DNA of 64,000 nt. Source: Candidatus Brocadia sp. (lineage in GTDB: Bacteria > Planctomycetota > Brocadiia > Brocadiales > Brocadiaceae). The translations under genes were made by a program, and so were the position numbers. Positions 1 to 64,000 of this stretch are shown piece by piece. Numbering within the stretch: position 1 is the first letter of the stretch; each line of letters starts with the position of its first letter. The stretch covers positions 1 to 64,000 of the forward strand of contig SOEU01000001.1 in NCBI GenBank assembly GCA_021646415.1, in the 5' to 3' direction. The notes beneath the pieces are model-generated. The model saw nothing but the letters and a program-made list of their open reading frames with translations. It ran no database searches and was not told the origin of the DNA.

Positions 1-118
1 TATACCTCCTTGGTTCTATTTTGGTTCTATTGAAGATATTTGATTCGTAGGAAATTATACCGTATTTGAGCCTCGTTTCATCAATAAATACTGTATATAG
101 ACAAATTTTTTCATTTGA

Positions 119-826
119 CCCAGTCTGGTTGATGAAACGTCAAAAACGTGGATTGGTACTATTGATGCTGGTATTCTCGGTGTACTCGGCCTCCTTTTGG
201 GGTTTACTTTTTTCATGTCTCTGTCACGTTATGATCTCCGTAAGCAACTGGTTCTCGAAGAGGCCAATGCCATCGGTACAACATATCTGCGGGCGCAACT
301 GCTACCGGAACCGCACAGGACGGAAATATCCGGACTGTTGCGCCAATACATCGATGCGCGGATAGAAGGTATACAGCCGGGGAAGTTCCATGATGCGATC
401 GTCAAGTCAGAACGATTACACAATCAACTTTGGCTGCGTGCCGTTGACATCAGCAAAAAGGTATCCTCACCAATGATTGTCTCGTTGTTTCTGAATTCTT
501 TGAATGAAATGATCGACCTTCACGCCAAACGCCTGGATGCCTTCGAGAACTGTGTTCCCCAAATCGTTTTGCTGCTTTTGTTCATATGTGGGGCCATGAC
601 GATACTGGTCACGGGTTACGGATGCGGCTTGGGTAACCAGCGTAATTTCGTCCCCGCTGCAATGATGTCAGTCGTTCTGGTGGTGATCATTCTGGTGATT
701 ATGGATTTCGACCGGCCCCGTGAGGGTTTCATCAAAGTCAGCCAGCATAGCATGATCAGATTACAGCAAAGTTTAAATCCCGGACTGTTGCCCTCGACTG
801 CAGCAGGAGTAAATAAGAAACTTTAG
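119..826 (+). pseudogene. DUF4239 (bestrophin-like) membrane protein, 5'-truncated
   Basis: The frame is open from just after a TGA at 116-118 to the TAG at 826 and encodes about 235 residues. Its beginning reads ETSKTWIGTIDAGILGVLG followed by a hydrophobic stretch. A second pair of hydrophobic segments lies near the C-terminus (VPQIVLLLLFICGAMTILV and MMSVVLVVIILVIMDF), and then a DFDRP turn typical of DUF4239 proteins. Family members normally have another transmembrane segment upstream, which is missing here, and there is no ATG at the head: the first usable start is a TTG at 197, already inside the first helix. The function of DUF4239 is not known. I read this as a 5'-truncated remnant, in line with the other broken genes downstream. 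Confidence 0.6.
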
Positions 827-855
827 CGGAAGGATACAATGAACTTCAAACCCAT

Positions 856-889
856 CGTATAGTGGCAATTCATGAATTGCCACTATACG
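856..889. repeat. Perfect 34-bp palindrome
   Basis: Bases 856-889 equal their own reverse complement, centred on CATG at 871-874, with arms beginning CGTATAGTGGC. No T-run follows on either strand, so it is a poor intrinsic terminator. It is better read as one of the palindromic intergenic repeats that are frequent in this window. Confidence 0.75.
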
Positions 890-960
890 CGGTAAAAATT
901 GCCGAAGGCCTAGTTAAATAGTATAGGAATTTTTGTTTTATTAATACTGTTTTGCGGTTT

Positions 961-986
961 GTAGGGCAACCCTTCAGGGTTGCTAC
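961..986. repeat. Bulged inverted repeat
   Basis: GCAACCCT pairs with AGGGTTGC around a TC loop, and the stem is extended by GTAG/CTAC with a two-base bulge. A TTTT-containing AT-rich stretch follows on the plus strand. It could act as a weak terminator or as a member of a dispersed palindromic repeat family. Confidence 0.55.
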
Positions 987-1277
987 ATTTTATTTATGCG
1001 GGTTTTTGGGCGGTGTAAAGCTTAAAAATCTCCCTTAGAAAAGGGGGGTTGTATTACTCAAGAAGAAAAAGTACAACTCCCTGAATCCCCTAAGTAAGGA
1101 GGATTCAGGGGGAAGCTATCCCCTCACCGATAAGGGGTGTGTAAGGGCATGATTACACACCCCCGGACCCTCTTTTTAGCGGGGAGCGTTAAAAGCTGCT
1201 GCCAAAGACAGCTTAATTTATTGCCCCCTGGTCAATCAGTTGAGCAAGAATGAGTAGCTGAAAAAGGAGTACGAGCT

Positions 1278-1529
1278 ATGTACGATGTCCGAAAGGAACA
1301 GTATGTAACCGTCATTCGTGAAATGATCAGGAACGAAAACGATATGACAAATCATCGCCTCCTGTGGTTGTTGGTTTTTCAGGGGTTTCTGTTTGGCGCA
1401 TATCCCAGAGCGGAGTCAGCGGGAACGCTTGCGGTTTTGGCGATATCGCTTGTGGGAATCCTCGTAGCTCTGTCAGCATTCACGGTTCTCTACAGGAGTT
1501 CCAGATCAGAGGTTACCTCCATTTCCTAG
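1278..1529 (+). pseudogene. Small two-helix membrane protein, probably truncated
   Basis: Eighty-three codons follow a good ribosome-binding site (AAAAAGGAG at 1260-1268). The product has a charged N-terminus and then two hydrophobic helices (HRLLWLLVFQGFLFGAY and TLAVLAISLVGILVALSAF). This is the usual head of a family of roughly 150-residue uncharacterised membrane proteins, in which a soluble tail of several dozen residues normally follows. Here the frame closes soon after the second helix, so the gene is probably truncated or frameshifted. It may still be expressed. No function can be assigned. Confidence 0.45.
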
Positions 1530-1587
1530 GGAAGGAAGCTAAGCGTGGTAAAATGATATTAAAAAACTAATCTAAAAAGGCTCAAAC

Positions 1588-1973
1588 ATGAAAACGGTAA
1601 AAAGAAGGACATTCTCCATAAAATAGGTGGGTTTTTTCCGGTTGCAATCATTATCCTCTTCCTCAGCTTTATGTTCCATCAATTGCACAAACAACCTCTG
1701 TCAATCAGTCCCAGACAACCGCTTCAGGTGATCAGCAGACGGGTTATATCTTGAGTCTTGCAGGAATATAGCCTTGAACCGGAACAAGATGCAAAACGCC
1801 TGAGCGAAGAGACTGCACAAAAGTTTGAGGAGGCCAGACAGGCCAATCAGAATTCTGATAATTACATTATGCTCACGTTATTCCTTGCATCAGTTATGTT
1901 CTTTGGCGGCATCTCAACGCAGTTTGAAAGCCCCAGATGCAGAATTACGCTGGTTACACATGTGATGACATAG
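1588..1973 (+). pseudogene. Hypothetical membrane protein with several frameshifts
   Basis: Three consecutive pieces in different frames look like one protein. About 1605-1665 reads KKKDILHKIGGFFPVAIIIL (an N-terminal helix). About 1685-1760 reads AQTTSVNQSQTTASGDQQTG. From 1758 to 1973 it reads QEYSLEPEQDAKRLSEETAQ and continues into a second helix, IMLTLFLASVMFFGGI. Stops interrupt each switch of frame (TAG at 1624-1626, TGA at 1752-1754). The piecewise continuity indicates a decayed gene of about 125 codons. The family is not recognised. Confidence 0.5.
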
Positions 1974-2071
1974 CCGCAAGAAAAGGCCCTATGACCCCTT
2001 AATGCAACGGATACGATAACTGGTATACGTTTGGCATTTCCCCGGTTATGTTTGGTGCAATCTGTTCAGAC

Positions 2072-3526
2072 CTATCCGGTTTTTCTGTTTCGCATGAAGG
2101 TTAGTTTTAAAACCTTTTTCGTCCTGGGGGTAACTTTTACATCGTTATCTATACATACTCCAATAACCCAGATAGGCTGATTGTTCATTACGACGATTGG
2201 GGTAACATCACGTTCTTTTACCGGGATTTTTTTATCAATAAAGAGGTCTTTCAGTTTTTTATGACCATGGATACCTAAAGGTGAGATCGTATCCCCATCT
2301 TTGCGTCCCCTTGCGAAAATGGGCATGGTTATCCTTTGCAGGTCGAAGACTTCTTCGTATTTTGTCTTGGTTTTTTTGTATGCCTCCAGGGAAAAGTCTT
2401 GAATGTCCAGGATTTCAGATACAAGTTGTCCCAAAGGATAAACGGGCGTTGTTCCTGGTATTTGGACAGCGATCTCGGATAATGGCGTGCATGCTTTGTA
2501 AAGGGACTTTTTTGTAAAATGGAGCATGCCGTGTTCATGCCACAAATAAAGTTTTCCGGGCAATTGGAAATGCCGCCCTTTTCCTTTCCTTATTATTTCA
2601 TCAAGGATCTTTGTATAGTGCTCATAGGTAATTTCTTTTAATGGTATGTGCATGCTCATTAGTATTTCTCTTAATACCAGGTATTGTAATATCTTTGGTT
2701 GCTTTGTCAAAAAATGTGTATCGATGGTATATACGTCTTCCCTTCCTTCTACCGTTGAGTCTTTTACTATTCTTTTTGTTTCTGAGGCTAAATATTCATT
2801 GTTTAAATTGAGGATTTGGCATACCTGCATGAGCAGGTTTTTGATGTTGGGGTTATATTGGTTTTCTAATAAGGGAATTAATTCGAGACGAATCTTATTT
2901 CGGAGGTAAAGTGGTTCGTAATTGGTGGCATCCGTTCTATAGTTGTCGTGTTCTTTGCCAAGATATTCCATAATTTCCTTTCTCCAGGAGAAGAGGAGGG
3001 GGCGGATTAGCTGTATCGTGGAACCGGCGGCTAATGGACGTTTTATAGGTATTCCTGCCAGCCCCGCCATTCCCGTACCCCTGATTATACGATGAAGAAG
3101 GGTTTCTATGTTGTCATCTGCGGTATGCCCGATAGCTATAGTAGAGGCGGTATATTCCTGCGCTGATTCCAGGAAAAAGTTGTATCTTTCCCTGCGGGCT
3201 GTTTCTTCAATTGAACATTTCGTTTGATCTGCAATTTTTTGAATATTTACACTTTTAAAAATAAAGGGCAGGGAAAGGTCTTTTGATAGATTCCGGACAA
3301 ATTGTGCATCTTCTTCCGACGAGATTCCGCGAAGTTGATGGTTAAGATGTGCGATGGATAAGCGGAGATGGAGATTTTTGACCGAATTAATAGTACGAAG
3401 GATTTTGAGGAGAGCGACGGAATCAGGTCCTCCGGATACCGCAACGATGATTGAATCATGGGGTTTTATGAGATGGTATTTGTTTATGGTGTTGAAGACT
3501 TCGAAAGGGAGTTTGTCTAATCGCAT
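2072..3526 (-). CDS. tilS: tRNA(Ile)-lysidine synthetase TilS
   Basis: TilS attaches lysine to C34 of the tRNA-Ile that reads AUA, using ATP, and so changes both its codon and its charging identity. The N-terminal PP-loop ATPase motif SGGPDSVALL lies at about residue 30, followed by HLNHQLRG and GHTADDNIET, which are conserved in the family. The C-terminal substrate-binding domain (KKLKDLFIDKKIPVKERD) is also present. I chose the ATG at 3524-3526 because it places the PP-loop at the usual distance from the N-terminus. An in-frame TTG at 3562 would add 12 residues and has no better ribosome-binding site. The gene diverges from the DUF192 gene, so the roughly 240-bp gap should hold both promoters. 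Confidence 0.95.
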   Translation of the reverse strand: MRLDKLPFEVFNTINKYHLIKPHDSIIVAVSGGPDSVALLKILRTINSVKNLHLRLSIAHLNHQLRGISSEEDAQFVRNLSKDLSLPFIFKSVNIQKIADQTKCSIEETARRERYNFFLESAQEYTASTIAIGHTADDNIETLLHRIIRGTGMAGLAGIPIKRPLAAGSTIQLIRPLLFSWRKEIMEYLGKEHDNYRTDATNYEPLYLRNKIRLELIPLLENQYNPNIKNLLMQVCQILNLNNEYLASETKRIVKDSTVEGREDVYTIDTHFLTKQPKILQYLVLREILMSMHIPLKEITYEHYTKILDEIIRKGKGRHFQLPGKLYLWHEHGMLHFTKKSLYKACTPLSEIAVQIPGTTPVYPLGQLVSEILDIQDFSLEAYKKTKTKYEEVFDLQRITMPIFARGRKDGDTISPLGIHGHKKLKDLFIDKKIPVKERDVTPIVVMNNQPIWVIGVCIDNDVKVTPRTKKVLKLTFMRNRKTG

Positions 3527-3768
3527 AATCGGAACTATATCTGGTTCGTTTGAGTAAGTCAAGTTTAGAAATAGGTTGACTTTAGTTTTTGTGGTCGTAA
3601 AATATCCCTAGTTATAGTATCACTTTGTACAACATTTTTAGCAAGTTTACATTACGCTGGAAAGCGAACTTAAGCTTGCCTTACTTCATCTTCCCATCGC
3701 AAGAGGGTAAAAAGAGGGTTAATTGGGTTGCGGCATAGCTGTGCCAGGGTTTTACAGAGAATGATGAT

Positions 3769-4272
3769 ATGATTGTGAATAGGAAATTGAGGCGTTTTTT
3801 CCCCATAATACTTTTCGTTTGTGCGTGTGTGGTGTATAATAATTTTTTGGGCGTGTGTTATGGTGAACCAAAAAGAAAGGACATATTGCCCATCCATATT
3901 GCTGGAATTGAATTGGAAGTAGAAGTAGCAATTACTCCTAAAGAGCACATGTTGGGGTTAATGTATCGCGATACATTGGAAGATAACGGGGGTATGCTAT
4001 TTATTTTTCCTGAAGAGAAAGTCTTGTCTTTTTGGATGAAGGACACCCGTATCCCTCTTTCTATAGCCTTTATTAAAGCCAATGGCCGAATCGTACAAAT
4101 CGAATCAATGAAACCATACAGTTTGGATATCCATGTTTCGAGGAAAAAAGTCAAATATGCATTGGAGATGAAAGAGGGCTGGTTTAAGAAACATAAGGTA
4201 AAAGAGGGCGATATGGTAAAAATACCGCTGGCAGGTAAAACAAGGAAACAGCCGGACGAGATTGAAAAATAA
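3769..4272 (+). CDS. DUF192 secreted protein
   Basis: The 167-residue product begins with a basic N-terminus and a hydrophobic segment (FFPIILFVCACVVYNNFLG), consistent with a signal peptide. The DUF192 core follows: EVAITPKEHMLGLMYRDTL, then GGMLFIFPEE, then FWMKDTRIPLSIAFI. The family is small, often exported and biochemically uncharacterised. The C-terminal tail is lysine-rich. A TPR lipoprotein starts 36 bp downstream and a SUMF1-fold protein follows, so the three probably form one transcription unit. Family assignment is secure, function is not. Confidence 0.85.
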   Translation: MIVNRKLRRFFPIILFVCACVVYNNFLGVCYGEPKRKDILPIHIAGIELEVEVAITPKEHMLGLMYRDTLEDNGGMLFIFPEEKVLSFWMKDTRIPLSIAFIKANGRIVQIESMKPYSLDIHVSRKKVKYALEMKEGWFKKHKVKEGDMVKIPLAGKTRKQPDEIEK

Positions 4273-4308
4273 ATTTACTATACTTCTTTATGACAAGGGG
4301 CATATTAC

Positions 4309-5049
4309 GTGAATACAAAGCGATTAAGAATGTTGGGTATAAGCGGCTTGTTTTTCCTATGCATTGCTTCATTTAGTTTGCAGGGGTGCAAGAAAGAATC
4401 GCCACCAGCAGGTGCAGAGAAGTCTGTAATATCAGATCGTGGAATACAGAAAGGGCACAAAGAGCTTGGTTTAACGCTTTATGAAAAAGGGAAAAGCTCG
4501 GAGGCTATTGACGAATTTAAAAAAGCTATTGCAGATAATACAGCAGATGTTGAGGTGTATTACAAGCTCGCGTCTGCTTATTATGAAGAGGAGATGGTAC
4601 ATGATGCAATAAGTATGTATAAAAAGGCTATTGAAATTGACCCAAATCATATCGGGGCGCGTTACAATCTGGGTCTTATCCTTATAGACGAGGGGTCGTG
4701 TGAGGAAGGGATTCATGAGTTAAAAAAGGTGTTAGAGATAGACCCGAAATATGAAGATATCACATATACCCTGGGGGATGCTTATTACGATTGTAAAAAA
4801 ATAGACGATGCGATAGAGATATGGAAAACGCTGCTAAAGGAAAATCCCGAAGATAGTATTCTTCATTATAATCTTGGTGTTGCTTACCGCGACAAGGGGC
4901 AACTGAATCCCGCGATATCTGAATTGGAAAAAGCGCTTGAGATCAATCCCAGGGACCGGGCCGCAAAAAAGATATTAAAACAGTTAACTATAAAGAAGAA
5001 AGGTGTCAAAAGAGCAGGTACAGTTAAAAATACGAAAGATACAAAATAA
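4309..5049 (+). CDS. TPR-repeat lipoprotein
   Basis: The gene starts with GTG. Residues 1-27 form a lipoprotein signal ending in the lipobox LQGC, so Cys27 should be lipidated and the protein membrane-anchored. The remainder is five tetratricopeptide repeats of about 34 residues, recognisable by recurring AxxxYxxGxxxxAIxxxxKAIEIDP patterns from about residue 50 to 220, and then a lysine-rich tail. TPR proteins are scaffolds for other proteins, and the partner here is unknown. It lies between the DUF192 gene and the SUMF1-fold gene with 13-36 bp gaps, which suggests co-expression. Confidence 0.85.
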   Translation: MNTKRLRMLGISGLFFLCIASFSLQGCKKESPPAGAEKSVISDRGIQKGHKELGLTLYEKGKSSEAIDEFKKAIADNTADVEVYYKLASAYYEEEMVHDAISMYKKAIEIDPNHIGARYNLGLILIDEGSCEEGIHELKKVLEIDPKYEDITYTLGDAYYDCKKIDDAIEIWKTLLKENPEDSILHYNLGVAYRDKGQLNPAISELEKALEINPRDRAAKKILKQLTIKKKGVKRAGTVKNTKDTK

Positions 5050-5077
5050 ATAATCCTTAACGGTGAAGATAGGAGAT

Positions 5078-5725
5078 ATGAGTAAAACAGGGGTGGTTCG
5101 CATTATTAACGAGAAAGACGGTTCTGAAATGGTTTTTGTGCCGCCTGGTGAATTTATTATGGGTGAGGAAAGGAAAGTTGTGTATGTCGATGCTTTTTAT
5201 ATTGACATATTTCCCATCACTAATTTTCAATATAAAAAGTATATTGACGAGACGGGAGCTCAGGAACCTTCGTTCTGGGATAATGAACGATTTAATAAGC
5301 CATCGCAACCTGTCGTGGGTGTCAGATGGAAAGATGCTGTTGCCTATGCAAAATGGGCTGGTAAACGGCTCCCCAGAGAAACGGAATGGGAAAAAGCGGC
5401 ACGGGGAGTCGATGGAAGAGAATATCCATGGGGGAATACTCAACCAGATAATTCAAAGGCGGTTTACAATCTGGATCCAAACATCGGCGCCCCGGCACCA
5501 GTTGGCAATCGAAAGGAGGGAGTAAGCCCTTTTGGTTGCTTTGACATGGCCGGAAACATCTGGGAATGGTGCGAAGATTGGTATGAGGAGGGAAAGTTTC
5601 GCGTAGTTAGAGGAGGATCATGGGTAAACCATCATTATATTCTGAGAAGCGCTTATCGGAGTTGCAGTTATCCGGAGGGTAAGGACAATAATGTTGGTTT
5701 CCGTTGTGTAAAAGAAAGTCAGTGA
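5078..5725 (+). CDS. SUMF1/FGE-fold (DUF323) protein
   Basis: The protein has the landmarks of the formylglycine-generating-enzyme fold: MVFVPPGEFIMG near the start, VSWxDAxAYAxWAGKRLPxE-like text (VGVRWKDAVAYAKWAGKRLP), FDMAGNIWEWCEDWY, VRGGSW and a final GFRC. The CxxxxC active-site pair of true sulfatase-modifying enzymes is not visible, so it may be a fold relative with another role. I chose the ATG at 5078, which has AGGAG 5-9 bases upstream, over the GTG at 5063. It converges with the Minf_1886 gene, leaving only 5 bp between the stops. Confidence 0.85.
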   Translation: MSKTGVVRIINEKDGSEMVFVPPGEFIMGEERKVVYVDAFYIDIFPITNFQYKKYIDETGAQEPSFWDNERFNKPSQPVVGVRWKDAVAYAKWAGKRLPRETEWEKAARGVDGREYPWGNTQPDNSKAVYNLDPNIGAPAPVGNRKEGVSPFGCFDMAGNIWEWCEDWYEEGKFRVVRGGSWVNHHYILRSAYRSCSYPEGKDNNVGFRCVKESQ

Positions 5726-5730
5726 TTTTA

Positions 5731-6165
5731 TTATTTCTTGATGCCCAGGGCATTGAGCGAAAGGTGGATGTCAAATTTTCCGTCGAACTTAAATCCCTCA
5801 TCAAAGACCTTCTTGAAATCATAAGTATTTTTAAAATCATCGCGAGAGTCAGTTTCGGTTTTGCCCATAAGCCCACTTTCAACCAGATTAAAGACGATAT
5901 TTCCGAAATCTTCATCGTGCTTTATACCCCATTGTTCAAACACGGTTAATGCCATAAAACCAAACTGCTTCAATGCATATCTTCTAATGCCCTCCATCAG
6001 CTGTTTCCCCGTTACATGACGGTCTACGTCGCTCGTTTTCTGCCGGTTTTTGCCGAGCATGTTTGTGGTGTAGTCGAGGGCCTCAAATACAAATTGATAG
6101 GCTTGTATTGAGTAGCGCGGGTCTTTTTTCATAATTTCTTTTACCTTGTTCCATGTTTTTGTCAT
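5731..6165 (-). CDS. Minf_1886 family protein
   Basis: This is a 144-residue soluble protein with the family's conserved blocks: YQFVFEALDYTT, DVDRHVTGKQLMEGIRRYA and FGFMALTVFEQWGI. The family is widespread in planctomycetes and verrucomicrobia, and its function is unknown. I chose the ATG at 6163-6165 because GGAG lies 9 bases upstream; a TTG at 6180 would add five residues. It is the last gene of a run ricT-metG-this, with 29 bp after metG, so it is likely cotranscribed with them. Confidence 0.8.
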   Translation of the reverse strand: MTKTWNKVKEIMKKDPRYSIQAYQFVFEALDYTTNMLGKNRQKTSDVDRHVTGKQLMEGIRRYALKQFGFMALTVFEQWGIKHDEDFGNIVFNLVESGLMGKTETDSRDDFKNTYDFKKVFDEGFKFDGKFDIHLSLNALGIKK

Positions 6166-6194
6166 ACACAGCATCTCCAACTGTTGATAAGAGG

Positions 6195-7721
6195 TTAAGT
6201 CGTTTCGATTCTTGGGAATAATGGTTTACCCTTCCGTGAGACGGTACCTTCCTTAAATCCCTGATGGAACTCCAGACAAGGGGGATGGTTGTCTTCCAGA
6301 ATGCCAAGTTGTCGTTGGATTTCAGCAGCAATTTTTGGCATAAAGGGATAAATAAGAACAGAAATGTCTTTGATAGCCCTGGCTAATGTGCCGATGACTG
6401 TAGCAAGCTGTGGCCGTGTGGCATCTGTTTTTGCAAACATCCAGGGTTTCTTGTCTTCTATGAATTTATTGGTACGGCCTATAAATTCCCAAATAATCTC
6501 AAGCGCCCTGCTAAACTGGAGTTTATCCATTTCCTGATCCATTCTATCAAGGGCATCTTGTGATGCGATTCTCAGTTCATCATCTGTGTCAGTGACCAAC
6601 GGGATGATCCCATGAAAGTATTTTTCGATCATGGTTAATGTCCGTTGTAATAAATTGCCGAGGTCGTTGCCGAGATCCGAATTTATTCTGTGAATAAGGG
6701 CGGTATAAGAAAAATTTCCATCCAGACCAAAAGGGACTTCTCTAAGTAAAAAGTATCTATAAGCGTCTGTGCCATACGATTGAATGATACTAAGCGGGTC
6801 TATTGCATTTCCCAGGGATTTCGATATCTTTTGTCCTTCAATTGTCCACCAGCCGTGTGCAAAGATTTTAAAGGGTAAATCTATTTTCAAGGACATAAGT
6901 ATTGCAGGCCAGATAACACCATGAAACCACAGGATTTCTTTCCCGATAATGTGAACGCCTGCAGGCCAGTATTTTTGGAATGTTTGCATATCATCATCGT
7001 AACCTAATGCGGTAATATAGTTCAGAAGCGCATCAATCCAGACATAAATAGTGTGGGTTTGATCCGAGGGGACTTGAATACCCCATTCTACAGCGGAGCG
7101 ACTGATGCTGACGTCTTCTACCGGAGATTTAATTCTCTGCAGTAATTCATTTCTTCTCGATTCGGGTTGGATAAAACGGGGATGCTTTTCGTAATATTCG
7201 AGGAGAAGGTTCTGGTATTTTGATAATCTGAAGAAATAATTTTTTTCCTTTACTTTTTCGACGGCTCGATTACATTCAGGGCATCTCCTTTCCCTGAGTT
7301 GTGATTCAATCCAGAAACTTTCACAAGGGATACAATACCATCCTTCGTATTCTCCCAGATAGATATCCCCGTTCTCCGAGATTTGTTGAAAGATTTTTTT
7401 AACACGGCGGCAATGCCTCTCATCGGTTGTCCGTATGAAATCATCATTGGAGATGTCGAGTTTGTTCCACAAGATCTTGAATTTATCTACCACTGCATTA
7501 ACAAATTCTTCCGGTGTTTTATTACAGGATTGTGCCGCCTTTTGGATCTTTTGCCCATGTTCGTCCGTTCCCGTCAGGAAGAACACATCGAAGTTTTTCG
7601 CTCTTTTATATCGAGCCAGCACGTCGGCAGCGATGGTGGTATAAGAATGACCGATGTGTGGTATATCATTGACATAGTAAATGGGTGTTGTAAGATAAAA
7701 AGTGCGTTTACTCAAGACCAC
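6195..7721 (-). CDS. metG: Methionyl-tRNA synthetase
   Basis: This class I aminoacyl-tRNA synthetase charges tRNA-Met. It has the HIGH signature (PHIGHSYT, about residues 21-28), a zinc-knuckle insert (CIPC and CPEC about 15 residues apart, residues 130-150), the KMSKS-equivalent KISKSLGN (about 298-305) and an anticodon-binding helical domain. At 508 residues it lacks the C-terminal EMAP-II/Trbp111 tRNA-binding domain found in longer MetG proteins. The start is a GTG overlapping the 3' end of ricT by 14 bp, which implies translational coupling. Confidence 0.95.
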   Translation of the reverse strand: MVLSKRTFYLTTPIYYVNDIPHIGHSYTTIAADVLARYKRAKNFDVFFLTGTDEHGQKIQKAAQSCNKTPEEFVNAVVDKFKILWNKLDISNDDFIRTTDERHCRRVKKIFQQISENGDIYLGEYEGWYCIPCESFWIESQLRERRCPECNRAVEKVKEKNYFFRLSKYQNLLLEYYEKHPRFIQPESRRNELLQRIKSPVEDVSISRSAVEWGIQVPSDQTHTIYVWIDALLNYITALGYDDDMQTFQKYWPAGVHIIGKEILWFHGVIWPAILMSLKIDLPFKIFAHGWWTIEGQKISKSLGNAIDPLSIIQSYGTDAYRYFLLREVPFGLDGNFSYTALIHRINSDLGNDLGNLLQRTLTMIEKYFHGIIPLVTDTDDELRIASQDALDRMDQEMDKLQFSRALEIIWEFIGRTNKFIEDKKPWMFAKTDATRPQLATVIGTLARAIKDISVLIYPFMPKIAAEIQRQLGILEDNHPPCLEFHQGFKEGTVSRKGKPLFPRIETT

Positions 7722-8577
7722 AATCCTTTTCGCAGGGATGATCGCACATCGTTTCTTTTTGTCGCAGGGGTTCCCTTACTTTGTCTATAATGTCATGGAC
7801 AGATGCGTGGATCCTGCTTCCGTTATTCAGCTCAATGGTAACCTGCTGTTGTAATACATCGTAATTAACGACTTCCCCAATTCCTTTTGCAGTTTTGACG
7901 ATAGAACCTTTTCTTGGAAGAGCGTATTTTAAATCTTCATAGACCTTATCTTCGTAACGTAAACAACACATGAGACGGCCGCATCTTCCTGAAATCTTGG
8001 AGGGATCCAGGGTCGCCTTCTGATTTTTTGCCATTTTCATGGTGACGGGTTCAAGATTTTTGAGAAAGGACCTGCAGCACAACTCTCGCCCGCAGTGTTC
8101 ATAATCGGCCAGAAGTCTCGCCTCATCCCGAACACCGATTTGTTTCATCTCTATGCGGGCCTGGTATTCTTTTGCCAGATCTTTTACCAGTTCCCGGAAA
8201 TCTACACGGCCATTGGCGAGGTAATAAAAGATGATTTTTTTTGTCCCAAACAGGTGTTCAACGCTGGCCAGTTTCATAAGGAGTCTGTGTTCTTTTATCT
8301 TTTTCTGACAAAATTTGAACTCGTCAGGAATCGATTCGTTATGTATTTTCTTTTGTTTTTCTTTATCATCGGGGGTGGCTTTTCGCAAAATTTCTCCAAG
8401 ACTTTCAATCGAGTCATCATCTGCTATTTCTTTTACCTTTGTAACGACCTCGCCAAACTCTACACCCCGATGAGAACGAATGATAACCGGATCATCTTTT
8501 TTCAGCGAGTTAAACATTGCGTAGAAGTCTGATGTATTCTTGAGAACGCCGTATCGAATTGTAAAAATGTGTTTCAT
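7708..8577 (-). CDS. ricT: RicT/YaaT-like PSP1 domain protein
   Basis: The PSP1 C-terminal domain is plain: ARLLADYEHCGRELCCRSFL followed by GRCGRLMCCLRYE. This cysteine pattern binds Fe-S clusters in the Bacillus Ric (Y-) complex, where RicT works with RicA and RicF to direct RNase Y-dependent mRNA processing. The domain is often found near DNA-polymerase clamp-loader genes; here it precedes metG. I took the ATG at 8575-8577 (MKHIFTIRYG) because the family starts near there; a TTG 27 bp upstream is possible. The role in this organism is inferred from the family. Confidence 0.85.
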   Translation of the reverse strand: MKHIFTIRYGVLKNTSDFYAMFNSLKKDDPVIIRSHRGVEFGEVVTKVKEIADDDSIESLGEILRKATPDDKEKQKKIHNESIPDEFKFCQKKIKEHRLLMKLASVEHLFGTKKIIFYYLANGRVDFRELVKDLAKEYQARIEMKQIGVRDEARLLADYEHCGRELCCRSFLKNLEPVTMKMAKNQKATLDPSKISGRCGRLMCCLRYEDKVYEDLKYALPRKGSIVKTAKGIGEVVNYDVLQQQVTIELNNGSRIHASVHDIIDKVREPLRQKETMCDHPCEKDCGLE

Positions 8578-9011
8578 GAAGGTATTGTGTAAAGAGATGC
8601 ACAAAGAAATGCATATTGTTTTTATGAATTAATAATTCATATAATAACAAATTGCGTTATATCTTGTCAAGTTTCACAGCTTTCTGACCATCATGTGATT
8701 ATGTGTAATAGTTTCAATGGATTACACTTGCACTGCCAATTGAGAATATGATATTATCATCCGGCAAAAGGCGGCCTTCTCGTATTGGAAGAAGAAAGAT
8801 TAAAATCCCTTGGATACGCGAACTGAAGTCCCTGGCAATTTAGCCAACTGCAGGTACAGTATTTAGTATTTTCTAAAAAAATTTGATATTTTTAGCAATA
8901 ATTATGAATAAAATTAACCCTGTCAGGGTTTAAAACCCTGACAGGGTTGACTCACAAGTTTCATGCTTCGGATTTTGTCTTTTCCGATTTGTTCAGGTTA
9001 GGATTTGGGAT
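8578..9011. promoter_or_regulatory. Divergent promoter region with a palindromic repeat
   Basis: This 434-bp spacer separates the ricT operon (minus) from the FxLYD-like gene (plus) and should carry both promoters, although no clean sigma-70 pair stands out. Its right half is a repeat (about 8898-9003) that contains a perfect hairpin and recurs near 13612-13705. Confidence 0.5.
8898..9003. repeat. Dispersed intergenic repeat, copy A, with 15-bp hairpin arms
   Basis: AACCCTGTCAGGGTT (8916-8930) and its exact complement (8934-8948) flank a 3-base TAA loop. The surrounding text (ATGAATAAAA before, GACTCACAAGTTTCATGCTT after, then GGATTTTGTC) matches copy B at 13612-13705 closely. Copy B keeps only the first arm. 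Confidence 0.75.
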
Positions 9012-9551
9012 ATGAGGATAGCGATGAGAAAGTTTTTTGTTGGTGTGGCAGTACCAATAATTCTTTTTTTACTGGGAAATACGGTATGTGCGCAGGATTT
9101 ATCTGATAAATTAAATATGTTGGAGATTGTTATTTCAAATCTTATAGCACGGGTTGAGGCCCTGGAAAAACGGGTGAATGTATTAGAAAAAAATCTCTCG
9201 TCGGGTATCTCAAAAGTGCCCAAAAAAGAAGTTCCTGGTAAGGAGCCTTTAAAAACTTTTATGACAGATGGGTTTGAAGATATCGGGAGCGGATTTTTTG
9301 TAAGAAATGTGCGGTTCAATCCGTTTGGTGATAACGTACTTTTTACCGGTGAGATAGCGAACAGATCGGAAAAGAATTATCGTTTCGCAAAATTTAAATT
9401 AGAAATATATGATGACCGTGATTTGCTCGTGAAAAAAGAAGAATTTACTATACCGGATATTCCTAAAGATAGTATAAAATCCTTTGAAGCCATGCTTGCG
9501 GGGGTAGAAGCCGGTCTTATTCACAGATATGTGATTCGTTTGGTTGATTAA
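9012..9551 (+). CDS. Exported coiled-coil protein with FxLYD-like domain
   Basis: A signal peptide (FFVGVAVPIILFLLGNTVCA, cleavage probably after VCA) is followed by a short heptad-like coiled coil (LNMLEIVISNLIARVEALEK and continuing leucine/valine repeats). A C-terminal beta-sandwich segment reads FTGEIANRSEKNYRFAKF, then IPDIPKDSIKSFEA, resembling the FxLYD/DUF3426-type domain found in many secreted bacterial proteins. No enzymatic motif is seen. It stands alone on this strand and converges with the minus-strand polysaccharide genes. The domain call is moderate; the role is unknown. Confidence 0.65.
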   Translation: MRIAMRKFFVGVAVPIILFLLGNTVCAQDLSDKLNMLEIVISNLIARVEALEKRVNVLEKNLSSGISKVPKKEVPGKEPLKTFMTDGFEDIGSGFFVRNVRFNPFGDNVLFTGEIANRSEKNYRFAKFKLEIYDDRDLLVKKEEFTIPDIPKDSIKSFEAMLAGVEAGLIHRYVIRLVD

Positions 9552-9685
9552 TTTCCTGGCGAGGCGACCATGAGCACAGATTTTACAGATTACCCAGATA
9601 AAAATAACAATAATCTGTTAATCTGCGGCATTATACAATACAAAATATGTGCAATCTGCGGGTTCTGTTTTTAGTTGTTGGTTAA

Positions 9686-9976
9686 TCACGGCAGGAGAAA
9701 TATTTTCATCAACCGATAAAGTACATAAGAAAAAAAGCCGAATATGAAGAAAAGGAGAATAATTTCTAAAAAGGCGATCTTATCCCGTCTCTTCATCTTT
9801 TCCTGAACTTTTCTTATATCCTGTGGACTAAGCCAAATTCCTTCCCAGGGGTATAATCCCTTCCTCTTCTGCTCTTCAAATTCCTTTAAAAGACCCTCCT
9901 TTACCTTTTCCCTTGTTTTCTCTTTTAACTCCCTGATCTTCAGGGTAAGGGGGTCATCTTTTTTCGTTTTGGCCAT
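9686..9976 (-). CDS. Small C-terminally anchored hypothetical protein
   Basis: Ninety-six residues: a highly charged N-terminal half (KIRELKEKTREKVKEGLLKE) likely to be helical, a WEGIWLSPQDI segment, and one hydrophobic C-terminal helix (FLEIILLFFIFGFFSYVLY). This layout would put the charged part in the cytoplasm with a tail anchor in the membrane. It follows the Wzz gene and its small neighbour on the same strand, so it may be part of the polysaccharide operon. The family is not recognised. Confidence 0.55.
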   Translation of the reverse strand: MAKTKKDDPLTLKIRELKEKTREKVKEGLLKEFEEQKRKGLYPWEGIWLSPQDIRKVQEKMKRRDKIAFLEIILLFFIFGFFSYVLYRLMKIFLLP

Positions 9977-10087
9977 AGATAGTAAGTGCAGTGTATAATA
10001 ATGAACCGAGTATGCACAAAAAGTATTTCTCCGGGTATTAGATTCAAGGAGGAGTTTTTTGGATGAGATTGTATCCCCATACTTCCA

Positions 10088-10327
10088 TTAAAACTGCAGG
10101 TGCAATAGGAAAACAAAAAGTAGAAAATTAAAAGCCAAAATGGAGACTCCCAAAAATATACCGAGAAGGATACCACCCATATATTGTAAAGGGTGAGACA
10201 ATTCCTTTAAGAAAAGAAAGGGCATTGGTGGGATATGTCCTTCTTCTTCAGCCTGGGATTGTATCTGGTTGAAAAATCTTTTGTGTTCCCTTTTTTCAAG
10301 TATGGTCAATATCTCTTCATCTACCAT
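10088..10327 (-). CDS. Small membrane protein coupled to the Wzz-like gene
   Basis: The 79-residue product starts at the ATG at 10325-10327, which overlaps the stop codon of the Wzz-like gene as TAATG, a usual sign of translational coupling. Residues 1-45 are charged and polar, and a single long hydrophobic region at the C-terminus (MGGILLGIFLGVSILAFNFL) would span the membrane. The C-terminal segment resembles the second transmembrane helix of Wzz-type proteins, so it may be an accessory subunit. That is a guess from position and shape only. Confidence 0.55.
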   Translation of the reverse strand: MVDEEILTILEKREHKRFFNQIQSQAEEEGHIPPMPFLFLKELSHPLQYMGGILLGIFLGVSILAFNFLLFVFLLHLQF

Positions 10328-11706
10328 TATGTCTCGCTCTTTATGGATTCTAAGGTCTTCCACAATCTGTAAATCCTTTTCTCCCGGGTCTCTTCCAGGT
10401 AATTCACAAAGAAGCAATACAATACTCCGCCAGCAAGACCGGCCAGGCAGGCTACTAGCATATTCAACCACAGAATAGGAAAGGATGGTCTTCTCGGGGA
10501 AGTTGCTTCTTCCACCAGGACTGCCACCTGAGGCGCCCTTCTCATCTGGGCCTTAACTTCTTCCAGATTTACTTTCAACGTATCAATGAGCCTTTTATAT
10601 CTGTCCACTTCCGAAGTGAAGGTGTCGAGCTGGTTCTTGAGTTTGGGGATTTCGCGTATTCTTTCCTCCATTCCGGAGAGAACCCGCCTAATACCCTTGA
10701 TGTTTGCTTCTATCCCCTCTTTTTCTATAGAGAGATTAATGAGCTGTCTTCTCAAATTTTCGTAAAAGGTATCGGGGGCCTTTACCTGGCTCTTTATGAT
10801 AATCTCAATTTCTTTATCGATATTTTTTTTAATTTCGTCGTAATTCCCTTTCAAAGTCATATACTCAGGGTGAGCTTCTTTTATTTCCACCCTGAGAGTA
10901 GCCATTTTGGCCTCAATATCTACCAGTTGTGCCCTTAACTTTTCCAGGAGCGGACTTGTAATTACGAGTTCGGAGGTCTTGAATGCACGAACCTCGTCTT
11001 TCAGCTTCCTTTTCGCTGCCAGGATTTTATTCTTATTTTCATTGTATTCAACATGGGCATTCTCTAACTGAGATTCAAAAGTAGTCTTCATGGAGATGAG
11101 CTGCTTTATTTCTTCATCAAGGTTAGCGGTCCGGTTTTTTTGCTGAAAGGTCTTTAATATCCCCTTTGCCCTTGAAAGCCTCTTTTTATTCTTTGTTATC
11201 TCTTCTTCTATTGTCGCCTGCCTTTCTGATTGCGACGTCTGAGAGTATTCTCCCATAAGTTGCTTGAAATATTTTACGTAGGCATTGGCAATATCAGCCG
11301 ACAGGCTGGGGTTCTTATCCCTGGCGTAGACTTCGAGCAGGTACTCGTCACTTAAGACAAAGTCCATATCCCTTCTCATTAAATTTTCGACCGTTTTGTG
11401 AGGAAACTCTTTCTGGACAAGAGCAGCGATAGTTTTACTTTTCAGGATACCAATGTACGGCCCGTGCGGCTCTTCGTTACTTGCAGGCATGAGGGGAGAC
11501 CTGGCCATAATCTCTCCCGGGGATGCGAAAAAGGTTGTAACATCTGGTTCTTTCGGGACAAAGAACACGGCCTTTGCTTCATAGACAGGTGAAAGTATCT
11601 TTGAAAGCACCCCGGCAGTTATCATGGTTGAAAGGGTTATAACGAATATTATCACCTTTCTGTTATATAATATAAACCAGTACTCTAATAAGGTCTTTTC
11701 TGCCAT
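10327..11706 (-). CDS. Wzz/GumC-type polysaccharide chain-length protein
   Basis: The protein has the standard layout of a polysaccharide co-polymerase: an N-terminal transmembrane helix (VIIFVITLSTMITAGVL), a periplasmic head beginning SPVYEAKAVFFVPKE, long coiled coils (about residues 150-370) and a second helix at the C-terminus (LWLNMLVACLAGLAGGVLYC) preceded by the proline-rich ATSPRRPSFP. The Walker-type tyrosine kinase domain fused to some members is absent at 459 residues. It should set the length of the polymer made by the Wzy-type protein at 19117-20598. The carbamoyltransferase gene ends 11 bp upstream. Confidence 0.85.
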   Translation of the reverse strand: MAEKTLLEYWFILYNRKVIIFVITLSTMITAGVLSKILSPVYEAKAVFFVPKEPDVTTFFASPGEIMARSPLMPASNEEPHGPYIGILKSKTIAALVQKEFPHKTVENLMRRDMDFVLSDEYLLEVYARDKNPSLSADIANAYVKYFKQLMGEYSQTSQSERQATIEEEITKNKKRLSRAKGILKTFQQKNRTANLDEEIKQLISMKTTFESQLENAHVEYNENKNKILAAKRKLKDEVRAFKTSELVITSPLLEKLRAQLVDIEAKMATLRVEIKEAHPEYMTLKGNYDEIKKNIDKEIEIIIKSQVKAPDTFYENLRRQLINLSIEKEGIEANIKGIRRVLSGMEERIREIPKLKNQLDTFTSEVDRYKRLIDTLKVNLEEVKAQMRRAPQVAVLVEEATSPRRPSFPILWLNMLVACLAGLAGGVLYCFFVNYLEETREKRIYRLWKTLESIKSET

Positions 11707-11717
11707 GAGTTCTTGAT

Positions 11718-13436
11718 CTATGAGGGTGCCTTGTAGGGTTGTTCTATGAGAAGATTATTTAAGACCAGATAGTCCACCTTTGTTTTCAGGAAACACACGA
11801 TTGCATCCTTTGGGGAACATACGATGGGTTCCTGTACATTAAAGGAGGTATTCAATAATACCGGTACTTTGGTGCGATTTTCAAATTCCTTAATGAGATT
11901 CCAATACAGCGGGTTTACCTCTTTCCTTACGGTTTGAGGTCTCGCTGTTCCATCCACATGGGTTACTGCGGGGATATCCTTCTGTTTGCTTGGGTTTACT
12001 TTGAAGGCAAAGAGCATAAAGGGAGATGAGATAGGGTTTCCGAAATAATCATAGCTCTTTTCTTCCAAAACAGATGGGGCAAATGGTCTGAATGGTTCCC
12101 GGTGTTTTACCTTGAGGTTTATAATATCCCTCATCTCCAACCTGCGGGGATCAGCCAGGAGACTCCGATTTCCTAATGCCCTAGGCCCCCATTCCATACG
12201 ACCCTGAAACCAGCAAACAAGCTTGCCCTCTGACAAGAAAGTGGCAATTCTACTGCATAACTCTTCTTTTGTCAATTCTTTATAGGAAAGACCGAACTCA
12301 TTGAGTGTCTCAATACACCGTTGATTAGAATAGGATGGACCCAAATAGGCATCTTTCATCTGATATTTCCTGGGTTCACGGGTATACCTGTGATAAACAT
12401 GAAGTGCGGCGCCAATGGATGTTCCTGCATCCCCCGCAGCCGGCTGGACAAAAATCTGACGAAAGGGCGTATTGTCAAGCAGTTTCCCATTTGCCACACA
12501 GTTCAATGCAACCCCTCCGGCCAGGCAAAGCTTATCGGCATTTGTTTTGCCATACAGATGATTCGCCATATGGAAAAGAACCTCTTCAAGGACTACCTGG
12601 GCACTTCTGGCAATATCCATATGATGATTTGTAACCTCTTCATCTGGCAAACGGTTCTTTCCTAACACGTGTACAATTTCCTCCAGAAATATACCTTGTC
12701 TGGCAAGGTGATAATCAAGGAAACGGCTTTTCAGTTGAAAAGTACCATCTTTCCGTATATCGAATATCTTGTTTCTGAAGAAATCAGCAAATGCAGGTTT
12801 ACCGTATGGAGCCATTCCCATTACCTTATACTCGTCTGACTGTACCTTAAAACCGAGAAACCCGGTGATACTTGCATAAAACTGGCCAAGGGAATGAGGA
12901 AGTTTTATTGAAGCCAGTCGTTTTATTTCTGTACCTTCACAAACCCAAAAGACCGTCGTATCCTTCTCCCCTGCACCATCCACGGTAAGCGCAGCAGCTT
13001 TTTCAAATGGGGAAACATAGAAAGCGCTGACTGCATGACAGAGATGGTGGTCAATATAATGGAGCCTGAAGTTTCCCTTGCCAAAGTGTCTTTCGATGAG
13101 CCATTTCATGGAAAAGAGTTGATACCATTCGTTTCCCATTTGACCCATACCACGACTCGTTTTTGCCTGGAAGGCTTTTTTTGAAAAAGAAACTGATTTC
13201 AGTGCATTCAAGAGCCTCGTGCCCAATACCCATGGCCTCCATGACAAAGCCACGGCGTCAATGTCCTTCGTGGTTATACCCGCTTCGTCAAGGCAGTATT
13301 GAATGGCATTTACAGGAAAGCCGATATGGTGTTTACGTCTACTGAATCTCTCTTCCTCTGCGGCAGCTAACACGTTACCATCCACGACAATAGCTGCTGA
13401 CGCGTCATGCATATTATTTATACCAAGAACGATCAC
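11718..13436 (-). CDS. Carbamoyltransferase, NodU/CmcH family
   Basis: Family members transfer a carbamoyl group from carbamoyl phosphate to a sugar or antibiotic hydroxyl. The N-terminal Kae1-like half shows GINNMHDASAAIVVDG, AAAEEERFSRRKHH and IDHHLCHAVSAFY, followed by LTVDGAGE. The C-terminal half carries WGPRALGNRSLLADPR and VPVLLNTSFNVQEPIV. The 572-residue length is normal for the family. It starts at GTG with GGAGG upstream. Next to a Wzz gene, the likely job is O-carbamoylation of an exopolysaccharide or lipid-linked glycan, but the acceptor cannot be read from sequence. Confidence 0.92.
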   Translation of the reverse strand: MIVLGINNMHDASAAIVVDGNVLAAAEEERFSRRKHHIGFPVNAIQYCLDEAGITTKDIDAVALSWRPWVLGTRLLNALKSVSFSKKAFQAKTSRGMGQMGNEWYQLFSMKWLIERHFGKGNFRLHYIDHHLCHAVSAFYVSPFEKAAALTVDGAGEKDTTVFWVCEGTEIKRLASIKLPHSLGQFYASITGFLGFKVQSDEYKVMGMAPYGKPAFADFFRNKIFDIRKDGTFQLKSRFLDYHLARQGIFLEEIVHVLGKNRLPDEEVTNHHMDIARSAQVVLEEVLFHMANHLYGKTNADKLCLAGGVALNCVANGKLLDNTPFRQIFVQPAAGDAGTSIGAALHVYHRYTREPRKYQMKDAYLGPSYSNQRCIETLNEFGLSYKELTKEELCSRIATFLSEGKLVCWFQGRMEWGPRALGNRSLLADPRRLEMRDIINLKVKHREPFRPFAPSVLEEKSYDYFGNPISSPFMLFAFKVNPSKQKDIPAVTHVDGTARPQTVRKEVNPLYWNLIKEFENRTKVPVLLNTSFNVQEPIVCSPKDAIVCFLKTKVDYLVLNNLLIEQPYKAPS

Positions 13437-13611
13437 AGATACTTTTCTTCCTCCTTAATCTTTTTCCGTAACAGGTTATCCGCCTTGCCCCCGCCTCCCC
13501 AGTCCCCCTCACTGAGGGTGATAGAGAGGAAGGAAATATGGCAGTAATAAGCATTCACCACCTAGTGGTGGGAGGTTAGGCGCTTATAAAAATATTTTGA
13601 CCTTTTTTGCA

Positions 13612-13705
13612 AAAATATGAATAAAACTAACCCTGTCAGGGTTGATTCACCAATTTCGTGCTTGGGATTTTATCCTTTCTGACTCTTTCGGGTCAGGGTA
13701 AACGA
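13612..13705. repeat. Dispersed intergenic repeat, copy B
   Basis: ATGAATAAAACTAACCCTG and the following sequence (one AACCCTGTCAGGGTT arm at 13629-13643, then GATTCACCAATTTCGTGCTT) align to copy A at 8898-9003 along most of their length. The second hairpin arm is missing here. It is non-coding on both strands. Confidence 0.65.
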
Positions 13706-13717
13706 ATTTGTTTTCCT

Positions 13718-13749
13718 CACAGCGGCCATCGTCGTGGATGGCCGCTGTG
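13718..13749. repeat. Stem-loop with 13-bp perfect arms
   Basis: CACAGCGGCCATC pairs with GATGGCCGCTGTG across a 6-base loop, 21 bp beyond the stop of the EF-hand gene. Its position suits transcription termination or mRNA 3'-end protection, but no U-tract follows. Confidence 0.5.
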
Positions 13750-13769
13750 GGTGCAAGTGTTTCGGATTA

Positions 13770-14321
13770 TTATAAATCTTCTTCTTCCGCAGTTTCTTCC
13801 ACTTTATTTTCTGTCTTCTTTTTGACTTCGTCTGCAGTTATAAATCCATCTTTATTTGAATCTATCTTTTGGAAAAGTTTAGCGGCCCTTTCATCTGCTT
13901 TTGTCTGAACAAAGGTAACTGCCTCATCCTTTGAAATCTTTCCGTCTTTGTCTGCGTCAACGTTGTCAAAACGAACCTTCAACTTGTTTTTCCCCTTGAG
14001 TTCTTCCTTTGATAGGCACTTATCTCCATCGGTATCTAATCTTCTGGCTTTTTCAGTGATCCTTTCTTTCGCCTTTTTTGTAATAAAGGAAACTAACTCT
14101 TCCCTGGAGACTTTTCGGTCCTGGTCTGCATCAATGGCGGCAAGTTTTGGCGGTAATGCCGGGATTTCAGCCTGAGGTGGTGCCGGGGCCTCAGCTTGCA
14201 CAGATGTTTCCGGAGCACTTGCAGTTTCTGCCGGTGGAGTTAGTGTCTGCTCCTCTGCATAAGACAGGGTTACAAAAAAGGGTAAAAGTAATGCCGCCGT
14301 TAATAATCCTTTTATTTTCAT
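13770..14321 (-). CDS. Secreted EF-hand (calcium-binding) protein
   Basis: A signal peptide (IKGLLTAALLLPFFVTLSYA) leads into a proline/alanine-rich linker and then four EF-hand loops: DADQDRKVSREE, DTDGDKCLSKEE, DADKDGKISKDE and DSNKDGFITADE. Each keeps the D-x-D/N-x-D pattern with a Glu at position 12, so calcium binding is likely at all four. The C-terminus is acidic. I chose the ATG at 14319-14321 because AAAAGGAGG precedes it by a few bases. A decayed EF-hand fragment lies just upstream at about 14395-14505. Calcium-binding secreted proteins are common beside surface polysaccharide genes; the partner is unknown. Confidence 0.85.
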   Translation of the reverse strand: MKIKGLLTAALLLPFFVTLSYAEEQTLTPPAETASAPETSVQAEAPAPPQAEIPALPPKLAAIDADQDRKVSREELVSFITKKAKERITEKARRLDTDGDKCLSKEELKGKNKLKVRFDNVDADKDGKISKDEAVTFVQTKADERAAKLFQKIDSNKDGFITADEVKKKTENKVEETAEEEDL

Positions 14322-14394
14322 AATTTTCCTCCTTTTCTTAGTTTCCGATTTCAAAATATACTGACAAAATTAACACATACGGCTTCACATTTTT

Positions 14395-14505
14395 GATCGA
14401 TATCCCCTCCTTCCAATTTCTTTTCATCTTTGTTTCTTGGTTCGCTGTTTGTTATAAATCCATCTTTTATTAGCATCAGCGCTTGTTCAGACGGGAATGC
14501 CTGAA
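14395..14505 (-). pseudogene. EF-hand gene remnant
   Basis: On the minus strand this stretch contains AAAGATGGATTTATAAC, shared with the fourth EF-hand of the neighbouring gene, here encoding KDGFITNSE. An extra A just before it breaks the frame with the preceding SADANK codons. It appears to be a frameshifted piece of a second EF-hand gene, too short to be functional. Confidence 0.4.
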
Positions 14506-14520
14506 AAAATACTGTGTGAA

Positions 14521-16935
14521 TTAGTTGTTTTCCAATTCGAGATTATTGAGCATTATGCTGACATTGTTTGTGTACCAATTGGCAACTGCAACATCAGTTT
14601 TACCATCGTTATTAATATCGTCAGATACCAGGGCGGCAGGTCTGTTACCTGCAATAAAGTTAGCACTAAATGAAAAACTAAAATCATCATTTCCTGACAA
14701 AATGGATATTATATTATCAAATTCACAAACTACTGCAATATCATATAGTTCATCATGGTTGAAATCATCAAGGGCGATTGTTGAAGGCAATTTCCCTACG
14801 TTATAAGTGTTCAAATTATGGAAAGAACCGTTGCCGGAGCCAAACAAAGAAAATATTTTGTCAGCATAAAAAAGACTTCCCACGATATCAGCTTTCCCAT
14901 CAAAGTTTATGTCTTTCATTAATACCGAGTGCTGACCGCCAGCAACATCAATATTTTCTTTTTTTATAAAAGAACCATTCCCATCCCCAAGAAAAACCGT
15001 TATATAACTTACATCAAAATGCGAGATAACCAAATCCTTGTTGCCGTCCATATCGATGTCGTCAATTGCAGCATCGGAAGGTGTATCACCAGAAAAAAGA
15101 ATTCTCCTCTCCACGAAAGAACCATTTTTATCTCCAAGCAAAATTGTAGTAAAATTTCTCCCGAAGATGGGAACGACTAAATCATTTATTCCGTCATTAT
15201 TCAAATCATTGATACGAACAAGATGCGGACTTGGTCCAACTACATATTGATCATATATTGAGAATGTCCCGTCTCCGTTACCACGTAACAGGGTGATGGT
15301 GTTCGAGCTGATATTGGCAGTGACAAGATCAGGAACTCCGTCGTTATCTAAATTCCCTGGCGTTACGGCATGGACGGTGGCCTGGATCTCATATATCCCA
15401 GGTAATTTAAAACTGCCATCACCGTTTCCCAATAAACTGCTTATATTTGTCGCATCAATATTTGCTGTAACCAGATCACTATTTCCATCAAGGTTGAAAT
15501 CGCCTGATGCAATCCAATGCGCGCCTTTCCCAGCCGGGTAATTATTTAAAGGCCCAAATGTTCCGTCTCCATTACCTGATAATACGGTTATATTATTGCT
15601 TTCAAAGTTTGCGGCAACCAAATCGATTGTCTGATTATTATCAAGATCTCCTGGAGTTACTGAAATTGGGCTTACTCCAACGACAATATCTTCTGTGGTT
15701 TGACGAAATCCACCCTCACCATTTCCGAGAAGAATGGAAAGGTCTTCGCCTCGTCTTTTAACTCCGAAACCACCAAAATTTGTAACAGCCAGATCTTTTT
15801 GGCCATCACCGTTAAAATCCCTTACAGTCAAAGCGCTTGGATTGGATACCACCGTATCTATTGTAATAATCTCATAGCTTATAAGAGATGTTTCTTCCAG
15901 TTTTCCTAATAAGATGGAAATGCTATTACTGCCCATATTAACAATTGCCAGATCCGGAATGCTATCCCCATTAAGATTTTCTGCGATTACCATAGATGGA
16001 GCGGTACCCACCGGAAGATCAAATTTTTTCATAAAGGTGTCGTCTCCGTTTCCCAAAAGTATGGATACGGTATTATCATAAAAATTAGCTACTACAATGT
16101 CTTCTTTTGTGTCGAGATTAAAGTCTTCAACAGCAATCGAAATAGGACCATCTCCGGTCTTTACGCTGACTGAATTGCTAAAAGCTCCTGTTCCATTTCC
16201 AATGAGAATAGAAATAGTATTGCTGCCAAAATTTGGTACTGCTAAATCGCCAACATCATCCTTATTAAAATCACCGGTTGCCAAACGGAATGGTTTCAAT
16301 CCCACCTGAAAATGTGTTGCTATCCCAAAGGACCCGTCACCATTTCCCAAAAAAACAGAAACGGTATTACTACCAAAATTTGAGATGGCTAAATCCGCAT
16401 TTTTATCCCTGTTGAAATCGCCCGTTACAAGAGAAACAGGGTGAATCCCGGCAAGGAAACTCTTTGAGTTGGTAAATGTATTATTACTATTTCCCAGCAA
16501 AATACTAATTTCACCAGAGGAATCCTGAGGATTCATAGTACCAAAATGTGATACTGCTAAGTCTTTTCTCCCATCGCCATTGAAATCTTCTATAACAACA
16601 GCGGTTGGTTGGAGGCCTGTGGTGTAAGCAGGTATAGCAGTAAAACCTTTATCAATATCCGCCCCGTTGACACTTGATAACTGATCAATATGAATGACTC
16701 TGTCAAACTTGTTTTCACGTTTGCCAGGAAAGGGGTTTTCCACTATTTGATCTTGATCAAATTTAGGATTTAAAAATGGAAAAAGGTATTCATCCTGAGT
16801 TCTTTCTGTCTCTGCCAGATGAAGTGAAGTGTGGTTTTTGAGGTTGTATGAATAGCTAATTTTACCAGAAGATACAAATATACTGCTTTCGAAAAAGATG
16901 AAAAACATGATAAATTGCATTGTATACTTCAGCAT
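14521..16935 (-). CDS. FG-GAP/VCBS repeat beta-propeller protein
   Basis: After a hydrophobic N-terminal segment (MQFIMFFIFFESSIFVSSG, probably a signal peptide) and a roughly 90-residue lead, the protein is built of 14 repeats of about 47 residues. Each carries a calcium-loop motif such as DFNGDGRKDLAV, followed by a SxxILLGNGDGTF strand. Fourteen repeats fit two seven-bladed integrin-like propellers. Several loops have replaced the second Asp (DNNQTID, NHDELYD), so calcium may not be bound at every blade. Such proteins are exported and bind ligands or cell-surface partners. No catalytic or sorting domain is visible. Confidence 0.88.
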   Translation of the reverse strand: MLKYTMQFIMFFIFFESSIFVSSGKISYSYNLKNHTSLHLAETERTQDEYLFPFLNPKFDQDQIVENPFPGKRENKFDRVIHIDQLSSVNGADIDKGFTAIPAYTTGLQPTAVVIEDFNGDGRKDLAVSHFGTMNPQDSSGEISILLGNSNNTFTNSKSFLAGIHPVSLVTGDFNRDKNADLAISNFGSNTVSVFLGNGDGSFGIATHFQVGLKPFRLATGDFNKDDVGDLAVPNFGSNTISILIGNGTGAFSNSVSVKTGDGPISIAVEDFNLDTKEDIVVANFYDNTVSILLGNGDDTFMKKFDLPVGTAPSMVIAENLNGDSIPDLAIVNMGSNSISILLGKLEETSLISYEIITIDTVVSNPSALTVRDFNGDGQKDLAVTNFGGFGVKRRGEDLSILLGNGEGGFRQTTEDIVVGVSPISVTPGDLDNNQTIDLVAANFESNNITVLSGNGDGTFGPLNNYPAGKGAHWIASGDFNLDGNSDLVTANIDATNISSLLGNGDGSFKLPGIYEIQATVHAVTPGNLDNDGVPDLVTANISSNTITLLRGNGDGTFSIYDQYVVGPSPHLVRINDLNNDGINDLVVPIFGRNFTTILLGDKNGSFVERRILFSGDTPSDAAIDDIDMDGNKDLVISHFDVSYITVFLGDGNGSFIKKENIDVAGGQHSVLMKDINFDGKADIVGSLFYADKIFSLFGSGNGSFHNLNTYNVGKLPSTIALDDFNHDELYDIAVVCEFDNIISILSGNDDFSFSFSANFIAGNRPAALVSDDINNDGKTDVAVANWYTNNVSIMLNNLELENN

Positions 16936-17110
16936 TTTTTTGTATTCTCCGAAACATCTGTTACGGACAAAAATAAGGGCATTTTAAGGAAATAAAAGTG
17001 AGTGTAAAAATCTTTCGGTATCATTCAACTAATATAATACGGCGGTGTCAGAACAGGCAGTCTCCGCGCGATAACCAAAACTTGCCATTCACGGGCCTCA
17101 GTAAATATTA

Positions 17111-19120
17111 TTAATCTGTTGTCTGCGGCAAGGTTATTTCAATCAGGAAAACCGCATATGGCTGCAAGGTTATTACTTCCTGATATGAGCCATTGATTAT
17201 ATTAATCTGCTTCGTTTGTTTTGAACCTTCCAGGGAGATATTTGGATCGTTGTTTATCTTATCAATCCACGTCGAAGCAGTAATTGTCTGACCTGACAGA
17301 CTGGTATGATCACCGGAGAAATAGAGGTCATCGTAGGTGTTGTGATACACGTTATTGGAGTCTATGACGTCCTGTTCAAATACATTGCAATCCGGTGGAT
17401 AACTTCCCAGACCCATGACCTGAGCACAGGTTGGTTCTAACGAGGCGCTAATACAGTCTTTAAAAAGAGACTCCCGGTCTATTTTAAAACAGTTGCCGAG
17501 TTGTTTTGTAATTATTGCTATCTGGCTTTCGGTATATCCCTTGTATTTTAAGTAATAAACGGCTTCCAGAAAGGCCTTTTTCTGAGACTCTCTCTCTGCT
17601 TGCATAACCAACTTATCTATTATTCCATTCTTACCGCAGGGAGAATCTGTTTGTACTTCTTCTGTTTTCTTGTTATATCTGCAGGAGTTTGCATGATCCT
17701 TATCTATGAGGTACGTTGTCATGGTTGCGTCCCCTGAGAAAGGGATGTTTTTAAGATTCAAAGTTATCTCCCTCGGGTTTTTTCTATATTTTAAGGCGCT
17801 TGGGTAGACTTCCGGAGGAAACACATTTTTGAGCATTGCTGCGGTAGGAATATAGTTAGAAATCAGAATTCGTATTGTGCGATTATCTTGTGTTTGAGAG
17901 GCAATTGCTGCAAGAAAATTATCATCATTAACATCTGCTTTCAGTCTATTGGTGATTTCATTTTCTGGTTCACCTTGTAAAATAGCAAGTGCCTTAAATG
18001 CGTTATAAACCGATTTGATGACACCTTCATTGCTCATTGTACCTGTACTGCCGGAAAATAATGGATTATGTTCAAAATCAACGAAATTAAAGAAGGCTTG
18101 TTTATCAATACCAGTATCAAGCATATTATAAATGGCATACACTGCGTATGCACTATTCCGTTCTGTGGTATGGTCTTCTAAATCATTGAGATTTGCGTCA
18201 TAGTTCCACTCATCAATAATAAGGGGTGTGTTTTCATCATAGCCATACTGTTTCAGCCATTGTTTAATAGTACTTGCTATTTCTCTATATTCTGATTTTG
18301 TCCCCCAGAAATTATTCCATCCCACATACATATGCCAGGTTATAAAATCGATGGGCAGGTTATTTGTGGCTGCATATTTTATAAACTCCTCAATTACCCC
18401 TTTATCCCAGATAGAACCGCCAGGGCCTCCTATTTTTACATGAGGGTCTGCTGCAAGAGCCCCTTTAACGCTGTATTTATATAAGGTAAAGTACTCTTCC
18501 TGACTTCCGAACCAGAAATCAGTATTAGAAAAGAGATATCCCTGGTCTGGTTCATTCCATATTTCATACCACAAATCCAGGCCTAATTTATATTTATAAT
18601 AACTCACGATACCCTTAACATGTTCTGCCCAGGCATCGTAATCTGTCGGTGGTGTTGCTCCCCAATTCGGTCCACAGACATATTCCCCACACCTGTTTTT
18701 TACACATCTTTTACTCAGCCATTTAGGCATACCATAAATAGTTAAGATAAGATCCACGCCCTCTTTCTCATATGATAACGTTGCGCTATCAAAATCATGG
18801 AGGTAATCCAGATATTTCTCAATATTATTGGACAGATCGGAAACATGATATCTCAGGTTCAATCCCGTTCGATAGATACTCCCTTCATTTTCAATATCGT
18901 CTTCGTATTTTTTTCGGAAATAAAATTTATAAAAATCATTCCCCCATTGAGAAAGTTCTACTCCCACAGCTGCGATACCTGGCATTTGACCGAGATTCTG
19001 GGAAACGTCCGCGGTTATTTCTGCGGTGCTTGACGCCTCTCCTGTTTTTGTACAGAGAAAAATCGTCGCTGGTATCAGAATAGCTGTTATTCCTATGGCT
19101 AAGGATAATATTTTTTTCAT
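17111..19120 (-). CDS. GH39-like glycoside hydrolase, secreted
   Basis: The 669-residue protein has a signal peptide and a (beta/alpha)8-type core. WYEIWNEPDQGY carries the expected acid/base Glu, and PLIIDEWNYDANL about 110 residues later carries the expected nucleophile Glu; both follow the clan GH-A pattern of xylosidase-like GH39 enzymes. The C-terminal region includes an unusual helical insert with two cysteines (CRYNKKTEEVQTDSPCGKNG) and a closing beta domain ending in QPYAVFLIEI. Its ATG overlaps the stop of the polymerase gene by 4 bp (ATGA), so it is translated with it. It may trim or remodel the polymer made by this locus. Substrate unknown. Confidence 0.75.
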   Translation of the reverse strand: MKKILSLAIGITAILIPATIFLCTKTGEASSTAEITADVSQNLGQMPGIAAVGVELSQWGNDFYKFYFRKKYEDDIENEGSIYRTGLNLRYHVSDLSNNIEKYLDYLHDFDSATLSYEKEGVDLILTIYGMPKWLSKRCVKNRCGEYVCGPNWGATPPTDYDAWAEHVKGIVSYYKYKLGLDLWYEIWNEPDQGYLFSNTDFWFGSQEEYFTLYKYSVKGALAADPHVKIGGPGGSIWDKGVIEEFIKYAATNNLPIDFITWHMYVGWNNFWGTKSEYREIASTIKQWLKQYGYDENTPLIIDEWNYDANLNDLEDHTTERNSAYAVYAIYNMLDTGIDKQAFFNFVDFEHNPLFSGSTGTMSNEGVIKSVYNAFKALAILQGEPENEITNRLKADVNDDNFLAAIASQTQDNRTIRILISNYIPTAAMLKNVFPPEVYPSALKYRKNPREITLNLKNIPFSGDATMTTYLIDKDHANSCRYNKKTEEVQTDSPCGKNGIIDKLVMQAERESQKKAFLEAVYYLKYKGYTESQIAIITKQLGNCFKIDRESLFKDCISASLEPTCAQVMGLGSYPPDCNVFEQDVIDSNNVYHNTYDDLYFSGDHTSLSGQTITASTWIDKINNDPNISLEGSKQTKQINIINGSYQEVITLQPYAVFLIEITLPQTTD

Positions 19121-20598
19121 GTCAATACTATATCAGGTCTCTGGAATTTCTTTCTGACGATTATTACATAAGCATTGACAATGCCCATGTATAACCAGGT
19201 AAATCTTTCGTAGAAAAACGGGTGAAATTGTATGGTGACCATATAGGCAATAAAACCTGAGAATAATCCACGGTTTATCCAGGTATTTGTGAGCGATTTA
19301 TCCGTCAGGTTGACCTTGATAAGATTGTAGAATGTATACGATAATAATACAATATAAAAAAATAAACCAAATATGCCTACAGCATCTGCAGCTTCAATAA
19401 AGGCATTGTGAACAGCCCAGTGTAAGTAATGTGAGGTATATCTATAGACATCGCCTACCCCTACGCCAATAAAAGGATGTCTGTGTATGAATCCGTGAAT
19501 CCCTTCTCTGGCCAACTGTAACCTGATTCTGTATTCCCCCCAATGATAATCTGCGGAGATTGCCCTGAAAATATCATCCAGAAAACCCATAAGATAAATG
19601 GCGCTGCCTGCTATCAAAGCATAAAAAAAACCATGTATTATGAATTTTGGCCATCTCATAGCGATCGAAAAGATCAATCCGATGAAGAGGGAGAGAAATC
19701 CGTCTTTGGAAAAGGTCAGTAAGAGTGCGGTTGTCATGAGCAAAAAAGAAGAAATAAGCGTTAACCGTTTTTTCAGAGCGAAAGGCCCGTTATAAATGAA
19801 GTAATTAAAGACGATAAGAATTGAAGTATTGAGAAAAAAGGTAAAGGGCTTATATGTTCCAAAAAAGGCCGGGATTCTCAGAAAAGGTCCTTGAGAGGTC
19901 ATTTCAAACATCAGTGAAAGATTTTTTTTGTCAACAGGGCCAATAAAAAGCAACCCCGTTGTTTTAAAGAGTATTCCTTGCCCAATCCCGATCAGAGAAG
20001 AAATACAGGTGAGAACTATAATGCATTTTAATGCAAAAACAAATAGCTCTCTGCTGTGAATGCAGTTTAAGAGCAGGAACAGAATGAGGATGAATTTTAC
20101 CAACGTAGGGGCATATATGACAAAAGGAACAATTCTGGCATTCATGAATGAAACAAGCGCTGAGGCAACAAAGGCGATATTGAAAATATCCAGAAGTGAT
20201 ATACAAAGCCTTTTGTCTTTCACGGCGGATTGGAAAAACAGTGCGAATAAAGAGACCATCATTACGAACTCGGTCAGGTCTATTTTGACGAGGGTAGTCA
20301 AACTGGTAATATGCATACCACCAAAGAAAAGCGTGATAAATACCTTTTCCGTATGCCGCTTCGTCAGGAGAATGAACTTCTTTATAAAAGGCAAAAAAAG
20401 GGAAAAGAAAAAAAGCAGGGAGGAGATTTCGTACGGGTAAAGTTTAAAAATGCTGGTACCCTCTATTGAGATATCAAGCATTTTTGCAAGAAGATTTGCC
20501 AACAGAGGGTCCAAAACTAAAAATGCACCAGCGAATACCCCCCACAATACCGGGAAGAAGAGGATACTGCGGGAAAGGGGAAGTGCAGAAACTCTCAT
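19117..20598 (-). CDS. O-antigen ligase/polymerase (Wzy_C family)
   Basis: This is a polytopic membrane protein of 493 residues with about 10-12 hydrophobic segments. The Wzy_C signature is present: HPFIGVGVGDVYRY, then HWAVHNAFIEAADAVGIFG, in the large periplasmic loop toward the C-terminus. Proteins of this type either polymerise undecaprenyl-linked repeat units (Wzy) or ligate glycan to lipid A or protein (WaaL/PglL); sequence alone does not separate these. A Wzz-type partner downstream favours the polymerase reading. It sits between two GH39-like genes with a 3-bp gap on one side and a 4-bp overlap on the other. Confidence 0.8.
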   Translation of the reverse strand: MRVSALPLSRSILFFPVLWGVFAGAFLVLDPLLANLLAKMLDISIEGTSIFKLYPYEISSLLFFFSLFLPFIKKFILLTKRHTEKVFITLFFGGMHITSLTTLVKIDLTEFVMMVSLFALFFQSAVKDKRLCISLLDIFNIAFVASALVSFMNARIVPFVIYAPTLVKFILILFLLLNCIHSRELFVFALKCIIVLTCISSLIGIGQGILFKTTGLLFIGPVDKKNLSLMFEMTSQGPFLRIPAFFGTYKPFTFFLNTSILIVFNYFIYNGPFALKKRLTLISSFLLMTTALLLTFSKDGFLSLFIGLIFSIAMRWPKFIIHGFFYALIAGSAIYLMGFLDDIFRAISADYHWGEYRIRLQLAREGIHGFIHRHPFIGVGVGDVYRYTSHYLHWAVHNAFIEAADAVGIFGLFFYIVLLSYTFYNLIKVNLTDKSLTNTWINRGLFSGFIAYMVTIQFHPFFYERFTWLYMGIVNAYVIIVRKKFQRPDIVLT

Positions 20599-20601
20599 TT
20601 T

Positions 20602-22833
20602 CTATTTTTTGCCGAGAATAATCAGACACACCGAATTGGGCTCCATACTTATGTTGAGTGTCGCTGTATCTTTTGTTACATTAACGGCTGTTGTCTCCTT
20701 CGATCCCTCCAGAGATATTTCTTTCCATTCGTTGATTTCGTCAATCTGCTCCCGGAGGTAATTTTGTCTAATTGTTTTCAATTTCCTAAACCCCAATGCT
20801 ATATCTTTTTTTTGAAAACCTTTTTTTGTGAGCTGATCGAAAAGTTCTTTCAAATTCCCTTTGTTTTTAGCAGTTCGAATTTTTTCCCTGAGAATTTCTA
20901 AGTGTTTTGTGCTGTAACCTTTCGATAAAAGGAAATCTTCCAGGCTTTTTTGGGCATATTTATTGGCATCGGCATTTGCCTGCCACACAGCCTTATCGAC
21001 CATTCCACCGATGCCGCACAGCGTGTCTGTGGAAGAAGGCTCGGTTTTTTTGTTCAGTTTGCAGGCATTACTATTATTGCTGTCAATGGTGTATACGATT
21101 GCCTGGGCAGATGGTGAAAACGAAAGGTTGGCGAAATCAATCTTCAGTGATTTATTGGAAGAGGTTCTTTTTAGCGTATCTGAAAGCTCAGAAGCAATTA
21201 TCTTTGTTTGAGGGTATTTTGCATTTGATGAAACTTCACCAAGATATGTTAAAATCCTCTCCATGGATGGTTTTTTTTGTAAATGAGAATATATATTGGC
21301 AAGGAATTCAACTACTTCTATTTTTTGATCATCTTTTACCCGGGCAATAAACTGATCTTTACAGGAAAGCAAGGTGTCTTTTCTCTTACTCTTCTTTCCT
21401 TCCTGGATGCATTCCTTCAGCCAGTTGATTTCTTCAGGAGAAAATCCTGATTTTTCCAGGAGCAACTTCGTAACAGAGGAGCGTAATCTTGCTTGTCTTG
21501 GGGAGAAATTGCTTAAGAGTACATAAATGCCATCATCTTTCATTGTGGAGATTGCTACAATGTCATCCGCAGAAGATTCTACACGTAACAGCTCAGGGAT
21601 CTTCTCACCGTCTGGTTTTGTAGCCATAGTTAAAGCCTTAAACGAGTTATACACCGGTTTGATTATGCCATGTTTGGTAAACAGTGGCCAATCACCGATA
21701 AATTCTGCATTCCGCCTCTCTTTCCGGCGGCTATTTTCATGCGCGTCAACCTGGATATCAAAATCATGTCCATGCCAGTCAACACCGCCCTCCCACATAT
21801 GGAAAAGTGCGGTTATGGCTTCAGAAGCAGTTTCTTCCGTATCAAGATAATCGTCAGGATAAGGCCATCCGGCCCAATAAGCCCAATCAGAAATATAGAT
21901 CCTGACATTATCAAGGTTCTTTTCCTTTAACCACTGGGAAACCGTTTTGCCGTCGCTTACAAGCTGGCGCGAATTGTGGGTGAAAGAATGCCAATTGATA
22001 AAATCCAGCGGGACATTATTTTTTGAGACATATTCGATGAAACTTTTGAGAAGAGGATCCCCTTTCGGGTTTTTCCAGCCGCCTTCCTTTTTTGCTAAGT
22101 CGCCGATGGCGGGGGTAATGCCTTCAAAATCAGCACCTTCCTTTTTAGCCATTAAACTCCAGGGGCCGAGGCCGCCAACCTTTATCTCGCTGCTCACGTT
22201 TTTTGCAGATCTTGCAGCGGCTTCATAATATTGAAAGAGGCTTTCCTCCGTTCCCATCCAGAGCCAGTTTGGTTCGTGACCTACAAAAAACCCCAGCTTT
22301 TTTACTCCAAGTTCGTTTCGTAAGAAACTGAGCGCAAAACCCACCACCTCCCCCCAGAGTTTGAAATCTCGCGGAGGTGATAATTGCTCGATTGTCCACC
22401 AGCTTTCATGGGTAAATGCCGGCCTTTTGTCTCCTTGTCTTAAGGAAAGCCAGGCAGGTATCGTGAAGGGATCGAAACCTACGATTAATTCTGCATCCGC
22501 CTCTTTTGCCTTTTGGACAACGAGATAGGGTATACCTGATGGGTGAAAGAACTCGTTCTTGAATTTCTGCTTATAATCCTCAAGGCTCTTGGTCTTCGGC
22601 AGGAAGAGGTCGAAGGTAAATTGTATCGCCTTTGGATGATTGTCTTTAAAGAAACGTTCTATATTATGCCGGTTGTTTGCCTTAACAATCCATATGCTGC
22701 TGCTGAAGAGGTCAGGAACCGGTCCCAATCCCTTTGCGGCATCCACTTTCATTTCTATCGTTTCTGAAAAAATATAGAATGGTTTTACTATCAGGACGAT
22801 CAGAATGGTTAATAAAGATAAAAATATCTTCAT
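20602..22833 (-). CDS. GH39-like protein with altered active site
   Basis: This paralogue of the 17111-19120 protein shares the architecture: signal peptide, barrel, two-cysteine helical insert (CKLNKKTEPSSTDTLCGIGG) and the ending SLEGSKETTAVNVTKDTATL. The acid/base segment is GFFVGHEPNWLWMG, in which the Asn of NEP is His. The position of the nucleophile reads IYISDWAYW, Asp in place of Glu. These changes make ordinary retaining-glycosidase activity doubtful; it may bind rather than cleave, or use a different mechanism. A strong AAAAGGAGG precedes its ATG, and it overlaps the GT2 stop by 4 bp. Confidence 0.7.
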   Translation of the reverse strand: MKIFLSLLTILIVLIVKPFYIFSETIEMKVDAAKGLGPVPDLFSSSIWIVKANNRHNIERFFKDNHPKAIQFTFDLFLPKTKSLEDYKQKFKNEFFHPSGIPYLVVQKAKEADAELIVGFDPFTIPAWLSLRQGDKRPAFTHESWWTIEQLSPPRDFKLWGEVVGFALSFLRNELGVKKLGFFVGHEPNWLWMGTEESLFQYYEAAARSAKNVSSEIKVGGLGPWSLMAKKEGADFEGITPAIGDLAKKEGGWKNPKGDPLLKSFIEYVSKNNVPLDFINWHSFTHNSRQLVSDGKTVSQWLKEKNLDNVRIYISDWAYWAGWPYPDDYLDTEETASEAITALFHMWEGGVDWHGHDFDIQVDAHENSRRKERRNAEFIGDWPLFTKHGIIKPVYNSFKALTMATKPDGEKIPELLRVESSADDIVAISTMKDDGIYVLLSNFSPRQARLRSSVTKLLLEKSGFSPEEINWLKECIQEGKKSKRKDTLLSCKDQFIARVKDDQKIEVVEFLANIYSHLQKKPSMERILTYLGEVSSNAKYPQTKIIASELSDTLKRTSSNKSLKIDFANLSFSPSAQAIVYTIDSNNSNACKLNKKTEPSSTDTLCGIGGMVDKAVWQANADANKYAQKSLEDFLLSKGYSTKHLEILREKIRTAKNKGNLKELFDQLTKKGFQKKDIALGFRKLKTIRQNYLREQIDEINEWKEISLEGSKETTAVNVTKDTATLNISMEPNSVCLIILGKK

Positions 22834-23633
22834 TGTGTCCTCCTTTTCAAGAGATCATGGTGTTTTCTATAAAACTTTGTATACGATTTAAAATGAGAAA
22901 AGAGCAATTGAATGCCTATCTTACTCAGGGGTTTCTTTCGCGTTATTCCGCTGACATAATGTTTAATGGTATAAGAGGGATAGTAGATTACCTTGTAACC
23001 GGCTTTCTTTACCCTTGCACAATAATCAGCATCTTCGAAACCATAGAACATGTTTTCGTCCAGAAGACCTATACGGTTAAATATATCTCTTCTGATGAGC
23101 TGAAAGGCGCCAATAACGTAGTCAACTTCCATAGGCTTATCGGAGTCATGAAGCAATACATGATGTGCTTTCATGAGCCTGCTATTTCTTATGAAACCAA
23201 GAAACGCCAGTCTTCTCAACACGATATCCCGGATAAGGGGAAATGTCCTCGATGCAGGATACGGTTGATTATTAAATGTTATCTGTTGTACACCCAGCAA
23301 GGCAATCTGAGGGGATGCGTCCATGTATTTTATAATATCAATAAAGTTTTTTGAAACGAATTCTGTATCAGCATCGAGGAGGAGAACATAACGTCCTGCA
23401 GAACGCCTGATAGACTGGTTCCGAGCTGGTGCGACGCCTGCATTTCTGGCATTTTCTATCAACAGGACATCTGGAAACCCTTTTTTTATCATATCGGCAG
23501 TTCCATCCTGAGAGGCATTGTCAACTACGATAATCTCGAATTGTACATCCTTTATCTTCTTGTAAATTGAAATGAGACACTTTTTGAGAAAGTCTCTGTT
23601 ATTATAGGTACAGATATTAATCGATAGATCCAT
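22830..23633 (-). CDS. Family 2 glycosyltransferase
   Basis: This is a GT-A fold enzyme of 267 residues: SINICTYNNRDFLKKCL at the N-terminus, IIVVDNASQDGTADMI, GVAPARNQSIRRSAG, and the nucleotide-sugar/metal motif LLLDADTEF. The acceptor-region motif FYGFEDADYCARVKKAGY is of the rhamnosyltransferase-like type. It has no transmembrane segment and should act at the cytoplasmic face on lipid-linked glycan. It is the first gene of a tightly packed minus-strand run that continues through the two GH39-like genes and the polymerase. Donor and acceptor are not predictable. Confidence 0.9.
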   Translation of the reverse strand: MDLSINICTYNNRDFLKKCLISIYKKIKDVQFEIIVVDNASQDGTADMIKKGFPDVLLIENARNAGVAPARNQSIRRSAGRYVLLLDADTEFVSKNFIDIIKYMDASPQIALLGVQQITFNNQPYPASRTFPLIRDIVLRRLAFLGFIRNSRLMKAHHVLLHDSDKPMEVDYVIGAFQLIRRDIFNRIGLLDENMFYGFEDADYCARVKKAGYKVIYYPSYTIKHYVSGITRKKPLSKIGIQLLFSHFKSYTKFYRKHHDLLKRRTQ

Positions 23634-23653
23634 AGATGCTGCATGAAAAATGA

Positions 23654-23824
23654 GCTAATATTGGCTTTACGCGAGATCAATTACCAAAACTCAAAGAACT
23701 CGTCAATTTCCTGAATAGACGAAAAAAATTCCTCAAGGTAAAGTCGACCATAGGTGAGGTATCAAATACTGGAACTCCCACAGGAGCAAAAGAAGTGAGA
23801 AAGTTCATGCGAAAGCGTTTTTGA
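23654..23824 (+). pseudogene. Orphan basic C-terminal fragment
   Basis: An open frame without a start codon begins after a TGA at 23651 and encodes about 56 residues rich in lysine and arginine: TRDQLPKLKELVNFLNRR, then STIGEVSNTGTPTGAKEVRK, ending KFMRKRF. Amino-acid use is protein-like, whereas the opposite-strand reading is not. I do not recognise the family. It is probably the 3' end of a gene lost at the left border of the defence island. Confidence 0.3.
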
Positions 23825-23882
23825 GCAATGATCTGATTGGCTAAATGGCGGAACGGGATCATGCAAACGGAATCAAAAAAAG

Positions 23883-23901
23883 ATACAACAATTTGTTGTA
23901 T
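23883..23901. promoter_or_regulatory. Operator-like palindrome
   Basis: ATACAACAA and TTGTTGTAT are perfect 9-bp arms around a single T. The short AT-rich dyad without loop is typical of a dimeric repressor site, not a terminator. The nearest intact gene is the GT2 (250 bp away, minus strand). The regulator is unknown. Confidence 0.3.
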
Positions 23902-23980
23902 AAAGGAGATTAATATTTATAAACCATTAACATTATACCTCTTGCTATAAAATTCTCAAGATGTTTTAACCGGTGATTCT

Positions 23981-24184
23981 TCAGGAACTTATTTGTAGTA
24001 CAACATTCTCCAATTCATCCGAATTAACAAATGGAACTTGTGCAATAGTTATATTGTCTTCTCCTTCCAGTTTAGCTGCAAGATGCCCCTTGCCTAATAG
24101 CCGCTCGGCACCTTTCTCTCCAAGTGCAATTTCAGAAGTTCCCTCGCTATCTACTTTGAGAATTAATCTGTTGCCTAGAATATT
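23981..24184 (-). pseudogene. FtsK/SpoIIIE-like ATPase, C-terminal remnant
   Basis: On the minus strand an open frame of about 67 codons, without its own start, reads LGNRLILKVDSEGTSEIALG, then EKGAERLLGKGHLAAKLEGE, and ends VPFVNSDELENVVLQISS before a TGA. The pattern RLxLxVDSxxxSxxxLGxxGAExLLGKG is that of the region after the RecA core in FtsK/SpoIIIE-type DNA pumps (compare GAExLLGxGDML in FtsK). A TAA precedes the fragment and no Walker motif is nearby, so only the tail survives. It lies against the SNF2 helicase and probably belonged to an earlier defence or mobile-element gene. Confidence 0.5.
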
Positions 24185-24325
24185 TTACCTTATATACCTG
24201 TCCATTTTTTGTGATACATTAGGCAACCGGGGAAAAGTACGTTGACAATATAAATACTTTTTCATAAAAGTCTTAGGCTTTAATTATTTTCTAAGATCAT
24301 TAGACACATTTATGTATACTGCAAA

Positions 24326-27300
24326 TTGATGCAAATAACACCTTATCACGCCAAATATTTTGCATATGAACTCACAAAACGCAGTTCGTCGGATAGCTTG
24401 CAAAAGCTGGCATCTTCTCTTTTAGATGCCCAGGTAGATTTAAATCCACATCAAGTAGAGGCAGCTTTGTTCGTCTTCCATTCCCCGCTTTCTAAGGGTG
24501 CTATACTGGCAGATGAAGTAGGGTTGGGAAAAACCATCGAGGCGGGTCTGGTTATCTCACAAAAATGGGCTGAAAGAAAAAGAAAAATATTGGTCATAGT
24601 ACCTTCAAGCTTACGTAAACAATGGAATCAGGAATTACTGGATAAATTTTTCCTTTCGTCACTCATATTGGAAACATCTTCTTTTAATCAGGAAATTAAA
24701 AAAGGGAATTTGAATCCCTTTGAACAGCATGAAATAATCATTTGCTCATACCATTTTGCCAGGGCAAAAGATGCCTATATCAGAAACATCAACTGGGACT
24801 TGGTGGTTATTGATGAAGCCCACCGTCTGAGAAACGTTTACAAACCGCAAAACAAGATTGCTAATGCCGTCAAAAATGCCGTAGCTCACGCTCCAAAAAT
24901 CCTCCTTACGGCAACACCGCTCCAAAATTCCCTCTTAGAACTTTACGGTCTGGTGAGTGTCATTGATGATTATACCTTTGGTGATTTAAAGAGTTTTAAG
25001 AGCCAGTTTTCCAGATTGGCCGATGAGAACGATTTTTACAGCCTGAAAGAACGATTGAAGCCTGTTTGTATAAGAACGCTACGCCGCCAGGTACTGGAAT
25101 ACGTTAAATACACGAATAGAATAGCAATAACACAGGAGTTTATTCCCTCTTTTGACGAACAAAAATTATATGATTTGGTTTCATTATATCTGCAAAGAGA
25201 AGACCTTTTTGCACTTCTTCCGGGTCAACGACAATTAATGACTCTGATTCTCAGAAAATTACTGGCATCATCTACCTTTGCAATATCGGGGACACTGGAA
25301 GCCCTGGCAAATAAGCTTGAAAATGTTGTGAAAAGGCAAAGACAATTAGACGAAGAGGTAGAAAAATCAATAGCACAGAATTTTGAAACCTTTGATGAAT
25401 TAAAGGATGAGTGGCTGGAAGACGAAGAAGCACCACAACCACTTTCCACTGAGCAGGAGAAGCAATATTCTCCTGAGGAAATCAAGAATATAAAAAAAGA
25501 GGTTCATGATCTCAGGGAATTTGAGCGGCTTGCAAAGTCTATTACCCGAAATTCAAAAGGTGAAGTCCTGCTGACGGCGCTCCAAAAAGGCTTTGCGGAA
25601 ACTGAGCGTCTGGGTGGTAACAAGAAGGCTATCATCTTCACAGAGTCAACAAGAACGCAGGAATACCTGAAAAACATTCTCGAAAATACAGAATTTAAGG
25701 GGAAGATCGTCCTATTCAACGGTTCTAGCAGCGATCCAAAATCACGTGAAATCTATTGGCAATGGCTGGAAAAGTATAAAGATACAGATACAATAACAGA
25801 CTCAAAGACAGCGAATTTGCGTGCTGCAATAGTTGATTACTTTAAAGATGAAGCGGTAGTTATGATAGCAACCGAAGCAGCCGCCGAAGGTATCAACCTG
25901 CAATTTTGCTCTTTGGTGGTAAATTACGACCTGCCATGGAATCCACAGCGTATCGAACAGAGAATTGGGAGATGCCACCGCTATGGACAAAAGTTTGACG
26001 TGGTTGTGGTGAATTTTTTAAACAAAAAACAATGCAGCAGACCAAAGGGTTTACCAGCTATTGGATGAGAAATTCAGGCTCTTTAGTGGTGTCTTTGGCG
26101 CAAGCGATGAAGTGTTGGGAAGCATCGAGTCGGGGGTTGATTTTGAAAAGCGCATTGCACAGATTTACCAAAATTGCAGGGCTCCGGAAGAGATACAGTC
26201 CTCATTTGACCGGCTACAAAAGGAATTAGAGGAACACATTGAAGATCGCCTGAAAACTGCCAGACAAAAGCTCCTGGAAAATTTTGATGAGGAAGTGCAT
26301 GAGAAATTAAAGGTAAGCCTGCGTGAAAGCAAAGAATACCTGACACGATACGAAAACTGGCTATGGCAGATTACCAAATACTATCTTGAACCTTATGCTG
26401 ATTTTGTAGCAGATGAGTATTCTTTCACCCTGCGGGAAAATCCATTCACAGAAGAAAAGATACATCCAGGCCCTTATAGACTTGGAAGGAGCATCGACGA
26501 TGTCAATATTTACAGGATCGGCCATCCTTTAGCACAGCGTATTATTGAACAATGCAAATCTTTTACGTGTGAAACAGCTCCAGATAGCCAAAACGGGCTT
26601 ATTTTCAATTATTCAGATACACCCGCAAAAATTTCCATACTTGAGCCACTTGTTGGGAAATCCGGTTTTTTATCAGTAATCAACTTAACTATTCATTCGT
26701 TTGAAACCGAAGATCATATCTTATTATGTGGAATTACTGGTGAAGGTACAGAATTGGATATTGAGCAATGCAAAAGGCTATTTTCCCTACCTGCTACAAT
26801 AAACTCTTTTCTGGAAAAGGAACCCACCCCTAACCCCTCCCCCCAGAAGGGGAATAAGATGGGAATATCTCAAGAAGGGGATGAACACACCCCTTGCCCC
26901 TCTCAAGAGGGGAATAAACACACCCCCAACACCCTCTCGAGAGGGGAGCATAAAAGTCCCCTCTTGGGAGGGGATTTAGGGGTGGGTAATACGGAAGGGG
27001 ATTCAAGGGTGGGTTCCCATGTCAAAAATCTTATAAATCAAATAACCCAGAGGCAGCAAGCAGAAATCCTGCAGATGAATGCTGAACGTAATACAGGTTT
27101 CTTCGATACCGAGATGGAAAAATTAGACAGGTGGGCAGAAGATGTAAAAAGCAGTATGGAAATTGAATTGAAAGAATTAGATAAAGAGATAAAATACCGT
27201 AAAACAGAAGCGAAAAAAATCCTGAATCTTGAAGAAAAGGTGCAGGCACACCGGCAGATCAAAGAAATGGAAAAGAAACGGAATACCATGCGTTTGAATT

Positions 27301-27422
27301 TGTATCAGACACAGGATGACATAGATAAAAGGAAGGAAGGATTGATAGATGAGATAGCGGCACGCTTAAAACAAAAGGTTGAAAAATCAGAGTTATTTAC
27401 AATTAGATGGAAACTTATTTAA
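24326..27422 (+). pseudogene. SNF2-family helicase, +1 frameshifted
   Basis: Two abutting frames make one protein of about 1,030 residues. The first (24326-26068) has ADEVGLGKTIEAG (Walker A, about residues 62-74), VVIDEAHRL, LLTATPLQNS and QRIEQRIGRCHRYGQ, all standard SNF2 motifs. The second (to 27422) continues without loss of sense: AADQRVYQLLDEKFRLFSGV in the other frame directly follows VVVVNFLNKK. The break is at AACAAAAAACAAT near 26026-26038, where one surplus base would explain it; true mutation or an assembly error are both possible. The C-terminal half contains a GC-rich in-frame repeat (about 26820-27019) before a long coiled coil. Such helicases often accompany DNA modification/restriction genes. 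Confidence 0.8.
26820..27019 (+). repeat. In-frame GC-rich repeat, copy in SNF2 gene
   Basis: About 200 bp of alternating C-rich and G-rich blocks (CCCACCCCTAACCCC, CCCCTCTCAAGAGGGG, CCCCTCTTGGGAGGGG, GGGGTGGG) encode PTPNPSPQKGN, HTPNTLSRGEHKSPLLGG and DLGVGNTEGDSRVG. It lies between the folded domain and the coiled coil and keeps the reading frame. It is a compound of several units of the repeat found in mod, res and the DUF559 gene. Confidence 0.85.
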
Positions 27423-27423
27423 A

Positions 27424-27522
27424 ATGCCAATAATGCAAAACAATAAATGGTTAGAACTCACATGGATAGGCAAGGAGAATCAGATTGCCGTCAAAGTCGT
27501 TGATCACAGAGGAATGAGGTAA
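27424..27522 (+). pseudogene. 5' remnant of a mod-like methyltransferase gene
   Basis: Thirty-two codons starting at ATG encode LELTWIGKENQIAVKVVD and then a stop. The segment GAACTCACATGGATAGGCAAGGA is identical to the start region of the intact mod gene at 30851. This is evidently the beginning of a second or earlier copy of mod placed directly behind the helicase. The reverse transcriptase and AlbA_2 genes separate it from the intact gene. Confidence 0.7.
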
Positions 27523-27578
27523 TGGTGGTAAGGGAGATAGTGTAAATCAGTCACTCAAAGTTATATATTTTTAATACT

Positions 27579-29201
27579 ATGGGTTGGATAGACGAATTAG
27601 AGATAAATGAAGCTTTAGATGAAATTATTAAAAATCAGCGAACGGGGAATGATTTTATCTTAGACCCCTTTAGATTCGAGGATTTTAAGAATGCAGAAAT
27701 CAGGAAGCTTTTCATTGAAGAAATAAAGGCTGAATTGGGAACATATACTGCCAAGAAACTTCTCTTTATCGATTATCCAAAATCCAATTTTATTTTACGT
27801 CCATGTGCTCGACCAGTCTTAAAAGACCTCGTAATTTATCAAGCGATTGTCAAATTTATTGGCTCGAAAATATATCGTAAAATTCCAAATGACATAAGTT
27901 ACAGTTTTAACAAATTTAAAGATAAATTTAAAAAGGACAAAAAAAGAGAGATTGACCATTGGCTTGCATTTGAAGAAAGAACTTTACAATTTAGCAAGCA
28001 ATATGACTATTTGTTAACTTCGGACATTGCTTCATTTTTTGAACATATCTGTCATGACGTATTAAAGGAACGTCTCATATTGCTTAACACTTCTGATAAT
28101 TATTCAAGTGCTGTAAATTTTCTTGTGAATAAGTTGCTCAGTAAATGGTCACAAACTGAGAATATCAAGAATTTCTCATTGCCTCAGGGACCCGATGCCT
28201 CAAGAATACTTGCAGATATATATCTTTATCCTGTTGATAAGAAAATGAAAAGTAATAGAAAGATCAATTATTACCGATATATGGATGACATTCGACTTTT
28301 TGCCAACACCAAGCATGACCTAAAGCTTGCTTTGATAGATTTAGTCAAAGAATTGAGAGAATTAAAATTGAACCTAAATGCCAAAAAAACAAAAATATAT
28401 GAAACAAGAGACAGGGAATTATTAAAAAGTGTAATTGATTCTCAGAAAAACACCCTCAATTTGATTGATAAGGCATTCAAATCAAAACAAGAAGGCGAAA
28501 TAAAGCTTGTATATGATAGTTTATTTGCACTCTATGAGATGGCCAACGAGAATAATGTCGCTTTTAGCGAAAGATATATGAACTTTTTCGTCTCTCATGC
28601 TGTTGACTTAATGAAATTTGAAATGATTAATAAATCTGACATAAGAAAGTTATACAATGAATTTATGTCTATGTTAGAAAATAAACCGCATATAACAAAT
28701 AAGATTTGCTGGTTTTTTCAAGCTGCTGCTCAGTATGACAAGACTCTTAGAGAATTTATTTTAAAAAAATTAATTGAATTCTTGAAAGACAAAAAGAAGA
28801 ATTTGTATGAATGGCAGGAGTTGATGGTGTTGGATACTGTTAGGCAATTACTCAAAAAAGGTGACTTAAATTTTATTAAGCAAATACGCAAATTAAAGCC
28901 AAAGCATTTTCTTGCTGAATGCCAGAAAAGATTGATATTAGGTAGAGAAGGAGAAAGTGACGACATAGAACAGATTATCAATGTTATGAAGACTTTATCC
29001 TTAAATGATGAACAAAAAAGAAATGCTGCTGTTGCAATACAGGGATTACACAAAAGCCATAAGGATAAGATATACGACGAATATATTGATAAGACGTACA
29101 CAAAGAAATTTCTTAAGTCTTTAAATGGCAAATATTTTGGCTACGTTTATAAATTGCAAAAAGATTGGACTGAAGAGGCCGTGGATACTTATCCATTATA
29201 A
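27579..29201 (+). CDS. Reverse transcriptase, defence-associated type
   Basis: RNA-templated DNA polymerase motifs are clear: TSDIASFFEHI (motif A, Asp149), LPQGPDASRILADIYL (motif B, from residue 201) and YRYMDDIRLF (motif C, 233-241). Upstream, ILRPCARPVLKDLVIYQAIV resembles the RT-0/1 region of the unknown-group and Abi-type RTs. About 250 further residues after the palm are alpha-helical and repeat-like, with no maturase, integrase or endonuclease motif, so it is not a typical group II intron or retron RT. The retron NAxxH and VTG motifs are not seen. It is much more AT-rich than its neighbours, suggesting separate acquisition. The exact RT class cannot be set here. Confidence 0.82.
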   Translation: MGWIDELEINEALDEIIKNQRTGNDFILDPFRFEDFKNAEIRKLFIEEIKAELGTYTAKKLLFIDYPKSNFILRPCARPVLKDLVIYQAIVKFIGSKIYRKIPNDISYSFNKFKDKFKKDKKREIDHWLAFEERTLQFSKQYDYLLTSDIASFFEHICHDVLKERLILLNTSDNYSSAVNFLVNKLLSKWSQTENIKNFSLPQGPDASRILADIYLYPVDKKMKSNRKINYYRYMDDIRLFANTKHDLKLALIDLVKELRELKLNLNAKKTKIYETRDRELLKSVIDSQKNTLNLIDKAFKSKQEGEIKLVYDSLFALYEMANENNVAFSERYMNFFVSHAVDLMKFEMINKSDIRKLYNEFMSMLENKPHITNKICWFFQAAAQYDKTLREFILKKLIEFLKDKKKNLYEWQELMVLDTVRQLLKKGDLNFIKQIRKLKPKHFLAECQKRLILGREGESDDIEQIINVMKTLSLNDEQKRNAAVAIQGLHKSHKDKIYDEYIDKTYTKKFLKSLNGKYFGYVYKLQKDWTEEAVDTYPL

Positions 29202-29237
29202 ATTGAAAATAGATGTTTTTGTAGTCAACATACGGCA

Positions 29238-29254
29238 CCGAAAAGCTTTTTCGG
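29238..29254 (+). terminator. Possible stem-loop terminator after RT
   Basis: CCGAAAA and TTTTCGG form a 7-bp stem with a GCT loop, 37 bp past the RT stop. The T-rich stretch comes only about 25 bases later, so as an intrinsic terminator it is weak. Confidence 0.3.
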
Positions 29255-29379
29255 ATATAAGTCAAGGGAATGTAACTTTTTTAAATGCCATTTTTTACTT
29301 CATTAGAAAACGGAAAACTTTCAAAACATCTTAAATATCAATATGTTACTACTTCATTACTTGATTAGACGATGAACCA

Positions 29380-30837
29380 ATGAAGAAATGGATAGCATCT
29401 ACGAGGGAAACACTGGAAGCCTGTCTTGGGCCGGTGTCCCACGAGATTAACGAACTTGACTGGAAACAAAGTCTTTCACCCAAGAAAGAGCGTCTGGTAC
29501 AACACCTTTCGGCTTTTGCCAACTATCCAGGCGGCGGGGTTCTTGTATTTGGCATTGACGCCCAAAACGCTATGCCAAAGAGTATTCAGCAAGACGAAGC
29601 TACGATTATAGTTGGACAGATTGCCAATCTTGGACGAGATGCTTTAGAACAGCCTGTTGCGATAGATCACGCCATTGTCGAGTTTCACAACGCATCCCTG
29701 CTGTTTGTACGTATAAAGGAGAGCAAGACAAAGCCTGCACATCTGCGGGGTAAGCCACTGGATCATTGCTATATCCGGTCTGGGGGGACTACGCGCCTTG
29801 CTTCACGACTGGAAGTCGGTTCGATGCTCCTCAATAGCCAAAATCCATTCTGGGAAGAACTACGAGCTACAACATTACTTCGTTCCGATGAGGTGATAAC
29901 CAGACTGGATTCAGAAGGTATTCATCGACTGCTCCAGCGACCAGTTGTGCAAACAAATGAAGAATTACTGCGCTGGCTGGTGGATGAAAAATTCATTGAG
30001 CAGGATGGTGATGGATACCACATCACTAACTTTGGTGCAATTGCAGCCGCACATCAGCTTAAAGAATTCGAGGGTTTAGAACGAAAACGTATCCGCATTA
30101 TACGCTATAAGGGATTCAACAAGGTTGAGACAATAGATGAGGTTGTCGGACACAAGGGTTACGCAATTGGTTTTGAAGAGCTAATAGCCTACCTTAGGCG
30201 TATTCTTCCCCACAGCGAAGTCATTGAAAAGGCTTTGCGCAGAGAAGTTATCGTATATCCGGAAATTGCCCTGCGTGAACTCATCGCCAATGCCCTCATT
30301 CATCAGGATTTCAACATTTCAGGTACCGGCCCCATGATTGAAATTTTCGATAATAGGATTGAATTCATTAATCCTGGTGCTCTCCCTCCGTCAAAGAAGT
30401 TAGACCGCCTGATTGGCACCACTCCTGAGTCACGAAATGAAAAACTCGCCTCAGCATTCAGGCGATACAGGATTTGCGAGGAACGAGGAACCGGCTTCAT
30501 GAAGGTAGTAACCGCCGTCGAGTTATATGGACTTCCTCCGGTCGCGTTCGAAGAGGGAGAAAATTATTTCAAGGTTACATTATTTGCGCCACGAAAGTTT
30601 TCAGAGATGTCTCAGATGGAACGGATCGAGGCATGTTATCAACATGCGGTGCTTAAATATCTCAGCAGTAGCGCCATGACCAATACTTCGTTACGTGAGC
30701 GGCTCAAGATGCACGAAAAACAACGCACTCAGGTTTCTAACCTGATACGGGATGCAATAGACGCAGGACGTATTAAGCGCAAAGATCCGACATCGACATC
30801 TGTTAAGTTCGCTGAATACATTCCGTATTGGGTATAA
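29380..30837 (+). CDS. AlbA_2 (Schlafen-like) ATP-binding protein
   Basis: The N-terminal AlbA_2/Schlafen nucleic-acid-binding domain shows ELDWKQSL, LVQHLSAFANYPGGGVLVFG and HCYIRSGGTTRLAS (residues 20-150). The central GHKL-type HATPase_c_4 module shows ALRELIANALIHQDF, MIEIFDNRIEFINPG and EERGTGFMKVV (residues 300-375), and the protein ends in a winged-helix-like region. This arrangement is common in proteins formerly annotated as RecG-like transcriptional regulators and is often found in defence islands; the biochemical role is mostly unknown. It is GC-richer than the reverse transcriptase next to it. It ends 13 bp before mod and is probably co-expressed with it. Confidence 0.82.
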   Translation: MKKWIASTRETLEACLGPVSHEINELDWKQSLSPKKERLVQHLSAFANYPGGGVLVFGIDAQNAMPKSIQQDEATIIVGQIANLGRDALEQPVAIDHAIVEFHNASLLFVRIKESKTKPAHLRGKPLDHCYIRSGGTTRLASRLEVGSMLLNSQNPFWEELRATTLLRSDEVITRLDSEGIHRLLQRPVVQTNEELLRWLVDEKFIEQDGDGYHITNFGAIAAAHQLKEFEGLERKRIRIIRYKGFNKVETIDEVVGHKGYAIGFEELIAYLRRILPHSEVIEKALRREVIVYPEIALRELIANALIHQDFNISGTGPMIEIFDNRIEFINPGALPPSKKLDRLIGTTPESRNEKLASAFRRYRICEERGTGFMKVVTAVELYGLPPVAFEEGENYFKVTLFAPRKFSEMSQMERIEACYQHAVLKYLSSSAMTNTSLRERLKMHEKQRTQVSNLIRDAIDAGRIKRKDPTSTSVKFAEYIPYWV

Positions 30838-30850
30838 GACCGGAGCAAAT

Positions 30851-32662
30851 ATGGTCAATAACCGTCAAAAACTTGAACTCACATGGATAGGCAAGGATAA
30901 CCAGCCGAAGCTGGAACCGCGCATATTGATTGAAGACCCTGAAAAGTCTTATGGACACACCCCCAACCCCCTCTCGAGAGGGGAGTATAAAAGTCCCCTC
31001 TTGGGAGGGTCACCCACCCCTCAGTCCCCTCCAGGGAGGGGAGAAGGGGTGGGTAACATGCTTATCTATGGCGACAATCTCCTTGCCCTGAAGGCGCTTG
31101 AACAGGACTTTGCCGGAAAAATAAAATGTATCTATATTGATCCGCCATATAATACAGGCAATGCCTTTGAGCATTATGATGATGGACTTGAGCATTCTAT
31201 CTGGCTGAGTCTGATGAAGCCGAGGATGGAGATATTGCACAGACTGTTGCGTGACGACGGATCACTCTGGATTTCTATTGATGACGATGAATGCCATTAT
31301 TTGAAGGTACTCTGTGACGAGATTTTTGGAAGAAAGAATTTTGTAAATAATGTTATCTGGGAAAAGAAGTTTTCTCCGCAAAATGACGCAAAATGGCTTT
31401 CTGATAGTCACGACCATATCTTGGTCTATGCCAGAAACAAAGATTTGTGGAGACCGAATCTGTTGCCAAGAACAGCAGAAATGGATTCCCGATATAAGAA
31501 TCCTGATAGTGATCCAAGAGGACTGTGGACATCGTCAGATTTATCTGTTAAGACGTACACTCCAAATACTGATTATCCAATAACCCTTCCTTCTGGAAGA
31601 GTAGTAAATCCAACTGAGTCGCGATGTTGGGCTGTATCAAAAGAAAAATTTCGAGAATTGGTTGAAGACAATCGAATTTGGTTTGGAGAATCAGGAAATA
31701 ATATGCCAAGGTTAAAAAGATTTCTATCCGAAGTTCAAGAAGGCACAGTATCCAAAACCATTTGGTTTAGAACCGAGGTTGGTGATAATCAGGAGGCGAA
31801 GAAAGAAATCAAGGCATTTCATAGCGAGGATGTTTTTACTACTCCCAAGCCAGAACGTTTAATCCAACGCATTCTCACTTTAGCCACCAATGAAGGAGAC
31901 CTTGTTCTTGACTCCTTCCTTGGTTCCGGTACTACCGCTGCAGTTGCTCACAAAATGAACCGAAGGTGGATTGGCATTGAGCTTGGCGAGCATTGTCATA
32001 CGCACTGCCTGCCACGGTTGAGAAAGGTTGTTGACGGCACGGATCAGGGCGGCATATCCAAAGCTGTGAATTGGCAGGGCGGCGGTGGTTTTAAGTATTA
32101 CTACTTAGCCCCAAGTCTGCTGAAAAAGGATAAACATGATAACTGGATTATCGATGAACGTTATAATGCCGATATGCTTGCCGCAGCTATGGCAAAACAC
32201 GAAGGTTTTAGATACTGCCCGGATGAGCATATTTACTGGAAACAGGGACGTTCCACTGAAAAGGATTATATTTTTATCACTACGCAGTTTGTCACGGTAC
32301 AGTTTTTGGATAAGATTCACGAAGAAATGAAACCGGACGAGAGTCTTCTGATTTGTTGTAAATCTTTCCAGGAAGCTTGCGAAAATCGTTACGCTACTAT
32401 TACCATTAAAAAAATTCCCAGGATGTTGCTCGGCAGGTGTGAATTTGGGAAAGAAGATTATAGCTTGAATATAGTCAATTTGCCCGAACCCACCCCTGAC
32501 CCCTCCCAGGAGGGGACTTTCGGTATTCCCCTCCTGGGAGGGGATTCAGGGGTGGGTAATCACGGCGGGGATGCAGAGGTGGGTATGTCAGGCAAAAGAA
32601 AAAAGTCAATAAAAAATACTAACTCCAAAAGCCCATATAAACAAAGAAAATTATTCCAGTGA
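30851..32662 (+). CDS. Type III-like adenine DNA methyltransferase (Mod)
   Basis: A beta-class N6-adenine methyltransferase: motif IV is DPPYNTGNAF (about residues 97-106), the AdoMet motif I is DSFLGSGTTAAVAH near residue 355, and RRWIGIELG follows. Between them lies a target-recognition region. Two copies of the GC-rich repeat are translated in frame, one at about residues 36-69 between LIEDPEKSYG and the start of the catalytic domain, the other near the C-terminus. Neither touches a catalytic motif. With the Res protein downstream it should form a type III-like restriction-modification pair; the recognition site is unknown. Its last four bases overlap the DUF559 start (GTGA). Confidence 0.88.
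   Translation: MVNNRQKLELTWIGKDNQPKLEPRILIEDPEKSYGHTPNPLSRGEYKSPLLGGSPTPQSPPGRGEGVGNMLIYGDNLLALKALEQDFAGKIKCIYIDPPYNTGNAFEHYDDGLEHSIWLSLMKPRMEILHRLLRDDGSLWISIDDDECHYLKVLCDEIFGRKNFVNNVIWEKKFSPQNDAKWLSDSHDHILVYARNKDLWRPNLLPRTAEMDSRYKNPDSDPRGLWTSSDLSVKTYTPNTDYPITLPSGRVVNPTESRCWAVSKEKFRELVEDNRIWFGESGNNMPRLKRFLSEVQEGTVSKTIWFRTEVGDNQEAKKEIKAFHSEDVFTTPKPERLIQRILTLATNEGDLVLDSFLGSGTTAAVAHKMNRRWIGIELGEHCHTHCLPRLRKVVDGTDQGGISKAVNWQGGGGFKYYYLAPSLLKKDKHDNWIIDERYNADMLAAAMAKHEGFRYCPDEHIYWKQGRSTEKDYIFITTQFVTVQFLDKIHEEMKPDESLLICCKSFQEACENRYATITIKKIPRMLLGRCEFGKEDYSLNIVNLPEPTPDPSQEGTFGIPLLGGDSGVGNHGGDAEVGMSGKRKKSIKNTNSKSPYKQRKLFQ
30956..31055 (+). repeat. In-frame GC-rich repeat, N-terminal mod copy
   Basis: This 100-bp copy begins CACACCCCCAACCCCCTC, contains the perfect palindrome CCCCTCTCGAGAGGGG and ends AAGGGGTGGGTAA. 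It is read as HTPNPLSRGEYKSPLLGG and a further glycine/proline-rich stretch. Confidence 0.85.
32489..32585 (+). repeat. In-frame GC-rich repeat, C-terminal mod copy
   Basis: Outer arms CCCACCCCTGA (32489-32499) and TCAGGGGTGGG (32546-32556) are perfectly complementary, and inside them CCCCTCCCAGGAGGGG and CCCCTCCTGGGAGGGG are near-palindromes. Read in frame as PTPDPSQEGTFGIPLLGG and DSGVGNHGGDAEVG. This copy shows most plainly that the unit can fold as one long hairpin. Confidence 0.85.
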
Positions 32663-33116
32663 AACGAAAAGTTATTTTACCATATAATCCAAAGTTAAAA
32701 GAAGTTGCACGGCGTTTGAGAAAAGCGGCACTTTATCCGAGGTACTTTTGTGGAGATATTTAAAAGGGAAGCAAGTACTGGGATATGACTTTGATCGTCA
32801 AAAACCAATTGATAATTATATTGTAGATTTTTTCTGTAATGAATTGATGTTAGCAATCGAGATTGACGGTATCAGTCATGAAAACAAGAGTGAAGAAGAT
32901 AAAATAAGGCAATCAAAATTGGAATCTCTCGGAGTAAGGTTTCTGAGGTTTTATGATTCAGACGTTAAGAAGAATATGCAAGGTGTTTTGTGGGCTATCG
33001 AAAATTGGATTCGAAAACATAAAGACGGACCCACCCCTGGCCCCTCCCAGGAGGGGAATATGAAGAGAGATGGCTTACCAGGAGGGAGTATGAAGAGAGA
33101 TAAAGTAATTCCGTAA
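32659..33116 (+). pseudogene. DUF559 (PD-D/ExK-type) endonuclease, frameshifted
   Basis: The gene starts at GTG 32659, overlapping the mod stop, with KRKVILPYNPKLKEVARRLR. One missing A in the A-tract near 32720 shifts the frame. After correction the sequence runs SGTLSEVLLWRYLKGKQVLG, then IVDFFCNELMLAIEIDG and LGVRFLRFYDSDV, which is a standard DUF559 very-short-patch-repair-like nuclease core with Asp, Glu and Asp in the usual places. The downstream frame (from 32748) is intact to TAA 33116 and ends in a copy of the GC-rich repeat. Either the gene is dead or the base was lost in assembly. Confidence 0.75.
33030..33101 (+). repeat. In-frame GC-rich repeat in DUF559 gene, with 12-bp direct repeat
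   Basis: CCCACCCCTGGCCCCTCC followed by an AGGAGGGGAA block is the left half of the element. It is followed by ATGAAGAGAGAT twice (33060-33071 and 33090-33101, exactly 30 bp apart), read as GNMKRDGLPGGSMKRD. It appears to be a truncated unit at the 3' end of the gene. Confidence 0.7.
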
Positions 33117-33211
33117 CGGTGATTGCTCTGACATTATTCTTGTCAAGCAATTTCTCATAACCCTATTTTTCACATAGTTCTTAAAACAAAAATAAATAAG
33201 GAATTATACGT

Positions 33212-33544
33212 ATGAAGCTTTCTATAAAAGAACGAGAGATCGTTGAAAGATTTAGACAAGTAATAAACGACAAATTTCCTGGTGAAATTATTGATGTAAT
33301 GGTATTTGGCTCTAAAGCCAAGGGAGATGCTACAAAAGAATCGGATATCGATGTTTTGGTCATTACTTCATCAAATAATTGGGAAAAAGGTGATGAAATC
33401 AGAGAGATTGGTTATGGACTGGATAGTGAAATAGATTATAAGCTATCAATTCAGGTTATTTCTAAGGGACATTTTGATTATCTCAGACAAAACAATTTTC
33501 AGTTTGTTAAAAATATAGAAAATGAAAGTATTACGGTATCTTAA
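33212..33544 (+). CDS. MNT-type nucleotidyltransferase
   Basis: The 110-residue protein has the minimal nucleotidyltransferase signature VFGSKAKGDATKESDIDVLV (GSxxxGxxxxxSDID) at about residues 31-50 and a third acidic residue in SEIDYKLSIQV. Such proteins usually act with a HEPN partner as toxin-antitoxin or AMPylating pairs. No HEPN gene is adjacent, so it is a solo copy between the DUF559 and res genes. AAGGAATTATACGT precedes the ATG. Substrate unknown. Confidence 0.82.
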   Translation: MKLSIKEREIVERFRQVINDKFPGEIIDVMVFGSKAKGDATKESDIDVLVITSSNNWEKGDEIREIGYGLDSEIDYKLSIQVISKGHFDYLRQNNFQFVKNIENESITVS

Positions 33545-33593
33545 GCAAAAGGGTATTGATATTTAAAAGTTATAATCTTTGAAAAATGAGAAA

Positions 33594-36365
33594 ATGAACC
33601 GCATTGCCATTGCAATTAAAAATCGCTTGAGCCTTCGCCCACCGCAAGCAGATAGTCTGAATATACTGGCAGAGCTTACAGACAAGTTAACGTTAAAGAA
33701 ACACACCCCCAACCCCCTCTCGAGAGGGGAGCTTAAAAGTCCCCTCTTGGGAGGGGATTTAGGGGTGGGTAATACGGGAGGGGATTCAGGGGTGGGTTTT
33801 TTCCTTCAACAAGAACTTGAAAAGGTAAAAACCAGTTACCCTACCTGCACCGATTTTGAAAGAAACTTTCCTTCTCTCTGTTTTGCTTTGGCTACGGGTG
33901 TTGGAAAGACACGGTTAATGGGGGCATTTGTGGCTTATCTGTATCTGTCAAAAGGTATAAAAAACTTTTTTATTTTGGCTCCTAATATTACCATTTATAA
34001 CAAACTCATTGAAGATTTCTCCAATCCCACCAGCCCAAAATATGTATTTCAGGGGATTGGTGAGTTTGTTCACAGACAACCACGGATTGTTACCGGGGAT
34101 AATTACAATGCCATTGCCCAAACTTCCTTTTTTGAGTCAGACGCACATATTAACGTATTTAATATTTCCAAGATAAATGCCGAAACAAAGGGCGGAAAAC
34201 TTCCGCGCATTAAAAGGCTTTCGGAGTATTTAGGCGTTTCTTATTTTAATTACCTTTCAAACCTCGATGATCTTGTCCTGTTGATGGATGAGTCACATCA
34301 TTATAGAGCAGATAGGGGAATGCAGGTTATTAATGAACTAAACCCAATTTTGGGTTTAGAACTTACAGCGACTCCACAAGTAGAACGAAGTGGAGGGGCT
34401 ATTAAGTTTAAAAATGTCGTGTTTGAATATTCATTAGCTAAGGCTATTCAGGACGGTTTTGTGAAGGAACCGGCAGTGGCTACCCGCAAAGACTTTGACC
34501 CTTCCAAATATTCTAGTGATGAACTGGACAGGATAAAACTGGAAGACGGCATTCGTATCCACGAAGACACGAAAGTGGCTTTGGATATATATGCGCGGGA
34601 TAATAGAGTAAAACCGGTAAAGCCTTTTGTGCTGGTTGTCGCCCAGGATACAACCCATGCCGGCAAATTAAAGCATTTGATCATTTCAAAGGCATTCTTT
34701 GAAGGTAATTATGCCGATAAGGTAATGGAAATCCACTCCAGCCAGACGGGTACGGAAAAAGAAGAAAATGTTGCACAGTTGATTTCTTTGGAAAGGCCAG
34801 AAAATAATATAGAAATTGTCATCCATGTTAATATGCTGAAAGAAGGTTGGGACGTAACTAATCTTTATACAATTATCCCCTTAAGAACGGCTACGTCTAT
34901 GACCTTAAGAGAACAGACTATTGGCAGGGGCTTACGCTTGCCGTATGGGAAAAGAACGGGAAATGACAAGGTGGACAAATTAACTATTGTTGCCCACGAT
35001 AAATTTCAGGAAATAATTGACGCAGCCAATCAACCCGATTCCATTATTAAAAGACAAAATATAATCGAAATTGACCCACAGGAAATTTCCGGGCAAAAAG
35101 AGGTAATTACCTCTGCTTCAAACATTGAACAGCAATTTGAGGAAGAACAAAAAAGGATTGAACGTATTGCCGAACCTGAACAAAGGCAAAAGGCACAGAT
35201 TAATTTTGAACTCAGAAAGACGATCCTTTCGACACTTCCGGAACTCAACAATGCGGTGGCGAACGTCAATGAATTGACAAAGTCTGAAATCAAGCAAATA
35301 GCAGTAGAAAAAATAAAACAAATGATTTGCAGTACCCTTCAGAAAAGTTTATTTGCCGCAGAAATGATAAAGGAAGTTGAAGAAGCGTATGAAGCGGTGG
35401 TACTTGATTTTGTACAGAACATTATCGAAATTCCAAGGATTACTATTCAGCAAAGTAATGAAGTACGGTCGGGCTTTAAGGATTTTGACCTTGATACGAA
35501 AAATCTGAATTACCAACCGGTATCGGAAGAAATTTTGGTAAAAAAGCTTCGTGAACAGGAAAACAGTGTTGATATTATAAGCGGGAAGGGCAGAGGTATA
35601 CATGACAGTCCGGAAAATATCATTGTTAACGAACTCATGAATTATCCGGAAATAGACTATGACGGACAGTCTGATTTGTTATTCAAAGTAGCTGATCAGG
35701 CAATTGAAAAATTCAGGACGTACCTTGATGATGATAAATTGATGAATGTCGTTCTCTATAATAAGAGAGAAATTGCGGGATATATTCATTCGCAATTAAT
35801 GCAACATTTTTACCTTGAAGCACCAAGCTATGAAAAACCCATGGTAAGGCCTTTTACAAAAATCGAAGAACATAATCTTTCAAAATACACGAAAGACAGT
35901 ATTCATCATTTTACAGAGACAATCACACCGACCAATGCCATTCCCAATAAGGTATTTAGTGGTTTCAGGAAGGCATGCCACAATTTGTATAAATTTGATT
36001 CCAAGACAGAAAAAGATTTTGCGGTCATTTTAGAGCAGGACAAGGCAGTTCTTAAGTGGCTAAGACCCGCATCGAGTCAATTCCACATATACTGGAAGCA
36101 CAATTCAAGGCAATACAATTCTGATTTTGTAGTGGAAATGAAAGATGCTATTTATATGGTGGAAACCAAAAAAGAAGGTGATATTGGAACCACAGATGTT
36201 CAGGAAAAAGCCCAGGCAGCCGTAGAATATTGCAAGTATGCTACTGATTTTACCATTCAAAATAGAGGGAAACCCTGGAAATATATTTTAATACCGCATA
36301 ATGCAGTTATGGTAAATATGGGCTTTGAGAACTTGGTAAGGAGTTATGAATATCAAAGTGAATAA
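33594..36365 (+). CDS. Type III-like restriction helicase-nuclease (Res)
   Basis: A DEAD/DEAH-type translocase with ATGVGKTRLMGAFV (Walker A, about residue 100), LLMDESHHYRAD (Walker B), LGLELTATP and QTIGRGLRLPYG, followed by a C-terminal nuclease domain with NSDFVVEMKDAIYMVETKKE (PD-D/ExK pattern). Length of 923 residues is usual for Res. A GC-rich repeat is translated at about residues 37-68, before the ATPase domain. I chose the ATG at 33594; a TTG at 33579 would add five residues. With Mod it should cut unmodified DNA after ATP-driven communication between sites. Confidence 0.88.
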   Translation: MNRIAIAIKNRLSLRPPQADSLNILAELTDKLTLKKHTPNPLSRGELKSPLLGGDLGVGNTGGDSGVGFFLQQELEKVKTSYPTCTDFERNFPSLCFALATGVGKTRLMGAFVAYLYLSKGIKNFFILAPNITIYNKLIEDFSNPTSPKYVFQGIGEFVHRQPRIVTGDNYNAIAQTSFFESDAHINVFNISKINAETKGGKLPRIKRLSEYLGVSYFNYLSNLDDLVLLMDESHHYRADRGMQVINELNPILGLELTATPQVERSGGAIKFKNVVFEYSLAKAIQDGFVKEPAVATRKDFDPSKYSSDELDRIKLEDGIRIHEDTKVALDIYARDNRVKPVKPFVLVVAQDTTHAGKLKHLIISKAFFEGNYADKVMEIHSSQTGTEKEENVAQLISLERPENNIEIVIHVNMLKEGWDVTNLYTIIPLRTATSMTLREQTIGRGLRLPYGKRTGNDKVDKLTIVAHDKFQEIIDAANQPDSIIKRQNIIEIDPQEISGQKEVITSASNIEQQFEEEQKRIERIAEPEQRQKAQINFELRKTILSTLPELNNAVANVNELTKSEIKQIAVEKIKQMICSTLQKSLFAAEMIKEVEEAYEAVVLDFVQNIIEIPRITIQQSNEVRSGFKDFDLDTKNLNYQPVSEEILVKKLREQENSVDIISGKGRGIHDSPENIIVNELMNYPEIDYDGQSDLLFKVADQAIEKFRTYLDDDKLMNVVLYNKREIAGYIHSQLMQHFYLEAPSYEKPMVRPFTKIEEHNLSKYTKDSIHHFTETITPTNAIPNKVFSGFRKACHNLYKFDSKTEKDFAVILEQDKAVLKWLRPASSQFHIYWKHNSRQYNSDFVVEMKDAIYMVETKKEGDIGTTDVQEKAQAAVEYCKYATDFTIQNRGKPWKYILIPHNAVMVNMGFENLVRSYEYQSE
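33701..33800 (+). repeat. In-frame GC-rich repeat, res copy
   Basis: The unit reads CACACCCCCAACCCCCTC, the palindrome CCCCTCTCGAGAGGGG, then CCCCTCTTGGGAGGGG and two GGGGTGGGT blocks. It is translated HTPNPLSRGELKSPLLGG and DLGVGNTGGDSGVG, the same frame as in mod and the helicase, and lies between LTDKLTLK and LQQELEKV. Confidence 0.88.
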
Positions 36366-36370
36366 TTTCT

Positions 36371-37510
36371 TTACTTTAGGGATAATTTTTTGTATATTTC
36401 CAACGTTTTCCGGGCAGTATTCTCCCACGAAAAATCCTTAATCCGTTCTAAAGATTTCGTGATTAAGCTGTTTCTCAACTCCTCGTCCAGCAGCACCTTG
36501 TTTATTGCGTCCCGGAGAGCAGTAACATCGTGCGGATTGACAAGTACGGCTGCATCCCCCGCAACCTCTGATATTACGGGAATATCAGAGGCAATGATCG
36601 GTATTCCATGCCCCATCGCCTCCAGGACAGGCAAGCCGAATCCTTCAATAAGAGACGGAAAAACAAACACCTTCGCTTTTTTATAAAGATATTTTAAATC
36701 GCAGTCCTGAACGTATCCCAGGAAAAAAACCTTTTCCTCTAATTTACAATCATGAACAGCTGACTTTACATCTTCATAAGCATTTCCTTTATTGCCAGCA
36801 ATCACAATTGCATAATTCCTTTGTAAGGAATCGTCAAGGAGGGAAAACGCCCTTACAATAGATTCAACCTGCTTTGTTTTTTCGATAACACCTACATAGA
36901 GTATATAATTCCCGGGTATATGATACTTTTTGAAAATATATTCACCATCGTTATCATCATTATCTACGGATAAATTCCCTGAAAAACCTTCCAGGGTTAC
37001 ACCAATGGATTCAGGGGTATAGTCCAATAGATCAAGAATTGCCTTTCTCGTGGTATCCGATACGGTTATTATGAAATTGGCTTTCTTTACACTGAGGAGC
37101 ACGAAAAGTCGTTTTGCATAACTTTTGAGTCTCCCATATTTTTCCGACTGAATAAATTCCGCAAGGTCGTGGATTGTTACCACTATGGGACAGTGCCGTT
37201 TTAAAATCGGTATGGGGTTTGTATAATGAAGCACGTTGAGGTTATACGTTTTTACCACTTTGGGGAATATCAGTGCCTGCCAGAATGCCTTTAACAGGGT
37301 GCCTTTTGGCGGAGACATTTGTATAAACTGAAAGTTGGGTGCTGTGAGTGGCTTTACAAATCTTTGCCAGTGTGCATAGAAGATGAAGTACTGATTTGTA
37401 GTATCCATTTGGGAGAATTGATAGAGTATCTCTGTGATATACCTGTCTGTGCCTCTTAAGGTTTCGTTCGAGGTTATCATATTGATACCGATGTTTATTC
37501 TATTCTTCAA
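36371..37510 (-). CDS. Family 4 glycosyltransferase
   Basis: This is a GT-B enzyme with the N-terminal acceptor domain and the retaining GT4 donor-site motif EGFGLPVLEAMGHGIPIIASD (E-x7-E) near residue 300. Others include YILYVGVIEKTKQV and FFLGYVQDCDLKYLYKKAKV. The start is a TTG with AGGA about 6 bases upstream. The gene stops only 6 bp from the convergent res stop, marking the right border of the defence island. It is followed upstream by the GT9 gene with a 20-bp gap. The sugar is not predictable. Confidence 0.9.
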   Translation of the reverse strand: MKNRINIGINMITSNETLRGTDRYITEILYQFSQMDTTNQYFIFYAHWQRFVKPLTAPNFQFIQMSPPKGTLLKAFWQALIFPKVVKTYNLNVLHYTNPIPILKRHCPIVVTIHDLAEFIQSEKYGRLKSYAKRLFVLLSVKKANFIITVSDTTRKAILDLLDYTPESIGVTLEGFSGNLSVDNDDNDGEYIFKKYHIPGNYILYVGVIEKTKQVESIVRAFSLLDDSLQRNYAIVIAGNKGNAYEDVKSAVHDCKLEEKVFFLGYVQDCDLKYLYKKAKVFVFPSLIEGFGLPVLEAMGHGIPIIASDIPVISEVAGDAAVLVNPHDVTALRDAINKVLLDEELRNSLITKSLERIKDFSWENTARKTLEIYKKLSLK

Positions 37511-37530
37511 TGTTGATCCTGCTAACCATA

Positions 37531-38712
37531 CTAACCGGGTATTTTTGTGAAAATTGTTGACAATACCTTCTTTACCGCATTGAATACTTCGTCTACAGAA
37601 ATTTCACTTAAGCACGGGAAATCCTTACAGTCCGGCGTATAGTCGTGCTGGTGTACATAACAAGGTGAACACGCCAGATTTTTTCTTATCACAATACAGC
37701 CTTCCTGTGGGCCAATAACCTGCTCCGGTGAAGTTGAGCCGAAGATGGCCACAGAAGGTATTTTTAAAGCCAGTGCAATGTGCAGCGGACCTGAGTCGTT
37801 ACCTAAAAACAGGCTGGAAACCTTGATAATAGCGACCATCTGTGCAAGGGTAGTCCTGCCCATTACACTGATAATATCAGGGCTTTCAACTTCTTTGAGG
37901 ATTCTTTTGCCTGTTTCAATATCTCCCCTATTTCCGATTATGATAATTTTTAATTGTAGTTCTTTTATCAGTCTCTGAATAAGAGATATATATTTTTCAA
38001 GTGGCCAACACCGGTATCCCGCTTTCCACGATGCTCCCGGGTGGACAGTAATTACAGGGGATGGGATTTCCCGGGTAAGTTGTTTTATCAGAAGCTTTGC
38101 TTCATGAATATCCTTTTCAGGTATGCTGAGGTCTATTTCTTCCTTTGTTACCTGTAATCCGGCATTTCGTAAAATGTCCAGGTTTTGCTTTACTATCGGA
38201 ATGTCTTCTCTGAGTTCAATCGTTATGGTATTTAATGAACCTGCTCTGCCTTTCTGAAAACCAATCCGGTGAGGTACCCCTGTGAGAAAATTCATCAGGA
38301 CTTCTTCTCTCATGCCTTCTCCCCTGTCAGGGGCATAGACAAGGCCGAAATGCCTTTTTCTTAAAGAAAAAATAAGCGGGAACTTTCTGAAAAATCCCTT
38401 GTGCCTGCTTTTAAGGTCGTAATCAATTACCTCGGATATGATGTCATTTTTAGAAAAGAGTGACAAAATCTCTTTTGCCTCCGGAGATGCCAGAACAGAA
38501 ATAGAGGCGGCAGGGAAATTGTTTTTCAGGCATTCTATGGCCGGGAATACCCGTATAAGGTCTCCTATGCCACCGCCTTCGGCAACGAGTATCTTTCTTA
38601 TCTGTGAATGAGCTATGGGCTTATTGTTATTGCCGGGGCAAGGTGCAAATTTTTCAAAAATGGAGAAAAAAATGTTTTTTAGGCTCGCCTTTAGACTTAA
38701 AGCACTGCTCAT
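37531..38712 (-). CDS. Family 9 (heptosyltransferase-like) glycosyltransferase
   Basis: Typical GT9 blocks: ILVAEGGGIGDLIRVFPAIE near the N-terminus, VITVHPGASWKAGYRCWPLE, and FLGNDSGPLHIALALKIPSVAIFG followed by SPEQVIGPQ. GT9 enzymes move heptose or similar sugars from ADP-activated donors to the lipopolysaccharide core or related glycans. The C-terminal CSPCYVHQHDYTPDCKDFPC segment is cysteine-rich, as in many GT9 proteins. Length (393 residues) is normal. Confidence 0.9.
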   Translation of the reverse strand: MSSALSLKASLKNIFFSIFEKFAPCPGNNNKPIAHSQIRKILVAEGGGIGDLIRVFPAIECLKNNFPAASISVLASPEAKEILSLFSKNDIISEVIDYDLKSRHKGFFRKFPLIFSLRKRHFGLVYAPDRGEGMREEVLMNFLTGVPHRIGFQKGRAGSLNTITIELREDIPIVKQNLDILRNAGLQVTKEEIDLSIPEKDIHEAKLLIKQLTREIPSPVITVHPGASWKAGYRCWPLEKYISLIQRLIKELQLKIIIIGNRGDIETGKRILKEVESPDIISVMGRTTLAQMVAIIKVSSLFLGNDSGPLHIALALKIPSVAIFGSTSPEQVIGPQEGCIVIRKNLACSPCYVHQHDYTPDCKDFPCLSEISVDEVFNAVKKVLSTIFTKIPG

Positions 38713-38815
38713 GTGGTCTATGGTATTCCTTTATAAAAACCTCGTTTTTCGATAATTTTTTTACAACCCCCTTCACCCCCCTTTTTTAAGGGGGATTTAG
38801 GTATGGCTATGCAGC

Positions 38816-38876
38816 GTTAAAGCTGCCTTTTGTTAGGTTGTTTTTAAATGCGTTGATAATAATCTTTGCTGGTTCA
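38816..38876 (-). pseudogene. Duplicated 3' tail of a glycosyltransferase gene
   Basis: GCGTTAAAGCTGCCTTTTGT and following bases match 39152-39211, which spans the end of the 39168-40355 gene and its 3' flank, at most positions. On the minus strand it reads AKIIINAFKNNLT against SEIIISALENTT in the gene. It is the leftover of a paralogue or of a local duplication. Confidence 0.5.
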
Positions 38877-38894
38877 ATCGTCCTCGATTGAACC
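38871..38894. repeat. Hairpin, 10-bp perfect arms
   Basis: GGTTCAATCG pairs with CGATTGAACC around TCCT. It is nearly the same sequence as the hairpin at 38959-38981, differing by one compensated base pair. Confidence 0.7.
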
Positions 38895-38958
38895 GGAATA
38901 GTTGGCATTTTTCGTTGCTGATAGCATTTCGGCGATTATAGCACGGTGCAAAATAGAT

Positions 38959-38981
38959 GGTTCAATCTACAAGATTGAACC
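38959..38981. repeat. Hairpin, 10-bp perfect arms (sister of 38871-38894)
   Basis: GGTTCAATCT pairs with AGATTGAACC around ACA. Relative to its sister the last stem pair changes from G-C to T-A on both arms, so the pairing is kept. Confidence 0.7.
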
Positions 38982-39070
38982 AGCCATGAAGGGGGTATTG
39001 CAATACGCCCCTATGGCTATTATCCTTCGACATTCATTGTTCTTTGTTCGATGTTGGAATCATCATAAAT

Positions 39071-39100
39071 CGTAGGGACACGGAGCACCGTGTCCCTACG
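39071..39100. repeat. Hairpin, 13-bp perfect arms
   Basis: CGTAGGGACACGG (39071-39083) pairs exactly with CCGTGTCCCTACG (39088-39100) around AGCA. Similar palindromes containing GTAGGGACACGG are widespread intergenic repeats in bacteria, in my recollection. It lies about 70 bp past the stop of the minus-strand glycosyltransferase gene. Confidence 0.7.
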
Positions 39101-39167
39101 ATCCTTGTATGTGTTATGTCTTGAACAGGGATTGGTTACTTCTCTGTGGCGTTAAGGCTATCTTTTG

Positions 39168-40355
39168 TTAGGTTGTGTTTTCAAGAGCGCTGATAATAAT
39201 CTCAGAAGCCTTTTCTAATCTACCTTCCCATGTCCATCCTTGTGATGCCTGAATATATTTTCGTACCATTTCTTCTTTTTTGCCATCCTCTAAGGCGGCT
39301 TCAATATTCTGGATAAATTCTCCGGAAGTCCTTGATAAACGAATGATTTCCTGATAATCTTCCAGCTCAGGAATCCATGAGGAAACTACCGGTTTACCGG
39401 AAGCCAGATACTCGAATGCCTTGGTTGGCTGGCATGCCTTTAAAAAATCCTCTCCCTGGTAAGGAATCAGGCACACATCAAAACCTTTGATATAAGAAGG
39501 TAAAAGATCTTGTGACCTGGTTCCCACAAAGAGAATATTTTTTTGCTGTGTAATGTAAGCAGGGGGGTTCTCGACGCATGGTCCAACGAAGACAAAATTC
39601 CAGTTCGACTTAGCAACAGCGGCCTCCCGTATCCATTCCCAATTCATCTTGGAGTTGACCATGCCACCAACAAAACCGATAACCGGACTGGGAATATCTT
39701 CCAGTTTTGGTGCAATCTTACAGGCAGGGGATTGGGCTTGCTGAAAAAGTTCACTATCAACACCGGAAGGAAGATAATGGGTATTGGGATTCTGTCCTTT
39801 TCGGATTTGATAGAGATATTTGGACGTGGTAAAGACGACATCTGCCCTTTTTGCCAGTCTCTCCTCCATATCTGACAATCGGTTCCTCTTATTAAAGTGA
39901 TAACAAAAGAAAAAACCCACGTCATCATTGCAATCATAACAAACCAATTTTTCACCAAACTCTCCCCTGGGGTTGATGGCATAGGGATGATAGATCCATA
40001 CGATTGGGTCTGTAAAACCCAGGCGCCTGGCCGTTTTTGCAATTGCGGATGTGATGAGTGACTGATTTAGGCTATCGGCATTTTTGTAGTGTCCATACTG
40101 TAATAACAGCGGGGGTGGATAATAAACATACATGTTGTCATTTATTTGGTGCACTCCGCGCAACCACAGAAATGTTTTTTTCAGGCGGTCTTTCCACAGT
40201 GAAGGGCGGATGATCAGGTTGCTATATGCCACGGGAGGGTCTACAAACAAGACCCTGTTGTGCCTTGCCAGCCTGGTCATCATCTGGTGCATTACGAGGG
40301 GGATCGAATCCCACACCAGCCACGAGATGCAGATAATGTTTTCATCGTTGATCAT
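39168..40355 (-). CDS. GT4/TuaH-like glycosyltransferase
   Basis: A 395-residue GT-B protein. The N-terminus (ICISWLVWDSIPLVMHQMMT and RVLFVDPPVAYS) resembles the TuaH-like group. It goes on with FTTSKYLYQIRKGQNP, THYLPSGVDSELFQQ and IGFVGGMVNSKMNWEWI. The donor-site end reads KAFEYLASGKPVVSSWIPEL. It overlaps the radical SAM gene by 14 bp, so the two are likely coupled. Its 3' end is partially duplicated downstream. Confidence 0.85.
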   Translation of the reverse strand: MINDENIICISWLVWDSIPLVMHQMMTRLARHNRVLFVDPPVAYSNLIIRPSLWKDRLKKTFLWLRGVHQINDNMYVYYPPPLLLQYGHYKNADSLNQSLITSAIAKTARRLGFTDPIVWIYHPYAINPRGEFGEKLVCYDCNDDVGFFFCYHFNKRNRLSDMEERLAKRADVVFTTSKYLYQIRKGQNPNTHYLPSGVDSELFQQAQSPACKIAPKLEDIPSPVIGFVGGMVNSKMNWEWIREAAVAKSNWNFVFVGPCVENPPAYITQQKNILFVGTRSQDLLPSYIKGFDVCLIPYQGEDFLKACQPTKAFEYLASGKPVVSSWIPELEDYQEIIRLSRTSGEFIQNIEAALEDGKKEEMVRKYIQASQGWTWEGRLEKASEIIISALENTT

Positions 40356-41493
40356 GTGAATCCCTTTTTAGAAATTTTTTGTAAAACCTTTTCCATAAAG
40401 GAAGTGTACCACTGTGCACCATGCAGCATTTTTGACAGAGAGGAGGAAGGTTCTTGCGAAGGAGCCTTCGTATATTCATAGCACGCCTGTTGTTCCAAAT
40501 TTTACGAAAGGGTATTTCTCTTACATTGCCCATTTTGTATTCTGTAAACATGGCACATGGTACGACATCACCCAATGGAGTGATCATAGCAGACAGCCAT
40601 GGGATATTACATCGAAGGACAGAGAATTTCCCTTTCAATAAATGATCTTTGTTTCCGCTGAGCAGTGCCGGGTCTAAATCACACTTGATTTCTGAGCCCC
40701 CCCTTTTCTTTATATTTTCTATGACAGACTCCAATTGGTCAATGTGCTCTTTCTGGAGCAAATACTCAGGGCTAATATCTGAAAAGGTATGAAAACCAAT
40801 AATTTTTTCTCCCATTACCTGATTCGTACGTTCTACCGTATTATGATCTACAATCGAAAGATAATTGAAATTTATCCTTCGAACGGTAAGAGATTTTGCA
40901 AGATCTGTTATCGCGGGTAAGAAAAAAAAATTCTTTGAAGAAATTGTAGTGTTTATAAAGACCTCGGGAAAATCAGTATTGTACTCCTTCTGCCTTTGTT
41001 TGATTAAACGTATTCCTTCAATGGCATGATCAAATGCTCCCTCAAACCCTCTAATCTCATCATGGAGTTCCTTATTAGCGCTATCGATTGAAATGCCAAT
41101 GGAATCTATTCCGGAGGTGACTATTTGTTTAGCCAAATCAGAGTTGATTAAATATCCATTTGAAATCGTAGAACAGTACAGCCCCTTCGATTTACAATAT
41201 TTAACAATGTCTAAAAAATCTTTCCTTAAAAATGGTTCTCCTCCGCAAAAGTATATGGATTTAACCCCTATAGTATAAAGTTCCTCAATAAGTCCTTCTA
41301 TTTCGGATTTTGACAGGATAGTGTTGTCCTCTATTCGTGAAGTTTTAAAATCTTTAGTCCACATCCTGCACATCACGCATCGGAAGATACAGCTATAGTT
41401 AACCTCTATGGTGACCGATTCCGGAGGTGAAGCGTATCCCAGTCCTAAATTGTACGGAAGGTTTCTTTTTATTTTCCTAATTAACTTTCCCAT
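40342..41493 (-). CDS. Radical SAM/SPASM protein
   Basis: The radical SAM cluster site is CIFRCVMC (CxxxCxxC), preceded by VTIEVNYS and followed by GVKSIYFCGGEPFLRKDF. A C-terminal SPASM-type region has cysteines in ITPLGDVVPCAMF and PPLCQKCC, which would hold an auxiliary Fe-S cluster. In glycan loci such proteins may modify sugars or peptides by radical chemistry; the substrate here is unknown. I took the ATG at 41493; a TTG two codons upstream is possible. It ends inside the start of the next glycosyltransferase gene. Confidence 0.87.
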   Translation of the reverse strand: MGKLIRKIKRNLPYNLGLGYASPPESVTIEVNYSCIFRCVMCRMWTKDFKTSRIEDNTILSKSEIEGLIEELYTIGVKSIYFCGGEPFLRKDFLDIVKYCKSKGLYCSTISNGYLINSDLAKQIVTSGIDSIGISIDSANKELHDEIRGFEGAFDHAIEGIRLIKQRQKEYNTDFPEVFINTTISSKNFFFLPAITDLAKSLTVRRINFNYLSIVDHNTVERTNQVMGEKIIGFHTFSDISPEYLLQKEHIDQLESVIENIKKRGGSEIKCDLDPALLSGNKDHLLKGKFSVLRCNIPWLSAMITPLGDVVPCAMFTEYKMGNVREIPFRKIWNNRRAMNIRRLLRKNLPPLCQKCCMVHSGTLPLWKRFYKKFLKRDSHDQR

Positions 41494-41502
41494 AGACAAA
41501 AG

Positions 41503-42846
41503 TCAGATTTTATAAAGAGTTTCTTCTTTGTTGGATACTATTCTGTTTACAACTTCCATCCCTTGCATTACCGAATGATCCATGTTGCCAACCTCATATT
41601 TCCATCCCCCAAACCGTCCCCGGGAATAAATGTTCTGTTCTGAAAGATATGATTGAATATGTTTTATTATATGGTCTCTTCCGAGGAAAGGGACTGGAAA
41701 AGAATATGGTATATCAACGAGAAAGGTTGAAACGATCAGAGACCGGTCCTCCTCTTTTAAGAGTTTTGAGTTGATCAATCCCTGAATGGTTTTTTCTATG
41801 ATGGTTTCTTTTGACACGGTCTTAAACCTTGAGTAAGAGGTCTCAGCCAGAAAAGAAAAAAACTCCCCTGTTGGCGTCACATTGGGTGAATAATTGGAGA
41901 GATAGGTGACTCTGTAAAAAGGTGAATTATTTTCGGGAAAATACATCCAGTTTTTATTGCTGGGGCAGGGTTTCCTGATGCCAATGCCTACCATGTAGCC
42001 TCCACTCCAGAGGAATTCCTCCGCAGACCTTCCTAACCATTCGGGTTTGTCTTCTATTTTGTCCAGGAGCTCAGTGAGAGGTATTGTGGAGATTAATACG
42101 TCGTAAGAAGCCTTTTCTCCATCTTCAAAAATAACTTCTTTTCTGTCAGTGGCGATTTGTACGGCATTTTTGCTCAAATAAAGGTGATCTCTGGTATACG
42201 GTAAAAACTTATTGAACAAACCACCAGTGCCCCCGAAGAGTGGATACCGGAATGTATTATTAGGCCCCCATTCACTGTCATCTCTCAGAGAGATAATATT
42301 TTTCAGAACCTTCTTGATATCGATAATACTCACTCTTTCGGCTATCCAATTATAATCCATCGAGTTTAAAGGACATGCCCATACCTTATGATTATAGGGA
42401 ATCATAAAGTGTCTGGCAATGCCTTCTCCAAAGAAATGGTAAATCCATTCCTCGAAGTTTTTGTAAGAGCCTTTTCTCTGAAGGACATCAAAAAGTCCCG
42501 AAACGCATTCAAACACAAGTTCCTTATCCGGGTGCATATGAAAATTATTTTGAAAAGGATACTTGATAAAATTGTCCTTAAGCCATATCCAGCTCTCTCT
42601 CTTGAAAGTGAGTACATCATTGTGTAATAAATCATCTACTAACCGATTAAACCGGTCGATGTTTGAAAAGAGTATATGCCCTCCGATGTCCCAGGTAAAA
42701 CCCTGTTTATCTCTAAAACTGGCAGAAAGGCCGCCGACATAGTTGTTTTTTTCATAGATAGTCCAGTTTTTATAGCCGGTTTCATGGAGTCTGTATGCAG
42801 CCCCAAGGCCGGTAGGCCCGGCTCCTAAAATGACAATTTTTTTCAT
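41503..42846 (-). CDS. UDP-galactopyranose mutase-like flavoprotein
   Basis: The FAD-binding Rossmann motif is IVILGAGPTGLGAAYRL with the acidic strand IYEKNNYVGGLS, then WDIGGHILFSNIDRFN. The layout and a FIKYPFQNN segment recall the UGM/protoporphyrinogen-oxidase-like amino-oxidase superfamily, and the position among glycosyltransferases favours a sugar substrate. It overlaps the upstream GT4 gene by 4 bp and ends about 10 bp before the radical SAM gene. Ring contraction of UDP-galactose is one possibility, not shown by sequence. Confidence 0.82.
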   Translation of the reverse strand: MKKIVILGAGPTGLGAAYRLHETGYKNWTIYEKNNYVGGLSASFRDKQGFTWDIGGHILFSNIDRFNRLVDDLLHNDVLTFKRESWIWLKDNFIKYPFQNNFHMHPDKELVFECVSGLFDVLQRKGSYKNFEEWIYHFFGEGIARHFMIPYNHKVWACPLNSMDYNWIAERVSIIDIKKVLKNIISLRDDSEWGPNNTFRYPLFGGTGGLFNKFLPYTRDHLYLSKNAVQIATDRKEVIFEDGEKASYDVLISTIPLTELLDKIEDKPEWLGRSAEEFLWSGGYMVGIGIRKPCPSNKNWMYFPENNSPFYRVTYLSNYSPNVTPTGEFFSFLAETSYSRFKTVSKETIIEKTIQGLINSKLLKEEDRSLIVSTFLVDIPYSFPVPFLGRDHIIKHIQSYLSEQNIYSRGRFGGWKYEVGNMDHSVMQGMEVVNRIVSNKEETLYKI

Positions 42847-44162
42847 ATTCTTCTCAGGATATTTATTTCCGCAGATTTACGATAAATATCTTCCATTTTG
42901 TGTGTAATGATGTCCCACGTATAATGATCAAGCATCTTCCTTTTTCCCCATTGTCCCATACGGTTACTGAGTTCCCGGTCCTGGAGCAGAAGTAATACCT
43001 TTTCCGCTATCTCTTCAGGGTCCGGATTTACCAGAAATCCTCCCTCTCCGTTATTGGTAAGTTCTATTAAAGGAGGTATCCTTGCCCCGATAACCGGTTT
43101 TTCAAACATCCATGCCTCAAGAAACGTCCCCCCCAGGCTTTCCTCCATTGACGGCATGCAGAAGACGTCGCATGCCTTTAATAAGGCGGTTTTTTGGCTT
43201 TCTGATACAAAACCCAGGACTTTGATTCTCCGGTCGTTATACCGGTTGAATATCTCTTCTGAGTTACCCTCTTTTGGTCCGGCAAAGAAGAAATACGTGT
43301 CAGGCAGTTTCTTCCACACGAGGCGGGCCGCCATTAAAAGCTCTTCTATTCCTTTATATTCCACGTTGCGTCCAAGAAATAGTACCATCTTTTTATTTTT
43401 AAGATCATACTTTTGCTGAAAGTCTGATGTGGAATCATTGGCAACTAATGGCCCTACACCGACTTTATGTACTTTTTCGGCAGATATGCCATGCTGGACA
43501 AAAAAATTCTTTTCAAAATCGGTCATGGCAATAAGAACATCTGCTGCGAAGGATACTTTGTACCAGAAATAATCTGTCCAGCCTCTCGGGCTGAGATAAA
43601 GTTGCGGGTTGTACAGAAATGGCTTATTGCCGGCTCTGCTTTCTTTCATTTCTTTAAGCCAGTCTTTGTGATACAGGTGAAGTACGGGGGTATAAACAAA
43701 GGGTATCCCAAGCCTTCTTGCAGCCTTAAATGCTGCGTAGCCAAAGTAGGAGACGCCTCCGTGAATGCAGTGCAAAATATCAGAACCCGTTATCAGCCCG
43801 ATTAATTTCTTCATATAAAAATTTGACAGCATTTCCATTGCCAACCTGATAATCATGTCAGGCAGTTTTGGGCTTTGTATTCTGACGAGAGGCAAGTTCA
43901 TGGATTTTTCTATCAGACTTAATGGCAATCTGGTTACCTTTGCCTTGTTATCATGGTATTCCGTTGCATGTGCGGAAGCATTCCGTATACATGCCACCCA
44001 GAGTTCGTGAGAAAGCTTATCCTCCTGGTTATCAATTAAGGTTATGACCCGTATGTCATGCCTCTCGGATAGCCTCCTGACAAGTTCGTGGGTATGCAGT
44101 TCACACCCGCCTACTGCCGGCCAGTATACCGGTAACACATACGTAATTTTTAAAGGGGCCAT
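42843..44162 (-). CDS. Family 4 glycosyltransferase
   Basis: A 439-residue GT-B enzyme: ITYVLPVYWPAVGGCELHTH with the G-G-x-E loop at the N-terminus, LDIIRL-like linker, MVLFLGRNVEYKGIEELLMA and the donor-site motif MEESLGGTFLEAWMFEKPVIG. The first Glu of E-x7-E is within EESLGGTFLE. It starts at ATG and its stop overlaps the flavoprotein start (ATGA). It probably adds one sugar to a lipid-linked chain at the inner membrane. Confidence 0.88.
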   Translation of the reverse strand: MAPLKITYVLPVYWPAVGGCELHTHELVRRLSERHDIRVITLIDNQEDKLSHELWVACIRNASAHATEYHDNKAKVTRLPLSLIEKSMNLPLVRIQSPKLPDMIIRLAMEMLSNFYMKKLIGLITGSDILHCIHGGVSYFGYAAFKAARRLGIPFVYTPVLHLYHKDWLKEMKESRAGNKPFLYNPQLYLSPRGWTDYFWYKVSFAADVLIAMTDFEKNFFVQHGISAEKVHKVGVGPLVANDSTSDFQQKYDLKNKKMVLFLGRNVEYKGIEELLMAARLVWKKLPDTYFFFAGPKEGNSEEIFNRYNDRRIKVLGFVSESQKTALLKACDVFCMPSMEESLGGTFLEAWMFEKPVIGARIPPLIELTNNGEGGFLVNPDPEEIAEKVLLLLQDRELSNRMGQWGKRKMLDHYTWDIITHKMEDIYRKSAEINILRRI

Positions 44163-44529
44163 ATTGTCCAGGAAATTTTACTATTCGGGGGTGGCACGGA
44201 CAGACTCTTTGCCGTGTTGAACATGCACAGTGTTATTTGTGTCAAATAAATTATAAGCTATAAGACATGGCCGGTTCACCCTTGCATTGAATCAGTGAAA
44301 AAATGCTGCCAAGGCCTACTTCAAAGCTAAGGAATTTCAAACAAAAATTTCCTCCCCCTGTTCCCCGCTGGTTGGGGTGAAGGGGAGGGACTCCTGTCTG
44401 GAGAATTTGTATTTAAAGTCGCCAAATGCCCAATTGATGCGGAGTCAGGAGTTAACTCCTGACTCCGTAAAAACACTCCCCACCCCTCTTTTTAGAGGGG
44501 CGCTTAAAAGCCGCTGCCGCAGGCCTAAT
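44163..44529. other. Spacer with palindrome and GC-rich repeat relics
   Basis: No gene is visible in 367 bp. The right part has a perfect 28-bp palindrome (44440-44467) and a degenerate GC-rich repeat (about 44345-44395 and 44470-44520, with CCCCACCCCTC and AGAGGGGCGCTTAAAAG), related to the in-frame repeats of the defence island and to 1160-1215. Confidence 0.6.
44440..44467. repeat. Perfect 28-bp palindrome
   Basis: Bases 44440-44467 equal their reverse complement, centred on GTTAAC (44451-44456), with arms CGGAGTCAGGA and its complement. No T-run follows. It lies about 60 bp past the stop of the 44530-45741 gene. Confidence 0.75.
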
Positions 44530-45741
44530 TTAATATCCACATTTGCCTTTAATTGCTTCTTCATAAACCGTGAGGAGCCTTGTAACGTGTATCTCTTTGC
44601 GGTAAAGTTTGTTTACCCGTTGCTGACCTTCAAGTCCCATCTTCTTTGCCAGGGAAGCGTCTTCCAGCAATTGAGAAATCCTATCGGACAATTCTCTCAC
44701 ATCGCCCCTCCGAACAAGAAAACCCGTTTCGTTATGGATAAGCCACTCCCTTATCCCCCCCGAGTCAAAGGCAACCACGGGTTTCCCGAAAGACATGGCC
44801 TCAATTCCCACAAGACCAAATGATTCGGGAACTATTGACGGTATAACAACCACCGTGCAGGCTGCATAGTGTTTATTCAATTCCTCTTTTGATAAATTGC
44901 CAGGGAAATGAATCCGATCATTCAGTCCCAGTTTATGAACAAGGATAGTCGCCTCTTCCCGCATGTAGCCTTCTCCAATAATCTCTGCCATCCAATTCCG
45001 TTCTTTTAAAAGGCTAAGACATTCTATAAAGTGCAGAATACCTTTAATCCTGTAAAATTTTCCAACAAAGAGGATCTTTTTGCTCCTGCTATCCTTGATC
45101 TCTTTTTCTTGAATTGGGACTTTATCGATAAAGTGGGGTATTACTGCAATGTTGTCTTTCAAAAAACCGTTCCTGACCAGTTGTTCTTTCATATAAGAAC
45201 TGGGAACTATAATTTTATCGATACTTTTTGAAATCCTGAGTTCATAAATCATCAGTAAGAACTTATAAAGATTCCAGAAAGGATTTCTCTTCTCAGGATA
45301 AAAGGGATAACAGCCGTTTTTAAAACATTTCAACCCCATTGGATAATTACAGATTTCGCCGGAGTCTGGTATCACCTTCCATTTGAACCCGGGACAAATA
45401 AGGCGAACGTCATGAACAGTTTTGACAACAGGTTTTGCTCTCAGAAGATATTTTAAGATGAACGGACTGAGAAAAAATTGGGTATTATGGAGATGCACAA
45501 TATCAGGATTTTCCTTTTTCAGTATTTCTTTCAGTAAACCCTGTGTTTGTAAACTGCTTCGTAACCCATACGAGCATTTTATAAAATATTCCTTCCTTCC
45601 CGGAACATGTATTGACTCTTTTTCAGAAGAAATGATAATGATTTCATGGCCCATTTCTTCGAGGGCTTTACAAATAGTAAACAGATATTGTTCTGTTCCG
45701 CCAAAGTCGCCATAGTACTCATTGATGTGCGCGATCTTCAA
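44530..45741 (-). CDS. Family 4 glycosyltransferase
   Basis: A 403-residue GT-B enzyme starting at TTG: KIAHINEYYGDFGGTEQYLF (G-G-x-E loop), LHNTQFFLSPFILKYLL, KKILFVGKFYRIKGI and the E-x7-E donor site VPESFGLVGIEAMSFGKPVV. The middle shows a cysteine-bearing insert (CPGFKWKVIPDSGEIC). It begins 2 bp after the GNAT stop on the same strand, with only a poor ribosome-binding site, so translation probably depends on coupling with the GNAT gene. Confidence 0.87.
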   Translation of the reverse strand: MKIAHINEYYGDFGGTEQYLFTICKALEEMGHEIIIISSEKESIHVPGRKEYFIKCSYGLRSSLQTQGLLKEILKKENPDIVHLHNTQFFLSPFILKYLLRAKPVVKTVHDVRLICPGFKWKVIPDSGEICNYPMGLKCFKNGCYPFYPEKRNPFWNLYKFLLMIYELRISKSIDKIIVPSSYMKEQLVRNGFLKDNIAVIPHFIDKVPIQEKEIKDSRSKKILFVGKFYRIKGILHFIECLSLLKERNWMAEIIGEGYMREEATILVHKLGLNDRIHFPGNLSKEELNKHYAACTVVVIPSIVPESFGLVGIEAMSFGKPVVAFDSGGIREWLIHNETGFLVRRGDVRELSDRISQLLEDASLAKKMGLEGQQRVNKLYRKEIHVTRLLTVYEEAIKGKCGY

Positions 45742-45743
45742 CC

Positions 45744-46808
45744 TTAAAACCCATCCGTATCACCATAGGTGAGATGCCAGTTTTTCTGATTCAGGAGGTA
45801 TTCCATATCAATCTCGCCTGTCAGGGGTGTAACCACTACCCGGATAGGTCTGATATCTTGGTGTTCCCTGAAACCTATCCTTTTGAGGTGTATACTCAGC
45901 GGGTCCTGCCTCAAAAGACCACACAAGACATAATCAACACCCTGCTTAATAAAAAATTTCAAGCAACTTGCCGCGAGAGGTGCAATTTTATCATTACGGC
46001 AGAAGATGTCCATTATATAACCTATCCTTACATCCTTGTAATTCTCTATTCTGGCGACCGCATATCCAGTTACCTCATCTCCGTCTTCTTTTATAAAAAT
46101 CCGGTATCGTTTGTCCCTGTATCTCCAGTTTAAATATGACATGTTTCTCGCAGTCATAATTTTGTATCTTTCCTTGATACTGTTCCAGAACGTGTCTATT
46201 CTTTCATCAAATGCATCAACTGCTTTTACAACAGTGCCTTTATCCAGCCTTCTCATAAAAATCTCGAAGCGGTAAAATGTTTTACTGAGATGGTGAAATA
46301 GATTTATTATCCAGTCAGGGCACCATGCAATGTTTCTTTTCAATGCATTCCTCAGACTCAATCTTTTAAACAATTGAACCATTTCTCCCAGGTCTTTATA
46401 CCCGAGAAATCTCTTCCCGACCATGTATGCCGCTTCATTGGGAAAACCAAAGCCAAATAAGGCTATTCCATTAAGGTATTTAGCGTGCAGGTCGCAGAGT
46501 TTGCCGATAAGATTTATACCGGCTTTTGCTGAGGGGTCTATCATAGTATCTACTGGTTGTGCTGACGTAACCATGCGGTTGCCATACATCAACTCCGTTG
46601 CCAGACTGGCATACTGACCGATTATCATGCCATTTCTCTCAGCAACAACGATCCAGCCTTCCGGGTCTTTGCCGGCGGGATTATCACGAAATTTCCAATT
46701 CCATTCCTCAGGTGTCCTCGATTTATGAAATACATGGTTAAATAGGTTATTAATGGCTTTTTCGTCTCCTTGTCTGTATGGCCTGATTGTTACCGGTGTA
46801 TCTACCAT
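45744..46808 (-). CDS. GNAT-family acetyltransferase
   Basis: The N-terminal GNAT fold reads VTIRPYRQGDEKAINNLFNH, then WNWKFRDNPAGKDPEGWIVV and ERNGMIIGQYASLAT. A second GNAT-like half follows (MSYLNWRYRDKRY, VRIGYIMDIFC, FIKQGVDYVLCGLL), so it is a double-GNAT or FemAB-like protein of 354 residues. Family members transfer acyl groups from CoA or tRNA donors. Beside glycosyltransferases and a PIG-L deacetylase it could acetylate an amino sugar, but that is inference. It overlaps the PIG-L gene by 7 bp. Confidence 0.72.
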   Translation of the reverse strand: MVDTPVTIRPYRQGDEKAINNLFNHVFHKSRTPEEWNWKFRDNPAGKDPEGWIVVAERNGMIIGQYASLATELMYGNRMVTSAQPVDTMIDPSAKAGINLIGKLCDLHAKYLNGIALFGFGFPNEAAYMVGKRFLGYKDLGEMVQLFKRLSLRNALKRNIAWCPDWIINLFHHLSKTFYRFEIFMRRLDKGTVVKAVDAFDERIDTFWNSIKERYKIMTARNMSYLNWRYRDKRYRIFIKEDGDEVTGYAVARIENYKDVRIGYIMDIFCRNDKIAPLAASCLKFFIKQGVDYVLCGLLRQDPLSIHLKRIGFREHQDIRPIRVVVTPLTGEIDMEYLLNQKNWHLTYGDTDGF

Positions 46809-47554
46809 CCTATTGTCACTCCAAGTCTTCGGTATTCACGCGATGGGCAGGCGATAAATAGTTCAGCATATCCATTTTCGCCATTCATCGCCGAATGGTA
46901 CCTCGAGATTCCCTTAACAGCTTCAGTAAAATCAACGACTTCCAGTTGTGATTTATGTTCATGTAAGGCCAGAATTTTTGTGTGTAAACAGGTGGTTATG
47001 TCTGAGACTACATTAAATGCGGGCAGCGGTGTCCATATCCCGTACGAATAGCACATACAGGAAGCAACCGATTTTGATGTCGAAAAGAATATCTGACTGG
47101 TTGCAATATGGTCGTGATGGTTATCGAGAAAAAACGGAAGGAAGACCGCCTCTGGCTTAAGGTCTCCGAGTATTTCAGAAAGCTCTTTGATGGTTCCAGG
47201 AGAAGTGCGGAGCTCAGAGTCTCTGTTCTCGAGGAATAGAAGTCTATTAATACCAATAATCGCCCCTGCTCTCCTTGCCTCTTCTTTTCTTATAGATACC
47301 AATTTATCTTCCCTGTGCCGGATATTTCCTTTCCTGCCATCGGTCATGTATACCACGGTGATCTCCGCGCCCATCTGGTGGTACCGATGGAGAGTTCCCC
47401 CGCATCCGATAATGTCATCATCGGGATGAGGGGAAAGCACGAGGACTCTCTTTTCTTTCAGGCCATCGACTTTCGGCATTCTCAGGTAGGGAAAGATATC
47501 TATGAACTGGCGTATCCTCGCGGGGAGGAAGTTTTTATAGATGAATCTGAGCAT
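46802..47554 (-). CDS. PIG-L/LmbE family deacetylase
   Basis: The zinc-binding signature VLVLSPHPDDDIIGCGGTLH (residues 35-54) identifies the PIG-L/LmbE family, which removes N-acetyl groups from GlcNAc-type sugars. The other zinc ligand region reads FFLDNHHDHIATSQIFF near residue 140. It lies upstream of a GNAT and two GT4 genes, so it probably prepares an amino sugar for further modification. The 250-residue length is normal. Confidence 0.88.
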   Translation of the reverse strand: MLRFIYKNFLPARIRQFIDIFPYLRMPKVDGLKEKRVLVLSPHPDDDIIGCGGTLHRYHQMGAEITVVYMTDGRKGNIRHREDKLVSIRKEEARRAGAIIGINRLLFLENRDSELRTSPGTIKELSEILGDLKPEAVFLPFFLDNHHDHIATSQIFFSTSKSVASCMCYSYGIWTPLPAFNVVSDITTCLHTKILALHEHKSQLEVVDFTEAVKGISRYHSAMNGENGYAELFIACPSREYRRLGVTIGW

Positions 47555-47601
47555 TTTCTCGTCTGTTTCTAAGGTTCAAAATCGAGAAATTCAATAGTAG
47601 C

Positions 47602-49272
47602 TTACCCTATATATCCGAGATCCCGTAAGGATTCTTTAATCTTTTCTGATTCTTCGCCGGAGTAAATACCTTTATCATGGCTTGGACTTATTTCTGAAGT
47701 TGGGGAATATCGCATTGGATTTTCATTGATAAATTCCTTCTCAAAGGCATCTATTAATACTTTTCCATCCATATCGTCCGGTACCGGAAGACCTGTTGCA
47801 TAGAGGATAGTAGGAGCCGCATCAATAATCTTACATCCTTCCAAAGTTACATTCTTTTTTATGCCATCTCCTTTTATTATAAATATACCATTCATGCGAT
47901 GGGTTGCAGAATTCCTGTCGTCTGTCCTGAAAAGCTTCTTGTAATGAATCTCCCTGTGAGAAAGATATGTGCCGCCTTTCATTACAAAACTTAAGTCTGG
48001 AGCATGGTTTATATAAGGTCCATGGTATATTTCTTCCTTTTTATATATTTTATCAAAAACCTTTTGACCTGTTTCTGGATCTACAATCTGATACATTTTG
48101 TCTCTTATGAAATCTCTAATTTCTTCATATTCATAACCGGGTTCAACAATACCCATAGGCTCTCTTCCTTTCAGGTTTATATACAATCCTTGTTCTGTGT
48201 AATTGGCTGCATATGCCTTGGTTCTTGTCCAGTCAATAAAGTAAGAAAGCTTCAGTCCATCCCGTGGGTCAACCAGATCTTTCAAAACACGATACGAATT
48301 CATGGGAATCGTCCATTCTATTCCGGGATGCTTCAATTTTTTCAGTACTTTGTAAACGACGTGCGGAAGTTTAAACCGCAAAAAGGGGAAAAATCCTCTT
48401 TTTAAACGCAGCAAGCCCTCTTCCATAAGCCACTTATTCAGGTAGAATGCCTTATGCTCCGGCCCCATACCATGATCCGAAACAACAACCACCTTTGTTG
48501 AATCGTTGAGCCTATCAAGGATCTTGCCGATAGAGGTATCGATTTTTTTGTAAAAATCCGGAATCACAGAAGCATATTTCTTTGCCTTATCGGGATCATA
48601 TCGTGGGTGTGTTTTATCAGAATATTTCCAGAAACGATGCTGAATAAGATCTATAGAACTAAACACAACCATAAAGAAGTCCCAGGAATACTTGTCCATA
48701 AGATAGAAGAGGATTTCTTCTCTTTTCTTGTGTATCCGATCCCACTGATCGATATAATTATCTAATTCATGTGAATAGACCCCCATTAGATTTCCATAGG
48801 CTACATGGTATTCCCCAAAGTTCTCTTTAATCTCTTTGATAAGTTCCGGTGGGTGAGTAAATCCACAATTTACATCAAGACCAAATTGTAATCCGGGTAT
48901 AATAAATCCATTTACTTTTTCAGGAGGATAAGTAATCGGAACATTTATAACACCGATTTTTTTATTCGCTTCAGACAACAAAGACCAGATAGTCCTGGCT
49001 TTTATATAACCTGAATGTAAAACAGGTCTCTCATAGCCAAAGAAAGGGGATGCGTAAAAATCAAATACTCCATGTTTACCCGGATTCTTCCCTGTCATAA
49101 AAGATACCCATGCCGGCGGGGTTACCGGAGGAATTGTAGACTCTAATGCCCCGGAACACCCTTCTTTCACCAGTCTTGTAAAATTAGGAAGATGCCCCTC
49201 TTTTGCAAGAGGTGTTATGACATCAAATGTTCCGGAATCAATTCCTATTACAAAAATCTTATCTTTTTTCAT
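47602..49272 (-). CDS. Alkaline phosphatase-superfamily enzyme (phosphodiesterase/transferase type)
   Basis: The alkaline-phosphatase-superfamily landmarks are present: VIGIDSGTFDVITP (metal Asp), TPPAWVSFMTGKNPGKHGVF (nucleophile region), VVVVSDHGMGPEH (Asp and His ligands) and HRMNGIFIIKG. It resembles PF01663 type I phosphodiesterases. A paralogue with the same order lies at 50917-52587, and the two flank a radical SAM gene. I chose the ATG at 49272, which overlaps the radical SAM stop by 14 bp. In glycan loci such enzymes may transfer or remove phospho-groups; substrate unknown. Confidence 0.85.
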   Translation of the reverse strand: MKKDKIFVIGIDSGTFDVITPLAKEGHLPNFTRLVKEGCSGALESTIPPVTPPAWVSFMTGKNPGKHGVFDFYASPFFGYERPVLHSGYIKARTIWSLLSEANKKIGVINVPITYPPEKVNGFIIPGLQFGLDVNCGFTHPPELIKEIKENFGEYHVAYGNLMGVYSHELDNYIDQWDRIHKKREEILFYLMDKYSWDFFMVVFSSIDLIQHRFWKYSDKTHPRYDPDKAKKYASVIPDFYKKIDTSIGKILDRLNDSTKVVVVSDHGMGPEHKAFYLNKWLMEEGLLRLKRGFFPFLRFKLPHVVYKVLKKLKHPGIEWTIPMNSYRVLKDLVDPRDGLKLSYFIDWTRTKAYAANYTEQGLYINLKGREPMGIVEPGYEYEEIRDFIRDKMYQIVDPETGQKVFDKIYKKEEIYHGPYINHAPDLSFVMKGGTYLSHREIHYKKLFRTDDRNSATHRMNGIFIIKGDGIKKNVTLEGCKIIDAAPTILYATGLPVPDDMDGKVLIDAFEKEFINENPMRYSPTSEISPSHDKGIYSGEESEKIKESLRDLGYIG

Positions 49273-50767
49273 TTTGCGGCTCAATTCTTATTTCCTGTAT
49301 CTTATCAACAGGGTGTGTGCGCCAGAGTGATTTTGGCGGAATTTTAGGGACCATCTTAATGCCTCTTTTTGTGAACTTTATTCCGTAATGTATTTCGATT
49401 TTATCCCGTGCTGTTCTTACAAAAACAGAAAACCTGTTCATGGTATAATAGAAAATTTTCCTGTGCAATCTGACAAGTTTTTGCAGGCTATGGTACTGTT
49501 CATAATACGGAGCCGGTAAATCCGATAACCAATACCTGTCATCGATAAAACCTTCACCTTTGGCCTTTGCATATTGTGCAGTTCCGGGAAAGATCATTAA
49601 TATTTGATTTACAATAACATCGGGTTTTATCACCCGCAAAATCTTCATTGTTTCGTTAATAGACCTGTCGTTCTCCCCGGGGTTTCCGACCATGATAAAA
49701 GCGCCGGTGGCTATGCCAGCCTTTTTTGTCAATTCAAATGCTTTTATGATCTTTTCTGTATCAGTTTTTTTTGAAACATTTTTCATTACTTCCCTGGATG
49801 CCGATTCAACGCCGTACATAATAAATTTACAACCCGCTTCCGCCGCCTTCCTCAGCATTTCTTCAGAAACATATCTCACCCCTGTTTCGAATCCCCAAAG
49901 TATATCTAACTTTCTCCTTAGTATTTCTTCAGATATAGCAATAACCCTCTTCTGATCTACAGAAAAAATATCATCAACAAAATCTATAATCTTGCAATTA
50001 TATTTATTTACGAGCATTTCTATCTCATCCACGACGTTTATAGCCGTCCTGTCCCTCCACTTCTGTCCCGACATTGCTGATACCGAGCAGAAGGAGCAGT
50101 TCCACGGACAACCTCTTGAAGTTATAATTGCAGCGCTTTTGTAGCTGGCATAGTGCTGGTAACCCAGGACACTAGCAACCTTTGTGTGAAGTTCCCAGCC
50201 CGCATACATGTCCAGGTCAAAGAAGTGATAGGCGGGAAAGGGAATTGTATCAAGATCTTTGATTAATTCCTGATTTTTTGTTTTCACAATGTTGCCATCT
50301 CTTTGAAAGGCGATGCCTTTTACATTCTCAATATCTTCGCCTGCTTCCCATGCCCTGACCAGGTGCAGAAAGGGATTCTCGCCCTCTCCCAATACTACGG
50401 CATCTACAGGAAAGTGATTTAACAACTGCTCATGCATCAGTGTTGCATGAGTTCCTCCCAGAACAATCCTGATCTCTTTATTAAGAGATTTCACCATGCG
50501 TATAAATCTGTAAATACTTGCCCTTTGGTCTGTCAGGCATGATATTCCCACAATATCAGGAGCATAGTCCTTCAGTATCTTCCCGAGATTGTCCCATGAC
50601 GTTTGATAGGCATCAACTGCTTTTACCTCATAACCCGCTTTCTCCAATACCGCAGCGATATATCCAATACCAATAGGCATGGTATACGTCTCTATCGGTT
50701 TTTCTTCAAGTATCCTTCGATATTTCCCATGATCAAAGACGGGTGGATTTACTAACAATGTCCTCAT
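49259..50767 (-). CDS. B12-binding radical SAM protein
   Basis: An N-terminal cobalamin-binding domain (LLVNPPVFDHGKYRRILEEK to VVLGEGENPF) is followed by the radical SAM core with SRGCPWNCSFCSV (CxxxCxxC), a KIIDFVDDIFSV strand and an FETGVRYVS strand. B12-dependent radical SAM enzymes of this type methylate or rearrange lipids, hopanoids or other unactivated carbons. I chose the ATG at 50767 over the upstream start because MRTLLVNPP is the usual beginning. It lies between two AP-superfamily paralogues. The substrate is not known. Confidence 0.88.
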   Translation of the reverse strand: MRTLLVNPPVFDHGKYRRILEEKPIETYTMPIGIGYIAAVLEKAGYEVKAVDAYQTSWDNLGKILKDYAPDIVGISCLTDQRASIYRFIRMVKSLNKEIRIVLGGTHATLMHEQLLNHFPVDAVVLGEGENPFLHLVRAWEAGEDIENVKGIAFQRDGNIVKTKNQELIKDLDTIPFPAYHFFDLDMYAGWELHTKVASVLGYQHYASYKSAAIITSRGCPWNCSFCSVSAMSGQKWRDRTAINVVDEIEMLVNKYNCKIIDFVDDIFSVDQKRVIAISEEILRRKLDILWGFETGVRYVSEEMLRKAAEAGCKFIMYGVESASREVMKNVSKKTDTEKIIKAFELTKKAGIATGAFIMVGNPGENDRSINETMKILRVIKPDVIVNQILMIFPGTAQYAKAKGEGFIDDRYWLSDLPAPYYEQYHSLQKLVRLHRKIFYYTMNRFSVFVRTARDKIEIHYGIKFTKRGIKMVPKIPPKSLWRTHPVDKIQEIRIEPQNEKR

Positions 50768-50916
50768 ATTCTTCTTTTTTTCTCCGTTTCCGAAAATAGA
50801 GTAGTCACCTGGATGCTTCGGTGTACCCTTTCGCTGCAAACAACTAAAGTATTTTCATGGTTTAAGGGTGTTGCTGCAGAGTTGTGACGACTGAGTCGGG
50901 CAGAATAAGACTTTTA

Positions 50917-52587
50917 TCAGAAATACCCAAGATCTCGCAAAGACCTTCTGATTTTTTCTGACTCCTCCTCATCAAAAACCCCCTCTCCTCTTTTTATCTT
51001 AATCTCAGCCGCTGGACTATGGGTGACAGGATTGTTTCCTAAATATTCTTGCGTAAATACTTCATTGAGTACCCTGCCATCCATGTCTTCAGGAACAGGT
51101 ATTCCTAAACAGTAAAGGATTGTAGGTGCGATATCGATAATATCAGCGGTGTTTACCGTATAATTTGTTTTAATGTCCTTCCCTTTCATGATAAGAATAC
51201 CTTCCATCCTGTGTGTGCCTGAGCTTTTGTTTGGCAAGCCGAAAAGTCCTTTGTGATATAATTCTTTTTGCATGAGATATTCAATGCCTTTTATTTTTAT
51301 AAATATGTCAGGGGCTTCATCAACAAAAGGACCGTAGTATACGTCTTCCTTTTTGCAGATCTCAATGTCTAAAGGCTTTCCATTCGACGGGTCTTTTATC
51401 TCCTTCAATTTTTTTAAGATCGAATCCCGGACTGCCTCATACTCTTTACCTCTTTCAACTATTCCTAATGGCTCCCTGCCCTTCAGGTTAATGTAGATGC
51501 CCTGTTCTAACTGACTTCCGGAGTATGCCGTAGTCTTTTTCCAGTTAACGAAGAACGGAATATTAAACCCTTCTCTCGGATCAATGACTTTTCCAAGGGT
51601 CTTGAGTTTATCCAAAGGAACTGTCCATGCCACGCCACGAAATCCGAGCCTTCTTAAAACCTTATAGAAGATATGGGGGAACCTTATCCGCCGTAAGGGG
51701 GAGAAAATCTTCCGAAAGGCGAGAAATCCCTGCTCGTGCAACCAATTATTCACGTAAAATGCACCTTTTTCCGGGCCAGCCCCGTGATCTGAAACGACAA
51801 TTACGGTGGCATCATCGCCAATTTTCTCTAATATTTCACCAATGGCTGCGTCTGTCATTTCATAAAATTCAGGAATAATATTTTCATATTTTCTCGATAT
51901 GGCAGGATCATATTGGGGGTGTTTTTTATCAAAAAATCTCCAGAAATGGTGCTGTATGACGTCGATACTATAGAATACCGGCATAAATACGTCCCATTCC
52001 TTCTGTTCCAGAAGGTAGAGGATCGCCTGTTTCCTTATCTCGAATATCTGTCTCCACTCCTCGATGAATCTGTCCAGGTTGTTTGTATAAAGACTTTCAA
52101 GATCTGCATACAAGACGCGATAATTGCCAAATCGCTCCCGTATCTCCTGCATGATCTCCGGGGGGTAGGCAAAGTTTCCACTCCCCTCGTCAAAAGATTG
52201 CTGCATTCCGGGAATTAAGAAACCATTCACCGTCTCAGGCGGGTAAGTCATCGGCAGGTTGATAACTCCAATCTTTAGTCCAATGTCAGAGAGTATTCTC
52301 CAAATAGTCTTTGCCTTAATGTATTTTGAATTCAATGCGGGCCTTATATAGCCATACGAAGGAGAGACATAAAAATTGAAAACCCCGTGTTTACCGGGGT
52401 TTTTCCCTGTCATAAAAGAAACCCATGCAGAAGGAGTCGCAGGAGGGATAGTTGATCTTAACGGTCCTGACGCTCCTCCCTCCATCATTCGGGATAAATT
52501 TGGCAACTTACCCTCTTTCAACAGTGGGTTTATGATATCGAATGTGGCGCTATCGATACCGATTATTACTAACTTTCCTTTATGCAT
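50917..52587 (-). CDS. Alkaline phosphatase-superfamily enzyme, paralogue
   Basis: Nearly collinear with the 47602-49272 protein: VIIGIDSATFDIINP, ATPSAWVSFMTGKNPGKHGV, VIVVSDHGAGPEKGAFYVN and GTHRMEGILIMKGKD. Both end in a similar ESEKIRRSLRDLGY tail, so they arose by duplication. I chose the ATG at 52587, with GAGG 12 bases upstream. Whether the two act on different phospho-groups cannot be told from sequence. A Wzx flippase gene follows upstream after about 50 bp. Confidence 0.85.
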   Translation of the reverse strand: MHKGKLVIIGIDSATFDIINPLLKEGKLPNLSRMMEGGASGPLRSTIPPATPSAWVSFMTGKNPGKHGVFNFYVSPSYGYIRPALNSKYIKAKTIWRILSDIGLKIGVINLPMTYPPETVNGFLIPGMQQSFDEGSGNFAYPPEIMQEIRERFGNYRVLYADLESLYTNNLDRFIEEWRQIFEIRKQAILYLLEQKEWDVFMPVFYSIDVIQHHFWRFFDKKHPQYDPAISRKYENIIPEFYEMTDAAIGEILEKIGDDATVIVVSDHGAGPEKGAFYVNNWLHEQGFLAFRKIFSPLRRIRFPHIFYKVLRRLGFRGVAWTVPLDKLKTLGKVIDPREGFNIPFFVNWKKTTAYSGSQLEQGIYINLKGREPLGIVERGKEYEAVRDSILKKLKEIKDPSNGKPLDIEICKKEDVYYGPFVDEAPDIFIKIKGIEYLMQKELYHKGLFGLPNKSSGTHRMEGILIMKGKDIKTNYTVNTADIIDIAPTILYCLGIPVPEDMDGRVLNEVFTQEYLGNNPVTHSPAAEIKIKRGEGVFDEEESEKIRRSLRDLGYF

Positions 52588-52638
52588 TTCGTGTTCAGAC
52601 CTCAATCAAGACAATGAAAATTTTCCTCTGTTTTCCAT

Positions 52639-54099
52639 CTATTTTATACCGCACCTTTTCCTCAGGGCATGACTGACCGAAAAAATCCGCTGACGGATAC
52701 CTTTAAAGGAAATGATGTAAAAGAAATATAATACCAAAGTAAGAATCAAAAGTCCAACATTGCTTAATGAACCACGGTGAACTAAGGTTAGTATGACAAA
52801 TATGATTCCTGCTGGCCACAAGACCTTCAGTAAGGAGCCTTGTGTCTCTGATCTCTTTATCCCCCAGATGATCTTCAGCAAATAACTCCTTAAAAGGGTT
52901 TCAAACACCTTTGTCACGAGAAAGGCTATTGCAGCGCCAACGAAGCTATAGTACATGATCAGCGGTACAGCAAGGATGATGTTTATGACAAATTCCAGTA
53001 TTGCCCAGGGAATAAATTTCTTTATCTCCCGTGAGGCTGAAAGGGTCACGTTTACAGGGGAGTTAAAGACCTGCAAGGCATAGGCCCATCCCAGGATTGT
53101 TAAGGCCAGGGTTGATGGGAGATATTCTTTGCCAAAGATAAGGGTGATAATTTCTTCAGGAAAGAATGTGGTGGCAAGGATCAGTGGAAATATGATTAAC
53201 ACGAGGAGTGATTTTGTTGACTCTGCGATAATGTTTCTCACAATCACGGGATTTTCTGCATGGGAAGAGACCGTCGGAACGGCGGCCTGTCTGAAACTTT
53301 CAGGAAGCATCAGGGCGCTTTTACATACAGAAGAGGGGGGGTTGTAGTATCCCATTGCTGCTTCTCCTGAAAAAGGTCCCGGGAGTTTGGAAAGAAGGAG
53401 GATGTTCATATTATTCGTGGCCTGCTGGAGAAATGAAAGAAGTGCAAAGGGCATGGATTGTAACAACAACTCTTTCCAAACTGACAGATTGAAGGCGAAT
53501 CGATATTTAAGGAATCTCTTCCATACCCAGATACCGGTAATGACTGCACCCAATATATTTCCAAAAAAAGAAACCAAAACAATACCTTTTAAGCCATAAC
53601 CAAAATAGAGAATAAGAATATTGGACATATTAATGAAAAAGGATAAGAGAACAGAGGTAACTGCAGGCATCTTAAACCTCTCAAAGGCCATATATAAAAT
53701 ACCAAAGGAGTTTGAAAATGCAGAAAATATAGCAGAGAGCCCTGTTATATAGATAAGGAATTTAACTTCTCCGCTATATCCCAGCATGTTTATTACGAGC
53801 ACAAGGATAGGATAGAGCAGTATAAAAATGCATACCCTGAGGGAAAGGGTGTGGTTAAACAGTACTTCTACGTTTGTTTTGTTTCTGGATATTTCTCTTA
53901 CCGCCATTGGGAATATACCAAAGTTGCCAAACGAGGAAAAGATTAACAGCACGGTACCGATAAAGGCATACAAGCCAAAATCCTGCAGTCCAAGAACTCT
54001 TGCAGCGTAAGCGATGAAAAAGAAGGAAAAAAGCTTATTCGCTATCCCGGAGAGAAAGACAAATCCCGTATTTTTTATGAGTCTGCTACCAATTCCCAA
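52639..54099 (-). CDS. Polysaccharide flippase (Wzx/MATE-like)
   Basis: A 486-residue membrane protein with about 12-14 hydrophobic segments, beginning LIKNTGFVFLSGIANKLFSF, YAARVLGLQDFGLYAFIG and FGIFPMAVREISR. These are typical of the polysaccharide-biosynthesis/O-antigen flippase family (MVF/MOP superfamily). It should turn lipid-linked repeat units from the inner to the outer face of the cytoplasmic membrane. The TTG start has GGAGG 7 bases upstream. It is the first gene of the minus-strand run that includes the AP-superfamily pair. Confidence 0.88.
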   Translation of the reverse strand: MGIGSRLIKNTGFVFLSGIANKLFSFFFIAYAARVLGLQDFGLYAFIGTVLLIFSSFGNFGIFPMAVREISRNKTNVEVLFNHTLSLRVCIFILLYPILVLVINMLGYSGEVKFLIYITGLSAIFSAFSNSFGILYMAFERFKMPAVTSVLLSFFINMSNILILYFGYGLKGIVLVSFFGNILGAVITGIWVWKRFLKYRFAFNLSVWKELLLQSMPFALLSFLQQATNNMNILLLSKLPGPFSGEAAMGYYNPPSSVCKSALMLPESFRQAAVPTVSSHAENPVIVRNIIAESTKSLLVLIIFPLILATTFFPEEIITLIFGKEYLPSTLALTILGWAYALQVFNSPVNVTLSASREIKKFIPWAILEFVINIILAVPLIMYYSFVGAAIAFLVTKVFETLLRSYLLKIIWGIKRSETQGSLLKVLWPAGIIFVILTLVHRGSLSNVGLLILTLVLYFFYIISFKGIRQRIFSVSHALRKRCGIK

Positions 54100-54127
54100 A
54101 GGTATCCTCCCAAGTTAAATGGGTAGG

Positions 54128-54196
54128 GTGGGCACCGCCCACCAGAAGACCGCTCACGTGTCAGCGTTGCTTTGTTTTTCGGTGGGCGGTGCCCAC
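54128..54196. repeat. Long-loop inverted repeat, 16-bp perfect arms
   Basis: GTGGGCACCGCCCACC (54128-54143) and GGTGGGCGGTGCCCAC (54181-54196) are exact complements separated by 37 bases. Each arm contains its own short palindrome. It fills the gap between the flippase and ACP genes. No T-run follows, so it is better taken as a mobile or dispersed palindromic element than as a terminator. Confidence 0.65.
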
Positions 54197-54293
54197 TTAC
54201 ATGAGGACACGGACAAACGTTATTTGTTCGTGCTACCCAGAAAAACCGCGTAATAAAATGTAAATCTCTATATTGATCGCAGAGAAAAGCAAT

Positions 54294-54596
54294 TTATAGT
54301 GTATTGAGATGCGTATATAAAAATTCTACCACATCTGATACACACAGATCGTCAACGTTGCGGTTATCGGACAGAAAGAGCGTTTGGAAGGGCAAGCCCT
54401 GCCTTTGAAAGTGCTTTTCTATGGCGATGACGAGCTGAACCATTTGAATAGACGTTAATGCAAGATCTGCTACAAGTCGTGTCTCCTTCCCGATGGTACC
54501 GGAAAGACCATTTTCCCAGTCGCAAGACATTTCTTCTATAATTTTGATGAGATCGTGAAGGATTGTGTCCCGATCAAAACAATGGTTATTTTTCAT
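54294..54596 (-). CDS. Acyl carrier protein
   Basis: A 100-residue ACP: DLALTSIQMVQLVIAIEKHF contains the phosphopantetheine-attachment Ser in a TSIQ context (DSL is the common form), followed by a helix ending HLNTL. GGAG lies about 10 bases before the ATG. It lies downstream of the PKS, acyltransferase and radical SAM genes on the same strand, so it may serve them as carrier. Compared with a fatty-acid ACP, the TSIQ in place of DSLD points to a specialised carrier. Confidence 0.78.
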   Translation of the reverse strand: MKNNHCFDRDTILHDLIKIIEEMSCDWENGLSGTIGKETRLVADLALTSIQMVQLVIAIEKHFQRQGLPFQTLFLSDNRNVDDLCVSDVVEFLYTHLNTL

Positions 54597-54618
54597 CTTA
54601 CATATCTCCGGACGGAAC

Positions 54619-54792
54619 TCATAATTGACTGAATAAAAAACAGGGTATCAGCACCACCAGCATAGTCTGCGGCTTGGTTAGTCCGAAAACTGCAAGGTTA
54701 GCGCCGCCATTTCTCCTTAAAGGGATTATTTTCTCAGTATTGTACGTATTCTTAATTGATTCATTCTGATCATAGAGCTTTTGTCTTTTCAT
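54619..54792 (-). CDS. Small hypothetical membrane protein
   Basis: Fifty-seven residues from the ATG at 54792 (AAGGAA lies about 5 bases upstream): a basic, polar first half, then TKPQTMLVVLIPCFLFSQL, which could span the membrane. It overlaps neither the ACP gene nor the radical SAM fragment. No family is recognised and it may not be real. Confidence 0.3.
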   Translation of the reverse strand: MKRQKLYDQNESIKNTYNTEKIIPLRRNGGANLAVFGLTKPQTMLVVLIPCFLFSQL

Positions 54793-54823
54793 TTCCTTCT
54801 TTTTGCGCTGCCTGCCTAATGAT

Positions 54824-56120
54824 TTATTGAACGATGCGTAAAAGAAAATTTGGAGGCAAAATTGATGCAATTTTTCGGGCCGGACGACTTCCCAAAACGC
54901 GCAAGACAAATTTTGGGATATATCGCCTTATTCGTGGTCGCCGATTCAGTACCTGAGCAGCAAACAAAACTAGAGCAGTCTCATAATTCTTCTGATATTG
55001 AATTTTACTTCTTGAACCGAAAAACCTAACTATCTTTTCAAAAGACGAGTCAATAATACCATCTTTGACTGCCCTTTCATAGATCGGGCTGCCAGGAAAA
55101 AAAACCAGAACAAAAACGCTAAATTTTACCCACCTTGAAAGAAGATCAATTATGTATTTATAGGTTTGAATGATATCGTCTTTTGTTTCGTATGGATTAT
55201 CAATAATAAAATCGAGCATAACCTTTAAATCATACTTTTTACAATATGGCAGGAGTTGATGAATAGCTTCCTTTGTTTTTACCACTTTAATATTTCGATT
55301 GGACACCTCATCGATAACCCGCTGACTTCCTGATTGCACACCCATCTGAATAATTTTCAAACCCGCATCCAAAAATATTTCCAGCTTTTCCTTGCGAAAG
55401 GTATTTGCACTCACACAAAATACGAATGGGAGTCCTATCTTCTCTTTATAGTGCTTGGCGAAAGCCTCTAACTGTTTTTTGTCTCTCAGGAGAAAATCAT
55501 CGTCGCCAAAAGCCACACCCTGAAAAAAGCCAAGATGCCTGATTGTATATTCCAATTCGTTTAGTACCCGATTGACTTTGAGAGATATCATGGTCAAATA
55601 AAAATTGATTATCTAAATCATAGTCATAGTAGGGAAGGCTATCCAGATCGTGTAACGGCGGCAATACATCATTTTTCCTATATGAACCATTTACATGAAA
55701 AGCCATATTCGGTGTATTGAAATAATCAGCGCCGCTCTCCATCTTGTTTACGAAATCGACTACAGCCACATCACCCTCGGCAAAACAAACACCATCGGCG
55801 TAACGGAGACTGATTCCTGGCGCAGAAATGCAGTGAGGGCCGCCCCAAATTACTTTCATGCCGGGATATTTTTTATGAACAAATTCTGTAATTTGTACGG
55901 CCTTCATGACATGACTCGTATAAACCGCAATCATAACCAGATCGCAGTCTTTCAATATCTCGTGCAACCGGTCAATCTCATGTGGTTCATAGGCAAGATT
56001 TTCACGTGTAGCAAGTAAAATATTCCTTACCGAATGGCCGGCCCGTTTCAGCAAAGACGAAATTAGGCGTGAGCCATCGCAAGATATTGCACCGGTAGTA
56101 TTAAAAAGTGCGATTCTCAT
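54824..56120 (-). pseudogene. B12-binding radical SAM gene with internal deletion
   Basis: Two frames abut. The first, from 56120, is a complete cobalamin-binding domain: MRIALFNTTG, MKVIWGGPHCISAPG, VCFAEGDVAVVDFV and DSLPYYDYDLDNQFLFDHDI. The second, to 54824, is the C-terminal radical SAM half: LKVNRVLNELEYTIRHLGFF, VAFGDDDFLLRDKK, QMGVQSGSQRVIDEV and FIIDNPYETKDDI. Between them the segment that should carry CxxxCxxC is missing and the frame shifts near 55585. Without the cluster the enzyme cannot do radical SAM chemistry, so it is a pseudogene. It sits among the PKS-linked genes. Confidence 0.8.
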
Positions 56121-56166
56121 ACATGTAGCCCCTAACAGTAAATGAGAAATTCTCTAATGAATTGTT

Positions 56167-58536
56167 TTACACAATTGAAATCGCAAAAATGAAATCGCCA
56201 TCATGCCGTGTATAGGCAGTAAAACTCATATCCTTGTAATCGTTCAATTGCCTCGCTAATTCTCCGGAAAGCGCCAATGATACTTCACCTGATTCTGCAT
56301 CAATCTTCTGAACGAACAGATTGAGGGGATTTCCTGTCATTCCCCGGCCAAGGGCTTTCGCTACCGCTTCCTTGGCGCACCAAAGCCTTAAAAGCCATTG
56401 TTCTCTTTTTGATACAGGAACTGCAGAAAGGAGCGTCTGTTCCTTCGATGATAAGGCTATTCTTTCCAGCCCCTCGTGATTCTGGCCAACTGGCTCCATA
56501 TCAACACCTACACCCAGATGGTTACCACGCTTACCGGCTACGGCTGCTGCGCTTCTTTCCGAATGGGTAATGGAAATGGTTAAACGGCAGTCTAACCTCC
56601 CGATGAGTTCCCCGCCAGCAAGGGGCCGTCCATGCCTGTCCGTGGTAATTTCTATGTCTGCCGGATTTGCTTTCAGCTGGTACTGATCTTTCAGGAAGAG
56701 ACGCACTGCATCCTTTGCAGCCAGTCTGCCAAGCAGCCATTCCTTACGGCGTTTTTCCGGCCCAGAAAGACGAAGCCAAACCTCCAGTTCCCGGTGGCTG
56801 AGAATGCCGGGAATCAATGGGTGAAGCAGTCTCTCATCTCCTGTTTCAGAGACACGGCAGCACTGGAACCCCAATGAGGGTGGTAAATGGGAGACGAGCT
56901 GAGGCCATGGGACGCTGATCATGGTATCATCTGGGGTCTTGTCTTGTCTGGCCAGGAATGCACTCATGATTTCCTGCTGTGCGGTCAGGAACCGTTCCAT
57001 TGTTTGCAGGTAATCCAGCATGGCCTTGGATCGGGTACCATGCTGTGATTGAAGGTCATTCTTCTGCGTTGTTTGAACAGAAGGTTTGTTGTTTGTTACG
57101 GGTAAAGGCAGAGATGCTTGATCCGGTGTATCTCTCTTGTATGGGGATTGCGTTTCAAAAAGCGATAATCTTTTTGGTACACGGTGTGCGTAGAGATAAT
57201 CAAGACGCATACGGACACCATGAGTAGCCAGCAAACCAATCATATAATTGATCTGTGTTATACCTGAACGCTGTGAGACATTCGACGGTACAGCTATGTA
57301 GCGACGATTTTGCAGGATATCATCAACAAAACTGGTCAGATTTCCCCTGGGGCCTACCTCGACAAATATTCGTACCCCGTCAGCGTACATTGCATTTATT
57401 GTCTCATGAAAACGTACCGGCCGGCACCACTGTTCAACTGCAAGCCGCCGAATTTCCTCCGGATCATCCTGATGCGATTGTGCTGTCGCACAGGAGTAAA
57501 CAGGGATGCGGGGGGAGACAATTTTGAGTGTCTGGAAGAAAGGAAAAAACTGGTCACAGACTGGCTTGAATGAAGGGGTATGATAGGCGCGATGAAACGG
57601 TAACAGGTTACATATGGCCCCCTGAGATTGTAGCCGATTCGTTACGCTGGCTATTGTTGCTTCGGAACCGCAGAGAACTACCTGATGCGGGCAATTATCC
57701 ATAGCCATATGGAGCAACCCTCCACTTTCAGCTACCACTGAATTCACCACAGAGGGATTTGCAGCACCTACTGCCAGGAGTCTTGCTTCGGGGATTTGTT
57801 TTCCTAAGGATTCATGTATGCGTAATAAATCAAGGGCGAGTTGAATAACCTGTTCCTCACTTTGGATATTCACTGCGCCTGAAGCCATCAGTGCTACGAA
57901 CTCTCCGCTGCTGTGACCAACCATTGCATCGGGTCGGATTTCCAAATGATCAAGTATGGTAAACAGTGCCTGGTTAACAATAAAAACCGCTGCCACAGCA
58001 AAGTCCATTTGCCAGAGAATTTGCTCAGAGGAATTAATCCCCGAGGAGTGAGCATGGGGTAAGGGAAATACTATCTGACTGGGCAGAATATCCCTCTTGT
58101 TGTTAAGAAATGCCCGGTCGATTCGGTCGAAGCAATCTCTAACATCCTGAAAATGATGGTATAGATCGGCTAGCATATTGACATATTGCGATCCCTCCCC
58201 CGGGAAAAGAAAGGCAAGGGTGCCCTCCCGGCTTAAAGGTTCTTCAAAAAAAAATATTCCGCTTTTGTCCTTAATTCTGTTGCAGCGGGGATTCGCCAAT
58301 TGTTTAAGGCTATGGTCAAGTTTTTTTTCTAAATCCTGCAGGGAATTTGCAACGATCGCAAGGCGACATCCGGATTCCTGCAAAGGGCAGTTCAGAGTGA
58401 AAGCCAGATCCTTAAGTTCAAGTGCGGGATTATTTGAAATAAACCGGCAGAGCCGGCCGGCCGCTTTCGTCAGATCATGACGGGACTCTCCCTGAAGGAT
58501 AAAGACCTCTGTATCCCAGTGGTGAAGAAGACTCAT
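56167..58536 (-). CDS. Acyltransferase-phosphopantetheinyltransferase fusion (PfaB-like)
   Basis: The 789-residue protein has a malonyl/acyltransferase domain with LAFLFPGEGSQYVNML and the serine motif GHSSGEF (207-213), and the usual H in AYHTPSFKP. After a linker with FLTAQQEIMSAFLARQ it ends in a Sfp/AcpS-type phosphopantetheinyltransferase: LGVGVDMEPVG, ALSSKEQTLL and WCAKEAVAKALGRGM. The start at 58536 overlaps the PKS stop by 4 bp (ATGA). This corresponds to PfaB with a PfaE-like function fused on, so a single protein both loads acyl units and activates the carrier domains. Confidence 0.85.
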   Translation of the reverse strand: MSLLHHWDTEVFILQGESRHDLTKAAGRLCRFISNNPALELKDLAFTLNCPLQESGCRLAIVANSLQDLEKKLDHSLKQLANPRCNRIKDKSGIFFFEEPLSREGTLAFLFPGEGSQYVNMLADLYHHFQDVRDCFDRIDRAFLNNKRDILPSQIVFPLPHAHSSGINSSEQILWQMDFAVAAVFIVNQALFTILDHLEIRPDAMVGHSSGEFVALMASGAVNIQSEEQVIQLALDLLRIHESLGKQIPEARLLAVGAANPSVVNSVVAESGGLLHMAMDNCPHQVVLCGSEATIASVTNRLQSQGAICNLLPFHRAYHTPSFKPVCDQFFPFFQTLKIVSPRIPVYSCATAQSHQDDPEEIRRLAVEQWCRPVRFHETINAMYADGVRIFVEVGPRGNLTSFVDDILQNRRYIAVPSNVSQRSGITQINYMIGLLATHGVRMRLDYLYAHRVPKRLSLFETQSPYKRDTPDQASLPLPVTNNKPSVQTTQKNDLQSQHGTRSKAMLDYLQTMERFLTAQQEIMSAFLARQDKTPDDTMISVPWPQLVSHLPPSLGFQCCRVSETGDERLLHPLIPGILSHRELEVWLRLSGPEKRRKEWLLGRLAAKDAVRLFLKDQYQLKANPADIEITTDRHGRPLAGGELIGRLDCRLTISITHSERSAAAVAGKRGNHLGVGVDMEPVGQNHEGLERIALSSKEQTLLSAVPVSKREQWLLRLWCAKEAVAKALGRGMTGNPLNLFVQKIDAESGEVSLALSGELARQLNDYKDMSFTAYTRHDGDFIFAISIV

Positions 58537-61500
58537 TCGTTGTTTCCTCTGGCTGGTGCGGCAACACCGGCGAGCCGGTTCAGTGCTTTGCTGCACGAAG
58601 CTTCTACCCCCTCCATGAAAGCCAGCATCCGGCCGGCAGTATCGAGGAAGTAAATATTCACTGAAAGAATATGCCCGCCATGGCGGGGGTATGCCTCCAG
58701 AGAACAACGAACCGGTGAATCAGAAGGAGAACCAAAACGGCGGTAAGATTTAAAACCGGTAGGAAGCGGTGTCATATCGTAATGGAAACGCTCCCACAGG
58801 ATAGCGAGCTGTAAGCTACAGTCAAGGAGTACCGGATCGATCAACCACCGGCTGCCGGTATCCTGATTAAGGCATTGGTCTGGTGACGATGGAAGAAGGA
58901 AGGCACATATCCCCTGGTGATTGATTCCTTCAATCGTTGATATGCCTTGAAAACAAGGACCATGAAACAGCCAGCGCCGGTAAATGTCATCTACTGTTAT
59001 GGGAAACGGACGAAGCCCGCAGAGTACCCCGGAATCGTACAGTGGGGGCGATGGAAGCCGCTTCCCTAACTGTACTATTGCACGGTAACAGGGATGACCC
59101 GGCTTATTCAATTCGTAAATTTCCATTTTTATCTCGCGAGTCAGATTTTCATGGGAAGAATGAGACTGTGGTTGAGCTACGATACGGATATCACGGGTGC
59201 CATTACCCATAACAATCCCCCGAATGAGAGCAAGGGATTGAATACCCGCAATCTCCCACTCTGGCCATCCTTTTTGAGCGACCTCTGCCATCAACTCCAT
59301 TGCCATAGTCATTGGCAGCACAGGCTTTCCATCAAGCCGGTGGTCCTGCAAGTATAAATCAAATGCCGGATCCAGTGCCCGGACAAACTCAACAGTACCA
59401 TCACTTTCCAGCCGCAGTGGTGCACCATTAAGGAGGGGAAGTGTATCTGGAGGAGAGGTCATTTGTTCGACCTCAAAATCAGACCATGGCCCGTTTCCAA
59501 TAACAACCTCGGTTTCTCCCTTCCTGCCCAATCGGAGTTCCTCATCGAACAATCGCCGGCCTGTTCTGGGTGAAACGAGTTGAACACCGCGCTCAGCAAA
59601 CTGTCTTTTCGTTTCCGCTGAAACCATCCCTGTCTTATCCCACGGACCCCAATTGATCGCCACAACCCGCGCCGGCCATCGGTTGTCCAGGTAAGCCGCC
59701 AGTTTATTCAGCACTTCATTTGCGGCAGCATAATCGCTCTGACCACGGTTGCCGAAACACCCGACCACTGAAGAGAAAAAAACCAGGAACTTGAGCGAAT
59801 CGGGTCGAAGTTTGCGGCTGAGGATGAAGGCGCTATCGGCTTTTGTATGAAAGACCCGATCAAAAGAATCAGGAGTCTTATCTTCAAGCAACTTGTCTTC
59901 GATAACTCCGGCGCCGTGAATGACGCCATCCAGCCTGCCATAGGAACGATAGACTTCATCGATGAGGTTACTGAAGATATGCTCATCGGCAACATCTGCC
60001 TGATAGTACCGCACGGTTGCCCCGGCCTGCTGCATCACCGACAGGTTATTCCGCATTTCTCTCTCCTGTATCAGATGAGAATATGAAGCTTCAACCTGGG
60101 CAGGAGTGACCAGTTGTCCCTGCTGGTTCATCCGGTTGATTAGCGCCGACCTGAGTTCTTGCGGCGAGATGAGTTCTGCGGTTTCAGAGGACTCATGAGA
60201 TACAGGCAAAGGGGCACGTCCAACCAGTATGAGGGTAGGCCGGTAGCGCTTTGCCAGTTCGCAAGCCACCTCAGCCGTGATGCCTCTGGCACCACCGGTA
60301 ATAAGTATGACACATTTTGAATCAATGGTCAGATTGTCCGGGACGTTCTGATCCAGGAGAACCTTCCTGGGCTTAAGAATGAATCGATGCGAATCCCTGT
60401 AGACAACTTCGGCCTGTTTGCTATTACCGGTCATCTCACAGAGCAGATTATCTGCTATGGCTGGATTCTGTTTTTCTTTGCCTAAATGAATTACCTTGCA
60501 ACAGACACGTGGCCACTCTAAGGTTAATGTCTTGATCAATCCGGCAATTCCACCCTGGCCCGGGGAAAAAGGTACAAACTCCTTCGTATTGTTATTGAAT
60601 GCACAGCCCATGCCGGTTGTCGCTATCAGCCAGCTACCTCCCGCTTCAGCAGCCCGCTTGAGGTCTGTGCCTGCTGCCCTGGCAAGATAGAAGAGACTCT
60701 TGGCTTCCAGAGAAAGACAATTCCTCCATCCTTTCATATCCATTTCTTCAAAGGACATTCCCTTCTTCAAGGGGAGGAGGTGAATGATACCGGTAATTGT
60801 ACCGTGCTTCTTCCGAACAATGGCCACGAGGTCGGCTACTCCTGTTGGGTCCGTCAAGTCTGTCGTGTAAAGATTTGTTTCTGCTTCTGCGGTTTTATTA
60901 CCCATTCGAACGAGAATAACAACCCCCCCGAGATTTCTGAGTTTATCTGACAGTATACTGGCAATCCCCTGCTCATCGTCAGTAATGATGAAGACTGAAT
61001 CCGGAGTTAATTTCAATGGCAGATTCCTTAATGGGGCATTGGCTGTCGTCAGGAGACAGCGGTAGACTTCGGCAGTATCAGTACTTGCTTCGGAAGAGGT
61101 TTGAGTATGTGCAACTTCCTGACGTTGAAGAGTTGCCGTATCTGTTTTCAAATCAGGTGGAGACTGAAAGGCATTATTGATTGCATCAATAATACTGCGC
61201 AAGGTCTTGATTTTCGTCAATTCCTCCATTGCCATCTGTGTCTCTCCATAATTGGAGAGGTAGGCACGCTGGAGGGCGCCGAGGATCTCGACCCGTTTGA
61301 TGGAATCAATGCCCAGATCGGCTTCGATATTGAGATCCAGGCCGAGCATTTCCTGCGGATAGCCGGTACGCTCGCTCACAATCTGAAGGAGTTGTGTTGT
61401 CAGTTGCTCTCTGTCAAAAGAGGGTTTCTGTTCCTGTACAAAAGAGAGCCTGGCGGCAACAGCCGCTTGTTGATCAGGAGTTGGTTTATCTGACTGATCT

Positions 61501-64000
61501 CCTGGTTGGGATTGAAAGGCGCTACTGATATAATCAATGATACCGTGTAAAGTCTTGATTTTCGTCAATTCCTCCATTGCCATCTGTGTCTCTCCATAAT
61601 TGGAGAGGTAGGCATGCTGGAGGGCGCCGAGGATCTCGACCCGTTTGATGGAATCAATGCCCAGATCGGCTTCGATATTGAGATCCAGGCCGAGCATTTC
61701 CGGCGGATAGCCGGTACGCTCGCTCACAATCTGAAGGAGTTGTGTTGTCAGTTGCTCTCTGTCAAAAGAGGGTTTCTGTTCCTGACCAGGAATGGGTTCA
61801 GGTTTCTCAGGCAACAACGATGAATGTTCCACCGATTGAGAAGGCGGGGATGTTCGTGCCTGAGGAGACATATTGTCCATGAGTTTGAATAAGGCTGAAA
61901 TTTCGGATTCTGGAATCTGCCCACCATATGAGCTCCGGAGATAAGCAAGCATAACCTGCTGTTGTACCTCCAGGAACCGGTTCATCAGTTTCTGGAACTG
62001 GAGAATGACGTTTCTGTCTTCTCCGTTTGAAGTAGGAATTTCACTATTACCGGGTGGTATTGACTGTACGGACGTATTGCTATATGTCCCTGCGGTTTGT
62101 CCATGCCTTGCTTGTGTCTTCTCACGAAGGGGACGAACCCGGCTGCCATCAACCAGCAAGGTTGTTAGTGGGAGCGGCTGTTCCCTTGTATCTTCGACGA
62201 GTGCGTCGAGTTTGAGCTGACGTACCTCCCTCCCCTGGTAGAGGCGATCGAGCTGGAGATGCACTCCGTGAACCACTAGTTGACCTAATGCGTGTAGAAG
62301 CTGAATGATGCCTGACCGACCAGGTACATTTAATGCCACGGCTAGATAGGATTGTCCATCAAGAATTTGATGCGTCAGCCCCGTGAGCACATTGCGCGGT
62401 CCAACTTCAATAAAGATACGGGCACCGGCACGGTACATTGCCCAGATTTCACCTGCAAACTCTACCGGTTGTACCAGATGTTTACTCAGAAGGGAGGTAA
62501 TGTCCTCTGGGCGCTGAGGATAAGGTTCTGATGTGGTGTTGGAAAAGACATCCAGCTTAGGAGTAGCGACTTCAATGGTTGAGAGGAACTCTGCCAGTCG
62601 ATCCCGTGCCGGAGCCATCAGCGGCGAATGAAATGCACAGGAAACGGGTATGGAACGGGTCCGTATTCCCTGCGCTTCAAGACGTTTCACAGCCTCTTCT
62701 ATGCCTGGTCTTGTTCCGGAAATGATCGTTTGTTTCGGGGCGTTAAGATTGGCAACCCATACACCCTCAACTGACGATATGATCTCTTTGACTTTCCCAT
62801 GCTCTGCATCTACGGCAACCATCGTTCCGAGGTCTTGTCCTGCCATTTCCGTGATGAATCGTCCCCTTGCCTCAGAGAGGGTGTACAATACCTCTTCACT
62901 GAAAACCCCGGCAGTACATAATGCAACATACTCACCGTAGCTGTGCCCGGCGACCATGTTCGGCTTGATCCCAAAGGTTTGCAGCAGGTGGAATAAGCCC
63001 ATATCTGCAGCACCGAGGGCTGGCTGGGCGATGTTGGTCTTTGTAAGATCCCGCTGACAGGTTTGTTCTTCCTCCTGATTGAAGCAGGGTGGTGGAAAGA
63101 TAAAGGTGCTGAATGGACGGGGGAACCGGTCGGCCAGAGTATGGTCAGCCAGTTCAAACCGCTTCCGCACTTCAGGGAACAGAATTGCCAGATCAAGAAG
63201 CATGTCGGGGTACTGGGAGCCCTGGCCGGGAAACAGGAACGCAACCTTGCTATCTCTGCCAATGGGTTCTTCGGTAAAATAGATTCCTTTTGGATCCTGG
63301 ATTTGACCACATCCCGGATTCTTTAAATTTTCTCCGGCAGAGGTTAATTTCTGCTGCAAATCATCCAGTGAGCTGGCTATAATCGCGAGCTTAAGTTCGC
63401 AGTGATCTTTCTTGGAGTGCTTCCACAAAGTATAGGCAAGATCGTGCAATGCCGGCCTGGCGCTATGCAATAATGCATGATTTAACTTGTCTATGGCTTC
63501 GATCAGTTCTTTGCGGGAATGCCCTGTCAAAAGGAAGAGTTCGCCCGGCCAACAATGGGAAACAGAATCATGGGATGAGGGTAAAAAGTTCCCGGTATAC
63601 TCCTCAATTGCGGCATGGAAGTTTGTACCTCCAAAGCCGAAGGCGCTGACACCAGCCCTGCGTGGCTGATCTGTAATTCCACTGATCCAGGGACGTGCTG
63701 CGGTATTTACATAGAAAGGGCTTCCTGTCAAAATCTGATTAGGCCGTTCAACCCCTAGGGTTGGAGGGAGTACCTTGTGATAGAGCGATAATGCAACCTT
63801 AATCAGGCTGGCTACTCCTGCCGTAGATTTTGTATGTCCGATCATTGATTTGACCGACCCGATAGCGCAACTCTGACGGGCTGCACCGGCGGCTTCAAAT
63901 ATTCCTTTGAGTGTTTCAATCTCCGCACGGTCACCAGCTACAGTTCCTGTGCCATGTGCTTCGATCAGGCCGACGGTTGCCGGAGAAAAACCGGCCTTTT
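58533..64000 (-). CDS. PfaA-like polyketide/PUFA synthase, 5' end beyond the window
   Basis: The in-window part (about 1,821 residues, no stop at the right edge) shows the domain order of PfaA. KS (partial, with EAHGTGT and GHTKSTAG, then GFGGTNFHAAIEE), AT (VAFLFPGQGSQYPDM and GHSYGEYVAL, about 63250-62250), two near-identical ACPs (DLGIDSIKRVEILGAL, Ser in DSIK), KR with NADPH motif ITGGARGITAEVA and YAAANEVL, and a DH-type hot-dog region DHRLDGKPVLPMTMAMELMA. It should run rounds of condensation and reduction on an acyl chain. A PfaC- or KS-CLF-like partner, if present, is to the right of the window. Confidence 0.88.
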   Translation of the reverse strand, partial: KAGFSPATVGLIEAHGTGTVAGDRAEIETLKGIFEAAGAARQSCAIGSVKSMIGHTKSTAGVASLIKVALSLYHKVLPPTLGVERPNQILTGSPFYVNTAARPWISGITDQPRRAGVSAFGFGGTNFHAAIEEYTGNFLPSSHDSVSHCWPGELFLLTGHSRKELIEAIDKLNHALLHSARPALHDLAYTLWKHSKKDHCELKLAIIASSLDDLQQKLTSAGENLKNPGCGQIQDPKGIYFTEEPIGRDSKVAFLFPGQGSQYPDMLLDLAILFPEVRKRFELADHTLADRFPRPFSTFIFPPPCFNQEEEQTCQRDLTKTNIAQPALGAADMGLFHLLQTFGIKPNMVAGHSYGEYVALCTAGVFSEEVLYTLSEARGRFITEMAGQDLGTMVAVDAEHGKVKEIISSVEGVWVANLNAPKQTIISGTRPGIEEAVKRLEAQGIRTRSIPVSCAFHSPLMAPARDRLAEFLSTIEVATPKLDVFSNTTSEPYPQRPEDITSLLSKHLVQPVEFAGEIWAMYRAGARIFIEVGPRNVLTGLTHQILDGQSYLAVALNVPGRSGIIQLLHALGQLVVHGVHLQLDRLYQGREVRQLKLDALVEDTREQPLPLTTLLVDGSRVRPLREKTQARHGQTAGTYSNTSVQSIPPGNSEIPTSNGEDRNVILQFQKLMNRFLEVQQQVMLAYLRSSYGGQIPESEISALFKLMDNMSPQARTSPPSQSVEHSSLLPEKPEPIPGQEQKPSFDREQLTTQLLQIVSERTGYPPEMLGLDLNIEADLGIDSIKRVEILGALQHAYLSNYGETQMAMEELTKIKTLHGIIDYISSAFQSQPGDQSDKPTPDQQAAVAARLSFVQEQKPSFDREQLTTQLLQIVSERTGYPQEMLGLDLNIEADLGIDSIKRVEILGALQRAYLSNYGETQMAMEELTKIKTLRSIIDAINNAFQSPPDLKTDTATLQRQEVAHTQTSSEASTDTAEVYRCLLTTANAPLRNLPLKLTPDSVFIITDDEQGIASILSDKLRNLGGVVILVRMGNKTAEAETNLYTTDLTDPTGVADLVAIVRKKHGTITGIIHLLPLKKGMSFEEMDMKGWRNCLSLEAKSLFYLARAAGTDLKRAAEAGGSWLIATTGMGCAFNNNTKEFVPFSPGQGGIAGLIKTLTLEWPRVCCKVIHLGKEKQNPAIADNLLCEMTGNSKQAEVVYRDSHRFILKPRKVLLDQNVPDNLTIDSKCVILITGGARGITAEVACELAKRYRPTLILVGRAPLPVSHESSETAELISPQELRSALINRMNQQGQLVTPAQVEASYSHLIQEREMRNNLSVMQQAGATVRYYQADVADEHIFSNLIDEVYRSYGRLDGVIHGAGVIEDKLLEDKTPDSFDRVFHTKADSAFILSRKLRPDSLKFLVFFSSVVGCFGNRGQSDYAAANEVLNKLAAYLDNRWPARVVAINWGPWDKTGMVSAETKRQFAERGVQLVSPRTGRRLFDEELRLGRKGETEVVIGNGPWSDFEVEQMTSPPDTLPLLNGAPLRLESDGTVEFVRALDPAFDLYLQDHRLDGKPVLPMTMAMELMAEVAQKGWPEWEIAGIQSLALIRGIVMGNGTRDIRIVAQPQSHSSHENLTREIKMEIYELNKPGHPCYRAIVQLGKRLPSPPLYDSGVLCGLRPFPITVDDIYRRWLFHGPCFQGISTIEGINHQGICAFLLPSSPDQCLNQDTGSRWLIDPVLLDCSLQLAILWERFHYDMTPLPTGFKSYRRFGSPSDSPVRCSLEAYPRHGGHILSVNIYFLDTAGRMLAFMEGVEASCSKALNRLAGVAAPARGNNE
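61201..61783 (-). repeat. Tandem near-identical ACP-coding repeats
   Basis: Two stretches, 61201-61435 and 61549-61783, offset by 348 bp, match base for base over almost all of about 235 bp. Each encodes EMLGLDLNIEADLGIDSIKR and the flanking helices. The few changes (such as H/R in GALQxAYL) are non-synonymous or silent single bases. The near identity points to a recent duplication or gene conversion, common in PUFA-synthase ACP arrays. Confidence 0.88.

Follow-up and report, generated by a model that had tools for sequence, protein, structure and literature searches.

The window analysed here is a stretch of 64,000 nt from Candidatus Brocadia sp. (contig SOEU01000001.1). Within a glycosyltransferase/exopolysaccharide region of the window lies a restriction-modification (RM) island, which contains both genes, mod and res, that mark a type III RM system (Table 1). 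A reverse transcriptase (RT) gene and the gene of a protein with SLFN_AlbA_2 and HATPase_c_4 domains (hereafter AlbA_2) are located between an SNF2 helicase and the Mod-DUF559-MNT-Res genes. This setting had been outlined in a preliminary description of the locus and was recovered by profile scans, with MNT read by eye. The same description had recognised an AlbA_2/Schlafen-like ATP-binding protein after the RT, and both of its domains score above their cut-offs (SLFN_AlbA_2, 55.8 bits; HATPase_c_4, 86.3 bits).

Table 1. Genes, motifs and fossil sequences of the RM island (positions in the window).
Feature	Position	Strand	Basis
DrmD-like SNF2 helicase, split into two ORFs	24326..27422	+	1-nt homopolymer indel relative to intact L232, L223
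Fossil: first 20 codons of a Mod gene (MPIMQNNKWLELTWIGKENQ)	27424..27483	+	DNA identity to Mod start
Fossil: 3' end of a second DNA methyltransferase (large, site-specific; not Mod), one base missing	27484..27545	+	
UG/Abi-type RT, 540 aa	27579..29201	+	intact ORF; profile matches, tree, model
RT motif A: catalytic D149 codon	28023..28025	+	invariant among 36 aligned RTs
RT YMDD codons, residues 234-237	28278..28289	+	Y234, D236, D237 invariant among 36 aligned RTs
RT alpha-helical repeat (alphaRep-like) domain, residues 288-514	28440..29120	+	AlphaFold2 model; full-length Foldseek matches
RT C-terminal tail, residues 515-540, candidate priming Y538 (codon 29190-29192)	29121..29198	+	
SLFN_AlbA_2 + HATPase_c_4 protein (AlbA_2), 485 aa	29380..30837	+	profile matches
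Mod, type III DNA methyltransferase	30851..32662	+	MTase_III 670 bits
DUF559 nuclease-like protein	32748..33116	+	profile scan
Small nucleotidyltransferase-like protein (MNT)	33212..33544	+	translation, read by eye
Res, type III restriction helicase	33579..36365	+	REase_III 602 bits

The RT had been described as a stand-alone enzyme with YMDD and LPQGP motifs, and we confirm this: RVT_1 reaches 66.8 bits in the Pfam scan (cut-off 29.6), and LPQGP (residues 201-205) is intact, as are D149 and YMDD. The base composition of the RT gene is foreign to the island, with a GC content of 31.2% versus 38-47% for the other island genes. No clear ribosome-binding site was seen directly 5' of the RT ATG, and a promoter/terminator scan gave nothing above chance.

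The SNF2-Mod-Res core is shared with SNF2-helicase type III-like RM islands (BPTD_3080-type relatives), which are also found on plasmids (L234, L237). The SNF2 protein resembles DrmD_b of DISARM (558 bits) but remains below the cut-off of 950 bits, and no other DISARM components were found among the scanned genes. Compared with the intact relatives L232 and L223, the SNF2 gene carries one extra A in a run at about 26023-26030; this may be a sequencing or assembly error or a real frameshift, and the frameshifted SNF2 gene suggests that the island may partly be in decay. In addition, GC-rich palindromic repeats (103-nt and 32-nt units) occur at 26819-27015, 30950-31052, 32483-32585, 33026-33057 and 33696-33798. 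The repeats of this family are translated in frame as part of SNF2, Mod, DUF559 and Res, giving ..TPNPLSRGEYKSPLLGGDLGVG.., and similar peptides are inserted at varying places in the copies of relatives.

Class and phylogenetic position of the RT

The RT was assigned by means of the UG models of PADLOC 2.0.0 and later papers. Every leading PADLOC match is a UG/DRT RT model, the scores being 214 bits for UG21 (residues 4-505), 193 for UG9_small, 169 for UG9_large and 157 for UG32. The group II intron model gives 86 bits (cut-off 300) and the retron model 46 bits (cut-off 235). An Rfam scan of 26000-31000 detected no intron, retron (msr-msd) or other RNA family. Meanwhile, RVT_1 is the only Pfam match of the RT, in which no maturase domain was found; there is no TR/VR-like repeat pair in 24000-36500, and no avd-like protein among the scanned genes. 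An intron, retron or DGR origin was rejected on these grounds, in line with the preliminary description, which had seen none of the three sets of hallmarks in the sequence. The RT belongs to class 1 of the UG/Abi (DRT) enzymes, and its phylogenetic placement is with UG RTs, not with intron or retron clades. PADLOC, the tree and Foldseek all agree with the earlier proposal of a UG/DRT/Abi-class RT in a defence (RM) setting.

In a scan of the genomes of 84,980 species, the closest relatives of the RT are those of locus L113 (Phycisphaerae, 34% identity) and locus L114 (Nitrospirae, 35%), and all remaining relatives show about 23-32% identity. The three RTs form one clade (support 100/97), known from these members only, and the L114 RT is interrupted by an in-frame stop. 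The clade stands beside the UG9 clade (100/99) and outside it, a neighbour placement that is weakly supported; an AU test on its sister group gave p 0.47 for UG9 and p 0.08 for UG21, values that reject neither grouping. No member of the clade was found among the viral contigs searched. The best match on the plasmids searched is a true UG21 RT (25% identity over most of the length), and matches on the phages searched are confined to the RT domain.

The three RTs score 214-252 bits on UG21 and 184-193 on UG9, while recognised members reach 375-545 (UG21), 366-924 (UG9) and 602 bits (UG32) on their own models. With UG21, the best-scoring model, the window RT shares the layout of an RT followed by a helical repeat, but UG21 members such as L030 and L163 score 545 and 464 bits and the window clade is apart from them in the tree; we therefore rejected membership of UG21. 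UG9 RTs, the tree neighbours, mostly carry a tyrosine in their last residues and adjoin a PolA-type polymerase, which is PRK14975 in 94% of cases (PMC8934634). No such polymerase gene is present near the window RT, and membership of UG9 was likewise rejected. The low scores and the separate clade together place the lineage outside the named groups tested within UG/Abi: it is a small branch claimed by no PADLOC UG model and as yet without a group name. The same genome encodes a second UG RT of the UG7/DRT8 type (L006 1114-3419, C5; 496 bits), whose gene overlaps that of a nuclease-like protein; the C-terminus of the latter is of the zinc-ribbon type (read by eye).

Fold and proposed function

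The long helical C-terminal extension noted previously is reproduced by an AlphaFold2 model based on 36 sequences (pLDDT 86.5, pTM 0.87). The RT domain extends to about residue 286 and is followed by consecutive helices, mostly of high confidence, and by a tail with low pLDDT at residues 527-540. The model predicts that the extension is an alpha-helical HEAT-like repeat (alphaRep) domain, and extensions of this type are the defining feature of class 1 UG/Abi enzymes. In class 1 UG systems, an RT joined to alphaRep carries out untemplated and sometimes protein-primed synthesis (PMC13174585). The best solved structures retrieved by Foldseek are DRT4 (E 2e-12), UG15, DRT6 (TM 0.60/0.65), Abi-P2 and AbiK. 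DRT4 (UG15), DRT6 (UG12), Abi-P2 and AbiK (ranks 1-7 and below) share the whole-chain fold of the window RT and align over 530-590 columns; group II structures align with the RT domain alone (about 275 columns). These whole-chain matches belong to different UG groups and show only 14-16% identity to the window RT.

The window RT ends in ..VDTYPL, the L113 RT in ..EGNFY, and most UG9 RTs in ..YD or ..YE, and the frame of the L114 RT past its in-frame stop reads ..EPSPY. Judging from this recurrent tyrosine near the C-terminus, Y538 is a candidate priming residue of the window RT, a role proposed from its position only. The known primers are Y666 in the C-terminal tail of DRT3b (PMC13174585) and Y496/Y498 of DRT9 (PMC12483538); AbiK and Abi-P2 use tyrosines elsewhere in the protein, Y44 and Y61 (PMC9508834). 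What DRT3b and DRT9 share with the window RT, for which priming is putative, is a flexible tail with a tyrosine among its three final residues. They differ from the stand-alone window RT in that DRT9, a class 2 system, needs an ncRNA and DRT3b works with DRT3a.

We consider it likely that the RT is a stand-alone, self-primed anti-phage polymerase of UG/Abi class 1, captured as cargo in an RM island. Polymerase activity is predicted. Upon phage infection the RT would oligomerise and begin, with no RNA as template, to synthesise DNA on its own tail tyrosine, Y538; the DNA covalently attached to the protein would then stop or kill the infected cell (abortive infection). The RT overlaps the preceding gene by 4 bp in L113, follows a space of about 50 bp in L114, and follows a methylase fossil in the window. 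Little sequence is thus left to encode an ncRNA ahead of the RT, in keeping with the untemplated synthesis of class 1 enzymes. Given this limited space in L113 and L114 and the outcome of the Rfam scan, we rejected an upstream ncRNA of the class 2 DRT type. The gene that overlaps the L113 RT (L113 7974-10007) encodes a 677-aa ATPase-TPR (STAND-like) protein, so that this RT may have another neighbour or partner.

Methylase sequences, cargo slot and neighbouring genes

Two methylase remnants, which the preliminary description does not mention, precede the RT gene. The first matches the start of the actual Mod gene (30875-30904) with 93% DNA identity over 30 nt and is 89-95% identical to the same post-SNF2 position in L224 and L226. 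The second reads ..IAVKVVDHRG(N)EVMVVRE..*, and over its final 35 bp it shares 94% identity with the sequence directly 5' of the L114 RT, although the two RT proteins are only 35% identical. The same methylase end is present in four family-level relatives (G016, G017, G019, G029), each time directly before a different cargo gene; it was absent from a reversed control and from the remaining genomes of the 392 searched in the phylum. It corresponds to the C-terminus of large methyltransferases in BPTD_3080-type RM operons (L251, L252), and a Thermus operon of this type has a DUF3800 gene in the position after the methyltransferase. A derivation of the leader from Mod alone was dropped, as Thermus and Mycobacterium homologues identify it as the C-terminus of a larger methyltransferase. 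The cargo behind the methylase end in relatives includes HEPN-like, TIR-TPR-like (both named by eye) and other genes. In L245, a TIR-TPR-like protein (6523-8511) directly follows the leader. In L242 (6488-6748) and L243, an 86-codon open frame precedes cargo of 458 aa and 347 aa, respectively; an apparent large-methylase start is joined in it to the last 20 codons of the methylase, and this frame, kept in two genera, may be a fossil or a small gene.

The occurrence of one methylase end in front of the RT and of unrelated cargo can be read as cassette exchange at methylase ends, and the 35-bp scar suggests such exchange between phyla. However, L242 and L243 share one chromosomal site and L244 and L245 another; this shared ancestry of loci explains part of the sharing, and the number of cases is small.

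Generally, the island core is kept in many relatives, with most genes 65-95% identical, while the content of the SNF2-Mod gap varies. The gap holds AlbA_2 alone in G010, of the same genus, and PDC-M36A (scanned) before Mod in G057; elsewhere it holds other AlbA_2 proteins with YhcG-type, DUF2130-like (names by eye) or unknown genes. On plasmids, it contains a phospholipase D-like gene (by eye) in Roseomonas and is empty in Ketogulonicigenium. The combination of RT and AlbA_2 was found in no other island copy. Based on these sequence comparisons, the gap is an exchangeable cargo slot, into which the RT was probably captured.

Could the RT instead be a partner of the methylase or RM machinery, for example as backup immunity when RM is inhibited? 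The window and L114 RTs both directly follow methylase sequence, the methylase end recurs before HEPN-like, TIR-TPR-like and other cargo, and a UG9 RT lies in the type I RM locus L115. The L113 RT, however, adjoins the ATPase-TPR gene instead, the slot accommodates diverse cargo, and the islands of relatives as a rule lack an RT, so that we regard a partnership with RM as improbable, if the best of the alternatives.

The preliminary description had raised the possibility that RT and AlbA_2 form an undescribed composite defence system. In such a system, AlbA_2 might sense or process the DNA or RNA products of the RT. The two genes are on the same strand, 178 bp apart, in the same RM island. Nevertheless, the sister island of G010 has an AlbA_2 of 95% identity and lacks an RT in the stretch from SNF2 to this gene, and DNA homology between the window and G010 resumes at 29263, 62 bp past the RT stop. 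The GC contents of the RT and AlbA_2 genes are 31.2% and 46.7%, and neither L113 nor L114 has an AlbA_2. Recurrent RT-AlbA_2 adjacency in independent genomes was not found among 80 related RT loci and the AlbA_2 loci examined. A model of AlbA_2 proteins gave matches in one of the 80 (L115, where a UG9 RT and AlbA_2 proteins share a type I RM operon); the two genes thus do co-occur elsewhere, but so rarely that the expectation of a recurrent pair nearly fails. AlbA_2 relatives on plasmids are often, though not always, in type I, DUF1156 or other methylase operons, beside methylase or specificity genes. Outside the window, just one of the AlbA_2 loci that were inspected has an RT (UG36), 5 kb away: on the Aliarcobacter plasmid pAFAEC (L263 7860-16265), AlbA_2 is inside a type I RM operon and the UG36 RT lies downstream. 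The composite system is thus not borne out, and we consider a two-gene system very unlikely. RT and AlbA_2 are best described as separate passengers, probably neither needing the other, AlbA_2 being apparently an ATPase passenger of RM operons.

Least probable of all is a degenerate or silent passenger without present function, a reading that the frameshifted SNF2, the methylase fossil 5' of the RT and the in-frame stop of the L114 RT would fit but that the intact 540-codon ORF, the full set of catalytic residues and the well-folded model oppose.

We thus retain the self-primed anti-phage polymerase as the preferred reading of the RT. A broader proposal, tentative at present, is that the RT is the founder of a new UG/Abi group whose DNA synthesis is primed by a C-terminal tyrosine, and that it is spread, as HEPN and TIR genes are, by cassettes recombining at the conserved methylase 3' end. 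If this were true, methylase operons would be interchangeable loading docks for abortive-infection genes. The island illustrates the shuffling of defence genes, with a fixed methylase/helicase core and a swappable slot, and it cautions that genes adjoining each other in such a slot need not be partners. Meanwhile, the RT adds a lineage to the UG/Abi polymerases, of which the groups studied so far make strikingly different DNA products.
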